Origin: Planctomycetota bacterium
GTDB lineage: Bacteria; Planctomycetota; Planctomycetia; Planctomycetales; Planctomycetaceae
Length of the DNA stretch: 64,000 bases
NCBI GenBank assembly: GCA_003670925.1
Contig: QWQG01000129.1
Coordinates: 1 to 64,000, forward strand
Direction: 5' to 3'
Shown here: piece by piece, positions 1 to 64,000 of the stretch
Position numbering within the stretch: position 1 is the stretch's first letter
How the letters are laid out: each line of letters begins with the position of its first letter
The notes under the pieces: generated by a model
The model's input: only the letters and a program-made list of their open reading frames with translations
Database searches by the model: none
What the model was told of the DNA's origin: nothing
Made by a program: the position numbers and the translations under genes

Positions 1-21
1 CGTATTCAGAACGGAGGAGCG

Positions 22-204
22 ATGCTGGAGTTGGACGATCTTTTGGACGAATGGAAACATCAGAATCCAGATCCGAAGCAACTGCAGGAAGATGTCCTGG
101 CAGTCAAGGCGGCGTTGCGAGCGATGGAGAGCGGCGATATGGGGCGGCCTGCGGAGGAAGTCGTTCGTGAAATTCGGACGAAATACAAATTGGCGAAAGA
201 ATAA
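22..204 (+). CDS. Putative antitoxin of a type II toxin-antitoxin pair
   Basis: 60-aa acidic ORF directly upstream of a RelE/ParE-like ORF; its stop codon overlaps the next start (TAATG). Confidence 0.55.
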   Translation: MLELDDLLDEWKHQNPDPKQLQEDVLAVKAALRAMESGDMGRPAEEVVREIRTKYKLAKE

Positions 205-557
205 TGCCCGTGTACGTCGTTCGCCTGCTGGCAACGGCAGCAGATGACCTTGATCAGATTATCGGCTGGATCGTTGAACGATCGCCCGACGGTGCAGCTC
301 GGCTGTTAACAGAATTTCATAAGCTGGTGAGTATTTTACCGACGTCAGCCGAGTCAGATGCGCGTGCCGCAGAATTTGACGACAATGGTTACAAGATTCG
401 GCAAGCCTTTTTTCGGACTCGCAAAGGTAACACCTATCGGGCAATCTTCCTGATCAAAGGGAATGAAGTCCGGATTCTTCGAATTCGAGGCTCTGGCCAG
501 CTACCATTGACGGCTGACGAAATCAAAGAGCAGGAGAAATCTGGAGGCAGCGATTAG
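204..557 (+). CDS. RelE/ParE-superfamily toxin
   Basis: 117 aa; N-terminal VRLLATAADDLDQIIGWI...SPDGAARLLTEF and C-terminal RAIFLIKGNEVRILRIRGSGQ match the ParE/RelE pattern; coupled to the upstream ORF. Confidence 0.75.
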   Translation: MPVYVVRLLATAADDLDQIIGWIVERSPDGAARLLTEFHKLVSILPTSAESDARAAEFDDNGYKIRQAFFRTRKGNTYRAIFLIKGNEVRILRIRGSGQLPLTADEIKEQEKSGGSD

Positions 558-677
558 ATCACCGAAAAAGAACTCACCGTCTTCGCGGAACCCGGGTGAC
601 TGGAAGTACGTGCCAGATCGGCCGCAGGAATTCCAATCCCCCAAAGAAAGACAGCAGTTCCATTTTTCGTTACGCGT

Positions 678-1253
678 ATGCTGATTGCATTTCACAAACC
701 ATACGGCGTGCTTTCGCAGTTCACACCGGACGGCTCGCCAAATCGTCCGCTCGCTGAGTTCGGATTTCCGAAGAATGTATACCCCATCGGGCGGCTCGAT
801 GCGGACTCCGAAGGTCTGTTGCTTCTGAGCGATGAACCGGCGTGGAACGCGCGGCTTCTAGAACCACGTCATGCCCACGAGCGGGAGTATTGGGTGCAGG
901 TCGAACGAATCCCTGACGCCGACGATCTGGAGCAACTTGCGGCTGGAGTGCTAGTCCAGGGACGCATGACCTTGCCCTGCCGGGCATGGTTACCGGAAAC
1001 TCAGCCGGATGTCCCTCCCCGCGATCCACCGATCCGCTTCCGCAAAAATGTGCCTGATTGCTGGATTTTTATGGAGTTGATCGAAGGCAAGAATCGTCAA
1101 GTGCGGCGCATGACCGCGGCCATCGGTCATCCGACACTTCGCCTGTTGCGCACACGGATTGGCAGACTCACCTTGGGCTATCTTCCGGCAGGCGAATGGA
1201 AGATCCTGACGCCGCTGGAGCGAAACCTTGCCGCAGACGATCATTCCGCGTGA
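678..1253 (+). CDS. rRNA large-subunit pseudouridine synthase (RsuA/RluE family)
   Basis: FHKPYGVLSQFT, YPIGRLDADSEGLLLLSD and EGKNRQVRRMTAAIGHPTLRLLR motifs of the RsuA/RluB/E/F family. Confidence 0.9.
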   Translation: MLIAFHKPYGVLSQFTPDGSPNRPLAEFGFPKNVYPIGRLDADSEGLLLLSDEPAWNARLLEPRHAHEREYWVQVERIPDADDLEQLAAGVLVQGRMTLPCRAWLPETQPDVPPRDPPIRFRKNVPDCWIFMELIEGKNRQVRRMTAAIGHPTLRLLRTRIGRLTLGYLPAGEWKILTPLERNLAADDHSA

Positions 1254-1500
1254 GGATTGCTGTTGCGATTCGCGAGAACGCAGACCACCGCCAACGAAAG
1301 CGGAATTTCTTGGGATTCATAGAAAAAACAGGCAACATTTGCCGTCCGCGGGTCAATCCCGCGATCATCGTAGCAACTGGTGGAATGTCGGCTTGGCTTG
1401 CGGTATCTTGTCGCACGGCTGAGTCATATGGTGTCTTCGATAACGGCCTGTTCATCTGAATCGCTGGGCGAGTCTGGAGACTCGTCCTACGGAAATCGCT

Positions 1501-4500
1501 ATGCAAACGTTCAAGAAACTGTTGGTTGCCAATCGGTCTGAAATTGCCATTCGAGTGTTTCGAAGTGCCTCGGAACTTGGAATTCGGACCGTCGCGATTT
1601 ATTCGCACGAAGACCGCTACGCGTTGCATCGGTTTAAGGCTGACGAAGCTTATCGTATCGGCAAGACGGGCGAGCCGATTCGGTCGTATCTGGACATTCC
1701 TTCGATCATCGCACTGGCGAAACAGATTGAGGTGGATGCCATCCATCCGGGGTACGGGTTCCTCTCTGAGCGACCGGAGTTTGCCAAAGCCTGTGCCGCG
1801 GCCGGGATCAAGTTCGTCGGGCCGAGTATTGCGTGTTTGGAATCACTTGGTGACAAAACGGCAGCGCGAAATATCGCAATTTGTGCCGGCGTGCCAGTTC
1901 TCGGCGGGACGGAACAGTCGATTGAATCGCTGGACGAGGCCCGCACGAAGGCTACGGAGATTGGCTTTCCTGTGATGATTAAAGCGGCCAAGGGTGGCGG
2001 CGGTCGTGGGATGCGGGCGGTCATGACGGTCGCTGATTTTGATCAGGCGTTTGAATCTGCGCGCAACGAAGCGAATACAGCGTTCGGCTGTGCGGATGTG
2101 TTTATTGAAAAATTTATCAATCGCGCCAAGCATATTGAAGTCCAATTACTGGGTGACGAACATGGCAACCTTGTGCATCTTTACGAACGTGACTGTTCGG
2201 TGCAGCGTCGTCATCAGAAAGTCGTCGAAATTGCTCCGGCGCCTAATCTGTCTCAGAAGCTGCGCGACGGAATTCTGGAAGCAGCTCTGAAAATTGGCAA
2301 AGCTGTCAATTACTCTTGCGCGGGCACGGTTGAATTCTTAGTCGATGTCGATTCCGAGAGGTTTTACTTCATTGAAGTGAACCCTCGAATTCAGGTTGAG
2401 CACACGGTGACCGAAGAGATCACAAATATTGACATCGTGAAGTCCCAGATCTTGGTTGCTCAGGGAATGAAACTGGCGGACGACGACATCGGTCTGGGCG
2501 CGCAGCAGAACGTGCAGCTCAATGGGTTTTCGGTACAGTGTCGCGTCACCACGGAAGATCCTGCCAACAATTTCATGCCGGATTATGGTCGCGTGACGCA
2601 CTACCGTTCGTCAGGCGGGATGGGCATTCGACTGGATGCCGGCAGCGCGTTTTCAGGAGCGGTCGTAAATCCATTTTACGATTCACTGCTGACCAAAGTC
2701 ACGACTCGCGGTCGAAGATTTGTGGATGCCGTGCAGCGCATGGAACGCACACTGCGGGAATTCCGGATTCGAGGCGTGAAAACCAACATCCCGTTCCTCA
2801 GCAAAGTGGTGGCGCATCAGACGTTTATCGACGGTGACTGTACGACGCGCTTTATCGATGAAACGCCTGAACTGTTTCAATTTGATCATCGCAAGAACCG
2901 AGCCACGAAGATGCTGTCGTTTCTGGCGGAAACGATCGTTAATGGCAATAGTCTGGTGAAGGGGCGACCCAAATCACTGCGCCGCGAACCTGCAGTCTCA
3001 CCCAGCGTGCCGCGGGGTGTTAATCCACCGAAGGGAACCCGGGACAAGTTGAAGGAACTCGGCCCAACAGGATTTGCGAAGTGGGTCCTGCAGCAGAAGC
3101 GACTGCTGATCACCGATACGACATTTCGCGATGCCCACCAGTCGCTGCTCGCAACGCGGATGCGAACTTTTGATCTGCTTGCCGTTTCAGATGCGTACGC
3201 GCATTACTGTTCCGAGATGTTTAGTCTGGAAATGTGGGGCGGTGCAACATTTGATACGAGCATGCGATTTCTGAAGGAATGTCCATGGCAGCGACTTGTT
3301 CAGATGCGCGAAAAGGTGCCAAACATTCTGTTTCAGATGTTGCTGCGATCGTCGAATGCGGTTGGTTACACGAACTATCCGGACAACATCGTGAAGGTGT
3401 TCGTGAAGGAAGCGGCCGATGCCGGCGTCGATGTCTTCCGCGTCTTCGACTGTCTGAACTGGCTGCCGAATATGAAAGTGGCAATGGATGCGATCGTGGA
3501 TACGGGCGCCATCTGCGAGGCGGCGATCTGTTACACGGGTGACATTACAAACCCCAAGCGCCCAAAGTACAACCTGAAATATTACGTCGATCTGGCGAAG
3601 CAACTGGAGAAGATGGGCGCGCATTTTCTTGCGATCAAGGATATGGCAGGGCTCTGCAAACCGGCAGCCGCATCTCAATTAATTTATGCTCTGAAACAGG
3701 AAATTGGGATTCCCATTCATTTCCACACGCACGACACCGCTGGCATTCAGGCCGCGTCAATTCTGGAAGGCAGCAAGGTCGGCCTAGATATTGCTGACGC
3801 CGCGATGGCCCCCATGTCTGGCGGAACGTCACAGGTAAATCTCAACACGCTTGTCGAAATGCTGCGGTTCGATGATCGCAATACAGAACTCGATTCGGAT
3901 CGCCTAGATTCGATCGCCGAATACTGGCGTGGCGTGCGTGACTTCTACACGCCGTTCGAAAGTGTGTCGCTAGCGGCAACGGCCGATTTGTATCGTCACG
4001 AAATGCCGGGCGGGCAGTATACAAATCTGTTTGAACAGGCACGTGCCCTCGGACTGGCGGATCGCTGGCCGGAAGCGTGCCGCATCTACGCGGAAGTGAA
4101 TCAGTTGTTTGGTGACATCGTGAAGGTGACTCCGACCAGCAAGTCCGTGGGCGACATGGCGCTCTTCATGCTGGCGAATAATCTGACATGTGAAGACGTG
4201 CTGAACCCGGATCGCGACATTGCCTTTCCGGGCAGTGTGATCGATCTAATTGGCGGCGGCATGGGTCAGCCACCGGGCGGTTTCCCTGATGCCGTGAAGA
4301 AGCGTGTATTGCTGGGCAAGGATGAATTCGTCGGACGTCCTGGGGAAACACTGGCACCCGCCGACATGGATGTGGCCAAGACGTCGGTCGCCCAAATGGT
4401 GGAGGGAGAACCGTCTGGCCGCGATGTCATTTCATGGCTGTTGTATGGGCGTGTCTACGAAGAATTTGCCATGCATCAGGTGCAGTATTCTGACGTCAGC

Positions 4501-4950
4501 ATTCTGCCCACGCCCAATTTTTTCTTTGGCATGGAACCTGGTGAAGAGATTTCCGCTGACATTGAACCCGGCAAGACGCTGATCATCCGTTTTGTGTCGG
4601 TCAGCACGCCACACGCCGATGGCACACGTACGGTCTTCTTTGAACTCAACGGCCAACCACGCGAGATCACGGTGGCCGATCAGTCCGTTGAAGCGACGGC
4701 CGAAGCTAGTATTAAAGCGGACCCTGCGATTTCAGGGCAGATTGGTTCGACGATGCCCGGCATGGTCGTGGCCGTCACCGCAAAAGTTGGCGAACGCATT
4801 AAGAAGGGTCAGAAACTGTTGACCCTTGAAGCCATGAAAATGGAAACTACGATCACCGCCGACCTTGATGGCAAGATTCGCGACGTCCTCGTTCAACCGG
4901 GTCGGCGGGTGGAGACCGGTGATCTGCTAGTGGTGATTGAGCCGGAGTAA
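1501..4950 (+). CDS. pyc: Pyruvate carboxylase
   Basis: 1149 aa; biotin carboxylase N-terminus (LLVANRSEIAIRVFRSA, KAAKGGGGRGMR), carboxyltransferase (TTFRDAHQSLLATRMR) and biotinyl domain (EAMKMETTI). Confidence 0.97.
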   Translation: MQTFKKLLVANRSEIAIRVFRSASELGIRTVAIYSHEDRYALHRFKADEAYRIGKTGEPIRSYLDIPSIIALAKQIEVDAIHPGYGFLSERPEFAKACAAAGIKFVGPSIACLESLGDKTAARNIAICAGVPVLGGTEQSIESLDEARTKATEIGFPVMIKAAKGGGGRGMRAVMTVADFDQAFESARNEANTAFGCADVFIEKFINRAKHIEVQLLGDEHGNLVHLYERDCSVQRRHQKVVEIAPAPNLSQKLRDGILEAALKIGKAVNYSCAGTVEFLVDVDSERFYFIEVNPRIQVEHTVTEEITNIDIVKSQILVAQGMKLADDDIGLGAQQNVQLNGFSVQCRVTTEDPANNFMPDYGRVTHYRSSGGMGIRLDAGSAFSGAVVNPFYDSLLTKVTTRGRRFVDAVQRMERTLREFRIRGVKTNIPFLSKVVAHQTFIDGDCTTRFIDETPELFQFDHRKNRATKMLSFLAETIVNGNSLVKGRPKSLRREPAVSPSVPRGVNPPKGTRDKLKELGPTGFAKWVLQQKRLLITDTTFRDAHQSLLATRMRTFDLLAVSDAYAHYCSEMFSLEMWGGATFDTSMRFLKECPWQRLVQMREKVPNILFQMLLRSSNAVGYTNYPDNIVKVFVKEAADAGVDVFRVFDCLNWLPNMKVAMDAIVDTGAICEAAICYTGDITNPKRPKYNLKYYVDLAKQLEKMGAHFLAIKDMAGLCKPAAASQLIYALKQEIGIPIHFHTHDTAGIQAASILEGSKVGLDIADAAMAPMSGGTSQVNLNTLVEMLRFDDRNTELDSDRLDSIAEYWRGVRDFYTPFESVSLAATADLYRHEMPGGQYTNLFEQARALGLADRWPEACRIYAEVNQLFGDIVKVTPTSKSVGDMALFMLANNLTCEDVLNPDRDIAFPGSVIDLIGGGMGQPPGGFPDAVKKRVLLGKDEFVGRPGETLAPADMDVAKTSVAQMVEGEPSGRDVISWLLYGRVYEEFAMHQVQYSDVSILPTPNFFFGMEPGEEISADIEPGKTLIIRFVSVSTPHADGTRTVFFELNGQPREITVADQSVEATAEASIKADPAISGQIGSTMPGMVVAVTAKVGERIKKGQKLLTLEAMKMETTITADLDGKIRDVLVQPGRRVETGDLLVVIEPE

Positions 4951-5058
4951 GTCTCCGAGGAACCTTATGGATGCATTGCTCGTTTGACTCCCATAAGAAG
5001 AATATTTTGGCTCAGCGTATTACTTCGCGGGGCGAATTTTTAAGATGAAAGGTGATCT

Positions 5059-5949
5059 ATGACGGCTCTGACGCAACCCCTTAAATGGCACGGTGGTAAA
5101 TACTATCTGAGAACGTGGATCGTGGGCTTGATGCCGCCCCATCTCCACTACGTGGAACCGTTCTTCGGCGGTGGCGGCATTTTGCTGGCTCGAGATCCTG
5201 AGCGAGACTGGATGTCGTCAGGCGGTCAAAAATTGCCGGCGGCGTTAAAGGGCGGTAGTGAAGTTGCCAATGATCTTCATGGCGAATTGATCAACTTTTG
5301 GCGGGTCCTGCAGAAACCAGAAGACTTCGAAGCCTTTCGGCAACGCATCGAACTTACGCCCTTCAGTCAAGTGGAATTTGAAGATGCACTCAGCAGCAAC
5401 CCCAACACGAGCACGGTTTCAGAGAAGATCGATACGTCCGCAAGTCGCATCGAGCGCGCTGTTCGGTTTTTTATTCTCGCACGACAGTCGCGGCAGGGAC
5501 TGATGAAGGATTTTGCCACGCTGTCCCGAAATCGGACTCGTGGGCGGATTAATGAGCAGGTCAATGCATGGCTGGGTGTCATTGAAGGACTGCCGGATGT
5601 CCATCAACGTCTGCGGAATGTTGTGATCTTGAATCAGAGCGCGTGTGATGTCATTCGCAAGCAGGACGGCGCGAACACGCTGTTTTACTGCGACCCTCCG
5701 TACGTCCATGAAACCCGCTCAACAACCGGTGAATATGCATTCGAAATGACGGAAGCTCAACATCGTGAGCTGCTGGACGTCCTCGCCGGAATTACGGGCA
5801 AGTTTATGCTGAGCGGCTATCCCAGCAATCTCTATCGCCACTGGGAAGTGCAACATGGCTGGAATCGCCATGAGTTTCTGATCGATAACAAAGCATCTTC
5901 TGGCAAAGTCAAAGAAACAAAGACTGAATGCCTCTGGTGTAATTTCTAG
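5059..5949 (+). CDS. D12-class (Dam-like) DNA adenine N6-methyltransferase
   Basis: LKWHGGKYYL...YVEPFFGGGGILL motif I, DPPY catalytic motif (FYCDPPYVHETR). Confidence 0.88.
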   Translation: MTALTQPLKWHGGKYYLRTWIVGLMPPHLHYVEPFFGGGGILLARDPERDWMSSGGQKLPAALKGGSEVANDLHGELINFWRVLQKPEDFEAFRQRIELTPFSQVEFEDALSSNPNTSTVSEKIDTSASRIERAVRFFILARQSRQGLMKDFATLSRNRTRGRINEQVNAWLGVIEGLPDVHQRLRNVVILNQSACDVIRKQDGANTLFYCDPPYVHETRSTTGEYAFEMTEAQHRELLDVLAGITGKFMLSGYPSNLYRHWEVQHGWNRHEFLIDNKASSGKVKETKTECLWCNF

Positions 5950-6129
5950 GCCTGCTTTCTTCTTCCCTCTGGATCCGGATCCACTGGGCGTACGGTTGCC
6001 GGGAGTTTGAAACGACCCAAATCGCGTTTTGGCACGCCACAATAACTCGAGTCTTATCAGCGTTATTCAGGATTCCGCGCACAGTCCAAGAGCCGACATT
6101 TACAAATGTCAGACTAAAAATGCGGCTGC

Positions 6130-7644
6130 TCACCGCGTCCACGCTAGCCATTTCCGGAACAGCGCTTTCACAAACGGTGTCAGCCGTGTCCGACTGAACT
6201 GATCGCCAAGCTTACGGATGGCTTCGGCCTGTGTTGGATACGGATGAATTGTGCTGCCGATCTTGCTGAGTCCCAAGCCGTGCGTCATTGCGAGCGAGAT
6301 TTCGGAGATCATATCTCCGGCATGTGATGCGACGATGGTGGCTCCTACAATCTTATCGGTCCCTTGCTTTACGTGAACCTTGACAAAGCCTTCGTCGTCG
6401 CCGTCTAAAATCGCGCGGTCAACATCTTGAAATTTCTGAAGGTACGTATCGACGGCGATGTTTTTTTCTTTCGCTTCGTGTTCATAGAGTCCCACATGCG
6501 CAATTTCCGGAGTGGTGTATGTGCACCAAGGAATCACCAGTGAGGTGGACTTCTTTCGCCCCTTAAAGAGCGCATTCTGAATCACAATCCGTGCCATGAA
6601 ATCGGCAGCATGTGTGAACTGATACGAAGAACAAACATCGCCCGCAGCGTAGATCATAGGGTGAGTCGTCTGCATGCGTTCATTGACGGTGATACCCTGC
6701 GCATGATACGCCACCCCGACCGCTTCCAGATTTAGGTTTTCGACGTTGGGGGTGCGGCCGACCGCAACTAGTAACTGATCGACAGGTTCGTCATATTCCC
6801 CGCTCTGTGATTCCACTGTGAGTCGGATTCCGGCATTGCTCCGAACCACCAAATTCCTCCCAAATCCTAACCGCCGGACACCGTCACGCACCATCCTGCG
6901 TTGCACGATCTCTGCCGCATCACGGTCTTCGCGAGGCAGGATGCCATGTTCGGTCTCAACCAAAAAAACTTCCGAACCAAATTGGGCAAACGCCTGTGCC
7001 ATCTCGCAGCCAACCGGGCCGGCCCCAATAACTCCCAGCCGACGAGGAAGCTCTGTGAGTGAAAATAGTGTTTCATTCGTCAGATACGCTACAGCATCTA
7101 GCCCCGGAATTGGTGGGGCGGCCGCGCGGGCGCCAGTCGCGATGACAGCGCGTTTGAAGTTCAGTCTTGCTCCGTCCACATCGATGGTATCGGAGTTCAT
7201 GAAGCGGGCATTTCCAAAGTACACATCCACACCAAGATCTCGGAATCGCCTCGCAGAATCGTGCGGACTGATCCGCGCCCGCAGACGCCGCATACGGCGC
7301 ATCGCCGCGCCGAAATCCACCTGCACGTCTCCTCCAATATTGACTCCGAATTCACCGGCATTCCGAACCGCCGCCGCCGCGCGAGCGGCACTGATGATGG
7401 CCTTTGACGGCACGCATCCCACATTCAGGCAGTCACCGCCCATCAGGCTGCGTTCGATCAGGGCGACCTTGGCACCCAGTCCAGCCGCTCCGGCAGCCGT
7501 GACAAGCCCAGCTGTTCCACCTCCGATCACAACCAGATTGTACCGGCCCGATGGAGTCGGGTTTTTCCAGTCACAAGGATGAACGTCCGCCTCCAACTGA
7601 AGGTTGAATTCGTCCTGCGGCATGAGCGGAGAAACAGGGGCCAT
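6130..7644 (-). CDS. Pyridine nucleotide-disulfide oxidoreductase (mercuric reductase-like)
   Basis: VVIGGGTAGLVTAAG, redox motif GGDCLNVGCVPSKA, NAD-binding GAGPVGCEMAQAFA, C-terminal dimerisation region HPYPTQAEA. ORF extends to 7734; the internal Met at 7644 looks like the better start. Confidence 0.88.
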   Translation of the reverse strand: MAPVSPLMPQDEFNLQLEADVHPCDWKNPTPSGRYNLVVIGGGTAGLVTAAGAAGLGAKVALIERSLMGGDCLNVGCVPSKAIISAARAAAAVRNAGEFGVNIGGDVQVDFGAAMRRMRRLRARISPHDSARRFRDLGVDVYFGNARFMNSDTIDVDGARLNFKRAVIATGARAAAPPIPGLDAVAYLTNETLFSLTELPRRLGVIGAGPVGCEMAQAFAQFGSEVFLVETEHGILPREDRDAAEIVQRRMVRDGVRRLGFGRNLVVRSNAGIRLTVESQSGEYDEPVDQLLVAVGRTPNVENLNLEAVGVAYHAQGITVNERMQTTHPMIYAAGDVCSSYQFTHAADFMARIVIQNALFKGRKKSTSLVIPWCTYTTPEIAHVGLYEHEAKEKNIAVDTYLQKFQDVDRAILDGDDEGFVKVHVKQGTDKIVGATIVASHAGDMISEISLAMTHGLGLSKIGSTIHPYPTQAEAIRKLGDQFSRTRLTPFVKALFRKWLAWTR

Positions 7645-7767
7645 AATTGATCCTGAAGAATGTCGGCAAGGGCATCGTGCCTTCGGAGTGTATCGTATTG
7701 TGGTCAAATTAGGAGTTAGGGTTCCCTGTCGCAAATGGTCGAATCGGCTTTCCTTTGGGCCAGTCGG

Positions 7768-9045
7768 TTACTCCCCAACCTGTTGCGGTCGGCCTGCAGA
7801 ACTTGCCAGAAACAGGACCGTCACAGCAGCAAACACACCAGCAGCGCTAGCAAACATCCAGTGGTATGCATGTGGCGTCAATGGTTTTGCCAGACTCAAA
7901 AAAATGCCAACCAGCGGTGCCGAAATAAAGGTTCCAACGTCAAACATTGCGAGAATTAAAGAAGTGGCGACACCTAAACACTGCCGAGGAAAAACGGCGG
8001 TACCGGCCGACATGATTGCGGGAAATAAAAGTGCATGGGCGATTCCAGCCACTGCTGCCGGCCCAATTAAATGCCATGTCGTACTGATCGGAAGATAGAG
8101 CAGATAACTCGTCGTCAGAAGTATCAGCCCCGCCACAATCCACGGGCGATTTCCAAATCGCTCAAAGAGCGATCTAGAAGCAACACGCGCCGCGAACCCC
8201 ATCGTCGCGTAAACCACAAAGAACAGACCGACGCTCGAAAGATGGGCTTCAATCGCAAAGAGGCGCAAAAAAGTAGCGGGAATAGCAAACCCCGCGCCCA
8301 TCGCCGCTGCGGTCACTGAAATCATGATCGGATGATACTGTCTCATCACCATGAACAGTGATGGACGAGATTGATGTAAGGGAGACACAGCGCCCTGAAT
8401 GGCAAACCATGTCACAAGGGCCGAACTGAACGCCAACAGAGTCGCAGTCCAAAACATCTGCATCACCATTTTTTCGGGCTCAGCGTTGCCACTGCCGAGC
8501 CAGTCGCTGATCAAAGGTCCAACCATCAATCCGAGAAATCCGGACGTCCCAAGGGCACCCACAATTTCCGCCATCCGTTTGGGGGGAACGCGGAGTGAAA
8601 CGAACGTAATGGATGAACCAAAAATTCCGGCCAAACTTGCCTGCATCAAGGCTCGAACCAAAAACACGGCCGGACTGTAGGCACTGAAAACGGCGAGATG
8701 AAGTAGCAAACTGACAGCATAAAACATGACTGACCAGAACCAAATTTTTGCCGCACCGTACCGATCAATGGCTTCGCCCTGAGCAAGCCGAATCAAGATA
8801 CTGCCGAGCATACCCACACCGACGATTAACCCCAGTTGCTGCTCATCGCCGCCCAACACGTCCACATAATCCGAATAACGCACCAGCATCCCGTTCGCAA
8901 ACGTCGTCAGCCCGTTCGAAAGGTATGTGAGCCAGAAAATGCGATCGTAGCCATGTGTTTCCGGGGGCCCACGTGTGAGTGAAATCTGAGGCGTCTTGCC
9001 TTGTGGTTGTGCCGCACGATGAGGCTCATGTGTACTTTTGTCCAA
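7768..9045 (-). CDS. Major facilitator superfamily transporter
   Basis: 425 aa, about 12 hydrophobic helices, MFS-like RLAQGEAIDRYGAAKIW loop. Confidence 0.8.
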   Translation of the reverse strand: MDKSTHEPHRAAQPQGKTPQISLTRGPPETHGYDRIFWLTYLSNGLTTFANGMLVRYSDYVDVLGGDEQQLGLIVGVGMLGSILIRLAQGEAIDRYGAAKIWFWSVMFYAVSLLLHLAVFSAYSPAVFLVRALMQASLAGIFGSSITFVSLRVPPKRMAEIVGALGTSGFLGLMVGPLISDWLGSGNAEPEKMVMQMFWTATLLAFSSALVTWFAIQGAVSPLHQSRPSLFMVMRQYHPIMISVTAAAMGAGFAIPATFLRLFAIEAHLSSVGLFFVVYATMGFAARVASRSLFERFGNRPWIVAGLILLTTSYLLYLPISTTWHLIGPAAVAGIAHALLFPAIMSAGTAVFPRQCLGVATSLILAMFDVGTFISAPLVGIFLSLAKPLTPHAYHWMFASAAGVFAAVTVLFLASSAGRPQQVGE

Positions 9046-9222
9046 GATGTGGACTCATTCTGAAAAGACTACTTCGATTGACACCTGCTGAATCGCTTCC
9101 AAATCCTCCAAGAGTTTAAAGCATGTTTCCTCAATCCCGCGACGGCTAACGCAATAATAATCGCTTTCAACATTCATGAATTCACCCAACCCCAGCGCCC
9201 GTGTGTCGTCGCGTCCCTGCCC

Positions 9223-12200
9223 TCAAGACTTACTCACAGATGGATCGACACCGAGTCGGATCAAATCGGCCAATTCTCGCGTGGACAGTTTTGCGGCGGC
9301 GTCGGCACCTGACAGCACACCATCGACGAGATCGCGTTTTTCGTCGTGCATTTTCAGGATCTGTTCTTCGATCGTGCCGCGGGCAATGATCCGGTAGACC
9401 ATGACAGGGCGTGTCTGGCCGATGCGATGGGCGCGGTCGGTCGCTTGGTCTTCGACCGCAGGATTCCACCATGGATCCATGTGGATTACGTAGTCGGCCG
9501 CTGTGAGATTCAGACCCGTGCCGCCGGCCTTGAGTGAAATTAGAAACGCATCACTTTCGCCATTTTGAAACGCTTCAACGCGCTGCTGCCGCTGCGCCGG
9601 GGTCGTCTGGCCGTCAAGGTACTGATACGTGATACCAGCTTTGTCACATGCTTCCCGGATGAGGGCCAGATGCGATGTGAACTGACTGAAGATCAGCGGT
9701 CGGTTGCCGCGTTCCTTCAACTGCGCAAGCTGCTCCATCAACACATCGAGCTTTGCAGACGAGCCCTTCCATTTATCATCGACAAGTCCGATATGACACG
9801 AAAGTTGCCGCATGCGCGTCAACATCTGCAAGACCTTGAATCGCTGGTCGTGCGACAAACTGTCATCGCCGATCTGATCAAGTTCGCTAACCGCAGCCAG
9901 GCGCATCTGGTCGTAGCGTTTACGTTCCTCAGCGGACAAATCTACCATCAGATTTGTTTCTGTGCGCTCCGGAAGATCTTTGAGCACCTCTGCCTTGGAT
10001 CGGCGGAGGATAAACGGGGCTATCACATGCGCCAGTGCTTCTCGTCGGTCACTGTTGCGGTCTTTTTCGATCGGGGCTGCGAAGCGTTTACGGAACTGCT
10101 CCCATGAACCGAGGACTCCAGGCGCTACCGTGTGGAAGATACTCCACAGTTCTCCCAGATGATTTTCCATCGGTGTCCCGGTAAGTGCGATTTTCCAGTC
10201 TGCCTGCAGCGTACGAATTTGAGCGGCCGTCTTGCTGTTGCTGTTTTTGATGTTCTGCGCTTCGTCCAGAATGAGCGTGCCCCATTTGATGTCCTTGAGC
10301 AATTCCGCCTCACGCAACGCCAGCCCATAACTGCAGATCACGACATCCCCATCGCCGACGTGATTCTTGAGGTCCATGCGATCGATATCGCGAAATACGA
10401 TCGGCGTCAGCGACGGTGTGAACCGTTCGCATTCACGCTGCCAATTGAAACCCAGCGACGTCGGAGCGATCACAAGCGTGGGACCCGATTCGATGCGGGT
10501 GAGCAGCATGGCCAAGGCCTGCACGGTTTTGCCGAGACCCATGTCGTCCGCCAGAATGCCGCCAATGCCCCAATGAGATAGGCGGCACAACCAGCGAAAA
10601 CCTTCGAGCTGATAATCTCGCAGTTGTGCGTTGAGCCCGGCTGGCGGATCATAAACCGTGTCTGTGGCTTCGCGCAGGCGTTTAAGACACTTGTCCCAGT
10701 GCTTGTCAGAAGCAACCTGAATTTGAGCCGCTTCGAGTGCGGCCACGACGGGAATCGCCGACGCATCCAGTTGCAGTTTTCCACGAGATTCCAGACTTAC
10801 ATCCGCCAGTCGCCGTAGGGCATAGCGGAGTTCTTCCGCCACAGCAGCCCATTTGCCTGGTGCGATTTCCATGAGTCCATTGGTCGGGCGTCCGTGCATC
10901 CCGGCTAGCAGATCTTTGAGCGGAATTTCTTGTTCCCCGATTTTACAGGTCCCGGTCAGACCGAACCAGTCTCGCTGGCGTGACACGGTGACGCGGACAT
11001 TGTTCGCGGTTAATCTGCCGATCACATCGAAGCGGCTTACGGAATCCTTATGCCACAGCACAACCAGTTCGCCGCGTTCTACTACGGCTCCGGCGTCGGA
11101 CAGCAGATTACTGACATCATCGGCGTCCGAAATTCTCCAGCCGCAGCGGCTGATCGGAACGCCGCGTTTGAGTTTGAGTTCCGTTGCCAGTTCACGGGTG
11201 CGTTGGACTTCGTCGGCAAGATTACGCACGTACTGGACGGGCTTTTCGTCAACGATCTCATGAATTCGGGCAAGTCCTTCGCCTGGCGATTGGAGCATCT
11301 GATTGCGATCACGCACTTGGATGGACGCGTCCAGCATTCCGCTGCGACGGAGTTGTAACACGAGCGTCATCTGTCCGTGATACGACACATCCTGTCCGGC
11401 GATGGATTCCGGAAGTCGCACGGCCATGCAGGACCGCAGTGGTTCAAGCGCTTTGAGCAATGCTGGTTGCTTGTCAAGAGGAATGATGTCCGCTTGTTTC
11501 CTGAGATGATTACAGATGTCACTGGAATGCGGCGGACCGGAAAAATAAACCGCCCGACCCTGTTCCTGCAACACGATGAGAACACCGCGACTTGCATCCG
11601 CAAAAAACGCGGTGCTGCCTTCCGGCTGCGCGCTCATCATGTCTGTCGCGGACGTCGATAGACGCAGTCCACCTGCGACTTCCTGAACGATAATTTCCAG
11701 TGGCCGTGTTTCGAGTTCGCATGGTTCACGGTCAAACGTAACCTGATCACTGCCGGCTAGAATTTTCAACGCATCTGCGAGCTCCAGAGTGGGTGTCTGC
11801 CAGCGTTCCTGTTTGATCAGTTCTGCCAACTGTTGATCAATCGCCGTCCACTGCTCTCGGGATGATTTTAGGAATGCTTCCAGCGTGCTTTCTTTACCCT
11901 TCGTCCAGCCGCCGTTCTTTTTTTCCTGTTGCAAACAGGGGCTCAGATGGACGGATTTGTAATAACGGTCGAGTTTGACATCCCACACAAACCGCGTCAG
12001 GGGCTTGTCGATCACGTGGGCATCAGCACCTTTGGGCAGCGCCATCTGCGCATTTCGCGCCAGTGACTGCAACATCGAAAATGTCTGCTTCAGATTTCGA
12101 TCGGTCAAATCTTCACCGACAATTTTTGCGACCAGTTCGGATCTAGGATTGTTGAGCAGATCCTTGATCTTCACGGCCATGAAATATGTATGCTCACAGA

Positions 12201-12588
12201 GATCCTGATGACCACAGTTACACGATGTCGAAAACGTGCGGGCATCTAGGTTGAACGTCCATGCGGCCAGATATGTTGATGCTCCACACTTCAGGACCAC
12301 TTCACATCCGTCGTCGCGATTGACAGACTTGAGTTCCAGTGAGCCCTTGACGCGGGCGGCACGTCGGCGTTTATCAAGGCTATGACCACTGATCAGTCCG
12401 CCGATTGCGTCCTGCCAATCATTCAGCAATTCACTGGTAGCCGCCTTGGAGGGAACTATGCCACCATTCTTACCGAGGATGCTGACACCCATTTCTTGCA
12501 GCAATCTGGCAATGTCAGGATCGTTGGCGAAACTTCGGGGATCAAATCTTTCGCCACGTCGATCATGCTTACCGCGCGCCATCTGCAT
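9223..12588 (-). CDS. SWI2/SNF2-family DEAD/DEAH helicase with SWIM zinc finger
   Basis: 1121 aa; SWIM-like CNCGHQDLCEH, Walker A DDMGLGKTVQALA, DEAQNIKN, helicase C motifs (LKAGGTGLNLTAADYVIHMDPWWNPAVEDQATDRAHRIGQ). Confidence 0.93.
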   Translation of the reverse strand: MQMARGKHDRRGERFDPRSFANDPDIARLLQEMGVSILGKNGGIVPSKAATSELLNDWQDAIGGLISGHSLDKRRRAARVKGSLELKSVNRDDGCEVVLKCGASTYLAAWTFNLDARTFSTSCNCGHQDLCEHTYFMAVKIKDLLNNPRSELVAKIVGEDLTDRNLKQTFSMLQSLARNAQMALPKGADAHVIDKPLTRFVWDVKLDRYYKSVHLSPCLQQEKKNGGWTKGKESTLEAFLKSSREQWTAIDQQLAELIKQERWQTPTLELADALKILAGSDQVTFDREPCELETRPLEIIVQEVAGGLRLSTSATDMMSAQPEGSTAFFADASRGVLIVLQEQGRAVYFSGPPHSSDICNHLRKQADIIPLDKQPALLKALEPLRSCMAVRLPESIAGQDVSYHGQMTLVLQLRRSGMLDASIQVRDRNQMLQSPGEGLARIHEIVDEKPVQYVRNLADEVQRTRELATELKLKRGVPISRCGWRISDADDVSNLLSDAGAVVERGELVVLWHKDSVSRFDVIGRLTANNVRVTVSRQRDWFGLTGTCKIGEQEIPLKDLLAGMHGRPTNGLMEIAPGKWAAVAEELRYALRRLADVSLESRGKLQLDASAIPVVAALEAAQIQVASDKHWDKCLKRLREATDTVYDPPAGLNAQLRDYQLEGFRWLCRLSHWGIGGILADDMGLGKTVQALAMLLTRIESGPTLVIAPTSLGFNWQRECERFTPSLTPIVFRDIDRMDLKNHVGDGDVVICSYGLALREAELLKDIKWGTLILDEAQNIKNSNSKTAAQIRTLQADWKIALTGTPMENHLGELWSIFHTVAPGVLGSWEQFRKRFAAPIEKDRNSDRREALAHVIAPFILRRSKAEVLKDLPERTETNLMVDLSAEERKRYDQMRLAAVSELDQIGDDSLSHDQRFKVLQMLTRMRQLSCHIGLVDDKWKGSSAKLDVLMEQLAQLKERGNRPLIFSQFTSHLALIREACDKAGITYQYLDGQTTPAQRQQRVEAFQNGESDAFLISLKAGGTGLNLTAADYVIHMDPWWNPAVEDQATDRAHRIGQTRPVMVYRIIARGTIEEQILKMHDEKRDLVDGVLSGADAAAKLSTRELADLIRLGVDPSVSKS

Positions 12589-12961
12589 CGCTTCCCTGCT
12601 GATTACCTGAATTGATGAGCCTGGTTCCGCTTTGGGTGGCTCGCTCAGAGAATTCTCCTCTGGACAGCGTTATGCTCGCAAGAGACGGGGTTTCGTCAAG
12701 CGGCGATGCCCGATTTTCCTGCAGAGCGAAAGCAAATTGTCGCGCAGCGGCGGAAGAGTTCCATCATTTTGGCACGAAAAGGCCGTGGCGAGGCGATGGT
12801 GGTGAAGAAAATCCCCGATCGCCTGTTTGTCCCGATCAGAACAAGACATCATAGGCCCCTGACCGATTCTGATGTGGGGCGTCGTGAATGACTCCACGAC
12901 TGACAAGGTTTACCAGTATTCCGTTGAGATTTCCCCATCATGTTTCGACAGGTCAGGACCT

Positions 12962-14047
12962 TTAGTCGCAAATCCAACGCATCCATGATTCGATGGTTGG
13001 CTTCTCCGATTTCTCGACCCAGCGGAACACGAAGTAGCAGCAGACGATGAATAACAGAGCCAAGATCAATGAGACACCATAGGGAAACGCTTGACCCCAG
13101 TAGTACGTCGGCTCCTGATTCATGGATATACCATAAATCCACAAAGGCCAAATGTGGACAATGTGATGCAAGAGATAAATTGACAGTGAATACCGGCTGA
13201 ACATTGATGCCACAGACAAGAGACCACTCCGGTTGGCAAATCGCGGGTTTTGGTCAACCCAACGATGGCAAAACGTGAACAACAAGAGGGTCATCCCCAG
13301 CGTCCCAGAGACATATTCCGGCGACGCAGGAAACATCGACCAGCCGTTGAGAAATGACTTTGAAAAAACAACCGGTGCATACCAGCGAACAAGCACTGCT
13401 GACGCGGAAATTGCTACCAACACAGCGCCGGTCATCACGATCGAGCGCGGCAATCCGGCTGGTCGCGCATTCTTGCTGAAGATCAGTGAGGCCGCGACAA
13501 AACCGCTGACGGGAAATGCGATCCACGGAAAGATCGGAAAATGGCCGGTGATAAAAAACCCAATGATCACCTCGGAAAGCGTCGGATCACACTCGAAGTA
13601 ACCCTGCACCCAGTAGGCGGGATAATTGGCAACGGTCTGCAGGATGGGGCTGACCGAAGTTGACAGAATAATCAGCAGCAGCGACATCGGCATCGCAAAA
13701 TTTCGTACGACGTTGAGCACAATGAGGGACACACCGATAAACGTCAGAATATCCCAAGTAAAAAGGTCTTCGGGAAGCCACACAAATGCGTTGAATACAA
13801 AACCAAGTCCAAACAGGAAAAGTCCCCGCCGCAGCGTCACTTTGGAAATCTCCGAATCCTCTCTCCCGCGCGCTTCCTGACCAGATAGCCACAACCAATA
13901 ACTCATGCCCGTCAGGAAGGTAAACAGAGGTGCACCGAAACCATCGGGGCTCCATTCTCTGACGCCTGAAAGGTTTTCAAGAAAATGCACAATGACCATC
14001 ACAACGATGGCGCTCGCTCTCAATATGTCGATCGACGAATAGCGCAT
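12962..14047 (-). CDS. Multi-pass acyltransferase-like membrane protein (DUF1624/HGSNAT-like)
   Basis: N-terminal RYSSIDILRASAIVVMVIVHFLE and about 10 predicted TM segments. Confidence 0.65.
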   Translation of the reverse strand: MRYSSIDILRASAIVVMVIVHFLENLSGVREWSPDGFGAPLFTFLTGMSYWLWLSGQEARGREDSEISKVTLRRGLFLFGLGFVFNAFVWLPEDLFTWDILTFIGVSLIVLNVVRNFAMPMSLLLIILSTSVSPILQTVANYPAYWVQGYFECDPTLSEVIIGFFITGHFPIFPWIAFPVSGFVAASLIFSKNARPAGLPRSIVMTGAVLVAISASAVLVRWYAPVVFSKSFLNGWSMFPASPEYVSGTLGMTLLLFTFCHRWVDQNPRFANRSGLLSVASMFSRYSLSIYLLHHIVHIWPLWIYGISMNQEPTYYWGQAFPYGVSLILALLFIVCCYFVFRWVEKSEKPTIESWMRWICD

Positions 14048-14050
14048 GGC

Positions 14051-14974
14051 TCAAGTCCTCGCCGAAGACAGAAAATCGACAGCGAGCAGAATTGTTTCTG
14101 TAGCGAGCAACAAAATGATGACCCACTCGAGGGAATGGCTCGTGCGGTTCGACATGAAATCGCTAGCACGCTGACCACACATCTCATAGATCTTTTCGAA
14201 GACCTCCGTCTGCTCGCGGGTAAACTGTAATCGATCCGCTAGCCGCGTTTTCTCGCGCAGTCTCTCCCCAATCTGGCTTGCCAAGGTTGGCGGATAGATT
14301 GGAGGACATTCGATATGCGGTGCCATTCTGGCAAGTCGCACACGCATCGAAATGACTTGCTGAAATCGCTGCATTAATTGTTTTCGCGTGGCAACAGCCT
14401 GTACCCTGAATTCAAAGGCGAGTGGTGTATCAAGCTCCAGTTGGGGCCAGTTTTGTCCGATTTCGTCTTCAATGCTCCGGAGTTCTGCTTCGAAGTAGCA
14501 AAATTCAATGATCGCTCCGCGAACAGCTTCCATCCTATCGGACGGTGCAATGACGGCAGTGCGCCCCGGGGCCCAAAAGATCTGTGCGCCTTGCAGGATC
14601 AGCGGCAGACATCGCCGCTCGTGTCCTAATTCGTCGAGTTCCACCCACAACCGAGCGGCTGCGAGAACCTGCGGATCCTCCAACCCGGTGGACGGGATGG
14701 TCAGGATCTGCAACTGAGCGCGTGAAGTCGGAGAACAATCCGAAGAGGAGATGGCCCCGAGGGAGACGGCGGATGCTGATCCGGGACCGGAATCGATCAA
14801 AATCGCTTTTTGGCGAACCGCCAGAGGCAGTTCATGCACGACCTTTTGACCTTCTAGGACTTCTGCAGCAAACAAGATGTGCTGTACTCGCGCCTCAGGT
14901 GATAAACGGCCTGTCGTCTCTGATTCAGGTGTCATGCGTAGATTTGTCTTTGTCGGATTGGTTGCGTGTGGCAT
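14051..14974 (-). CDS. RMD1/DUF155-like protein with C-terminal TM anchor
   Basis: C-terminal FTREQTEVFEKIYEMCGQRASDFMSNRTSHSLEWVIILLLATE resembles the conserved end of the RMD1/Sif2 (DUF155) family. Confidence 0.55.
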   Translation of the reverse strand: MPHATNPTKTNLRMTPESETTGRLSPEARVQHILFAAEVLEGQKVVHELPLAVRQKAILIDSGPGSASAVSLGAISSSDCSPTSRAQLQILTIPSTGLEDPQVLAAARLWVELDELGHERRCLPLILQGAQIFWAPGRTAVIAPSDRMEAVRGAIIEFCYFEAELRSIEDEIGQNWPQLELDTPLAFEFRVQAVATRKQLMQRFQQVISMRVRLARMAPHIECPPIYPPTLASQIGERLREKTRLADRLQFTREQTEVFEKIYEMCGQRASDFMSNRTSHSLEWVIILLLATETILLAVDFLSSART

Positions 14975-14976
14975 AG

Positions 14977-16371
14977 TTATTTATCGGTATCGTTGGCGTC
15001 AGCCAGATTGGCGGCGAGCCATCCCGCGACATACGAGGCGGAGTCCAGAACACCATTGAGCGTGGAATCGAAAAGATAGTCGCCGACGACAAACAGATCA
15101 GAATGCTCGAGAGGCTCCGGCTGGTGACGTTGGTCCGGATTCTGGGGAACGATGCCTCCCGGAAGCGCGTTGACCGCCCCAATCCATCGATGCACACGGC
15201 CCTCCAGAAAATACCGGCGGCCAGCGGCGAGAAAATCAGGTAACGACTTCAGAGCCAGCTCAATCAACTCATCATCGGGGAGCACGCTCAATTCCTTCGC
15301 GTCACATCCTCCAAGCAGCCAGCCAAGTACCCCGTGCCGCGCATCCGGATCACGAGCTGATTCGTCATAAAGACAGCAGCCGTGAAACCGATCTAACATG
15401 CAGTAAGACTCTGTCAGTTTGCCGCGCCAGAATGGCTGGTCGAACAACAGCGTCATCCGCAGATAATGCGCAGGATGATCGTACTGATGGTGATGTCGCT
15501 GCATGGCGGCCGCCAATCGAGCGCCGCCGTATGCGATCGATGGCACGGCATCGTTCGGCAACGCGACAACGACAAAATCAAAATCTTCGTCCTGTAAAAT
15601 CCCCTGATGCGTCGATGTGACCCGCAAGTCTCCAGTGCTTCCTCTGGCGATCCGATTCACTTTGTGCTGCAGCCGCGCAGTCAGATGCGTGCGTTTGGCC
15701 AGCTCTTGCGGAAGTTGCTCGTTGCCACCTTCAATGCTGTACAGTTTCATGTACGCCGGATGATTCATGAGGTAGTTCTGAAGCCCGTAGGAAATACTCG
15801 TTTTCTCGGGTTCTGTGGCCAGATCACTGTGAATCAGACACTCAATGAACTGCTGCGCTGCAGGTTCACCAATCGCCGACAGCACGGAATCGAAACGCAA
15901 CACGGTCTGAGAAGTCGCCAGTGCTTCGGCAAAGTCCGATTCGTAAAATTCCCGCGGACTCATGCTGCCGCGTGCCCTTTCGTCAAATTCAGCGTAGGCC
16001 ATCCGGGTACCGTGGCCAAATTGATCTTGGATATCATCCAGATTGGCAAGAACCTGGTGATTTATAATCACCGACGAGCCACCCATTGCATTGATAGATA
16101 ACCCAAGCTCAGCCACAAGTTGCCGGAGCGGATCTTCATCCACGGGCGTGTAATCGTAAAACTCAGCCGCCCCTGCTTCGTAAATCGCAGGGATGGTGCC
16201 AAATTTTCGAGTCATAATCTTGCCGCCAAGACGATCGCTGGCCTCAAACAGTGTTGTTCGGAGTGGGCGATCTGCCAGCTTTTGCAGTAGATACGCGGTC
16301 ATGAGACCTCCCGGGCCACCGCCTACAATACCTACCCTGTTTTTTGTCATGGACGATTCCCTGTCGACCAA
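14977..16371 (-). CDS. FAD-dependent amine oxidase/protoporphyrinogen oxidase-like oxidoreductase
   Basis: VGIVGGGPGGLMTAYLLQKL...LFEASDRLGGKIMTRKF dinucleotide-binding motif. Start may be at 16350. Confidence 0.82.
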   Translation of the reverse strand: MVDRESSMTKNRVGIVGGGPGGLMTAYLLQKLADRPLRTTLFEASDRLGGKIMTRKFGTIPAIYEAGAAEFYDYTPVDEDPLRQLVAELGLSINAMGGSSVIINHQVLANLDDIQDQFGHGTRMAYAEFDERARGSMSPREFYESDFAEALATSQTVLRFDSVLSAIGEPAAQQFIECLIHSDLATEPEKTSISYGLQNYLMNHPAYMKLYSIEGGNEQLPQELAKRTHLTARLQHKVNRIARGSTGDLRVTSTHQGILQDEDFDFVVVALPNDAVPSIAYGGARLAAAMQRHHHQYDHPAHYLRMTLLFDQPFWRGKLTESYCMLDRFHGCCLYDESARDPDARHGVLGWLLGGCDAKELSVLPDDELIELALKSLPDFLAAGRRYFLEGRVHRWIGAVNALPGGIVPQNPDQRHQPEPLEHSDLFVVGDYLFDSTLNGVLDSASYVAGWLAANLADANDTDK

Positions 16372-16468
16372 TATTTCGGCTTGCCATTTTGAAATTCAGC
16401 GACAACTCCGAAGAGATTCGGCAAATCTTTAGTTGGCAGGCAATGGGTCGGGAAGTTTGAAATATCTC

Positions 16469-16493
16469 TGTTTCTCAACTCAGGTGAGAAACA
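16469..16493. other. Intergenic hairpin
   Basis: TGTTTCTCA-actcagg-TGAGAAACA: 9-bp perfect stem, 7-nt loop, upstream of the 16371 gene. Confidence 0.6.
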
Positions 16494-16573
16494 ACACATT
16501 AGGAGTTTATCCCATGAACCTGAAGCTGTGATGAAGAATTTGGACTAGCACAATAATGCCAAATAAACTTAGC

Positions 16574-16592
16574 GAAATTCGCAAGAATTCAG
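16574..16592. repeat. Single copy of the GAATTC-GCAA-GAATTC repeat (one mismatch)
   Basis: GAAATTCGCAAGAATTCAG, intergenic. Confidence 0.8.
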
Positions 16593-16656
16593 AGTGGCAG
16601 CACAGGCAAGCTCGATCGGACTTCTGACTTAGGCAGAGCGAGGCCGCCCAGCGGAG

Positions 16657-17640
16657 CTAGCCCACATCCTCCTGTGCCCGTCCGCCGTCTGGCTTCTCGG
16701 GGACCGGTTTACGCGGTGGTGGTTCCGGCGCCTCAAAGTCTCTGGGTAAATTCCCGTCTTCCACAAATTCCTCGACAAGTGCTTTCCGTCGATCTGCTAC
16801 CGCGCGGTCGAATTCGCTGAGCATATCCAAGGCCTTGTCACGGCGGGTCACGAGGCCGATGATCAGATATTGCGTGATTGCCATCAGATAGCAGACCCAG
16901 CCAACCATCCAGCGTTCCCGACGACGTTCAAACTGATCAATCTCTCGCTTCATGGCGGCGATTTCCGGCATGACGCGGCAGACCTGTGTGGCAGACACCA
17001 GACTCTGCAGCGGCAGCGCCATACTAAACTGCTCGCAGCACGACCAGCCGATAACAAAATCGTGGCGGGCAATGTCTGCACGATGCTCATCCATTGACGG
17101 CAACTGTGCCCCAACAATCGCACACATCATGGCCAGCACAGGTGAAGAACGATTCAAATGCCGGCAGGCGATGCCTTTCAGGAACTTCCGTTTTTGGCGC
17201 CAGATCTGTCGGAAGACGTTTTCGCCTTTCTTCATTTTTGGAGGACCGGGGTGCATGACAGAAAATAGTTCCTGATCGGGCATCGCTTCGATCACACCAA
17301 TGGCCAGCATGAGCCGTAGCCCCATCGTGAACCAGTCCGCGCGATCCAGCCAGTCTACGTTCTGCACCCACCAGAAGAGCAAGTGTTCCATGTTGGCGCT
17401 CGCCGCCAGGAGCAGCAAAGCTCCGCGAAACCATTCTTCTAAATCCTTCTCCAATTCCTTGTCCAAGGTGTGCAGGCGAAACACACGCTTCAGAATAAAG
17501 CGAAAGATTGGGATGGCGATCAAACCCACAATCAGACGCGTGAAGGGCTTCAGGATTTCGCGCAGGATCGGCAGGTCCAAGATGATTTTAAAGAGACTTC
17601 CCAACGCAGAGAGATCCTTGAACAACTGCCGCAAAATCAA
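16657..17640 (-). CDS. Hypothetical membrane protein
   Basis: 327-aa ORF with several hydrophobic segments; family not recognised. Confidence 0.6.
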   Translation of the reverse strand: MILRQLFKDLSALGSLFKIILDLPILREILKPFTRLIVGLIAIPIFRFILKRVFRLHTLDKELEKDLEEWFRGALLLLAASANMEHLLFWWVQNVDWLDRADWFTMGLRLMLAIGVIEAMPDQELFSVMHPGPPKMKKGENVFRQIWRQKRKFLKGIACRHLNRSSPVLAMMCAIVGAQLPSMDEHRADIARHDFVIGWSCCEQFSMALPLQSLVSATQVCRVMPEIAAMKREIDQFERRRERWMVGWVCYLMAITQYLIIGLVTRRDKALDMLSEFDRAVADRRKALVEEFVEDGNLPRDFEAPEPPPRKPVPEKPDGGRAQEDVG

Positions 17641-17835
17641 GATCCCAATCTAGGCACGAATGCAAAAATGAATGGAGTCACATGCCTAGATTCGACTTGA
17701 TGACTCTACACTGTATCTTTTGCCACACGCAGCGACTACAGAGTTCGCGTATTTCCACATTGCTGCTGAACGTGCAACTGCAAATCATGGCAGAACCACG
17801 ATTCTGGGAACGAACTTCTATCCCCGAAGGATTTA

Positions 17836-18612
17836 TTGATGCTTGGCTTTGCCGGTGAAACGGAACTTGATCTGCGCTTCCGGCTATTTAATATTCCCGT
17901 TCGAGTCCATCCGATGTTCTGGCTCTCTTCAGCATGGATGGTCTGGGACGGTGACAATCTCCCCTTTACGCTGCTCGGCGTGCTCTGCATCTTCATCTCA
18001 ATCCTCGTCCACGAACTTGGACATGCGGCGATGATGCGGCGTTACGGATATCCGTCCGAAATTGTCCTCTATTTTCTGGGCGGTTATGCCACAGCCACTC
18101 ACTTGTCTCCATGGCGAAATATCCGCATGTCGGCCGCAGGTCCCCTAGCGGGGCTCGCACTTTCGGCACTTGTGTATCTCCTGCTGCTGACGATGGTCGA
18201 AAACCCATTACTATTTTTAAGCTCCCAATCCCCGATGTCACAGGTCGTGCGGGTTTCGTTGTTTGTGGGAGTGTTTGTGAATTGTATGAATCTCCTGCCT
18301 TGTCTTCCGCTGGACGGCGGCCGCATCATGGAATCGCTCATCACGCTGTTCGCCAATCGTGGACGTGGCAATCAAGAGCTTGTCCTGCAGATCTCAGTCG
18401 CCGTCGCAGGCGCCGTGGCCCTGCGTTGTGCGTATTGTCAGAATAGCGAAGCTGCCACTGTGATCCCCCTGGCAGCCTACAGCTGGCTCCCGGATCCACA
18501 TCAAATAATTTTGCGTTCTCTGCAACCCGACCCGAATTTTCTGATGATCTTCTTCGGTCTGCTGTGCGCGCAAAATGTCATCGCCCTAAACAATCTGAAA
18601 CGGTGGCGATAA
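17836..18612 (+). CDS. Site-2 protease family (M50) membrane metalloprotease
   Basis: HELGH motif (ILVHELGHAAMMRRYG) and NLLPCLPLDGGRIME. Confidence 0.88.
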   Translation: MMLGFAGETELDLRFRLFNIPVRVHPMFWLSSAWMVWDGDNLPFTLLGVLCIFISILVHELGHAAMMRRYGYPSEIVLYFLGGYATATHLSPWRNIRMSAAGPLAGLALSALVYLLLLTMVENPLLFLSSQSPMSQVVRVSLFVGVFVNCMNLLPCLPLDGGRIMESLITLFANRGRGNQELVLQISVAVAGAVALRCAYCQNSEAATVIPLAAYSWLPDPHQIILRSLQPDPNFLMIFFGLLCAQNVIALNNLKRWR

Positions 18613-18645
18613 GAATCGGCACATCGCGTGCAATCCGGGACACGG

Positions 18646-20130
18646 CTAAAGCATTTTCCTGAGTCGATCACCATCCAAAGTTGACTGTAACGTGGTCACA
18701 CTGCGAGCGTCAGGGGCGGGCGCACTAGTTTTCCACTGCCGCGCGTGGATGATTTCCAGAGCAGCGATGCGGTAGGCTTCGGCCATTGTGGGAGAGTTGA
18801 ACGTCGCGTTAGCGAACGTATCAACCGACATTTTCCCAAGAATCGCCATTTGTCCAAGGTGTACGAGTTCCGTCGCGCCGTCGCCGGCAATCTGAACGCC
18901 CAGTAATTTGTCGCCGCGTGCATCCGCAACCAGTTTCAATTGACCAGACGTGGAAGCCATGATGTGGGCGCGCGCGACCTGCCTGAAGTGAACTCGCGCC
19001 ACGATCGGATTGCCCACAGTTCTCACAGCCTGCTGCTCGGTCAGACCAATAGTCGCAATTTCCGGGATCGTATAAACACCCATTGGCAGCAATCCGATTT
19101 CGATATTCGTGATGCCTAACAACGCATGACAGGCGGCTCGCCGGCCCTGTTCCATCGCCACTGAGGCCATTGCCTGCGAACCAACCATGTCACCAGCGGC
19201 GTAAATATGCGGAACATTCGTTTGGTAGAATTCATTTACCGTCAAGAGACCGGATCCCGACACTTCTAGTCCGACTTTTTCGACCGCTAGCGTGTCGAGA
19301 TTCGCGACGCGGCCGAGCGCCACAAACGCTTTATCGGCCTTGAGTACTTCGCCTGTCTTCAGGGTCACCCTAACGGAACTGATCTCGTCCCACGCTGCAG
19401 ATACAATTTCACTGTTTCCACGAAATTCGCCGCCGTTTGCCTGAAACTGCATCAGAAAGAAATCGACGATTTCCGGATCGAGGAATCCTAAAGGCAACGG
19501 TGCCTCGTCAAGCAGTGTGACCTTGACTCCGAGTGCCGCAAATGTCGAAGCATATTCACACGAAATGACGCCACCACCCAAAATGAGGATCGAATGCGGG
19601 AGGTACGTCATGGAAAGAATGGAATCACTGTCGAGAATATTCTCATGATCCACAGCAAAGTTTGGGAGCTTACGCGGCCGTGCACTATTAGCCAGGATGA
19701 TGTTGTCTGTGGTCACCTGTGACCGTCGACCCTTAATATCTGAAATGGCGATTTCGTGAGGCGAGACGAACTCTGCAAGGCCCCAGGCGCGTTCCACGTT
19801 TGCCTGTTTTAGGAGCCGGCGCGTCGTTTCCTGATGGGCTTGGACGACTTCGGTCAGACGCTTCATTAAACTGGTGATGCTCAGTTCTGGATCACGGATG
19901 ATCTTATAGATATCTCCGCTGCGACGTTGAAAGGCGGTCAGTGTCAGCGCTGTTTCATGCAGCGTTTTGCTGGGGATCGTGCCGTCCTCAACGCAGGCTC
20001 CTCCGACCTGCGATTCCTGCTCCACAAGCAGCACGTGCGCACCGCGTGCAGATGCTTCTAGCGCCGCATTTTGTCCTGCAGGACCACTGCCGATGACCAC
20101 CATGTCAAAGTGATTACGAGATACAATCAT
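18646..20130 (-). CDS. sthA: Si-specific NAD(P)+ transhydrogenase (soluble transhydrogenase)
   Basis: FDMVVIGSGPAGQNAALEA, GGACVEDGTIPSKTLHE, ILGGGVISCEYASTFAALGVKVTLLD. The ATG at 20130 overlaps the HDOD gene stop as ATGA. Confidence 0.88.
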   Translation of the reverse strand: MIVSRNHFDMVVIGSGPAGQNAALEASARGAHVLLVEQESQVGGACVEDGTIPSKTLHETALTLTAFQRRSGDIYKIIRDPELSITSLMKRLTEVVQAHQETTRRLLKQANVERAWGLAEFVSPHEIAISDIKGRRSQVTTDNIILANSARPRKLPNFAVDHENILDSDSILSMTYLPHSILILGGGVISCEYASTFAALGVKVTLLDEAPLPLGFLDPEIVDFFLMQFQANGGEFRGNSEIVSAAWDEISSVRVTLKTGEVLKADKAFVALGRVANLDTLAVEKVGLEVSGSGLLTVNEFYQTNVPHIYAAGDMVGSQAMASVAMEQGRRAACHALLGITNIEIGLLPMGVYTIPEIATIGLTEQQAVRTVGNPIVARVHFRQVARAHIMASTSGQLKLVADARGDKLLGVQIAGDGATELVHLGQMAILGKMSVDTFANATFNSPTMAEAYRIAALEIIHARQWKTSAPAPDARSVTTLQSTLDGDRLRKML

Positions 20131-20999
20131 GCCGTCGAATCTACCCATTCCAGAATCTGGTTACTATTTTTTTGAATCGTCACAAACTGTTCAGGATAAA
20201 TGCTCAGCACTTCCAGCATCGGATGTGGCTGATCTTCTGCTGGCGGTGGCGCGCTCGGGTTCAAAATGTCGAACGCAAGTGACATCGCAAGATTCAGAAT
20301 TGCCGCCTGAAATACACACGTCGGAGCATCTTGCGGTGCCTGTTGATAACGCACGGCCTCAGCCACGCGTTGCGAAATTTCCCATTGGACAATCAGTTTT
20401 TCGGCGAACGAAATTCGAAACTCACCGGCGACCCGCAACACATCAACTTCACTAGCCACAAGTCCATGTGTTCGCCGACGATCAACGAATGCCTGAAGTA
20501 GAATGGGACGGCCAACGTCGTGCAGTAAGCCTGTTAGAAATGCTTCCTCCACGTTCATCCGCCGGACCCTCGCAATTTCCTGAGCAAACGCAGCCGTTGC
20601 CAGAGAATACCGAAACGACTGGCGGACTTGTGCTTCAAATTCCGGCACATCGAACACTCGACACTGGCATGAGATCAAGACGACAACTTCACGTACCGCT
20701 AAAAGTCCAAGCCGAGCCGTAGCCTGCTGCACGGACGAGACCCTCACGCCGGTGTTGTATCGCAGCGAATTCGCGATCCGCAGCAGATGGCCCGTCAGTG
20801 ACTGGTCACGTTTGATCAAGGACACGATGTCGCCGACGTTGCAATCAACATCGCTGGTCAGCTTCAATAATTGCACGGCAACTTCCGGCAGCACGGGAAG
20901 TTCGCAATTTTCACCGCTCTGCAATGCCAAGAGGGCCTCTTCGATTGTTTCCGACCGAACAGCCGGTTTCAGTTTGAGAGTCGCACTCATACTTTGCAA
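20127..20999 (-). CDS. HDOD-domain signalling protein
   Basis: LPVLPEVAVQLLKLTSD...IVSLIKRDQSLTGHLLRIANS and FLTGLLHDVGRPILL. Confidence 0.88.
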   Translation of the reverse strand: MQSMSATLKLKPAVRSETIEEALLALQSGENCELPVLPEVAVQLLKLTSDVDCNVGDIVSLIKRDQSLTGHLLRIANSLRYNTGVRVSSVQQATARLGLLAVREVVVLISCQCRVFDVPEFEAQVRQSFRYSLATAAFAQEIARVRRMNVEEAFLTGLLHDVGRPILLQAFVDRRRTHGLVASEVDVLRVAGEFRISFAEKLIVQWEISQRVAEAVRYQQAPQDAPTCVFQAAILNLAMSLAFDILNPSAPPPAEDQPHPMLEVLSIYPEQFVTIQKNSNQILEWVDSTA

Positions 21000-21280
21000 T
21001 CCCGGTGATGCATTGAACGGACCAAGATGGGCCTATCGACGCAAACTGCCGGAAGTTGCTGCAATTCCAAAGTCACGCAGAACAATGGCCGGATGGCGTT
21101 TCGGGCCGTGCCGAATTTCCGAAACATGCGGGTTGCATGAATTGCTCATGTGTCGAGCCATTGTTACTTGAGTGTTTGTTCGCGGACGTGCGGGTCTCGC
21201 CAGCCCGCTCGTCGCCCACGCTTGTCCGTCCCGTCATGCTTCAGTTGCCGAATCCCTTCACCGAGACAGGAGCCAGAATT

Positions 21281-21661
21281 ATGGGAAGCGTTACCGATAT
21301 TCTGAACCAGAAGCAGAAAGATTCTCTGCAATCGACTCATCCGCACGAAACGGTACTGGCGGCAACTCAGAAGATGAACGAGCACAGCATTGGTGCATTG
21401 CTGGTGATCGACGATGAAGGAAATCTGCTCGGCATCTTTACCGAACGCGACGTGCTGCGGCGCATCGTGGCAGCGGAACGAGCGCCGTCGCGGGTCCAGG
21501 TGGGTGAAGTGATGACCAGGGAAGTCGCCTGCTGCAGGGCCGAGACGTCAATCGATGACGCCCGCAGCATTTTCCGTCAGCATCGCATTCGCCATCTTCC
21601 AGTCGTGGATGACAGCGGCAAAGTACAGGGCCCGATCTCAATCGGTGACCTGAACGCCTAG
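21281..21661 (+). CDS. CBS-domain pair protein
   Basis: Two CBS repeats (GALLVIDDEGNLLGIFTERDVLRRI; RIRHLPVVDDSGKVQGPISIGDL). ORF track opens at 21056 but the start at 21281 (MGSVTDIL) fits better. Confidence 0.85.
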   Translation: MGSVTDILNQKQKDSLQSTHPHETVLAATQKMNEHSIGALLVIDDEGNLLGIFTERDVLRRIVAAERAPSRVQVGEVMTREVACCRAETSIDDARSIFRQHRIRHLPVVDDSGKVQGPISIGDLNA

Positions 21662-21768
21662 CACAGCAATCACCAGGAAGTGACCATCCACTTTCTTCAC
21701 GAGTACATGCTCGGGCGAACGTAAAGACGATTCTTCGCGCGGTCAGGACTGAGGGACGTGTTGTTGAG

Positions 21769-21950
21769 TGAGCGGCAAGACGCTAGCCGCGGGTGTTGAT
21801 TTAATACCAACCCGAAGCGCCAGCGAGGCAAAAACGGCTGAATTCCTCGCTGGCGCTTCGGGTTGGTATGATCATGAGCCCCAAAAATCACTAAATCAAC
21901 AGCCCGCTAGCCGCGGGGCAAAAAACCGGCGGCTAGCGCCTTGCCGCTCA
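21769..21950. repeat. Nested palindromic REP-like intergenic element
   Basis: Perfect 25-bp inverted repeat 21804-21828 / 21845-21869 (ATACCAACCCGAAGCGCCAGCGAGG) inside a second stem (TGTTGATTTA/TAAATCAACA) and an outer 20/21-bp stem (GAGCGGCAAGACGCTAGCCGC / GCGGCTAGCGCCTTGCCGCTC). Confidence 0.93.
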
Positions 21951-21983
21951 CAAAATCTCAATTCTGACCGCAGCCGTGTCTAA

Positions 21984-23597
21984 CTAAAACATCCGTTTAT
22001 GGCGGTAATAGACTTCCAGCGTGAGCAGTGAAAGCGATGTGGCGTAGACTCGGCCTCCGGAGCCATCGTGACCGCCCTGCGGAGCCCAGCTGCCAGATTC
22101 GTGACCTGTCATGGACTGCGAATTAAGCAGTAAGTCTCGCATGACTGGATTCCATTCCTCCCAGGGCTCGCCGCCAAAATGATGCAGGACCTGCGTTGCG
22201 TAGTACCAATAGTAAAGTTCTCCACCCGGTTGCGGAGGACGTGACAACAGATACTGGACACCCGCCTCCAGCCCCGGACGCTTTGAATTCCAAGACGTGT
22301 AGATGCGGCACAGTAAGCCTTCAGCCACCATGGCGTCCGTCAGTCTGTCATTCGGCATGTATCGATAACCACCACCCTTCTTGTCGCTCTGCACTGAATC
22401 CAGAAACGCGGCTACTTTTGGCATCACATTTTTAGGAAACCGCAATCCTCCCTGCTGCGCACTTCGCAAAGCGATCACCTGCCAGCCGGTCACACTGGTG
22501 TCTCCCGCCATGCCGGGTTGATATCTCCAGCCGCCGCCGGCATGCTGAGCTTTTACCATGTAATCGATCGATCGCTGTGCTGGTTGTTTGAGCTTTGGAT
22601 CTTTTGTCATGGCCCAGGCTTCACATAACGCGATCGATGCGATTCCGTGCGCATAAAGAGTGCCTGCACCACAATGACGAAACGTCCCTTCCTTCGTTAG
22701 GTCTTCAATGAGCCAATCCAGTCCGTTCTTTACCGTTTTTTTAAACTTGCCGCTCTGATGGGTGTACCCCGCGCCCAAAAACGGCAGCAGCCCGAAGCCT
22801 GTCCCCGCCGCGTCGCTAGAAACGTTTCCTGGCATCGAACATCGTCCGTTGCATTCTCCCGCCGCGTGAAACTCATTCAGCGACCAGTGCCCATCTTTGT
22901 CTTGATGATCCGCTAACCACTTGAGACCATGTTCTACGGCTGATTCACTCGCAGCACTGCCGCCTTCTGATTCTGCCAGTTTTTTTCGCTGCTCGGCGTC
23001 ACGACCGGCAAACATCCCAGGCGAACGAGCGGCGGCGGCGCGAACTCCATCGTCTCCTGATGGTTCGGGCTGAAGCTGTTCGAGTGGTGGAACAGTAAAC
23101 GAGTGGAGTGGGGAGGATTTTTCAGAATCTACCGTGCCCGCTCCCGTCGCGGCGATGGCATCCTCCGGAGCGATCTTGAGATCTGCATTGCCGGAGTCTT
23201 CAGCCTGCGGAGCAACCCCCGAATTCGGACCGTCGCGACCGCCAGACACATCCGTGGACGGATCCATCTCGCCCTCAGCAGCGTGATCATTCTCGCCGCG
23301 CGTGTCGTCGCTGGACGATGTGCCATCACCGACGGCATTGCCCGTTCCTGCGCCAACTCCTCCCCCCGTGCTTCCGGCAAGGGAGTTTCCAGATCGGTTT
23401 GGCAACCAAGACACCAGCATCAGGAGCCCGGCGAACAACAGGCACGTCATGACGCCAATCAGTGTGCCGACGGAAACTCGTGTCCGAAATCGCTCAACGG
23501 ATTCTTCACTCGAAAGCGCTGGTGGATGTGTTGTGTCTTGGTTCATAGCCGCTCCACCCTGTTGGTGCATGCGTAAGGTCGCCCGTCTACTGCACAA
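21984..23597 (-). CDS. TM-anchored prenyltransferase/squalene-oxidase-repeat protein
   Basis: 537 aa; N-terminal TM (GTLIGVMTCLLFAGLLMLVSWLP), low-complexity linker, C-terminal repeats (GLKWLADHQDKDGHWSLNEF, SIDYMVKAQHAGGGWRYQPG, YWYYATQVLHHFGGEPW). Confidence 0.85.
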   Translation of the reverse strand: MCSRRATLRMHQQGGAAMNQDTTHPPALSSEESVERFRTRVSVGTLIGVMTCLLFAGLLMLVSWLPNRSGNSLAGSTGGGVGAGTGNAVGDGTSSSDDTRGENDHAAEGEMDPSTDVSGGRDGPNSGVAPQAEDSGNADLKIAPEDAIAATGAGTVDSEKSSPLHSFTVPPLEQLQPEPSGDDGVRAAAARSPGMFAGRDAEQRKKLAESEGGSAASESAVEHGLKWLADHQDKDGHWSLNEFHAAGECNGRCSMPGNVSSDAAGTGFGLLPFLGAGYTHQSGKFKKTVKNGLDWLIEDLTKEGTFRHCGAGTLYAHGIASIALCEAWAMTKDPKLKQPAQRSIDYMVKAQHAGGGWRYQPGMAGDTSVTGWQVIALRSAQQGGLRFPKNVMPKVAAFLDSVQSDKKGGGYRYMPNDRLTDAMVAEGLLCRIYTSWNSKRPGLEAGVQYLLSRPPQPGGELYYWYYATQVLHHFGGEPWEEWNPVMRDLLLNSQSMTGHESGSWAPQGGHDGSGGRVYATSLSLLTLEVYYRHKRMF

Positions 23598-24498
23598 AAA
23601 CCGGATCTGTCTGATCGCCGATATAAACTTTGGCGTCGTCCGGAAACGGGACTAGGTGATACTCAAAACCACTGCGGATCATTGCGTTTTTTACGCTCTC
23701 AAAATTTGCGAATGAGTCCTTAAAGACAAACACCGAGAGGAAATGCTTAGTCTTGTCAAAATCGGCGAGGCGAACAGCGATCTCGGCGACATTCGATCCG
23801 TCCACTGCCACAGCGAGCCCCGCCCCAGGCACCAGTTCAATGTATTTCTTCCCAGGGCTTTCTTCTACAATCCCCGCCTCCGCCTCATTGCGGACGATCT
23901 GACCCTCCGCATTCCGATGCGCAAAAGCACTGAAGCGACCTGCTTTGAGAAAGAAGGCAATCGCAGCTTTCGCCGTCGCACGCTGTTGCGGAACTTCTGA
24001 CGTGCGGCTCCTCAGGCTGGCTTCGTTCTCAAGCCTTTGTTTTTCCAGTTGGAGCCGTTCCTTCGCTTCGGCCAACCGCTGAGCGAGTCGTTCCAGTTCC
24101 CGCGCAGTCTCCTCAAGAGTCGCCTGAGATGCGGCGACATCCGTCAGTTTCTGAGTATGCTCTTTCAGTAATGCGTCACTGTTGTCGTCGAGCGATCGAA
24201 GTGATTCCAGCAGACCGAGACTTTCCGGATCGGCAAACTGTCGTTCCAGATCCTCTTTCTGCCGCACGGCCTGGCGGAGTTTTGTGAGTCTCGATTCCGA
24301 TTCCGTCAGCTCACCGCGCAGCCGCCGAAGCGCGCGGCTGGATTCTGCGGTCGGGGCCGACGGCGCAGCATCGCGACTCACCTGATTTGTCAGGATCACC
24401 ACAAGCATGGCGATGAATAGAATTCCGCCAAATGTGTTGCAGATTGTATCCAGCAGCAGATCAAGACTGTCGCCAGAGGGAGCAGCTTTGCGACTCAT
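23587..24498 (-). CDS. Single-TM coiled-coil membrane protein of the GTPase/ExbB operon
   Basis: N-terminal GDSLDLLLDTICNTFGGILFIAMLVVILTNQV anchor, coiled coil, small C-terminal domain; overlaps neighbours by 4 and 11 bp. Confidence 0.75.
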   Translation of the reverse strand: MSRKAAPSGDSLDLLLDTICNTFGGILFIAMLVVILTNQVSRDAAPSAPTAESSRALRRLRGELTESESRLTKLRQAVRQKEDLERQFADPESLGLLESLRSLDDNSDALLKEHTQKLTDVAASQATLEETARELERLAQRLAEAKERLQLEKQRLENEASLRSRTSEVPQQRATAKAAIAFFLKAGRFSAFAHRNAEGQIVRNEAEAGIVEESPGKKYIELVPGAGLAVAVDGSNVAEIAVRLADFDKTKHFLSVFVFKDSFANFESVKNAMIRSGFEYHLVPFPDDAKVYIGDQTDPVFVQ

Positions 24499-25292
24499 TG
24501 CACACCCGCTCCTGTCTCCGCATCAATCGCAGTTTTGTCAGATGGCAGCAGGTCATATCCAACGTCAAAGCGGCGGTCTTGGAGCGCCTTACGGATCGTC
24601 GAAAATGTTTCAATAGTGGTCGGCTTAACGAGCAGCACGAAGTACCGTGAATCCCGGTCCTGATCCTGTACCCACTGCAGAAATGCATCGGGCGTTGCGA
24701 ACGACTGAGGCGGCTGAACCTGCCCCATTTCTGCCGCCACAATCGACATTTCATTCAATTCGACCAACCACGGGGCCTTCGTCGCACCAGCTGGCCGATT
24801 GAAAATGACGCGATTGGATTGCTTCATTGCCGCAATCTGTCGCGCGATTGCTGCCTGCTCGTTCGCCAATGCCTGAATGGCTTCCGGCGTCAGATCTTTC
24901 GCGTCTAAGTTCTGCTGCACTTTGCGGGCATCAATCTTTTCCTGAGTCTTTTGAATCTGCTCATTCTGTAACTCCAGTTCTCCTGCGGCCGCCTTCATTT
25001 CTGCCAGCCGTCGTCGCAGAGAGTCCGCATTGAAACGGATAGTCGTAGTTTCGTCCAGAATCTTCTGCAGACGATCCAGTTCCGAAGTGCCGTCGCTCAC
25101 AGCCTGCCGCAGCATTTTCGCTACTTGAGTGGACTTTTGTTCCTGAGGTGCGGCGGCGGCGCGGCTGAGATTCTGCACCAGCTCGACAGCCATCAGCATG
25201 GTGATCAGCAGGATGATGCCTGTGACCGATGTGATGATGTCCTGAAATGCGAATAGAGAAAATGGTGCTGCGGCTCGTTTGCGTCTGCCCAT
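24495..25292 (-). CDS. Single-TM coiled-coil membrane protein, ExbD-like topology
   Basis: N-terminal FSLFAFQDIITSVTGIILLITMLMAVELV anchor followed by coiled coil and a C-terminal domain; ATGA overlap with the next gene. Confidence 0.72.
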   Translation of the reverse strand: MGRRKRAAAPFSLFAFQDIITSVTGIILLITMLMAVELVQNLSRAAAAPQEQKSTQVAKMLRQAVSDGTSELDRLQKILDETTTIRFNADSLRRRLAEMKAAAGELELQNEQIQKTQEKIDARKVQQNLDAKDLTPEAIQALANEQAAIARQIAAMKQSNRVIFNRPAGATKAPWLVELNEMSIVAAEMGQVQPPQSFATPDAFLQWVQDQDRDSRYFVLLVKPTTIETFSTIRKALQDRRFDVGYDLLPSDKTAIDAETGAGVQ

Positions 25293-25410
25293 ACAATCTT
25301 CTTCTGATGAGCCCCGCTACGGAAGGGGGCCAATGGCGTGGACTTAAGGTTTTTCGCCGTGAGCGGTCGATGCTATTGGGAGGTTGGGCCACATTGCGAG
25401 CGTAACCTTG

Positions 25411-26322
25411 TTAAGGGAATGTAAATTCATGAACCAACTTCGGAGCATCACCAGATCGCAGTGATCGGGAAAAACTTTCAGACTTGCCTTTGACTTTAAT
25501 AGTGACCTGAAAATTCGTGGGGTCGCGGCCTCCATGATTCGCGTAGTGATGGACGTGGACGCTAAATTTTCCGGTCGGAGATTGTCCTGCCGGCCAGTAA
25601 ACATTTTCGACTGGTCGTTGGGACGCTGGTCCTCCGGCATTCATATCGACATCCAGTTCACCGCCACAGCTTGATTGCCGCCGGTTGTACCAGATTTTTT
25701 CATGGCCCGGCGTTTCGACATGCAGATCCAGGTCGTTGCCATTGTTCCATGCCAGCGAAATCTGCACATCTCCCGTTTTCGCACCAGCCGCTAGCAGCCG
25801 GTCACCCAGATCAGAAAATCCATTGCCACCGCCAGCACCTCCCGATTCATCGTTCGCCGCAGGTTGGGGCAAGTCTTGGACCATGAACACGTGCGATTGC
25901 TTTTCCGGCGGTGATAATGGCGTGCCGACGTTCGCAGGTGATGGGGCTGGTGCCGACTTTGGCTGCGCATTGGAAGTGCCGGAGTTTGCGTGGACTTTCC
26001 TCACGTCCGCTCCTGTTCCGCTTCCGGAATCTGGGGCTACAAACTCCCCAGTCCCGCCCTGACCAGACGTCCCGTTGCCGGAACCACCACCAGCGTCTCC
26101 GCCGTCACCCGATCGGGTCGAAATCATTAGCAGCAGCAAGGCCATCAGCAAGACCACGGTGCCAATCTCAACGCCAATCGACACCAGTGTTGGCGTGAGA
26201 AACTCTTTTGCCTGTGACACCGAAGTTCGAATCAATGCGACCCCTTGGGATGCAGGCGTGCGTGGGCCTGATGCGGCTGCAACTGAAGGGCTGGAAGGGG
26301 TGGAGCTTGTCATCGGAATCAC
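25411..26322 (-). CDS. TM-anchored protein with C-terminal YfaP/DUF2135-like domain
   Basis: VSIGVEIGTVVLLMALLLLMIS anchor; C-terminal GDVQISLAWNNGNDLDLHVETPGHEKIWYNRRQSSCGGELDVDMN. Confidence 0.75.
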   Translation of the reverse strand: MIPMTSSTPSSPSVAAASGPRTPASQGVALIRTSVSQAKEFLTPTLVSIGVEIGTVVLLMALLLLMISTRSGDGGDAGGGSGNGTSGQGGTGEFVAPDSGSGTGADVRKVHANSGTSNAQPKSAPAPSPANVGTPLSPPEKQSHVFMVQDLPQPAANDESGGAGGGNGFSDLGDRLLAAGAKTGDVQISLAWNNGNDLDLHVETPGHEKIWYNRRQSSCGGELDVDMNAGGPASQRPVENVYWPAGQSPTGKFSVHVHHYANHGGRDPTNFQVTIKVKGKSESFSRSLRSGDAPKLVHEFTFP

Positions 26323-27179
26323 TCACCATCGCGTTCAAAAACCATAATCCGTAGTTTGTTCACGACATTTCGCGTGCAGTATTCGGTACATTCATCCAGA
26401 AACTCCTCTTCAGCTTTCTTCAGAAACGCGAGCCGTAACTGAATCAAAAGTGCGGCGACGAGTGCTTCCAGCGTGGTCTCAAATGCCGTCGCCAGTCCAG
26501 CAGTGACTCCTTGCAGGGATGTCTTGATCGCATCCATCTCGCCTGCCCCCTGCAGGACTCCGCCGAACTGGCTGATCGCCTGTGACAGCCCCAGGACCGT
26601 TCCGATGAAACCCAGCACAGGGATCGCCCACACAAAAGCGTTGATCACGGAGTAACTGGTCTCTAAAGATGATTCATCGTGGCCCCCCTGAGCCCGCAGA
26701 ATATCTTCGACATCGCCGACTCGGCCTAGGTTTCGAAGATTTGACAGCGCAATCTGAATCCGATTGAACAAAACAAAGTGCCGTGGATCATCGACCGTGC
26801 GGTGAATGTTGTTCATCACCACTTCCACCGTCGAAGCCGCCAGAATGAAGCTCGGATTTGCGGGAACCACGCGATATTCCTCGAGCAGACAACGCCGCTG
26901 CAGGGCTAGTTTTTGCCCTTTGATGATCAGTGCGACACTTGCCCACGCGGATAGAAAAACGATGGCATATGGCGTAGATCCCCGCTCCAGAAACATCTGC
27001 GAAATCGTAAGTTTCGGAAATGCGACAAGGGGTAGATAGAACAGCACCGACAGCACTAATCCCACAATTGACGTTCTGAACATGTTGACGCGCGTAAAGC
27101 GGCAACCACCACCGTACAGGCGTTGCTCAATGTCCATGCGGTTCCAGCAAAGTGGTGGTAATGACTCAGAAGAACTCAT
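26319..27179 (-). CDS. MotA/TolQ/ExbB-type proton channel family protein
   Basis: INAFVWAIPVLGFIGTVLGLSQAISQF...SLQGVTAGLATAFETTLEALVAALLIQL is characteristic of the family. Confidence 0.87.
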   Translation of the reverse strand: MSSSESLPPLCWNRMDIEQRLYGGGCRFTRVNMFRTSIVGLVLSVLFYLPLVAFPKLTISQMFLERGSTPYAIVFLSAWASVALIIKGQKLALQRRCLLEEYRVVPANPSFILAASTVEVVMNNIHRTVDDPRHFVLFNRIQIALSNLRNLGRVGDVEDILRAQGGHDESSLETSYSVINAFVWAIPVLGFIGTVLGLSQAISQFGGVLQGAGEMDAIKTSLQGVTAGLATAFETTLEALVAALLIQLRLAFLKKAEEEFLDECTEYCTRNVVNKLRIMVFERDGE

Positions 27180-27223
27180 GAAAAATGTCCGAACAAGGGG
27201 CAGTTCATTTTTTCAAGCTGCGG

Positions 27224-27871
27224 TTAACCAAAAGCACTGATCAGCAGCACAACGAAATACAGAAGACACAGAATCAGAATGGTGTAACCGCAACTGAGGC
27301 CGATCACAATCAGATTGCGTTCTCGAATTGCTCCCGCATGCTGATGAAACAGCCGGATTGCAAAATAGCCGAGTGCGATAGCGACTCCGCCGAACACGAT
27401 GTCCATGCACAGCAGGATGATCAGACCGATGTTTTCACTAGGTTTGAAAGGCGATAAACGCAGGCGCAGCACGATCATCGCCGTGCACACAAGGAGCAGG
27501 ATGAAGCCCGCGGGCCCGATGATCGCAATCCAGATCGCGGGCTTTGATAAGTTCGGGTCGGGAAAAAAGTCTTCCGTCAGTTGCCGTGCTTCAACCGCTG
27601 GCCATTCTGAAGACGGAAGAATGGGAGGTGCCTTGCTGTCCTTCCCTTCATCAATAATTTCTGCGTTCTGCGGCTTCCCTTCAGCTGCTTGACGTCGCCG
27701 TGCAACGGGAAACAACTCTGGATAATTTGAGGCGGAGGTCCATGATTTCTTATCCGCCGAGACTTCATGCGACTTGCTGAAATTGCCGCGCGCGGCCAGT
27801 TCATGCAGATCTGTCCGCGAATAGGGGCCGCGGACCGTGAGTCCGAGGCGAATATAGAGGGGATCGGTCAC
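27224..27871 (-). CDS. GYF_2/DUF4339-like domain protein with C-terminal TM helices
   Basis: N-terminal LYIRLGLTVRGPYSRTDLHELAARGNFSKSHEVSADKKSWTSASNYPELF; several C-terminal TM segments. Confidence 0.65.
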   Translation of the reverse strand: MTDPLYIRLGLTVRGPYSRTDLHELAARGNFSKSHEVSADKKSWTSASNYPELFPVARRRQAAEGKPQNAEIIDEGKDSKAPPILPSSEWPAVEARQLTEDFFPDPNLSKPAIWIAIIGPAGFILLLVCTAMIVLRLRLSPFKPSENIGLIILLCMDIVFGGVAIALGYFAIRLFHQHAGAIRERNLIVIGLSCGYTILILCLLYFVVLLISAFG

Positions 27872-27898
27872 AGGCGGACCTTACCTTTCCTGACACCA

Positions 27899-30844
27899 TT
27901 ATTCTGCATAAACATAAATGGGTTGACCCTCGGTCAAAAATGCGGAGGTGTCCGAAATGATCGAGTTTCCGTCCGTGATTGTCCCGATTTGATAAAAACG
28001 CGGAACATCGGTCCCACCTTTGGTGTAGACATACAAACTTCCGTTGACCTCTGCCGCGAGCGGCTTGTCAGTAAGGCATACCCATCCGGCCGGTTCACGA
28101 TTCAGCCAGCCGAACCAGCGATATTGTCCCCCGATAGACAGTTTGCTGATGGATTCGCGTTTAGACATTAACTCCGGCAGCACAATGGCTGGATTCCGGA
28201 CAGGTTTCAAAAGTTCCGACACATGCTTTCGCTTGAGATTGGTGGCTTCATCGTCTGGATCGAACGGATTAATATTGTTCAGTGGCTCATTCATCATCTG
28301 TTCAAGAACCCGCGCATAGTGGGCACTGATCACCGGACTTCCCGCCACTGCAGTTTGAAGAATTGTCCGTAACATGAAGAGTCGAAAAATGGGATCTCCA
28401 CGAGTTTCGCCATACACCCGTTCCAGCATGCCGACCATCACTCTTTCCCAATCGTGTTCGTCAATTCCCCTGAGTTCCCTCTCAATCTCGCGGATCAATA
28501 CCGATTCCGGTGCCTCCCAGTCCGGTTTGCCGTCTCGACTCCGAATATCCACCGTAACCTGCGCAATATTGCGGGCGACGGTTTCTCGCTGGCGCTGGGC
28601 AGCAAGCCAGTTCGGCAGCCGGAAGACTTGAACGCCGACCTCTTTCCGGAACTCGGGCTCTGCGTCTGTGTAGTGGCGTTGGCCCGTAAGCAGCAAGACT
28701 GTGTACAGATCCTGCAGGTTAGCCTTCTCGAGCTGCTCCATGATCGTGGCTTGAAGTGGTTGACCGTCTTCATCAAGCCGCCGGCTGACAAACCGCAGAT
28801 ATTCGCAAATCTTTGTCAGGTCCATCCGCCGCGGGAACTGAGGATGCGAGATCAGGAAGGCATCGGCTTCGGCTACATACTTGCGAGCTTCCAAGGGTTT
28901 AAGGCGAGTGCAATCGAAAGAGTGCTGACTCACAAATTCGTTCAGAACGTCAACTTGCGGCCAGAATTCTGCTTCCGTGCGCAGCAAGTTGTCTAATCGG
29001 ATTGCGAGCACGTCATCCTGCGGGAACTCTTTCACGTAAGCATCGATTGCGGTCCTGTATTGTGGCCCAAAACCAACACTGGCCGTGATCTGCCGGAGCA
29101 TTTGATCACGTCTGACCTGAACATTCATTTCAAAAATATGCGTCGCACAGCGCGCGGCTAATGCCGTCGGTCCTGTCGGATTAGAGACCAACTCTGCACT
29201 GACGTCAGGTGTTTCCGCAAGCTGAATAAGATCGCTTCGGAATTTTTCAAAACGCTTGATGTCTTGTTGCCCACTTTTCTCATAGTCCTTCAGCTCCGCT
29301 GCCAATTTCTGAAGGGATGAAGTGAAGACAATGTCATTCTGCTCCTGAATCTGGCTTTGCTTGTTTTCGATGCTCTCAGTCAACTGCTGAACTGCTTCAA
29401 TTTCTGTTTCACTTCGTGACTTCAAGGCATCAAGTTGTGTTTGGAGACTTCTGGCATCAACCAAAGTTGTCACCGCATTCAGTCGCTCCGTGAACATGGC
29501 GACGCCGGTCTCAAATGCTTCGCGGCGGGCGTCTTCATCCCGTGTGGCCTCCTCAATCTCGATGAGTAACATTTGGATCTGCGGAACTACCAACAGGTCC
29601 GGCTGCTCTTTTTGGATGGTGTCCGCATAGGATTTCGCAGACTCCACATCACCACGCTCCAGCAATGTCATCATTGCGGTGACGTGTGCTTCGAGCCTGT
29701 TGCTGTCGTTTCTGTTTTGGAGCACGAATACAGCCAACCCGGCAATGCTGATCACGGACAATGCTGCCACTACAAGGCGGCGGACGTTTTTTCTCCGCGA
29801 CTCCGTCTCGAGTTCGTCGTATCTTGTCTGCAAGCGAAATCGCAGCGATTCCGGGACACCATCGTCATAAACTTCGAGGGCATGCTCGAGCAGTTCCAGT
29901 GATTCGCGGCGGTGACGCTGATCCAGCCCCTCCCGAAGTCGAGCGATCTGTTCGCCGTACTTCTGCTTCCTTAATTCTTCCTCATCGATTTCCTGCAGCC
30001 AGCCGAATGCCGCACGGGTCTGCTGGATCATCGGGTCGTCGTCAGGAAGCTGAGCTTTTTTCTGGCAGCTGTTCCAAATTTCACGAATTTGTCTGCCAGC
30101 AACCACATCGTGAGCCGACCATTTGTCTTGGAGCTGTGACACCAATTTCAGCATTTGTAAGCGTGCGCGGCGAGCTTCTTCCTGTTGCAGAGCACGAACG
30201 GCATTTCGCACGAGCCCAGCGTCCGGAGCTTTGAGCCACTCGGGACTGCTAAGTTCTGCACAGAGCAGGCTTAGTCTTCGATAATCCTGCGCTTGGACCG
30301 CATCGGCCAATTCTTTGCGCACCACTTTCATGCGTTCGGTTTCAAACAGTTCGACCTGCCGACCAGCCACCTCTTTGGCACTGCCGACTTCCGTCTTGTG
30401 AATCCGCCGCATAACACCCAAACGCACACTGAGCGGACTATTCGCCAACGCGTGGCGTCGGTTCAGACGATACAGCGGCTCCAGTCGCCGGGCCGGTGCG
30501 TAGCAACCATTGATCTGGCGTGACGCAAACTGATCCACGGCGGGGGGTGTAGGAAAACCGAACTGATGCAGATGCTCGGTCCAAACCAGCTGTTCTGGAA
30601 AATCGAGAATTGAGACGATTTCCAGCAGTCGGTTTTCGTCAGCCCGCATGATGGCTTCTGATTTTAGACCTTTCTCAACCAACTCGAGACACGTCTTCAG
30701 CAAGGAATTGATCTGCTGAATCACGGCTACATACTTCTCAGAAAGCCGTTTCAGTTCTGCTTCAGCGGGATCATTGCGAAGTTCGAGCATCGCGCGAATT
30801 TCGCCGACGATGTCCTGGATGTCGTCTTTGTGGATGGTCTCCAT
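27899..30844 (-). CDS. Large coiled-coil membrane protein of the GTPase/ExbB operon
   Basis: 981 aa; helical N-terminal region, one TM (RLVVAALSVISIAGLAVFVLQN), long extracytoplasmic C-terminal region; overlaps the upstream gene by 1 bp. Confidence 0.78.
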   Translation of the reverse strand: METIHKDDIQDIVGEIRAMLELRNDPAEAELKRLSEKYVAVIQQINSLLKTCLELVEKGLKSEAIMRADENRLLEIVSILDFPEQLVWTEHLHQFGFPTPPAVDQFASRQINGCYAPARRLEPLYRLNRRHALANSPLSVRLGVMRRIHKTEVGSAKEVAGRQVELFETERMKVVRKELADAVQAQDYRRLSLLCAELSSPEWLKAPDAGLVRNAVRALQQEEARRARLQMLKLVSQLQDKWSAHDVVAGRQIREIWNSCQKKAQLPDDDPMIQQTRAAFGWLQEIDEEELRKQKYGEQIARLREGLDQRHRRESLELLEHALEVYDDGVPESLRFRLQTRYDELETESRRKNVRRLVVAALSVISIAGLAVFVLQNRNDSNRLEAHVTAMMTLLERGDVESAKSYADTIQKEQPDLLVVPQIQMLLIEIEEATRDEDARREAFETGVAMFTERLNAVTTLVDARSLQTQLDALKSRSETEIEAVQQLTESIENKQSQIQEQNDIVFTSSLQKLAAELKDYEKSGQQDIKRFEKFRSDLIQLAETPDVSAELVSNPTGPTALAARCATHIFEMNVQVRRDQMLRQITASVGFGPQYRTAIDAYVKEFPQDDVLAIRLDNLLRTEAEFWPQVDVLNEFVSQHSFDCTRLKPLEARKYVAEADAFLISHPQFPRRMDLTKICEYLRFVSRRLDEDGQPLQATIMEQLEKANLQDLYTVLLLTGQRHYTDAEPEFRKEVGVQVFRLPNWLAAQRQRETVARNIAQVTVDIRSRDGKPDWEAPESVLIREIERELRGIDEHDWERVMVGMLERVYGETRGDPIFRLFMLRTILQTAVAGSPVISAHYARVLEQMMNEPLNNINPFDPDDEATNLKRKHVSELLKPVRNPAIVLPELMSKRESISKLSIGGQYRWFGWLNREPAGWVCLTDKPLAAEVNGSLYVYTKGGTDVPRFYQIGTITDGNSIISDTSAFLTEGQPIYVYAE

Positions 30845-32394
30845 TATGGAACTCTCCCAGCTTGTTCCGCTCCGGCATCGACACTGGACGAGATCACGAT
30901 CTCAGAGCCAAGGGCTCCCATGGAGCGGATCAGCCGATAATGGATGCGACCCGTCTTTTCGATTTCTTCACACAGTTCTGAAAGTGTCTTCATGGCTGTT
31001 TGGGCTTCGCTGAAAGTGTCGAATAGACCTGCCGAAACGGCTTTCTGTTCTTCAATTTTTTCCATCTGGCGTTGCCGAAGATCGCGTTGATTCGACAGGG
31101 CCTGTACGAAACCCTTTTCTAACTGACGGTCGAGGTTGTCCAATCCCGTCTGGGACTTTTCAAGTTCCTCATCGAAAGTGTTGAGTTCTCTTTGATACTT
31201 CTCTACTGCGCTGGCAACATCCTTGGTAAATTTTTCCAATTCCTTGTGACTTAAACGCTTCTCTGAGTAGATAACCTCGCCCTTGTCGTTCCGCGCCGGT
31301 AGCTTGGGAACGTTGGTGGAGTGCAACGCCTCGACAGCAAGTTGACCACCTTCCATTTTAAGTATCAGTTCAATTTTTAGAAGATTCCGATCCGAACCGT
31401 CTTCCGGGAAGAGCATTTCCATGGGCTCATTCAGGACGAGCGTATCGCCAGAGGTTGCATGTTCCGGCCATCCCTCAAACATAAGCTCCAGTTGCAGCAA
31501 TTCGACGGGCGGCAGTTCTACACCGGGGACCACAAACGGCGCCATCTTTTGCTTGCTGTTGCTGAAACTGACTCTTAACGCGGGCGGATGCACTGACGAC
31601 CAGAGATCGCAGACCTCGGTGTCTGCATCTGCGGAAATTTTAAGCCGGCAAAATGGTAATTTCCCCTTGTCTGCGTCCTTTAGCCAGCGGAAGCTGAACC
31701 GCTCATCCTTCAGCTGGAACTCGCCAATATTTTGGTTTCGATCAAACCCCGCTGCTGAGACCTGCGCGACGTTCCAGATGTATGACTGCTCCGCTTGGGA
31801 CGGGGGATCTAGCTGGACCTTAAGTCCCTGAGGCTCAGAGAACTCACCACCAAGCAGTTCCAGATCCACTTTTGTTGGATCGGATGCTCGAATCAGACAC
31901 AAGGCAATTTCGTCCGGGACGCCTTCGCCCGCAAGCGGCAATTTTCGTGACCGAATACGAACATCATCCAGTGGTTTCCCCGTCGCAATTGGTTGTGCAT
32001 CCGTTGGTGTATCGCCTGACGCTGCGGCAATCTCCGACGGACCCGCCGCAGGCGGGGTCGCCGATTTTTCCGCAGGGTCGCTGTGGCCCAAATCAAGTGG
32101 TGCATCGGCATCCGGTTCAGGAGGCGCGGCCGATTCTGTGCTGGCGGCTGACGGTGCTTCATGCTTTGGGATTGACGACGAATTCGGCAATGTATCCGTC
32201 GGTTGAGGATTTGCGATCTCAGTTGGTCCGGCCGCTAGCGCCAGCGTGTTGCGTGGCCCCGATGAGGTAGATCCGCGCGTCATGAGCGTCATCAGCGCCA
32301 TGAGCAGTCCCACGCAAAACATCTGCGCGAGAACTCCCATGCCAACGGGCACGAAGAAACTGACAGACTGCGGTTTGGTGACGTCGATGTTCAT
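30844..32394 (-). CDS. TM-anchored protein sharing a C-terminal module with the adjacent GAP1-like protein
   Basis: N-terminal TM (FFVPVGMGVLAQMFCVGLLMALMTLM), Pro/Ala-rich linker, FSFRWLKD beta module, coiled coil, C-terminal IHYRLIRSMGALGSEIVISS. Confidence 0.75.
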   Translation of the reverse strand: MNIDVTKPQSVSFFVPVGMGVLAQMFCVGLLMALMTLMTRGSTSSGPRNTLALAAGPTEIANPQPTDTLPNSSSIPKHEAPSAASTESAAPPEPDADAPLDLGHSDPAEKSATPPAAGPSEIAAASGDTPTDAQPIATGKPLDDVRIRSRKLPLAGEGVPDEIALCLIRASDPTKVDLELLGGEFSEPQGLKVQLDPPSQAEQSYIWNVAQVSAAGFDRNQNIGEFQLKDERFSFRWLKDADKGKLPFCRLKISADADTEVCDLWSSVHPPALRVSFSNSKQKMAPFVVPGVELPPVELLQLELMFEGWPEHATSGDTLVLNEPMEMLFPEDGSDRNLLKIELILKMEGGQLAVEALHSTNVPKLPARNDKGEVIYSEKRLSHKELEKFTKDVASAVEKYQRELNTFDEELEKSQTGLDNLDRQLEKGFVQALSNQRDLRQRQMEKIEEQKAVSAGLFDTFSEAQTAMKTLSELCEEIEKTGRIHYRLIRSMGALGSEIVISSSVDAGAEQAGRVP

Positions 32395-32418
32395 CTCGAA
32401 TAATCCAATTCGGACTCT

Positions 32419-35016
32419 TTACTCAGCTGCGACTCCGTCGTCTGTTCTCACCAGTTCGATTCCCGTGGCGCCAGCGTCAGGAATCATCAGCCGCAAGGAG
32501 AACTGCAACTTGCTGTTTGCAGCAATGGATTCAAGCATGGTATTCAAATCCTGCGCCAGCAATTTCAACTGGTCTAACTCGGCAAGCATGGCATCCACTT
32601 CTCGATTGATATTTTTCACAATGGCATCCTGCGCATCTATTTCCCTTGTCTTCAGATCCCGGCTCTTAAAGTCCGCCTTATTTTCAACCAGCTTTCGAGC
32701 GTCGGCCTGTAAAATTTCCAGCTCCATTCGGGCTTTCTTGAGCAATTTTTTCTGTTTGTCAATCTCATCGCTGAATGACTTGAGATTGTCGTTCGTTTTA
32801 ACCATCAGGCTAGGTGTAAACGAAAATTGCTTCATTTCAAATCCACGGTTCGCCTGATCCACAGCGGGCATTTCTAAAGTCATTTCCAGCGTCACGTGCA
32901 CGTCTTGGTCAGTCGCCAGCAGTTTCACCATGATCTCTATTGTGGGACGATACTTTCCATTCGGTTCTCCTTGAATGCGAAATTTCACTGCATCGCCAAC
33001 CGCGAGGATAGTCGGTCCTGTGCGTGTTACCTCGCCTGGCAGATTCATAAATTCATAATGAAATCTCAAGGCTTCCGTATTCGTCAGCTGATTGCGGCTT
33101 ACCAATTGTTCCATCAGCTCTGCTTGACTCAAATCGAACTGCAGTGGCTTAACTCGGTGCACTTCGCGAAGCGTACATTTTTCGCGCTCTGGTTTTATCT
33201 CCGGATTGCCTGCTTCCATTTCCAACATGCAGTTGATGATTTCGAAGCCTTCATTATCTTTATGCCACCGGAACGAGAAATTCCAGTTTTGATCCAGCCG
33301 GAATGTGCCCACGACATCCGGATTGCCCCCTAGATTGACTCCTGTCGTCGACTGCCGAATTACGTCCCAGTCCCGGAATAGTTGCTCTTTGCTGTCTTTC
33401 TCCTCAAGCGAAAAATCCAGACCGGGCTTCAGCACGGAACGGCCGCCAATAATCTTCTTTAACGTGAAATGGTCGCGCGAATCCACATAAATCTTGGCAA
33501 GATGGATTGGACCATTCAGACCAGAATTCAGGCCCACACTCGGGATGCTTATTTGCAGCCGGTTGCCTAAGTCCCGCACATTCTGCAGCGGAGTAAATGC
33601 TGGTTCTCCCGACGGGGCGTTCTGCGCCGGCGGTGGTGGAGTGTGCACCGTCTTATTCGGCACGCCGACATTTTTGGACGTGTGGCCCGATGATGCCAGC
33701 AGCTTCGCTTGCTCATCAGCCTCCTGCTGTTGCTTCGCTTGGGCTACTTGGTCGTCAGGCTTCATAAGTGTCTGGGATTTCTGCTTCCTTTTCTGTTGTT
33801 CTTCGTGTGTGGCTTTTTCATTCGCCTCAGCCATAATCTTCGCCGCTGCGCCGGTTTCCGCGACGGGAAACGGCTGCACAGCTAGGACGAGAGTGACAAC
33901 GACCATGGTTCCCAAGACTAGCAGACTCGCAGGATGCAGCAGAACAGGACGTCGACCCCGCCGACTTCGTCGATGAGAAACACTCACACCGGATATGCTC
34001 CGTTCTGGGTTGACAGCGAACTCCAGTTTGTCGTCGATCACGGCGTCTGGATGTTCGACGTCAGGAATATCAGCCGATGTTGCCTGAGTGGATGCATCCG
34101 AAATTGATGCATCCGAATTTACGCGTGGTCGTCGTCTGGCGATCGCATCTTCTTGATGATCGTCCCACGGGCGAGTTGCGACGTTCGTCAGTGGAGTCAG
34201 CGGAAGCAGTGGTGCCGGGATCTTCCTCGCAGCGATTCCCGGGATATCGATCGTTTTAGCGCGAGGGTCCAAGCGAGCTCGTTTCGCCGCGTCAGTTCCG
34301 TCAAGAATAAACTGCCACCTGCAATTGATACTGACAGGCAGATTGCCGCCAAAGAATGTGCTGTAGGATACGTCCCAGCGGCATGCAGGCGGAAGCAGCG
34401 AAAGCGCCTCGTGGACCAGTTGCAGCGCCCACGTCTCATCGCGACTTCCGACATCGCGCGGTAAAATCACCTGCATGAGATTGCTCGTCTCGCCCGCAGA
34501 CGATGCCAGCACGGCGGCCCAGCCTGCATCGCCTGTCGCTGCCTTCCATGCGTGGCAGGCGTCCGACTTTGGCTGGTCGAGCATGGGCAGATCGAGCTGC
34601 TTTTCATCCGGCAGCACGGAGGGTTCCGTATCGCTGCTCCAGTCTCTGATCCACGGCACCTTCAATGATTCCGCAGCCGGGCCTTCGGAAAGTGCGGTTG
34701 CAAGCTGGCTGCTCTCGACAGCCAGCATATGGGCCAGTTTATTAGATCGATTTGTGTGGTCGAGCGGAGCATTGGAGACGCGGGCCAGAATATGCAGTTT
34801 TTGATCACCGACTCGGGCAATGTAATGGGCGAAGTTCACGGGATTCAGATTCGCCTGATCACCATAGGCGTCAAACACATGTGAATAACTCGTCAGTCGC
34901 TCCAGCAACTGTGCCAGATTTCCCGGCATGCCGCGTGTGCTCCGCACCGTACAGAACCCCGTACTGCCGGTTCGCAGACCTTGACGGGCTGAAGTAAACA
35001 CGATCTCCTGAATCAC
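32419..35016 (-). CDS. GTPase-associated protein 1 (GAP1)-like membrane protein
   Basis: 865 aa; N-terminal MIQEIVFTSARQGLRTGSTGFCTVRSTRGMP...HILARVSNAPLDHTNRSNKLAHML resembles the GAP1 N-terminal domain; mid-protein TM (LLVLGTMVVVTLVLAVQPF); overlaps the GTPase gene by 4 bp. Confidence 0.68.
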   Translation of the reverse strand: MIQEIVFTSARQGLRTGSTGFCTVRSTRGMPGNLAQLLERLTSYSHVFDAYGDQANLNPVNFAHYIARVGDQKLHILARVSNAPLDHTNRSNKLAHMLAVESSQLATALSEGPAAESLKVPWIRDWSSDTEPSVLPDEKQLDLPMLDQPKSDACHAWKAATGDAGWAAVLASSAGETSNLMQVILPRDVGSRDETWALQLVHEALSLLPPACRWDVSYSTFFGGNLPVSINCRWQFILDGTDAAKRARLDPRAKTIDIPGIAARKIPAPLLPLTPLTNVATRPWDDHQEDAIARRRPRVNSDASISDASTQATSADIPDVEHPDAVIDDKLEFAVNPERSISGVSVSHRRSRRGRRPVLLHPASLLVLGTMVVVTLVLAVQPFPVAETGAAAKIMAEANEKATHEEQQKRKQKSQTLMKPDDQVAQAKQQQEADEQAKLLASSGHTSKNVGVPNKTVHTPPPPAQNAPSGEPAFTPLQNVRDLGNRLQISIPSVGLNSGLNGPIHLAKIYVDSRDHFTLKKIIGGRSVLKPGLDFSLEEKDSKEQLFRDWDVIRQSTTGVNLGGNPDVVGTFRLDQNWNFSFRWHKDNEGFEIINCMLEMEAGNPEIKPEREKCTLREVHRVKPLQFDLSQAELMEQLVSRNQLTNTEALRFHYEFMNLPGEVTRTGPTILAVGDAVKFRIQGEPNGKYRPTIEIMVKLLATDQDVHVTLEMTLEMPAVDQANRGFEMKQFSFTPSLMVKTNDNLKSFSDEIDKQKKLLKKARMELEILQADARKLVENKADFKSRDLKTREIDAQDAIVKNINREVDAMLAELDQLKLLAQDLNTMLESIAANSKLQFSLRLMIPDAGATGIELVRTDDGVAAE

Positions 35017-36494
35017 GAATCCCGCTCCTTTCGGCCGGAGTTTTTCGCGGCCGCTGGAAGAGGAACAGCAGTGGTAGATGCCGCCGCAGGAATCAGGGAC
35101 GCGTTGCCGTTTCGTAACCCGGCTCGGTGCAATGCATAGAACACCGGCAGTTCAACCCAACGAGGAGCAATCTGACTGGGGTCAAATCGCAGATCCACGC
35201 GCCCATTCAGATCTGATCCCGCCACGATTGGACTTCGCCCGGTGGCAGTAACCGGAATGAAGACCACCTCGCTCGCAAATCCTCGCGCAGCCGTGACGAT
35301 CGACGGCCCATGCTCCATCAGCAACTCTTCGATGTCTTTGGAGACTTCCATCAACAGATCCAATTGCAGACAAGAAACGCCATCATGACCGACGCGAATC
35401 ACATCATCCAGAGCTTTAGGCGACTTTTTCAGCAAGGGACGCCATGCATCAAATTTATGGACGATGACAATCAGCGGACGATCGAACTTTTCGGTGGCTG
35501 GCATTTTCGTCAACTGCCGCACTCGAGCGGCAGCTTCCGAAAGTACGTCCGCTTGAGGATATGTGGTGCTCCCCGATTCTAACTGCGGATCTAGACTGGG
35601 GGCGCTGCAAGCACGACAGGCGCGTCGGAACGCTGATTCCTGCGTCGGGTCGTAGATAAATAGGAGCGCTTCCGACTTCGCCATATGATCGATCACGGGC
35701 GTCTGCGACGTCACAGCTCCCGGCAGATAGTGTTCCCCGGCATTGTCGTACAGACAAACCATCCGCGATACTTCGCGACGTCGGCTATGCAGCGGATGAG
35801 TTTCGTCCGGCTGAACCGAGTATAAATAGGGACGCGACATCAGCAAATCCTGCTCGCCGACATGCGTTTCGTAATACCACTTTCCGGTCCTGTCGGTCTT
35901 TTCAAGTTTGACGAGCTTCGTATGATCTTCGTAGTCAAACAGCGTCTTCACATATTCGGTCATCAACTGATTGGCACGCGGTGCCGCATTCTCAAACCGC
36001 AGATGAAATTGCTTACTCAAGCTGGCCCCTACCGAATGAATCATCGTGGCGAGATAAAAGGACTTGCCTGATGACGGGGCGCCCAGAATTGAAAGAAACA
36101 AGGGCTCCATTTCTAAGAGGCCGCGATTCACAATGGCATGACAGCGCGGGCAGGCCAATTCCTGACATGCCTCTCCCTTCTCATCCAGCGCTCGGCCATC
36201 GACCGTGAAAAGTGTCGGCAGAAACCTGCGATATTCTGCAGCGCCGGCCCGCGAATCACCAATCAGGCTGCCATGCGCCGCCACCCACAGAATCTCCTCC
36301 GGCGGAAACCTGTACCAGCAGGTCGGACAAGTGACCAGTGGCAGAAGTGAGATGGAGCGTGCAGACTCAACCATTGCTCTGGTATCACGTGTCTCAAGCG
36401 GGCCTGAAAGAGAAAAGCCTTGGATTTCAAAAGCGTTGAGGGTAGTCCCTAGACGGCTCTGCAACTCTTGAACCAATCCCTGCCGTTTCACCAT
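35013..36494 (-). CDS. Zinc-ribbon P-loop GTPase (GAP1-associated, TRAFAC-like)
   Basis: CPTCW...CPRCH zinc ribbon, Walker A GAPSSGKS, G3-like DNAGE, G4-like HKFD. Start may lie downstream (e.g. Met at 36374). Confidence 0.75.
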   Translation of the reverse strand: MVKRQGLVQELQSRLGTTLNAFEIQGFSLSGPLETRDTRAMVESARSISLLPLVTCPTCWYRFPPEEILWVAAHGSLIGDSRAGAAEYRRFLPTLFTVDGRALDEKGEACQELACPRCHAIVNRGLLEMEPLFLSILGAPSSGKSFYLATMIHSVGASLSKQFHLRFENAAPRANQLMTEYVKTLFDYEDHTKLVKLEKTDRTGKWYYETHVGEQDLLMSRPYLYSVQPDETHPLHSRRREVSRMVCLYDNAGEHYLPGAVTSQTPVIDHMAKSEALLFIYDPTQESAFRRACRACSAPSLDPQLESGSTTYPQADVLSEAAARVRQLTKMPATEKFDRPLIVIVHKFDAWRPLLKKSPKALDDVIRVGHDGVSCLQLDLLMEVSKDIEELLMEHGPSIVTAARGFASEVVFIPVTATGRSPIVAGSDLNGRVDLRFDPSQIAPRWVELPVFYALHRAGLRNGNASLIPAAASTTAVPLPAAAKNSGRKERDS

Positions 36495-36722
36495 ACAATT
36501 GATGCAGTGCCCGAGTCAACTTGGGGGAACTCGAACACTGTGATTTACCCAAACGTTTTCATGCGTGTGTCGGCTGGCTTCCAGCAAACTTCGGTTTTTC
36601 GTCCTCCCGCGTGTCCTCATATCGTTGACAAGCGTGCCGACATCTGCGGTAATCGTTTTCTGCATTCTGTTGCCCACCTTTTCGCGACGTTGGTTTGCCG
36701 CGGGAATTCGTTGAGGAATCAC

Positions 36723-39700
36723 ATGACTTCTGATGTTCGCCGATTGCTGTGTAGCGCGCAAATTGCCGCGATTTTGCTGGTAGTGACCGCCTGTCCTGAT
36801 GCCCTAACTGCCGACGAAATCAACTACAACCGCGACGTGCGGCCCATTCTTTCGGATACCTGCTACAAGTGTCATGGTCCGGATGCGGCGGAACGGAAGG
36901 CGGGGCTGCGCTTGGATTCCCACGCCGGCGCTGTCGCCACACTGGAATCTGGCTCCATCGCAATTGTGCCCGGTCAGATCGATGATAGCCAACTGCTTGC
37001 GCGGATTCGCTCTCCTGATCATGATCTCATCATGCCGCCTGTGGCCAGCGGCAAAAAGTTGACGCCGGCGCAGATCGAAACGCTCACAAAATGGATTGAG
37101 CAAGGCGCTGAATACGAAGGCCATTGGTCATTCATTCGGCCTCAGCAAGCCGCTCTGCCAGCTGTCAGTGACGAAGCATGGAGCCGAAATCCCATTGATC
37201 GCTTTGTGATGGAGAAACTCGACATGGCGGGCTTAAAACCATCGGCGGAAGCCGATCGAGTTACCCTCATTCGTCGTGCTACGCTGGATCTTACTGGATT
37301 GCCGCCGACACCGGATGAAGTGCAAGCCTTCCTTGCGGATGTTGCTCCGAATGCCTACGAGACGGTCATTGATCGATTGCTCGCATCACCGCGCTTCGGC
37401 GAACAGATGACGCGATACTGGCTTGATCTGGTGCGCTACGGCGATTCACATGGTCTGCATCTTGACAACGAACGAGCCCTCTGGAAATATCGCGAATGGG
37501 TCATCAATGCCTTAAACGCCAACAAGCCATTCGATCAGTTTACGGTCGAACAACTGGCCGGCGATCTGCTGCCTAATTCTACGCTCGACCAGAAGATTGC
37601 CACGGGATTCAATCGCTGCAATGTTTCGACTAGCGAAGGCGGTTCGATTAACGAAGAGGTGCTGGTGCGTTACGCCGTCGATCGCACCGAAACTATGTCC
37701 ACGATCTTCATGGGCATGACCCTAGGTTGCGCTGTATGTCACGATCACAAGTTTGACCCAGTCACGCAGAAAGAATTTTACCAGCTCTTTGCATTCTACA
37801 ATGCCTCCGCCGATGCGGCGATGGATGGTAATGCGTTGGCACCGCCACCCACGATTAAAGCGCCCACTTCCGAACAGACCGCTATCATCGCGGATCTGGA
37901 TACGAAGATCGCCGCAGTGAAAGCCCAGATCACGTCGGCCCTCGCTTCCGTGGACTATGTGGATCTAGGTGCCGGAACTGTGCTTGCAACGTTGGAGCCT
38001 GCCGAGTTCATCTGGATCGAAGATGAAACTCCGGCAGGTGCTCAAGTGCAGGGCGACACGCCTTGGGAATTCGTCGCCGCTCCTGATCATCCGGTGCATT
38101 CAGGGATGAAATCGACGCGTCGCAAAGCGGACGCCATGAGTCAGCATTTCTTCACGGGTGCCACCTCCGGGCTGAAGATCGGCGCAGACGACAAATTGTT
38201 TGCCTACTGCTGGCTCGATCCGACGAATCCCCCAAAAACCGTCATGCTGCAGTTCAACGACGGTAACTGGAATCATCGCGCGTTCTGGGGCGAAGACACG
38301 ATTGCATTTGGGGCCGGTGATCTTCCCGAGCATCGCTTGATGGGGCCGTTGCCTCCGACCGGGCAGTGGGTTCGCCTCGAAGTCGATGCGGCCCATGTCG
38401 GGCTGGCTGCGGGAGCGGAACTCAACGGTTGGGCTTTTACGCAGTTTGGTGGAACCGTCTATTGGGATCACGCGGGAAGTTTCACGAAGACTCCCCAAGG
38501 CAGTCAGGCGTTCGAATCGCAACTTGCTTGGGAAGCCGCCGACCGTGCGCTTGAAAAATCCACTGCACCTCAGCCAGTGCGTGATGCGATTAAGTTAGAT
38601 GCTGACAAACGCACACCAGATCAGGCAAAACTCATTCGAGACCACTTCGTCCAGTTCGTTCACCCCAAAACACGCACGGTGTTTGAGCCATTCCAGCAGC
38701 AAGTGGACGGCATGACCAAGCAGCGCAATGAGACCGATGCGGCGATTGCCATCACCATGATTATGGAAGATCTCGCACAGCCCCGCGACACGTTTGTGCT
38801 CAAACGCGGTGAATACGACAAACCGGGAGAAAAGGTTGAAGCAAACGTGCCGGCAATGTTTCCCCCCTTGCCTGAGGGTGCCCCCAAAAATCGACTGGGC
38901 CTCGCAAAGTGGCTGGTCGATCCATCGCATCCGCTCACCGCTCGTGTCGCCGTAAATCGTTATTGGCAGCAGTATTTTGGCGTGGGAATTGTCAAGACGG
39001 CCGAAGATTTTGGAATGCAGGGCCAGTGGCCCACAAATCCAAAACTGCTCGACTGGCTGGCAGTAGAATTTGTCGAAAGCGGCTGGGACATCAAGGCCTT
39101 TCAAAAGTTGATCGTGATGTCGAGCACGTATCGTCAGGTATCATCCGTCTCGCCTGAATTGTTATCCGTCGATCCTGAAAATGCCCTGCTGGCCCGCGGT
39201 GCGCGGTTCCGTCTGGATGCCGAAGTCGTCCGCGACAGTGCGTTGGCGATGAGTGGTTTGCTGGCAGAAGCCTACGGTGGGAAAAGTGTGCGAACCTATC
39301 AGCCGGATGGCATTTGGGAATCCGTGGCGTTCGTCGGCAGCACGACTCAGAATTATAAACGCGACGACGGTGCTGCGCTTTACCGACGTAGTCTGTATAC
39401 ATTCTGGAAACGTACGGCACCGCCACCCTCCTTGATGGCTTTCGACGCGCCGTCGCGAGAAACCTGCGTCGCACGCCGAGCCCGCACCAACACACCTTTG
39501 CAGGCGCTCGTGTTAATGAACGATACCCAATACGTCGAAGCATCGCGTCATCTGGCAGCGCGGATGATGACCGAAGGCGGCGATTCGGCAGCCAAACAAC
39601 TCACGTTCGGCTTTCAGTTGTGTACCGCCCGCATCCCTGCTGAACACGAAATGCAGGTACTCATTCGAGTCCACGCTGCACAGGTCGCGCACTACCAAGC

Positions 39701-39839
39701 AAATCCTGCTGAAGCCGAAAAACTCCTTGTCATCGGTGCGTCGCCGCGGATTGCTGAGCTTGACCCGCCCAGCTACGCCGCCATGACCATGATGGCAAAC
39801 CTGATTCTAAATCTGGATGAGACGATTACGAAAGAATGA
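36723..39839 (+). CDS. PSCyt1/DUF1549/DUF1553 protein (planctomycete cytochrome type)
   Basis: NYNRDVRPILSDTCYKCHGPDAAERKAGLRLD, CAVCHDHKFDP, C-terminal RRSLYTFWKRTAPPPSLMAFDAPSRETCVARRARTNTPLQALVLMND. ORF track begins at 36468, but the signal-peptide Met at 36723 avoids overlap with the divergent GTPase gene. Confidence 0.93.
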   Translation: MTSDVRRLLCSAQIAAILLVVTACPDALTADEINYNRDVRPILSDTCYKCHGPDAAERKAGLRLDSHAGAVATLESGSIAIVPGQIDDSQLLARIRSPDHDLIMPPVASGKKLTPAQIETLTKWIEQGAEYEGHWSFIRPQQAALPAVSDEAWSRNPIDRFVMEKLDMAGLKPSAEADRVTLIRRATLDLTGLPPTPDEVQAFLADVAPNAYETVIDRLLASPRFGEQMTRYWLDLVRYGDSHGLHLDNERALWKYREWVINALNANKPFDQFTVEQLAGDLLPNSTLDQKIATGFNRCNVSTSEGGSINEEVLVRYAVDRTETMSTIFMGMTLGCAVCHDHKFDPVTQKEFYQLFAFYNASADAAMDGNALAPPPTIKAPTSEQTAIIADLDTKIAAVKAQITSALASVDYVDLGAGTVLATLEPAEFIWIEDETPAGAQVQGDTPWEFVAAPDHPVHSGMKSTRRKADAMSQHFFTGATSGLKIGADDKLFAYCWLDPTNPPKTVMLQFNDGNWNHRAFWGEDTIAFGAGDLPEHRLMGPLPPTGQWVRLEVDAAHVGLAAGAELNGWAFTQFGGTVYWDHAGSFTKTPQGSQAFESQLAWEAADRALEKSTAPQPVRDAIKLDADKRTPDQAKLIRDHFVQFVHPKTRTVFEPFQQQVDGMTKQRNETDAAIAITMIMEDLAQPRDTFVLKRGEYDKPGEKVEANVPAMFPPLPEGAPKNRLGLAKWLVDPSHPLTARVAVNRYWQQYFGVGIVKTAEDFGMQGQWPTNPKLLDWLAVEFVESGWDIKAFQKLIVMSSTYRQVSSVSPELLSVDPENALLARGARFRLDAEVVRDSALAMSGLLAEAYGGKSVRTYQPDGIWESVAFVGSTTQNYKRDDGAALYRRSLYTFWKRTAPPPSLMAFDAPSRETCVARRARTNTPLQALVLMNDTQYVEASRHLAARMMTEGGDSAAKQLTFGFQLCTARIPAEHEMQVLIRVHAAQVAHYQANPAEAEKLLVIGASPRIAELDPPSYAAMTMMANLILNLDETITKE

Positions 39840-40096
39840 TCTCTGTTGCCATTCAGCCACATCTTAGACGCCTTCCGTCTTGATTCAGGCGGAAGAGTGC
39901 AGTTCGATCTGCCGCGATGAAAATCGCTTACTAATCACTCCTAGCATCACTGAAAAGCTCTTGTTGTTGAAGCCTTGAGGCTTGGAAAACCACGTCTTCT
40001 CCCCGGCAGATGAAACTCTGCGTTTGGTAACACATGGTAATTTTCAGGGCGTCAAGACATCTGATCTTTGGGTTCCCGCCGCTTCGCAGACCGCAC

Positions 40097-41251
40097 CTAC
40101 CAATGCTCAACCGGGCCGTTGGGTGTCTTGACCAGCGCTGTCGGTACGGAACACTTTCGTTCGCCGTGGCGGACGCGGATGTGGTTGAGGATCGCATCGA
40201 ATTCTGCGAACGATTCGAATCGTCGCAGGCGGTCTTCTAGGTCTTCCGGAATTCCCAAGCGTGAGCCGTACCAAGCGGCAAACTTGCGAAACATCAGGCA
40301 CGCAAAGTCGTCATACTGTTGAGCCATCAGTGAAAAGTGATTGGACAAAAATCCAAGCTGCTCATCAACGGTCGGTTCATACGCTCCCTGTTCGCCATTT
40401 GCTCGGCTTTGAATTCGGCGAAAGATCCAAGGATCCAGCATCGCTCCACGCCCGATCGCAACTGCCGCGCAGCCGGTTTCACGCATCATGGAAAAAGCCT
40501 CGTCCGGCGTTCGCACGTCCCCGTTGGCAATAATCGGCATCGAACGCACGGCGGCGACGGTCTGTCGAATTCCCTCCCGATTCACCGTTCCGTGAAAGCC
40601 CTGCGACCGTGTCCGCCCATGGACGGTCACCGCCGCCACTCCGATTTCTTCAAGCGCGACAGCAAGTTCCGGGGCCGTGATCATGCTAGCATCCCAGCCG
40701 AGCCGCATTTTGACAGTTACCGGAAGTTTGACAGCATCGATCACGCGTGAAACCATGTTGACGGCTCCTTCGACGTTGCACATCAAACGCGCCCCGCCGC
40801 CCGAACTGTTCACCTTCGCCATGGGACATCCCATGTTGATGTCAATTGCTTCGTAGCCATGGTCCTGCAGCCAGATGGCCGCCTTCACCAGATGGCTTGT
40901 TTCACCGCTGAAAATCTGAACTGACAACGGTCGATCGTCCGCGCATGTTTCCACAAGATCCAAGGATTTACGTCGTTCCGACCATAACATGGAGGCCAGC
41001 ACGAGATCCGTCGTTGCCAGTCCCAGTCCGCCTATTCCCCGCAGTACTAAGCGAAACGCCAAATGCGTATAGCCCGCTAGTGGAGCGAGAAAAAACCGCG
41101 TCGGCAAGGTGCGCCCACCGATCACTATCGGTTCGCCAACCAATGTCTTGCCGCTTGACGCAGCGTCAGCGATCGGGCACACCACCGCCGGTAAGCCACG
41201 ATCAGGCATTTGGCTTGCCACATCCCGATTGAGGTGCGTCTCTTGAGACAC
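40097..41251 (-). CDS. dus: tRNA dihydrouridine synthase
   Basis: FFLAPLAGYTHLAFR, INMGCPMAKVNSSGGGARLM, VTVHGRTRSQGF, IIANGDVRTPDEA. Confidence 0.92.
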   Translation of the reverse strand: MSQETHLNRDVASQMPDRGLPAVVCPIADAASSGKTLVGEPIVIGGRTLPTRFFLAPLAGYTHLAFRLVLRGIGGLGLATTDLVLASMLWSERRKSLDLVETCADDRPLSVQIFSGETSHLVKAAIWLQDHGYEAIDINMGCPMAKVNSSGGGARLMCNVEGAVNMVSRVIDAVKLPVTVKMRLGWDASMITAPELAVALEEIGVAAVTVHGRTRSQGFHGTVNREGIRQTVAAVRSMPIIANGDVRTPDEAFSMMRETGCAAVAIGRGAMLDPWIFRRIQSRANGEQGAYEPTVDEQLGFLSNHFSLMAQQYDDFACLMFRKFAAWYGSRLGIPEDLEDRLRRFESFAEFDAILNHIRVRHGERKCSVPTALVKTPNGPVEHW

Positions 41252-41254
41252 GAC

Positions 41255-41935
41255 TTAAGCCTTCGTTTCGTGGACAGGCAATTGCCACCCGAGGGCCTGC
41301 ATTGCGTCGATCACTTCCAGCAACGGAAGGCCAATGATATTTGTCAGGCTTCCCGTAAACTGCGAAACAAACGCCGCCGCATTGGCCTGGATCGCATATC
41401 CTCCGGCCTTGCCTACGGATTCATTCGTAGAAAGATACCATTCGATCAGTGCGTCGGACACGTCACAAAACGTCACGCAAGATTTGACAATGAACTCACG
41501 CACGTCATTTCCCTTTGCTACATTGACGCCCGTCCAGACCTCGTGCGTTCTTCCCGCCAGCCAGTGACGCATCCAGTGGCGAACCTCCGCCTGCCATTTC
41601 GCCGGTTCAGGTTGCCCCAGAACTCGTTTGCGTTGTGCATCATCTTTTGCGATGACAACCGTATCGGCGACGACAATGAATGGCGCAGTCGGCATCCCCG
41701 CGTCCGTCAATTTTCTTGACGTCAATACTTGACGACTGACATCGTGATATTTTTCGCGCACGATCTGCAGTAAGCGGTGTTCGAAGCCTGCATCGTCATC
41801 TACGTCGTAAAAATCGGCTTCTGCCGATGACAGCGGGGGCATGATCTGCAACCCGTCTGTGCCCACGATCGAGGCCAACAATTCGCGACGTTGGGGTGAT
41901 CGAGAACCAAGTACGACAGCTTTGGCAACACTCAT
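41255..41935 (-). CDS. maf: Maf-family nucleotide pyrophosphatase
   Basis: VVLGSRSPQRRELLASI, VVADTVV, GGYAIQANAAAFVSQFTGSLTNIIGLPL. Start moved to the Met at 41935. Confidence 0.9.
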   Translation of the reverse strand: MSVAKAVVLGSRSPQRRELLASIVGTDGLQIMPPLSSAEADFYDVDDDAGFEHRLLQIVREKYHDVSRQVLTSRKLTDAGMPTAPFIVVADTVVIAKDDAQRKRVLGQPEPAKWQAEVRHWMRHWLAGRTHEVWTGVNVAKGNDVREFIVKSCVTFCDVSDALIEWYLSTNESVGKAGGYAIQANAAAFVSQFTGSLTNIIGLPLLEVIDAMQALGWQLPVHETKA

Positions 41936-42121
41936 TTTCACGACAAGTCTCTTTAAAATCACCAACTGCAACACAGCGATTCGCTGCGTCCACTTTCATT
42001 TTCTCATGACGAATCGTATTGTGCGAGCGCGGAAAAGGAAAATCATCCGCATTGTTGCAGCGTACGTCGTCAACGACGCACGAAGCCGATCGGCCCTGAA
42101 TTTTATGGAGAATTCGCATTC

Positions 42122-43771
42122 ATGTCCGACATTTCAGAACTCTTTATGCGTTGTGTAGAAATGCAGAAGGCCGGCGAACACGCGATCGCGGCGCAGGGAT
42201 ACGCTGCGATTCTGCGCGCCGACCCAACACATGCCGATGCTTGGCATTTGTCCGGCTTGCTGGCACATCAGTTAGGCCGATCAAGTGATGGCATTGACTA
42301 CATTTGCCGCGCGATTGAACTGGACTCGACGAATGCGGAGTACTGGTCTAATCTCGCGGCCATCCAAATGGCCCTAGGACAAGGGCTGTCTGCCTTGGTG
42401 GCTGTGGATCAGGCGATTGCGACTAACGGAGCTTTGTCGGCCACGCATTTCCAAAAGGGACGCGTGCATTCCAAACGTGGGCAGTCAGAGCAGGCGATGG
42501 TGGCGCTGAAGAAGGCGCGAGCAGGCGGGTTCGACCCGGCTTTAGTTGCCTTGGAAATTGGAACGGTGCTGCAGTCCATCGGGGATCTTGCCGGCTGCGT
42601 AAATTCGTTGGAAGAAAGCCTCCAATTGAATGCCGATCAGCCATCAGCTTGGCTGTTGTTGTCGCGTCTCGTGACGGCCTCCCAGTATCGATTCTCGGCG
42701 GCTCAATTGCCGATAATGTATCGTCTGTTTGAACAGACTCAAAGCGCAAAAGACCGGGCGAGGATGGCCTTTTCACTCGCCGCGCACTTTGACCATGTGG
42801 GCGAATATGCCAAAGCTTTCGAGCACTGGACGACGGGCAACGAGTGCTCACGCCAATTTCGAAGCGTGCAAGGGCAGACTTACGATCCAGCAACAAGAAC
42901 GCGGGTGGTCGATGATTTGATCGACGTGTTCAGCAGTCGGTTCCTGCAGTCATTGCAGCCAATCCTTTACTCCCCACGACCGATTATTGTCGTGGGCATG
43001 CCACGCTCAGGAACTTCGCTGATTGAGCAGATGCTGGCGAGTCATCCAGAAGTAGCCGCTGGCGGAGAATTGTCGTTCTGGCCTGTGGCCTTCGAAAGGC
43101 AATTTGGGCCGCCGGAAACGCGTTCGAAACTCGCGACTCTCACGTCGGAATGGCGAAAATCCACAGCCAACAATTACGCCGCCGTACTCAACGAGATCTC
43201 TCCCCAGATGCGACGCGTTGTCGATAAGTTGCCGAGTAATTACTTAAGCCTCGGGCTGATCGCCAGTGCATTCCCGAATGCGACGATCATTCACTGCTGC
43301 CGTGATCCCCGCGATATTTGCTTGTCCTGTTACGGGCAACTCTTTGATGACGCTCAGTTGCAGCTTTCAACGAGTAAACTGTCGTGGCTCGCGCAGCAAT
43401 ATCATGACTATGCTCGACTCATGCAGCATTGGCACAGAGTGCTGCCGGGACGAATCACCGACGTTTACTACGAACGCCTCGTCCAGAATCCGGAGGTGCA
43501 GTTGCGGAGACTTCTGAAAACATGCAAACTGCCATGGTCTGCCAACTGCCTCAGCTTTCATCGCAAGCAACGTACCGTTCAGACAGCCAGCGCCGTCCAA
43601 GTACGACAACCACTGTATCAGTCTTCCCGAGGTCGCTGGACAAAGTATGAGACACAATTGCAGCCGCTGAGTGACTTGCTGAAAAATTGGATCGCAGACT
43701 ATGGTGCAGTGAGCGACCTAGAAATTCTAGATGATCCAATGAACAGAGACTCAACGCAAAAGATCGCATAG
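42122..43771 (+). CDS. TPR-repeat sulfotransferase
   Basis: N-terminal TPRs; PAPS-binding VVGMPRSGTSLIEQMLASHPEVAAGGEL and IHCCRDPRDICLSCY. Confidence 0.88.
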   Translation: MSDISELFMRCVEMQKAGEHAIAAQGYAAILRADPTHADAWHLSGLLAHQLGRSSDGIDYICRAIELDSTNAEYWSNLAAIQMALGQGLSALVAVDQAIATNGALSATHFQKGRVHSKRGQSEQAMVALKKARAGGFDPALVALEIGTVLQSIGDLAGCVNSLEESLQLNADQPSAWLLLSRLVTASQYRFSAAQLPIMYRLFEQTQSAKDRARMAFSLAAHFDHVGEYAKAFEHWTTGNECSRQFRSVQGQTYDPATRTRVVDDLIDVFSSRFLQSLQPILYSPRPIIVVGMPRSGTSLIEQMLASHPEVAAGGELSFWPVAFERQFGPPETRSKLATLTSEWRKSTANNYAAVLNEISPQMRRVVDKLPSNYLSLGLIASAFPNATIIHCCRDPRDICLSCYGQLFDDAQLQLSTSKLSWLAQQYHDYARLMQHWHRVLPGRITDVYYERLVQNPEVQLRRLLKTCKLPWSANCLSFHRKQRTVQTASAVQVRQPLYQSSRGRWTKYETQLQPLSDLLKNWIADYGAVSDLEILDDPMNRDSTQKIA

Positions 43772-43929
43772 AGTTTTCCGCTGAAATAATCCGGAGCGAT
43801 GATGCTTTGCCCCGCGCGACGCGACAAACACGGCAAGCCCGAAGACCCATCGGAATTTGAACTGAACCACATTTGCAGAGACAGCGTCAGCAAGGTTGCC
43901 CCCGTATTTAAGTTCGTGAGCGAACCCGC

Positions 43930-44245
43930 CTAAGCATCGTCACTTTCGACGATTGCGGCAACATACTTAACCAGCTCTTCAACGTTTAGACGCAACGGAA
44001 AAGCGCGCGCGGCAATCGACCTGACCCTGCCTTTCGAATCTGCAAGCACATGTCCCCACAGCGGTCCGTCCACAGCGGTCCGTCCACAGAAAGCATGTCG
44101 TACATGGAAGCTATTTCATGGTCTGCGGCGATAATTATCGTGAAACCTATGGGCTTTGCTCCAATCTCGGCACTCAAGCGATTCACCCACCTCAGAATCT
44201 CAAACTCATCGTCACGGCAGATGACGGCTCGCCAACTGGAACTGA
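43930..44245 (-). pseudogene. Truncated, frameshifted peroxiredoxin (AhpC/TSA)-like remnant
   Basis: Removing one copy of a 14-bp tandem duplication restores ...AKPIGFTIIIAADHEIASMYDMLSVDGPLWGHVLADSKGRVRSIAARAFPLRLNVEELVKYVAAIVESDDA-stop. Confidence 0.6.
44057..44089. repeat. 14-bp tandem duplication (CACAGCGGTCCGTC x2 plus partial)
   Basis: Direct reading: CACAGCGGTCCGTC CACAGCGGTCCGTC CACAG. Confidence 0.95.
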
Positions 44246-44252
44246 CGAGCCT

Positions 44253-46505
<2,253 letters not shown>

Positions 46506-47161
46506 TTATACAGCGACTAGGAGTGCTTGAAAAGAGTCTCAGAGATTGTTATCCGAAAAGGACAACTGAATCGTGTGATCGCATTTGCACGAGTTGGCGA
46601 TCGGTTTGGCATCTTTACTTTCTACGCCGTGTTGGGCAGAGTCGTAACGATCAGTTCTTAGTGAATGCGATTCGACGGCCACCGGCATTCTACGATGCTT
46701 GTGGAATTCCTGTTGTTGAAAGCTGGCGAACAGAAACAGGGGGCTGACTTCAATCACACGATTTTCAAGGCGAAGATATCCATGGGAATTCAAACTGAGA
46801 ATTCCGTTTGCCTAGACCGACATGCTGCCAACCTATCTGAAGGTTTTGAAAGCACGCGCGGCGCAAGCTCTCAACATTCTGGACCGGTTTGATATCATCC
46901 TGAAATTCAGCGAAACGATCGACATCGGCCGGGACAAGGGCCGGCAAGTTTCTGCGTGAGGCGTGCGTGCGAATCGTTCTCAGATCGAGCTGACGAGGCA
47001 AAAATCAAGGATCAAATAAGTTTCATCGCCAAAACATCTGTCTAGGTGGCACGCCGAACTTGACTGTCGAGCCTCGCAGGCGAAATCTGCATCGCCTTCC
47101 GTTACACTCTCCTGTCGTCTATGGAATATTTCTTTGACCGAAAAATTGATTACGCCCTGAT

Positions 47162-49207
47162 ATGACTCGAATTCAGCAACTGGATGCTCACGTTGTCAAC
47201 CGCATTGCCGCCGGCGAAGTGATTGAACGTCCGGCCAGCGTGGTGAAAGAACTGTTGGAAAACAGCGTCGATGCGCTTTCCACGCGCATTGAAGTCGACA
47301 TTGTCAACGGCGGCATGGATCTGATTCGCATTTCCGACAACGGCGAAGGCATTCATCCAGACGACATTCTGCTGGCGGTGACCAGTCATGCGACCAGCAA
47401 AATTCGCTCGGATGCTGATCTGGATCATGTGAGCACATTGGGGTTTCGCGGCGAAGCATTGGCGTCAATCGCCTCGGTCGCAAAGTTCCGGATTCGCACG
47501 CGTCCGGAAGAATGTCCGGTTGGCCGCGAACTGGACAGTCACGGTGGTCAGATCGTCATCAACCGCGATTGCGGATGTTCGTCCGGAACTGTAATGGAAG
47601 TCCACAATCTTTTCTTCAACACGCCGGCTCGCCGCCGTTTCCTCAAGAAATCAACGACCGAATTTGGACATATCGCCGAGCATTTTTCACGCATTGCTCT
47701 CGCTAATCCACGTCTCCACCTCGTGTTGCGGCACAATGAAAAACTTGTGTACGAATTGCCGGCCGCTGCCGAGCCATTGGAACGTATTCGCCGCTTCTTT
47801 GGGAGTGATGTGGCCGATCATCTGATTGCTGTTTCATCGGAGGCGGACCTGCCCGCTGGCGGAAAAATTCGCGTGTGGGGTTACGTTGGTTCCCCTTCGC
47901 TGAGTCGATCCACGCGGAAGGACCAGTTTCTGTTTTTGAACGGCCGCTGGATTCAGGATCGGAGCCTCCAACATGCGCTGGCGGAAGCCTATCGCGGCCT
48001 GTTGATGGTCGGTCGCCATCCCGTCAGCTTTCTATTTCTTGAACTTCCGCCAGCGTTGGTCGATGTCAACGTGCATCCGACCAAGAGTGAAGTCCGTTTT
48101 CAGGACAGTCAGCTTCTGTATCGTCAGCTGCTGAAGACTTTACGCGACAAATTTCTGACGCTCGAATTTCGCTCAAATATCGAAGTGTCAGGTGCAGGTC
48201 GTCCGCATGAGTTGCGCTTTGACCGCCCTGCAACTGCCATGCAGCCCCAAAAAGAGCTCGATCTTTGGGCCGCGCACGCGACTGTAAGTCATCCACCTCG
48301 GATCGGTGAGTTTGCGCGATCGTCATCCAACGATCGTGCTGTCTTTACAAATCCCGATGTGCTTGCCGCATTGGCTGTTCAGCCGCATCAGCGACGTGGC
48401 ACCTTTGATTCTGCGGCCGACTCCGCGAACCCTGCCGTCGCGGACTTCAGCGAGCCGACGAGCGGCAGAACGTCAGACCTCCGAGATGGTTCCGCATCGC
48501 CTACCGAATCAACAAGCACGCCGGTCAGTGGCGTGGCGGCAGAACCGGACGCTGTGACTCCGCCGATGCATCACATGTCGCCCGATGTCGATGTCGCGCA
48601 GGCGCTGCACGGCGCTGCACGGCCCAGCACCGACGAATTCCGGGCCTTCCAGATTCACGATTGCTACCTTGTCGTGGCCAGCGAAGCCGGTCTAGAAGTC
48701 ATCGACCAGCACGCCTTGCACGAAAGAATTCTCTATGAACATCTCCGGAAACGAATCCTGTCGGGCGGCGTGGAACGTCAACGCCTGTTGATTCCGGAGA
48801 CGCTTGAATGTTCCGCGACCGAATGTGTTGCCTTGCTGGAATCACTGGATGTACTCAAAGAGATCGGCTTTGAACTTCAGGAATTTGGCGGCACGACGAT
48901 TTTACTGATGGCGCATCCCACGCTAATTCCACGCGGCAATCTGATCCGCATTGTCAAGGACTTTGCGGAGCAACTGATTCAGAACGACGGCAAAATGAAC
49001 CGTCGCGATCTGCTCGATCACATGCTGCACACGATGTCTTGCCGCGCCGCCATTAAGTCCGGCCAGCGGTTAACGCTGGAAGAAATGCAGGAGCTTTTGC
49101 GGCAAAGGCACCTTGTCGATGACGCGCATCATTGCCCTCACGGTCGCCCTACGGCCCTCACACTCAGTCGCGGGACGCTGGATCAGCAATTCGGACGGCT
49201 CGGCTGA
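47162..49207 (+). CDS. mutL: DNA mismatch repair protein MutL
   Basis: IQQLDAHVVNRIAAGEVIERPASVVKELLENS...GFRGEALASI; endonuclease motif DQHALHERILYE and CPHGRPTA. Confidence 0.97.
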   Translation: MTRIQQLDAHVVNRIAAGEVIERPASVVKELLENSVDALSTRIEVDIVNGGMDLIRISDNGEGIHPDDILLAVTSHATSKIRSDADLDHVSTLGFRGEALASIASVAKFRIRTRPEECPVGRELDSHGGQIVINRDCGCSSGTVMEVHNLFFNTPARRRFLKKSTTEFGHIAEHFSRIALANPRLHLVLRHNEKLVYELPAAAEPLERIRRFFGSDVADHLIAVSSEADLPAGGKIRVWGYVGSPSLSRSTRKDQFLFLNGRWIQDRSLQHALAEAYRGLLMVGRHPVSFLFLELPPALVDVNVHPTKSEVRFQDSQLLYRQLLKTLRDKFLTLEFRSNIEVSGAGRPHELRFDRPATAMQPQKELDLWAAHATVSHPPRIGEFARSSSNDRAVFTNPDVLAALAVQPHQRRGTFDSAADSANPAVADFSEPTSGRTSDLRDGSASPTESTSTPVSGVAAEPDAVTPPMHHMSPDVDVAQALHGAARPSTDEFRAFQIHDCYLVVASEAGLEVIDQHALHERILYEHLRKRILSGGVERQRLLIPETLECSATECVALLESLDVLKEIGFELQEFGGTTILLMAHPTLIPRGNLIRIVKDFAEQLIQNDGKMNRRDLLDHMLHTMSCRAAIKSGQRLTLEEMQELLRQRHLVDDAHHCPHGRPTALTLSRGTLDQQFGRLG

Positions 49208-49378
49208 ATTGCAGTGATCAAGTTTACACCAAAATCTTCCCCTGCAGATCCTGCCATGGATGCATTCCGCGAATCTCAAATTTCTTGTGACCGTTTTGGG
49301 GGGAACACGAACAGGGGGGAGGCATGACGAGGTGACCACGTTTATTGATTCTTGATGAAGTAACACAAAGCCGCGTGG

Positions 49379-51499
49379 ATGACTGTGGTTGTGGGTGGTA
49401 TGATCCTGAGCATGACAAATTCCACTTCACTTAGCCTCCCAATCCTCAACCTTGCGGATCCGGATTCGGATCCATTGGCAACTCTGCAGGCCCAAGAGCG
49501 TACTGCCTGCCAGCGAAAACCACTGCCGATGACAATGGCAGAAGCGCTCGAACGCGGCTGGGATGAACTGGACGTCGTCTTCGTGACAGGTGATGCCTAC
49601 ATTGACCATCCCAGTTTTGCCAGCGCCATTCTTGGCCGTGTGCTGGAGGCCGGTGGATTTCGCGTCGGCATTGTCAGTCAGCCCGACTGGCGGTCCTGTG
49701 ATGCTTGGCGGACGTTTGGAAAGCCGAGACTGTACTTCGCGATCAGCGCGGGGAATATGGACTCGATGATCAATCACTATACCGCCAATCGAAAAGTGCG
49801 GAATGACGATGCGTACTCCCCTGGAGGCCGGATCGGACTGCGACCAGATCGAGCCACGCTGGGATACTGCCAGCGGGCTCGGGAAGCGTATCCGGGGGTC
49901 CCTGTGATCGCCGGAGGAGTGGAAGCTTCGCTGCGGCGTCTGGCCCATTACGACTATTGGAGTGACAAAGTTCGCCGCTCTATTTTGCTGGATGCCAAAG
50001 CGGACTTGGTGGGGTTCGGGATGGGGGAAGATACGATTCTGGAAATCTCCAGAAGGCTGGCTGCTGGTGAAACGGTGCGTGACCTGCGCGATATGCGGGG
50101 CATGGCGTATGTCTTGGGTGCGAAGGAATCGGAAGAGCGTTTTGGAGATCCGTCGCAAGAGCCGACGTTTCTGCGTCTGCCGAGTTTCGAAACTGTCGCG
50201 ACGGACAAGCCGGCATTTGCTGAAGCGACAAAGATCATCCACAATGAAACGAATCCCTACAACGCCAAAGGACTCGTGCAGTTCCATGATCGACAGGCTG
50301 TGGTCTGCAATCCTCCGCGATTTCCGATTTCGCGGGCAGCCATGGACTCGATCTACGGTTTCCCCTACACCCGCAGACCGCATCCATCGTATGTCGAAAA
50401 GATCCCTGCGTTTGAGATGATTAAGGATTCCGTGACGATCATGCGCGGCTGTTTCGGTGGCTGCACGTTTTGTTCGATCACCACTCATCAGGGAAGAATC
50501 ATTCAATCTCGCAGTCATGACTCGGTGATCGGCGAGATCGAAGCCATGACGCGTGACCCGCAGTTCAAGGGTGTCATTAGCGATATTGGCGGTCCGACGG
50601 CAAATATGTATGAAATGCGGTGTTCGCGTCCCGAAGTCGAGGCCAAATGTCGGCGGCAATCGTGCGTGCATCCGACGATTTGCAAATTACTGGGAACCGA
50701 TCATGGGCCGCTGGTGAAACTGATGAAGGATGCGCGGGAAACACCGGGCATCAAGAAAGTATTCGTCGCCAGTGGGATTCGCATGGATCTTGCCCGTCGA
50801 TCGCCGGAGTACATGCAGGACTTGGTGCGGCATCATGTGGGCGGGCATCTGAAAGTCGCACCGGAACACTCAGACGCCGGCGTGCTCACTCTCATGCGAA
50901 AGCCGGACAGCGACGATTTTGAACAATTTGCCGAAGTGTTTGACCGCGAGTCGAAGGCTGCCGGAAAGAAGCAGTACATCATCCCGTACTACATCGCGAG
51001 CCACCCCGGAAGCGACCTGCATGCGATGATTGACCTAGCATTGTTTCTGAAACGCAATGGTTACCGCCCTGATCAGGTACAAGATTTCATTCCTGCGCCT
51101 TTCGATGTGGCCACGGCCATGTATTACACGGGGATCGACCCGTTCACGAAGAAACCGGTGTACGTGGCTCAACATCTGCGCGATCGAAAATTGCAGCGTG
51201 CCCTGATGCAGTTCTTCAAGCCGGAAAATTATTTTGATGTGCGTAAAGCTCTTGAACAGGCGGGTCGCCAGGATCTGATCGGAGCAGGCTGCGACTGCCT
51301 GATTCCCTCCAATCCTCCTCGCGAGGCACTGGATAAACGCCGGGCAGATGCGAACACGCGGATTCGCGGCGAATACGTCCACACAATCCCGGCCGAGGGC
51401 GCAGGCGCAGGAGCACCAAAGGGAAAAGGGTCAAAGAAGCAGTCTCGAAATACCCCAGGTAAGGGCTATCGCCCCGGACGATCGAGCGCCAAGGAGTGA
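49379..51499 (+). CDS. YgiQ-family radical SAM protein
   Basis: [16 protein letters not shown], radical [27 protein letters not shown]. Start may be downstream (e.g. 49412). Confidence 0.92.
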
Positions 51500-51574
51500 G
51501 CGTTTGCCGTCAGGCGGAAACTGATCCCTCACGATTAGGACGCCAGCCCTGAAGGCGCGGTGGGGCGGTGTCCG

Positions 51575-52294
51575 CTAGGAATGAAGCCGAGGCGAAGCTT
51601 TGGCGTTCGTCGGCAATTTTGGATCGTCCCAGAGACGAAAGCCGCCGACGAATGCATTCTGATTCGGGCAGATTTCCACACCCTCTGGCAGTTTCTTAAG
51701 GAGGCTGGCGTTTCCGCCACCAAGTGCCACGTAGTCGGGTTCCAGCGCCTCACGTAGCCGCTGGACGACATCAAAAACTGCCAGCCGCCACTTCTTCTTA
51801 CCAAGACGTTCCAAACCGGCGAGACCGACGTAATCTTCGAACGTCTTTTTCTTATATGGCAGGTGGGCCAGTTCCATCGGCACAATGACGCCATCCACAA
51901 TCATCGTTGATCCAAGTCCCGTTCCGAGGCCAAGGAACAACATCGAGTCTCCGTGATAACTTCCCAATGCCTGCATGGCAGCATCGTTGATAATCTTCAC
52001 CGGACAACCAAACGCCGCGTGGAAGTCGAATCTGACCCAGCCGCTCCCAAGGTTATGCGGTTCGTGCAGAATCCGACCGTTAATCACGGGAGCCGGGACG
52101 CCGATTGTGACGGCGTCGTATTTCCAATCACCAGCCAGTTGCTGAATTCCGGCAACAGCCTTCTGTGCCGTGAGCCTGCGTCCGGACGAGAATTCTCGCC
52201 GCTCGTCGTTTCCGGTTGTGGCTTTCAGTTTGACATGCGTGCCGCCGACATCCACAACAAGAATGTTCGGCCGCGGCTGGACTTTTGAACCCAT
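51575..52294 (-). CDS. ROK-family / polyphosphate glucokinase-like sugar kinase
   Basis: NILVVDVGGTHVKLKAT, VPAPVINGRI, INDAAMQALGSY, LFLGLGTGLGSTMI. Confidence 0.85.
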   Translation of the reverse strand: MGSKVQPRPNILVVDVGGTHVKLKATTGNDERREFSSGRRLTAQKAVAGIQQLAGDWKYDAVTIGVPAPVINGRILHEPHNLGSGWVRFDFHAAFGCPVKIINDAAMQALGSYHGDSMLFLGLGTGLGSTMIVDGVIVPMELAHLPYKKKTFEDYVGLAGLERLGKKKWRLAVFDVVQRLREALEPDYVALGGGNASLLKKLPEGVEICPNQNAFVGGFRLWDDPKLPTNAKASPRLHS

Positions 52295-52459
52295 GTAATT
52301 TTCCCTTGGATATTTCGCCCTACATCACACATTCTGTCCAGCAGGGACAAGGAGCACGGCTCCGAATTCTTACCAAACAGGCTCAGCGCCACGCGTGCCC
52401 ACGCTGGGGATAAACCACGTTCAGAATGGAAACCTGAATTTCGGAGCCAGCGGTGATTC

Positions 52460-52915
52460 TCAGTCAATTTTAGGCTCGAGTTCCAGTGCCTTGTCGCGAT
52501 CTGCTTTTGCATGAACATCATCTCCGAGTGACTCATAGGCCCGGCCGCGCATCAGGTAGGCGCGTGCATATTTCGGATTCAATTCAATCGCCTTGTTGAA
52601 GTCCGCAATTGCGGCATCCAGATGGCTGCTTTCCGACAGAATATTGAAACCACGCGCAAAGTAGGCTTCGGGGTTTTGGGGATCATCCTGAATCGCCTTG
52701 TCAAAGGCTGCCCGCGCTTCTTGGCTGAGGTCTGGATCCACCTGAGTCATCTTGCTGTCATCATTCTGGTCTGAGGTTTCAATCGACTGGACCTCAGTTG
52801 CATCAGATACCTTTTGCTCACCAGTTGAAATGTCGGCCTCTGATTTTGTTTCGGCACTACGGGTGCAGCCTGCAAGGGTCATCAGCATTATGAGGAATGT
52901 GGGAAAGCGTCGCAT
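52460..52915 (-). CDS. TPR-repeat lipoprotein
   Basis: Lipobox LMTLAGC; TPRs ARAAFDKAIQDDPQNPEAYFARGFN and AIADFNKAIELNPKYARAYLMRGRAYESLGD. Confidence 0.83.
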   Translation of the reverse strand: MRRFPTFLIMLMTLAGCTRSAETKSEADISTGEQKVSDATEVQSIETSDQNDDSKMTQVDPDLSQEARAAFDKAIQDDPQNPEAYFARGFNILSESSHLDAAIADFNKAIELNPKYARAYLMRGRAYESLGDDVHAKADRDKALELEPKID

Positions 52916-53242
52916 TTCGGAATTCTCCTGATTTTCTCAAACCCGTTTAGTCTACAAGAATCCACGGACATAAGAAGCCACCACGGATTTTTGAGCGTCC
53001 CGTTGCTGATGGATTGAACGTCGCAGGACAATTCCGAGGAAGGCGGGAATGATTCACAATATTACGCTTCATTCGGTATTTTCAGGGCCACCGGACTGGA
53101 ACGTGCGCGTGGACGTCGAATAATGCTCAAAGCACGTATGGGGCGGCCTCAATGGCTGTCTCTGGACTGAATTTCGAGCGGGAGCACCAGCTTTTGTTTG
53201 CATCTGCCTGACGGACAAAGCCCGGAACCTTGACATGACCTT

Positions 53243-54712
53243 ATGAAGCTGACCCTGAAAATCATCGTCTTATTTTTGGTTGTTGTCTGCGGTCTCGTGG
53301 GCGTAAGTGGCTATCTTTCTGTGCAGCGTGAAGTCGATTTTTTTGAAGTCGAAATGACAGCGCGGCACGGTCGCCTCGTAGCGACTGTCGAACCCATGCT
53401 TCGCGATGCATGGAGCTCTGCTGGTCGCGGTGGCATGCTGCAATTTGTGGCTCGGATTGCCGGCGACGAACAGCAGGTTCGCATCCGCTGGGTATGGCTT
53501 GACGAGACCGCCGACGATGCCACCCGGCCCGTAGCACCCCGCCAGTCGCTCGCCGGTCTTCCAACGAATCGTTTGACTTCCGTGCCTGTTCGTGAAACTG
53601 ATGGAGCAGGGTTGTATTGTTCTTATTTTCCAGTCGAATTTGGTGATGGTCGTCTGGGTGCCTTGGAAATGTCTGAATCGCTTGCCCGCCGGGATCAGTA
53701 TACTCAGGACACAATCATCCGCACGATTCTGCTCATGGGAGCGTTGATTGCGGCTGCCGTGCTGCTGGTGGCTTTTGCGGGATTGCGGTTGATCGGCCAA
53801 CCGCTGCAGGCGCTGATTCAAAAGACGCAGCAGGTTGCTGGTGGGGAACTTCGAACGCCAGTCATTGTGGGTGGCTCGGATGAACTTGCTCAATTAGCAA
53901 CAGCCCTGAATCAAATGTGCGAGAAACTGGACACATCACAGCAGGCAGTGCAACGAGAATCCGCCCAACGCATCGAAGCGATGGAGCAACTTCGCCACGG
54001 CGACCGCCTCAAAACTGTCGGGCGACTCGCATCCGGAGTTGCCCACGAACTTGGGACCCCGTTGAATGTCGTCATTGGGCGTGCCGGTCTGATTGCCGGG
54101 GGGAATCTTGGTGCTGACGACGTCAATAAAAGCGCAAAAGCCATTCAGACTGAGGCAACACGCATGACGGGCATTGTGCAGCAACTCCTCAACTTTGCTC
54201 GCCGCTCGACTCCGAAGCAGACGCTCTGTGATCTGAATCATGTCATCGATCTGACCATCAATCTGATGGAGCCAATCATTAAAAAAAAGAACGCACAGGT
54301 TTCAATTACGGAAAGACTCTCGGCGGGAATTACCGTCAACATTGATGCGGCTCAGATGCAGCAAGTGTTCTCAAATTTATTGATGAATGCCCTGTTATCC
54401 AGAGATGCGGGAGTTGCCGTCCAGATCGCCACCCAGCGTGGCGATGCCAGCTCATCCGAATTATCTGGCCACCAGTCGCGGCGTTGCGTCAGCATCACAG
54501 TGACCGACAACGGTACGGGGATTTCGGACGTCGATCTGCCGCATGTCTTTGAGCCGTTCTTCACCACGCGCGAGATCGGACAGGGCACCGGCCTAGGCCT
54601 CTCAATCTCACATGGAATTGTCTCGGAACATGGGGGCTGGATGACAGTCGTAAGTAGGCTTGGCGAAGGCACAACCTTTGCGGTATTTTTGCCAGTGGAG
54701 GTAGACCTGTGA
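53243..54712 (+). CDS. Two-component sensor histidine kinase (HAMP, HisKA, HATPase)
   Basis: Two N-terminal TMs, HAMP region, H-box ASGVAHELGTPLNVV, TDNGTGISDVDLPHVFEPFFTTREIGQGTGLGLSISHGIV. Confidence 0.93.
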   Translation: MKLTLKIIVLFLVVVCGLVGVSGYLSVQREVDFFEVEMTARHGRLVATVEPMLRDAWSSAGRGGMLQFVARIAGDEQQVRIRWVWLDETADDATRPVAPRQSLAGLPTNRLTSVPVRETDGAGLYCSYFPVEFGDGRLGALEMSESLARRDQYTQDTIIRTILLMGALIAAAVLLVAFAGLRLIGQPLQALIQKTQQVAGGELRTPVIVGGSDELAQLATALNQMCEKLDTSQQAVQRESAQRIEAMEQLRHGDRLKTVGRLASGVAHELGTPLNVVIGRAGLIAGGNLGADDVNKSAKAIQTEATRMTGIVQQLLNFARRSTPKQTLCDLNHVIDLTINLMEPIIKKKNAQVSITERLSAGITVNIDAAQMQQVFSNLLMNALLSRDAGVAVQIATQRGDASSSELSGHQSRRCVSITVTDNGTGISDVDLPHVFEPFFTTREIGQGTGLGLSISHGIVSEHGGWMTVVSRLGEGTTFAVFLPVEVDL

Positions 54713-56088
54713 AAGGGCATATTCTGGTCATTGACGACGAACGGAGCATGGTTGAACTTCTCGAAACCGACCTTGCTCTTCGAGGCTACAAGGTCAGCGG
54801 GTTCACGTCGTCCGCGGCTGCCTTGGAGACTCTTGCGGCCACTGATGCGCAAGTCGTGCTCACGGATTTTCATATGCCCAGCGTGAATGGTCTGCAGGTG
54901 TGTGAAAGAGTGGTTGCAAATCGTCCGGACATTCCCGTAGTGGTGATGACCGCTTTTGGCAGCATGGAAACCGCAATCGAAGCCATTCGCGTTGGCGCAT
55001 GGGATTTCGTGACCAAGCCGATTGAAATGGAGCTCCTGGCGGTCGTCATTGATCGGGCAGTCCGCCACCACAATTTGCAGGAAGAAGTGCGTCGCCTCAG
55101 CAACAATCCGGCACTCACGGACCATTTTGAAGGACTCATCGGATCGAGTCCTGTGATGCAAAAGCTCTTTGGTCAAATCCGGAAAATTGCGCCGATCATG
55201 GCAAATGTCCTGATCACCGGTGAGAGTGGCACGGGGAAGGAACTTGTCGCCCAGGCCATTCATCGTCAGAGTGAGCGAAAAGACGGACCGTTCGTCGGAA
55301 TCAACTGCGCCGCGATCCCTGAAAATCTCCTCGAGAGCGAATTGTTCGGCCACGCCAAAGGCGCGTTCACGGATGCGCGGACGGAGCGAAAGGGACTATT
55401 CCAGCAGGCCCAAGGCGGCACATTGTTCCTCGACGAAATCGGTGATTTCCCGCTCAGTCTGCAGGCCAAGCTGTTGCGAGCGATGGAGCAGCGGACTGTA
55501 CGTCCGGTTGGCAGCGATAAAGAGATCTCGTTTGATGCCCGAATTCTAACGGCCACGAATCGCGATTTGGATGTCGCCGTCGAAGAAGGGCGTTATCGTG
55601 AAGATTTCTATTTTCGCATCAACGTCATCCAATTGGATCTGCCTCCTCTGCGTTCCCGTGGAAACGATATCCTGCTGATCGCGCGTGCGCTGCTGCAGGT
55701 GTTTGCGCGCCAGATGGGCAAGCACGTGACGGATTTTCAAACATCGGTCGCTGAACGCCTCCTGAATTATGACTGGCCCGGCAACGTGCGCGAACTCCGA
55801 AACTTACTCGAACGAGCGGTGGCGCTGACAGAATTTGAAAAGCTGATCGTCGATGATCTGCCTGAGCGAATTCGGGACTATCGACAGTCCACATTCCGTA
55901 TTGACACTTCGAATCCCGCTGAGTTACAGACGCTAGAAGCCGTGGAACAGCAATACATTCAACGTGTGCTGAAGAGCGTTCAGGGAAACCGGACGGAAGC
56001 AGCTAGCATCCTTGGCGTTGATCGCAAGACGTTGTACCGTCGTCTGAAACAGGATGAAGATGCCGAGCGTGAGACGGGCGGCCGCTGA
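54709..56088 (+). CDS. NtrC-family sigma-54-dependent response regulator
   Basis: Receiver domain, AAA+ GESGTGKE, GAFTDA (variant of GAFTGA), C-terminal Fis-type HTH; GTGA overlap with the kinase gene. Confidence 0.95.
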   Translation: MKGHILVIDDERSMVELLETDLALRGYKVSGFTSSAAALETLAATDAQVVLTDFHMPSVNGLQVCERVVANRPDIPVVVMTAFGSMETAIEAIRVGAWDFVTKPIEMELLAVVIDRAVRHHNLQEEVRRLSNNPALTDHFEGLIGSSPVMQKLFGQIRKIAPIMANVLITGESGTGKELVAQAIHRQSERKDGPFVGINCAAIPENLLESELFGHAKGAFTDARTERKGLFQQAQGGTLFLDEIGDFPLSLQAKLLRAMEQRTVRPVGSDKEISFDARILTATNRDLDVAVEEGRYREDFYFRINVIQLDLPPLRSRGNDILLIARALLQVFARQMGKHVTDFQTSVAERLLNYDWPGNVRELRNLLERAVALTEFEKLIVDDLPERIRDYRQSTFRIDTSNPAELQTLEAVEQQYIQRVLKSVQGNRTEAASILGVDRKTLYRRLKQDEDAERETGGR

Positions 56089-56210
56089 GCCACGTCTGAC
56101 GGGGTCAACAGGCGAGGCATTCTGCCCCGTGAGGCACTCAGCCCCACGCAGGAATCGCGAGTCCGCCTCCCTTGGCTAAGCGAAACGCCCGAGAAATGAA
56201 CTTCCGCGCT

Positions 56211-56228
56211 CCGGCACGTGAAGTGCTT
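56211..56228 (+). promoter_or_regulatory. Candidate sigma-54 (-24/-12) promoter
   Basis: CCGGCACGTGAAGTGCTT versus YTGGCACGNNNNTTGCW; GG (56213-56214) and GC (56225-56226) separated by 10 nt. Confidence 0.4.
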
Positions 56229-56327
56229 CAAAGAGTCTCTAGTTCAGGATCAGTCAGGGGACCTTGTTGCTCAGTATTCGCCGAGCAGTTCGACCGACTG
56301 AATTTCTGAGAAATAGGGAGAGTCAGC

Positions 56328-57866
56328 ATGAAACTCACATCATTCAAAGGGATGGCAGCGGGCCTCGTGCTGTCAGCCGTCGGTGTTGCAGCCAGCGGCT
56401 TCACAACCGGAGCGTTACCCGCAACCTCTGGATCCACAATTCACTGGACGGATAACACTGCTGGGGACAAGGAGTCCGATCAACAGGCGGCATCGCACAA
56501 CTTTGCAAAGTCACTCTCGACTGCCTTTCGCGGGGCGTCAGAAAAGGTGATGCCTTCAGTTGTGACGATTCAGTCAACGGCGACTCAGAGTCCAAGCAGT
56601 GACAGTGCGCAACACGGGCAATTGCCGGAAGAACTTCGAGACAACCCACTCTTCAAGCGGTTCTTCGAAAATGGCCCCGAGGGTCAGCCCAACTCTTCGG
56701 AAGGCCAGCAACGAATAGGGATGGGATCTGGTGTCATCGTCGATGAATCAGGCATCATTTTGACGAACAACCATGTTGTCAACGGAGCAGACAAGCTGCT
56801 GATCAAACTTCACGACGGGCGTGAATTTGAAACGACAGAATGGAAGACCGACCCCAAGTCGGACATTGCCGTCGTAAAAATTAATAGTCCAACTAGTCTG
56901 CCAGCCGCCACTATTGGCAACAGTGACAAGATCGATATCGGAGACTGGGTGCTGGCTGTCGGCGCGCCTTTCGGACTCGATGAAACCGTGACCGCAGGCA
57001 TCATCAGTGCCAAGTCACGCGGGATCGGCATTACGGCTCGTGAGGAGTTTCTGCAGACAGATGCTGCGATTAACCCTGGTAACAGCGGTGGCCCGCTGGT
57101 GAACCTTGATGGAGAATTGGTCGGCATCAACACGGCAATTTCCAGCACCAGTGGCGGCTACCAAGGAATCGGATTCGCCGTTCCTGTGAATCTCGCCCGC
57201 TGGGTGGGCGATGAACTGATGGCTCACGGAACTGTGCAGAGAGCATTTCTAGGTGTTGGGATTCAGCCAATTGACGACACTCTGTCGAAACAGTTTGGCC
57301 TGAATACAGTCAAAGGAGCTGTGGTGACTGACGTCCGTCCGGGCAGTCCGGCAGCCATTGCAGGTTTGCAAAGTGGCGACGTAGTCGTGGAATTCGACGG
57401 GATGGCAATCCGCAGGCCAAGCGAATTACAGGGGCGTGTGGAGAGAGCGGCAGTGAATGAGGCTCACAAGGTTGTTTTGATTCGAGATGGAAAAACAGTA
57501 ACGGTCGAGGTGCGAGTTGAGGTCATGCCAACGAACGTCTCCGTTCCGGAGCCGGTGAAAACTGAAACCGCGGCTCCGTCAGAGTTCAACGGTCTTGGAC
57601 TTCAGTTGTCTGAGCTAAACGCGGATGTCGCCAAACAGCTCGGAATGGAAAATGTTACGGGGCTGGTGATTACCGGTGTCAGAGCTGGAAGTCCTGCGGA
57701 CTCTGCCGGTCTGACGGACGGGATCGTCATCAGCAAAGTCGGTCACACAGCAGTCAAGTCACTGGCCGATTTCTCAGCGGCGATGAAGAGCGTCTCTCTG
57801 AAAGACGGGGTCCTGCTGCTCGTCCGCGTCGGTGAGGCGTCACGATTTGTTGTGATTAAAGAATGA
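56328..57866 (+). CDS. DegP/DegQ/HtrA-type serine protease with two PDZ domains
   Basis: GSGVIVDESGIILTNNHVV, SDIAVVKI, NPGNSGGPLVNLDGELVGINTAI, two PDZ modules. Confidence 0.95.
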   Translation: MKLTSFKGMAAGLVLSAVGVAASGFTTGALPATSGSTIHWTDNTAGDKESDQQAASHNFAKSLSTAFRGASEKVMPSVVTIQSTATQSPSSDSAQHGQLPEELRDNPLFKRFFENGPEGQPNSSEGQQRIGMGSGVIVDESGIILTNNHVVNGADKLLIKLHDGREFETTEWKTDPKSDIAVVKINSPTSLPAATIGNSDKIDIGDWVLAVGAPFGLDETVTAGIISAKSRGIGITAREEFLQTDAAINPGNSGGPLVNLDGELVGINTAISSTSGGYQGIGFAVPVNLARWVGDELMAHGTVQRAFLGVGIQPIDDTLSKQFGLNTVKGAVVTDVRPGSPAAIAGLQSGDVVVEFDGMAIRRPSELQGRVERAAVNEAHKVVLIRDGKTVTVEVRVEVMPTNVSVPEPVKTETAAPSEFNGLGLQLSELNADVAKQLGMENVTGLVITGVRAGSPADSAGLTDGIVISKVGHTAVKSLADFSAAMKSVSLKDGVLLLVRVGEASRFVVIKE

Positions 57867-57943
57867 AGACAAGACACGCCTAGGGCGGATCACTTTGCCA
57901 AGCAATTAAGAGTTAAGGCGAGCGGCAGAAATGAATCTACCGT

Positions 57944-58004
57944 AGCTGAATTCGCAAGAATTCAGGCCTCTTGCTCGAACAACTGAATTCTTGCGAATTC
58001 AGCT
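57944..58004. repeat. Paired GAATTC-GCAA-GAATTC palindromic repeat
   Basis: AGCTGAATTCGCAAGAATTCAG (57944-57965), 17-nt spacer, CTGAATTCTTGCGAATTCAGCT (57983-58004); the arms are exact reverse complements. Confidence 0.95.
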
Positions 58005-58049
58005 AGAACATTGGTCAGAAACATCCTGCCGCTGGCCTGAGTAAATTTG

Positions 58050-58081
58050 AGACGCCCGGTTTCTAAAAAAACCGGGCGTCT
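58050..58081. terminator. Strong intergenic hairpin, possible terminator
   Basis: AGACGCCCGGTTT-ctaaaa-AAACCGGGCGTCT: 13-bp perfect stem, 6-nt loop; only a weak T-tract follows. Confidence 0.6.
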
Positions 58082-58254
58082 ATGTTTGGCACCCACCCGG
58101 AAGCACGGCCACGGGTGAATAAGAATCAGAAAGATTGACTTGATCGAGAACATGTTCAGCGAGAAATGAGTTCTCGTAGCACCGCCGCATGTTTCTCGGT
58201 ACCCTGCGGGCCTAACACACCTGCCTCTGCTGTCTCAATTTTGCAAGCCATTTC

Positions 58255-58995
58255 ATGCTGGAACTCCGCAATCCCCACAGTATTAAAGCCGCGCTTGAAA
58301 TGCGGCCGAAGGCCGTGAAACTCGTCAGCATCCATGCTGAAAATCCCGGCGAACCGTGGGATTCTGTCGTAAAGCTCGCCCAGGAAAACGGAGTTCCCGT
58401 TCGGGTTGGCGCGCCAGAGCAACGCGATCACCGTGGCCAGAAAAGCGGACGCGAAACAGAACGCACGGGAGCCGGTTCGGCGACTGTCGAGCCACCGTCG
58501 CCGATTCCCTTGGAATTCCTCTGGAATACCGATGAGGCATCTACCGGATTATGGCTCGCGCTTGATCAAGTCCAAGATCCTCAAAACCTAGGCGCGATTT
58601 TTCGCCTTGCAGGATTCTTCGGAGTCCGCGGCATCGTGCTCACCAAAGATCGCAGTGCTTCGGTCAATGCGACGGTCTGTGATGTGTCGGCTGGGGGGGC
58701 CGAGCACGTTCCTTTCGCGGTCATCGCAAATCTCGCGCAGGCAATGGAGAAAGCTCAGCAAAATCAGATCTGGGTTTTGGGAACCTGTGAACGAGCCGAC
58801 TCGACCATTTACGCCGTACAGCGTGATCGCAACTGGATGCTGGTGCTGGGCAATGAAGGTTCCGGTCTGCGCCGGCTGACGCGCGAACGCTGCGATCAAC
58901 TTGCTTCGCTGCCTCCGCTGGGGCCGATCCCGTCGCTGAACGTCGCAACCGCCGCCGCCGCCTGCTTGGCTATTCTGACAACCCGGACGAACTGA
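58255..58995 (+). CDS. TrmH/SpoU-family RNA 2'-O-methyltransferase (RlmB-like)
   Basis: LALDQVQDPQNLGAIFRLAGFFGVRGIVL, LVLGNEGSGL, IPSLNVATAAAACL. Confidence 0.9.
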   Translation: MLELRNPHSIKAALEMRPKAVKLVSIHAENPGEPWDSVVKLAQENGVPVRVGAPEQRDHRGQKSGRETERTGAGSATVEPPSPIPLEFLWNTDEASTGLWLALDQVQDPQNLGAIFRLAGFFGVRGIVLTKDRSASVNATVCDVSAGGAEHVPFAVIANLAQAMEKAQQNQIWVLGTCERADSTIYAVQRDRNWMLVLGNEGSGLRRLTRERCDQLASLPPLGPIPSLNVATAAAACLAILTTRTN

Positions 58996-59009
58996 ACGGA
59001 CGGTGAGTC

Positions 59010-59804
59010 ATGGAACTTCGTGCATTCGCTGAACAAGTTCTGTTCGCAGATGAACTGACCCTCAAAATTTCGCGGATCACAGCATCGCTGGTCGATCACA
59101 ATCCAGGCGGTGCGGTTCGCGTGACGCAACCAATCCGGCCCTCAAATTTGCAGTTTGCCGAGCGCAAAAAAGCACCTGCTATGCCCAAAGCCGAAGCCTT
59201 GAAGGATGTCCGGAAACGCGCTCTCGCGCATCATGTTATGGCCAATCATGAACTGCAAGCGTTGGAAGTCATGGCCATGGTGTTGCTGGCATTTCCAAAT
59301 GCTCCGACAGATTTTCGCATGGGACTTGCGTGTGTCATGTTCGATGAGCAACGTCATACGCGAATGCATGTTCAGCGCTGCGCTGAACTCGGTATCCGTT
59401 TTGGTGATTATCCTGTCAACGGCTGGATCTGGAAAAAAGCTCAGGACTACAACTCCACGCTGGAATACGTTGCTGGCCTGCCGTTGGTGTTCGAAGGTGC
59501 AAACCTTGATCATACGGCCGAATTTGAACAGTACTTCCGCGCCGCTGGTGATCGCCGCAGTGCCGCGATCATGCGGGCCATTCATAAGGACGAAATTCGA
59601 CATGTCGAATTCGGGCTGAACTGGCTGCGACAACTCAAGCCGGCAGGCCTGTCCGACTGGGATGCATGGACCGCCGCGTTGCATTGGCCGATTCGCCCGT
59701 CCAAAGCCCGTGGGGATCTGTTTCAGCGCGAAGCGCGTCTGCAGGCCGGATTGACACCAGAATTCATCGATCGGCTGGAAGCCTTTCATGAAACCCGCGA
59801 TTAA
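59010..59804 (+). CDS. DUF455 ferritin-like protein
   Basis: ALAHHVMANHELQALEVMAMVLLAFPN, FDEQRHTRMHVQR, KDEIRHVEFGLNW (metal-binding E..H pairs). Confidence 0.82.
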   Translation: MELRAFAEQVLFADELTLKISRITASLVDHNPGGAVRVTQPIRPSNLQFAERKKAPAMPKAEALKDVRKRALAHHVMANHELQALEVMAMVLLAFPNAPTDFRMGLACVMFDEQRHTRMHVQRCAELGIRFGDYPVNGWIWKKAQDYNSTLEYVAGLPLVFEGANLDHTAEFEQYFRAAGDRRSAAIMRAIHKDEIRHVEFGLNWLRQLKPAGLSDWDAWTAALHWPIRPSKARGDLFQREARLQAGLTPEFIDRLEAFHETRD

Positions 59805-59824
59805 ACATGTCAGGGTCGAATGGC

Positions 59825-59846
59825 GTTGAATTCGCAAGAATTCAAC
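59825..59846. repeat. Single GAATTC-GCAA-GAATTC palindrome
   Basis: GTTGAATTC-GCAA-GAATTCAAC: 9-bp perfect stem, 4-nt loop, between convergent genes. Confidence 0.92.
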
Positions 59847-59879
59847 GATCAGAGCAAAGGAACATTCGCGGCCGCATGC

Positions 59880-61130
59880 CTATCGCTGGATGCGATAAGC
59901 GTTCAGTTCGACGTGTGGCTTCTGGCCGCTGATCATCTCAGCCACTAGCTTGCCGGTGCCGGTGCCCATCGAAATCCCCAACATGCTATGACCCGCGGCG
60001 ACCCAGACGTTCTTGAATCGAGGTGAGCGGTCGATGAAAGGAATTCCGTCGGCCGTCATCGGACGCCAGCCGTACCATTCCTCTTCGACAGGATCAGCGG
60101 TCGGCTCAATCAGATACTCGGCCGCCCCGGAGCGCAGGTAGTTGAGTCGCTGCTGATTCAGGGTCGTGTCATACCCGGAAAATTCCATAGTGCTGCCCAC
60201 ACGATAGCCTTTGTCAAACGGTGTGATGGCGACGTGACACTCTTCCAGAATCATCGGATATTTGGGACAGATTTTCGGCCGCGCCATCGTGATCGAATAA
60301 CCCTTACCTGGCTGGATCGGCAGCTTGACGCCTAATGATTCTTTCAGCAGCGGCGTCCATGAACCAGTTGCAATCAGCACTTCATCGGCTTCCAGTTCCG
60401 CATGGCTTGTTTCCACGGCGGTGGCCTGATTGCCCGAACTCTTCAGGCCCTTCATTTCGCAATTTTCGATCACACGCACGCCGCTTTCGTCCAGCAATCG
60501 TCGCAGTTCCAGCATCAGTTTATCCGGGCGCAGATGAGCGTCGCAGTGATAGTGCCATGCACCAGCCAGACCAGGCTTTAATGCCGGCTCAAGGTTGGTC
60601 AGAGCGGAACCGGCCAGTGGTTCAGCCGACATTTGAAAATGCTTTCGCAACCATTCGTCCGTCTGAGCGTATGCCTCAAATTCGTGCTGGTCGCGATAGA
60701 CAAACAGCAGGCCATCCGTGCGCCATTCGACCTGCATGTTGTGTGTTTCAAGCAACTCACGATACAACTCGGCCGAAGACTGCAGCAGCGGATGACAGGC
60801 GAGCCCGGCCTGCATCATGTCACGTTCGTTGCAGCGGCCGGCAAACTTAAGCAGCCACGGCCACAGACTCAGGATTTTCTTCGGTTCAATCCGCAACGCC
60901 GTCTGGCGGCTAAGCATCCCCTTGATACCTTTGCCGATCTGACCGGGACGCGCCAGCGGAATCACATGACTGGGACTGACATAACCGCAGTTGCCATGCG
61001 AACACGCTTTACCAAAACGGCCTTTGTCAATGAGCGTGACGTCGCGGCCGGTCTGCCGCAAATACCATGCGGAGAAGCCACCGATGACTCCGCCACCAAT
61101 GATGACAGTATGAGGCGTTTTTGGTGTCAT
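59880..61130 (-). CDS. FAD-dependent D-amino-acid (D-hydroxyproline) dehydrogenase, DadA-like
   Basis: HTVIIGGGVIGGFSAWYLRQTGRDVTLIDKGRFG, YVSPSHVIPLARPGQ, WYGWRPMTADGIPFIDRSPRFKNVWVAAGHSMLGISMGTGTGKL. Confidence 0.87.
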   Translation of the reverse strand: MTPKTPHTVIIGGGVIGGFSAWYLRQTGRDVTLIDKGRFGKACSHGNCGYVSPSHVIPLARPGQIGKGIKGMLSRQTALRIEPKKILSLWPWLLKFAGRCNERDMMQAGLACHPLLQSSAELYRELLETHNMQVEWRTDGLLFVYRDQHEFEAYAQTDEWLRKHFQMSAEPLAGSALTNLEPALKPGLAGAWHYHCDAHLRPDKLMLELRRLLDESGVRVIENCEMKGLKSSGNQATAVETSHAELEADEVLIATGSWTPLLKESLGVKLPIQPGKGYSITMARPKICPKYPMILEECHVAITPFDKGYRVGSTMEFSGYDTTLNQQRLNYLRSGAAEYLIEPTADPVEEEWYGWRPMTADGIPFIDRSPRFKNVWVAAGHSMLGISMGTGTGKLVAEMISGQKPHVELNAYRIQR

Positions 61131-61173
61131 GGTTATTTCAACTGGCAGACGGAAAGCCTACCCCAATTCTAGT

Positions 61174-62127
61174 TCAGGATCGAATACCGGCGCGGAACGG
61201 ATCAGAGACCTGCAGGATCAGCGATGCTTCACCGGTGATCCATGCGGACCCCGTGATTGTCGGAATGATGGCATCTTTGTGAGCGGAATGCTCATCTGGC
61301 AACCAGCTGCCTTCAAAAATAGTGCCGACAATACTTTCCTGACGCCAGACGGCACCAGCCGCCAACTTTCCGTCCGCCGCAAGACACGCCAACTTCGCAC
61401 TCGTTCCCGTGCCGCACGGTGATCGATCATAGGCACCACCCGGACACATGACAAAGTTGCGACTGTCGGAATTCGCGTGCTGCGGAGGGCCAAAGAGTTC
61501 GATGTGATCGATTTCCCCACCGTCCGCTCCCGTAATGCCGTTTTGGGCGAGAGCATCACGAATCTTCAGGGTGAATTCCGACAGTTCTTTCCACTTTGCG
61601 AGTTGTAGATCCTGACCATGATCACTGACCAGAAAGAACCAGTTGCCGCCCCATGAGATGTCGCCCGTGACCCGTCCATATCCCGGCACATCAACAGCGA
61701 CCGACTTTCGGCTGCGATACGATGACACGTTCTGCACTGAAACTCGCTGCTCATCTAGCAGCGTCGCCGTGACAACGCCCACCGGCGTTTCAATGCGATG
61801 CGAACCCAGTCCTAGCTGTTTCATCCAGTGCAGCGTGACCATGAGTCCGATTGTGCCATGCCCACACATGTGCAGATAGCCCGCGTTGTTAAAGAAAATT
61901 ATGCCAGCCGCGCAGGTGGGATCCGTTGGCCTGCACAAAAGTCCCCCGACCAAGACATCCGAACCACGCGGCTCGTTCATCACGGCTGAACGAAGATCGT
62001 CGAACTGCTCACGAAAAATGTTCAGCCGTTCGCGGAGTGGACCGGTACCAAGCTCCGGCCCGCCTTCGACGATAATCCGTGTTGGTTCGCCGCCAGTATG
62101 AGAATCGAGCACGCGAATTGTCTGCAT
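61174..62127 (-). CDS. 4-hydroxyproline 2-epimerase (proline racemase family)
   Basis: [17 protein letters not shown], catalytic Cys motifs MCGHGTIG and PCGTGTSAK. Confidence 0.9.
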
Positions 62128-62144
62128 GTTACTACCCCATGTTC

Positions 62145-62202
62145 CTGAATTCGCAAGAAGTCAGTTTGGATGCCTGATGCACTGAACTCTTGCGAGTTCA
62201 GC
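62145..62202. repeat. Paired, partly degenerate copy of the GAATTC-GCAA-GAATTC repeat
   Basis: CTGAATTCGCAAGAAGTCAG (62145-62164), 17-nt spacer, CTGAACTCTTGCGAGTTCAGC (62182-62202). Confidence 0.88.
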
Positions 62203-62267
62203 TCCAAAACAAAGTCAGGGCGATTGAGGTGCCGCTCGCGTGGACCGCAAGGAACGCCCTGCGAATC

Positions 62268-63287
62268 TTACATCAAACCACGTCGATGAAGTTCTGCCAC
62301 GACCTGCTGCACAATGGCCGATACTTCCGCGGGATTCGCACCAGGCTCACTGAGCGGACAGCCGCCGACTGGTTGATCGGTGAAGCCGTGATTGGATAGC
62401 ATGCATTGCAACTCACGGCTGAGCGAGCCAATGTCCGTTTGCTGTTTGTCCGACAGCGGCTGACGCCCGTGCCCCATCTTGAATCCGCGGAGCTCCACTG
62501 CCGCGCGGAAGCCTTCCGGGAACTCGGCCGAGTAAATCATGGTGTCAAACAATTTAACAAGATCATACTGAACCGCGCGGGCCGCATCGATCTGATAGGA
62601 CTTTGTGAGATCGTAAAGCTTGCGTGTCAGTTCTGGCACGACTCCGGAGCTGGCATTTGTTCCGCCGTCGCAACCAATCAAGAGCATGGGCATCAAAGCC
62701 GCATCCCAGCCGGTGAGAAATGCGAAGTCAGGACGGTTAGGCTTTACTGCCTGAATCATACGAATCATGTGCGGGATTTCTCCCGAGGAATCCTTGATCG
62801 CGACGATGCGTTCGCACTCTTCCGACAGCCGCTGAATCGTCGGGACATCAATCGGGCTGGCAAACATGGGGATGTTGTATAGCGTCACGTCGATCGGCGT
62901 GTTGCGTCCGATCTCTTTGAAGTACGCATAAACCGACGCGGGGCTCAGCTTGTAATAAAACGGGGCGACAATCGCCACGGCTCGAATGCCCAACGAGGCG
63001 TAATATTCACAGGCCTTCAGTGTCTCTTTGACATTCGCTTCAGCAGCGCCGGCCAGAATCGGCACACGGCCGCGTACCTGATCCGCCAGAATCGCGACGA
63101 TCCGCCGGCGTTCTTCCGGAGTAAAACGTGTGAATTCCCCTGTCGACCCGTTCGGATACAGCCCGTGCACACCGCGCTCGATCAGCCAGTCCGCATATCT
63201 TCGCAGTTCAGACTCATTGATCCCGCCGTCGGCTGTATAAGGGATCAGATTCGGCGTGAAAATACCCTGAAGACGGGCTTGGGCCAT
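62268..63287 (-). CDS. DapA/dihydrodipicolinate synthase family (probable pyrroline-4-hydroxy-2-carboxylate deaminase)
   Basis: [59 protein letters not shown]; next to the epimerase gene. Confidence 0.85.
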
Positions 63288-63573
63288 GATATGAGACTTT
63301 CGAGGCAGGAGCGACGTGAATTTTGAACAGTCTGTTCAGCACCGGATGTTCGCGACGAGTGGTAGCATGGGTCAAGGGTGAAATCCATCCCGCACCCTAT
63401 CGCTCGCCGTTGGGAAGGAATTGTAGAGTAAATAGCGCCTGAATGTCTGAATTTCAGCGGCGGCTTCTGTCCCGCTCGAGACTTTTTATGAGGAGAAAGC
63501 CCGGTTACTGCAAACAGTCGAAACGCCCCTTATAAAACCTGCATGCGCCGCGATCGTCGTTTTGTGAGGGATT

Positions 63574-64000
63574 CTACAATGTCGATTCCGAAGATTTTTC
63601 CGCCTGCCGCACATCGGCAATCTGATCAATTGAGACAGCATCATGCGTAATCATTGAACCATCGACATCGGTGCCGACAAGCACGAGCACGCCACGGAGG
63701 CTTTGACGCGCGTCAGGGTAACCGCTGCGCCGAGAACCATCGTGCAGCAACACATCCATCAGATGGGTTTCGTGGACGCCTGGCAGATCGGGGTGCACGA
63801 GCACCGGAAATCGCTCCCAAGCCCACGTCCACAGTGTGGCATTCGCGTCAGCGCGCCCAGCAATATCGAACCATTCCAAGGCCGCCTTTCGCAGGTCCTG
63901 CAGTGACGCTTGCTGACACCACACCCGCAGGACCTGATTGATCCAGTCACGGCGTGAGGCAGCCAGTTGTTCAAATGTCTCGCGCGGGCCGAGGTTGACG
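63574..64000 (-). CDS. Hypothetical protein, 5' end beyond the window
   Basis: Reverse frame stays open from the stop at 63574 to the window edge (...VNLGPRETFEQLAASRRDWINQVLRVWCQQASLQDLRKAALEWFDIAGRADANATLWTW...). Confidence 0.6.
   Translation of the reverse strand, partial: VNLGPRETFEQLAASRRDWINQVLRVWCQQASLQDLRKAALEWFDIAGRADANATLWTWAWERFPVLVHPDLPGVHETHLMDVLLHDGSRRSGYPDARQSLRGVLVLVGTDVDGSMITHDAVSIDQIADVRQAEKSSESTL

Follow-up and report, generated by a model that had tools for sequence, protein, structure and literature searches.

A zinc-ribbon GTPase and a membrane-spanning GAP1 protein share a planctomycete operon with ExbB- and ExbD-like genes

The window analysed here, a stretch of 64,000 nucleotides from a Planctomycetota bacterium (contig QWQG01000129.1), contains a ten-gene co-directional operon (21984-36374, minus strand) headed by a zinc-ribbon GTPase and a GAP1 protein. 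This pair is a known type of bacterial switch, here membrane-spanning. We found no description of its frequent joining, in Planctomycetota, to an operon with motor parts resembling TolQ-TolR, ExbB-ExbD or MotA-MotB. DO-GTPase/GAP1 systems are widespread and are predicted conflict systems; no report of experiments on them was found in the literature searched. The stable link to a well-understood channel family makes the output question a concrete one, that of GTPase gating of ion flow, and would, if true, place an ExbB/TolQ-type motor under the control of a small GTPase.

The GTPase

As read, the GTPase open reading frame covers 35013-36494 on the minus strand (493 aa). With five close relatives (75-93% identical) the alignment begins at residue 41, and in four of these the protein starts at precisely that point; the gene thus most likely spans 35013-36374.

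35013..36374 (-): zinc-ribbon GTPase of the DO-GTPase type; reading frame open to 36494, start likely at residue 41
36141..36329 (-): zinc-ribbon region CPTC...CPRC (one split ribbon or two)
36060..36083 (-): P-loop GAPSSGKS
35733..35747 (-): G3/Walker B motif DNAGE

All motifs that the earlier note had described were found: CPTC at residues 56-59, CPRC at 115-118, GAPSSGKS at 138-145, DNAGE at 250-254 and HKFD at 346-349. The D, G and E of DNAGE and the K and D of the [T/H]KxD motif are invariant among the relatives (n = 31), including the Walker B glutamate, Glu254 (31/31); 30 of the 31 retain the four cysteines and GKS. Judged by sequence, the GTPase is of the DO-GTPase type; the window protein alone scores 18.9 bits against Pfam DO-GTPase, under the cut-off of 27, and the DO-GTPase2 family matches 26 of the 31 relatives at E<=0.01 and 13 at E<=1e-5.

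A membrane-spanning GAP1 protein

The next gene starts with GTG, and the overlap of the GTPase stop with this start, already pointed out in the earlier note, is real (4 nt, GTGA).

32419..35016 (-): GAP1 protein, 865 aa: GAP1-N2, GAP1-M, linker, transmembrane (TM) helix, ectodomain
34609..35016 (-): GAP1-N2 domain (PF20013), residues 1-136, E=4.1e-20, 72.7 bits against a cut-off of 24
34243..34557 (-): GAP1-M domain (PF20014), residues 154-258, E=4.4e-8, 33.7 bits against a cut-off of 24
33877..33933 (-): TM helix, residues 362-380
32422..33591 (-): predicted periplasmic domain of about 390 residues (AlphaFold, mean pLDDT 77)

The suspected likeness of the N-terminus to GAP1-N thus holds, and is of the N2 type. 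Both GAP1-N2 and GAP1-M are present in 36 of 36 relatives, and a TM helix follows GAP1-M in 91 of 92 loci (some of them from the same genome), which argues against this layout being due to chance. GAP1-C (PF20052, 511 positions) has no match in the whole genome at E<=1 and none among the matches listed for the 36 relatives; the locus is therefore a variant of the system and does not reproduce the canonical GAP1 architecture in full.

The mid-protein TM segment proposed near residue 360 is the single hydrophobic segment of the protein and lies directly after a strongly basic stretch, HRRSRRGRRP, from which the N-terminus is predicted to be cytoplasmic and residues 381-865 extracytoplasmic, in line with the large ectodomain that had been suggested. 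In the AlphaFold model this ectodomain comprises a beta-sandwich (504-732) and an antiparallel coiled-coil hairpin (737-834). As to the earlier wording of a GTPase signal crossing the membrane within one polypeptide, the GTPase and GAP1 are two polypeptides. As GAP1 stands for GTPase-associated protein, no GTPase-activating role is implied.

Eight further genes in the operon

The earlier interpretation was sound for the GAP1 partner, the GTPase, the TM helix and the large ectodomain, but it missed eight further genes of the operon, including a module of the MotA/TolQ/ExbB type. The ten genes are separated by gaps of -11 to +118 nt, and five of the nine junctions overlap.

30844..32394 (-): p516, with an N-terminal TM helix and a duplicate of the GAP1 ectodomain
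27899..30844 (-): p981 (981 aa), a conserved member of the core set that belongs to no known family
27224..27871 (-): GYF-domain protein with three TM helices (GYF_2, E=6e-5, slightly under the cut-off)
26319..27179 (-): MotA/TolQ/ExbB-family channel subunit (PF01618, E=1.3e-10)
25411..26322 (-): protein with a TM helix, periplasmic beta structure and an invariant NDLDLH motif
24495..25292 (-): ExbDa, with an N-terminal TM helix bearing an invariant FQD (D18), a coiled coil and a C-terminal domain
23587..24498 (-): ExbDb, with an N-terminal TM helix bearing an invariant D17, a coiled coil and a putative ExbD-like C-terminal domain
21984..23597 (-): TM-anchored alpha-toroid protein resembling squalene-hopene cyclase, last gene of the run

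The ectodomains of p516 and GAP1 are paralogous (BLASTP over 400 columns, E=4e-9). In p981, a cytoplasmic helical domain (1-350) is followed by a TM helix (357-375) and a large, mostly helical ectodomain; its Foldseek matches were rejected as coiled-coil or helical-repeat noise with low TM-scores (0.02-0.39, a range shared with the GAP1 matches). Relatives of the GYF protein match GYF well over the cut-off. The TM/beta protein has no Pfam match and, judged by eye only, resembles DUF2135/YfaP. None of the ten proteins of the operon matches a Pfam FNIII family.

The channel family, MotA_ExbB, was recognised in 30 of 30 relatives of the channel subunit, and residues P187, T194, T235 and T236 are invariant among them (n = 30). 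A profile search of the PDB with this subunit returned TolQ alone, weakly (E=0.03); the same searches with ExbDa, ExbDb and GAP1 yielded nothing beyond coiled-coil and low-complexity matches. The TM aspartate is invariant in both partners (D18 in 29/29 ExbDa, D17 in 28/28 ExbDb), which are paralogous (hhalign 99%, E=7.5e-19). The C-terminus of ExbDb aligns with planctomycete ExbD (hhalign 63%, E=7e-5, unrelated profiles staying below 1%), while the figure for the periplasmic domain of ExbDa is 0.8%. The TM parts of the pair gave no profile signal, and Pfam ExbD (PF02472) is not among the matches listed for either protein. The order ExbB, TM/beta protein, ExbDa, ExbDb is found in most loci.

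Distribution and alternative outputs

The GTPase, GAP1, p981 and GYF genes occur together at 41 of 43 Planctomycetota loci (those from named genomes with sufficient flank), a deeply conserved gene set, with ExbB following it at 21 of the 43. Most of the deep branches in the GTPase tree include the ExbB linkage, which also appears in distant families (L113, L116, L118, L120, L124, L128). At other loci the GYF gene carries an alternative cargo, namely trypsin, a T2SSE ATPase or an FHA-ABC transporter. Such output swaps for other energised modules suggest one switch serving several membrane machines.

With a cytoplasmic head, a TM helix and an ectodomain in one polypeptide, GAP1 alone could be a trans-membrane signalling device, independent of the other membrane parts. 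We find this very hard to credit: p981 is as constant as GAP1 (41/43 each), and the two lack their ectodomains together. In this minimal type, which has GYF-T2SSE and no ExbB, GAP1 (367-395 aa) and p981 (373-378 aa) both end at a TM helix, so that we rejected a soluble form and regard them as tail-anchored.

About half of the core loci lack ExbB, and at two loci of one family (L254, L255) a p981-like gene accompanies ExbB-ExbDa-ExbDb with no linked GTPase or GAP1. Both observations count against a coupling of GTPase and ExbB, and the second led us to reject a strict dependence of this ExbB subfamily on the GTPase. They would suit a functional unit made of GTPase, GAP1, p981 and GYF as sensor and switch, with ExbB/ExbD as a separate motor that shares only the operon. 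This explanation is improbable in our view: the identical gene order recurs in families far apart, p981 lies next to each of the two halves, and we saw neither another ExbB subfamily in this position nor any ExbB alongside the minimal type that lacks the ectodomains.

Is the operon instead an envelope-maintenance or transport machine of the Tol-Pal or Ton kind, in which the GTPase times growth or division, and no conflict system at all? Such roles are the usual ones for ExbB/TolQ-type subunits, the large ectodomains are well conserved, and within the phylum the linkage to ExbB seems to be old. We consider this unlikely, though a serious contender, given that GAP1-N2 is patchy (61 of 170 genomes of the order, 11 of the 18 genomes listed for the genus), that the operon's own genome holds a decayed second copy, that output genes are exchanged among relatives, and that all genomes tested have ordinary ExbD genes.

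A possible mechanism

We read the operon as an accessory trans-envelope GAP1-N2/DO-GTPase machine with a GTPase-switched, ion-driven motor output, probably responding to envelope attack, and judge this reading about as apt to be right as wrong. On the cytoplasmic face, the zinc-ribbon GTPase would work with the GAP1-N2/M head of the membrane-spanning GAP1. Because the inner membrane is crossed by GAP1 as well as by p981, the GTPase's nucleotide state could be passed on to their periplasmic parts; we infer both this physical coupling and the direction of signalling. The output would be an ion-driven channel or motor formed by the MotA/TolQ/ExbB-type subunit and the two different ExbD-like subunits, probably as one A5 ring that encloses a heterodimer of ExbDa and ExbDb (a putative 5:1:1 assembly). 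The switch may license or stop this module, which in turn may do mechanical work on the envelope or let ions leak across it. The trigger would probably be an attack by a phage or a competitor, giving the system a presumed role in defence.

More tentatively, and with somewhat more doubt than belief, we propose that the GTPase/GAP1 switch directly gates the ExbB and ExbDa/ExbDb motor through GAP1 and p981, and that relatives replace this output by a GYF-attached ATPase, ABC transporter or protease. This would make the system a modular switch-plus-power-unit platform of the Planctomycetota.

Comparison with known systems

Among bacterial proteins, Foldseek matched the GAP1 model best to TagF of type VI secretion, in fold only (9t0n: probability 0.99, E=1.7e-3, TMt 0.39; 6iz8: probability 0.89). 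Profile-profile comparison was negative and homology to TagF was rejected, as were the BBSome and other GAP1 matches for their low TM-scores (0.02-0.39, as for p981).

Like the MotA/TolQ/ExbB motors, the operon has a PF01618 subunit with invariant pore-helix Pro/Gly/Thr, and, like MotB/TolR/ExbD, partners with a single TM helix and an invariant Asp close to its start. Unlike in Tol-Pal, Ton, the flagellar stator and gliding motors, the ExbD-like partners are two different proteins, and both have long coiled coils. Also unlike known ion motors, the module is embedded in a GTPase/GAP1 operon, in which we recognised neither TonB nor TolA nor Pal.

Zorya (ZorAB) anti-phage systems (PMC11890865) likewise place a MotA/ExbB-family ion motor beside accessory genes, and the logic, envelope sensing plus ion flow, may be similar. 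PADLOC gave no convincing match to its defence families; it returned a weak ZorA match (E=2e-5), a very weak ZorB1 match and no ZorC, ZorD or ZorE, and membership in Zorya was rejected on these grounds. The operon also lacks the long cytoplasmic tail of ZorA, whereas Zorya lacks a GTPase/GAP1 switch.

The operon belongs with the GAP1-N2 DO-GTPase systems of Kaur et al. 2020 (eLife 9:e52696; PMC7159879), whose text already describes a zinc-ribbon DO-GTPase next to a GAP1 that carries a fused TM segment, so that the fusion whose novelty the earlier note had left open is not new. As presented there, those systems share with ours the zinc-ribbon GTPase, the Walker B glutamate, GAP1-N2 and GAP1-M downstream, the TM segment C-terminal in GAP1 and, in planctomycetes, GYF-TM and GYF-trypsin genes. 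The words MotA, ExbB, TolQ and proton are absent from that text, supplements apart. Unlike the systems in that text, the present operon has no GAP1-C match and no recognised FNIII, tubulin, HSP70 or kinase, and its locus is linked to p981 and to a module of ExbB with two ExbD-like subunits.

The GTPase and its GAP1 partner

The zinc-ribbon GTPase is encoded next to an 865-aa partner, GAP1:

35013-36494, minus strand: GTPase, as ORF; likely start at 36374
32419-35016, minus strand: GAP1, 865 aa, overlapping the GTPase by four bases

Alignment of five close relatives begins at residue 41 of the ORF, which is where four of the five proteins start; the most probable gene start is therefore 36374 and not the ORF end, 36494. 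The GTPase motifs named in the earlier note are all present in the ORF, and the stop/start overlap that it described is GTGA. The proposed likeness of the partner to GAP1-N was borne out: residues 1-136 match GAP1-N2 (E = 4e-20) and residues 154-258 match GAP1-M (E = 4e-8), each scoring over its curated cut-off. The membrane span expected near residue 360 is a single hydrophobic helix (362-380). As this helix is preceded by a strongly basic stretch, an extracytoplasmic location is predicted for the C-terminal half, in line with the earlier claim. In an AlphaFold model (mean pLDDT 77), a disordered linker joins the globular head to the transmembrane (TM) helix, which is followed by a beta-sandwich at 504-732 and, at 737-834, a coiled-coil hairpin. 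The GAP1-C model found no match in GAP1, where the TM helix and ectodomain occupy its place. By Foldseek, residues 1-270 of the model resemble TagF, a T6SS regulator, a likeness that profiles do not support.

Among the relatives, an FHA domain was matched in 2 of 31 aligned GTPases, the candidates being the long GTPases of two distant loci (L116, L118), and two GAP1 genes surround one GTPase in four genomes of one genus (L036, L040, L042, L068).

A ten-gene operon with motor-like components

Ten genes run in one direction from 36374 to 21984, with intergenic gaps of -11 to +118 nt. GAP1 is followed by p516 and p981 (named by length), a GYF/3-TM protein, a MotA/TolQ/ExbB-family protein (ExbB; E = 1.3e-10), a TM/beta protein, two ExbD-like proteins (ExbDa and ExbDb) and a TM-anchored, squalene-cyclase-like toroid protein. 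The TM protein p516 has an ectodomain paralogous to that of GAP1 (BLASTP E = 4e-9), and p981 combines a helical cytoplasmic domain, one TM helix and a large ectodomain. The TM/beta protein carries an invariant NDLDLH motif; it resembles DUF2135 by eye, and a Pfam search gave no match.

Are the ExbB and ExbD-like proteins motor subunits? PF01618 is matched by all 30 ExbB relatives, in which the pore-helix motifs PxxGFIGTVxGL and FxTT are invariant or nearly so; among PDB profiles TolQ was the only match, a weak one. Comparison by hhalign shows ExbDa and ExbDb to be clear paralogues (99%, E = 7.5e-19). In its C-terminal domain, ExbDb resembles ordinary ExbD proteins from this phylum (63%, E = 7e-5, versus <1% for unrelated profiles), while ExbDa by itself gave no hhalign signal against the phylum's ordinary ExbD profiles. 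Among the Pfam families listed for them there is no ExbD model, and we therefore call them only ExbD-like. In each, one invariant aspartate lies where the sole TM helix begins (29/29 and 28/28), the position of the ion-binding aspartate in ExbD, TolR, MotB and ZorB. In ZorB, D24 is required for defence (PMC11890865).

Conservation and exchange of outputs

GAP1-N2 was identified in 61 of the order's 170 genomes and, in a sample of 392 from the whole phylum, in 36. A separate GTPase search in named genomes returned almost exclusively Planctomycetota, with one record titled Ectothiorhodospiraceae. Profiles built for each component were mapped onto the contexts of relatives (up to 20 kb). In the 43 loci whose downstream flank extends for 9.4 kb or more, GAP1, p981 and the GYF protein are each present 41 times, and ExbB 21 times. 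The set GTPase-GAP1-p981-ExbB-ExbDa-ExbDb recurs in six genomes of families far from that of the window (L113, L116, L118, L120, L124, L128). Of 72 loci placed on a GTPase tree, ExbB is present in 46; the plain ExbB class needs 12 changes on this tree, versus 22.8 in shuffles, and most deep branches hold ExbB-linked loci. The linkage thus seems old and repeatedly lost, a direction that the change count alone cannot separate from gain. At about 10 ExbD-type matches per 6-Mb genome, one would fall within a 10-kb neighbourhood by chance in roughly 2% of cases.

GYF domains open the fourth core gene, whose remainder varies: 3-TM/DUF4190-type in most loci, trypsin in eight, a T2SSE ATPase in eight, and FHA plus ABC transporter in one. 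At locus L067 (10388-13333), the slot of the GYF/3-TM gene is filled by a fusion in which two GYF domains are joined to FHA domains and to an ABC transporter with ATPase and ABC-2 membrane part. In the T2SSE type (L170-L177), GAP1 (367-395 aa) and p981 (373-378 aa) both end in a TM helix, with the GYF-T2SSE fusion next; their ectodomains are jointly absent, which ties one to the other, and ExbB is absent too. These loci are closely related, forming one clade on the GTPase tree, so the joint absence is probably a single event. Two loci of one family (L254, L255) pair a diverged p981-like protein with ExbB-ExbDa-ExbDb without linked GTPase/GAP1. Being common to both halves, p981 is the best candidate for the protein coupling switch and motor. 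A trio akin to ExbB-ExbDa-ExbDb stands apart from all GTPase-system genes at L104, L105, L257 and L258, where the ExbB belongs to a sister subfamily with longer frames (~500-620 aa) and is accompanied by one or two ExbD-like genes; the motor was therefore probably recruited from a stand-alone form.

Proposed mechanism and relation to known systems

We infer a GTPase-switched motor. The GTPase would come together with the GAP1 head on the inner side of the membrane. GAP1 and p981 would then relay the nucleotide state to the GYF/3-TM protein and into the periplasm, and an ExbB ring holding a single ExbDa and a single ExbDb would turn or leak ions. The same genome holds a decayed second GTPase/GAP1 pair (G000:C113, L069 5313-5705 and 6087-6469, minus strand), with GAP1 cut to its GAP1-N2 domain (130 aa) and the GTPase in frame-broken fragments. 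Because of this copy, the patchy distribution and the output exchange, an accessory, conflict-type role fits better than housekeeping; a search with defence profiles gave no good match.

GAP1 and DO-GTPases were defined by Kaur et al. 2020 (PMC7159879). The earlier note was right to see a GAP1-TM fusion beside the GTPase, but its possible novelty falls away, as that paper describes the arrangement. The label GAP1 is likewise correct, but stands for GTPase-associated protein and does not imply GTPase-activating function. The switch core is thus part of already known systems, whereas neither the ExbB/ExbD output nor p981 as a partner turned up in the main text of Kaur et al. or in our literature searches; as far as these searches reach, both are new relative to published DO-GTPase/GAP1 systems.
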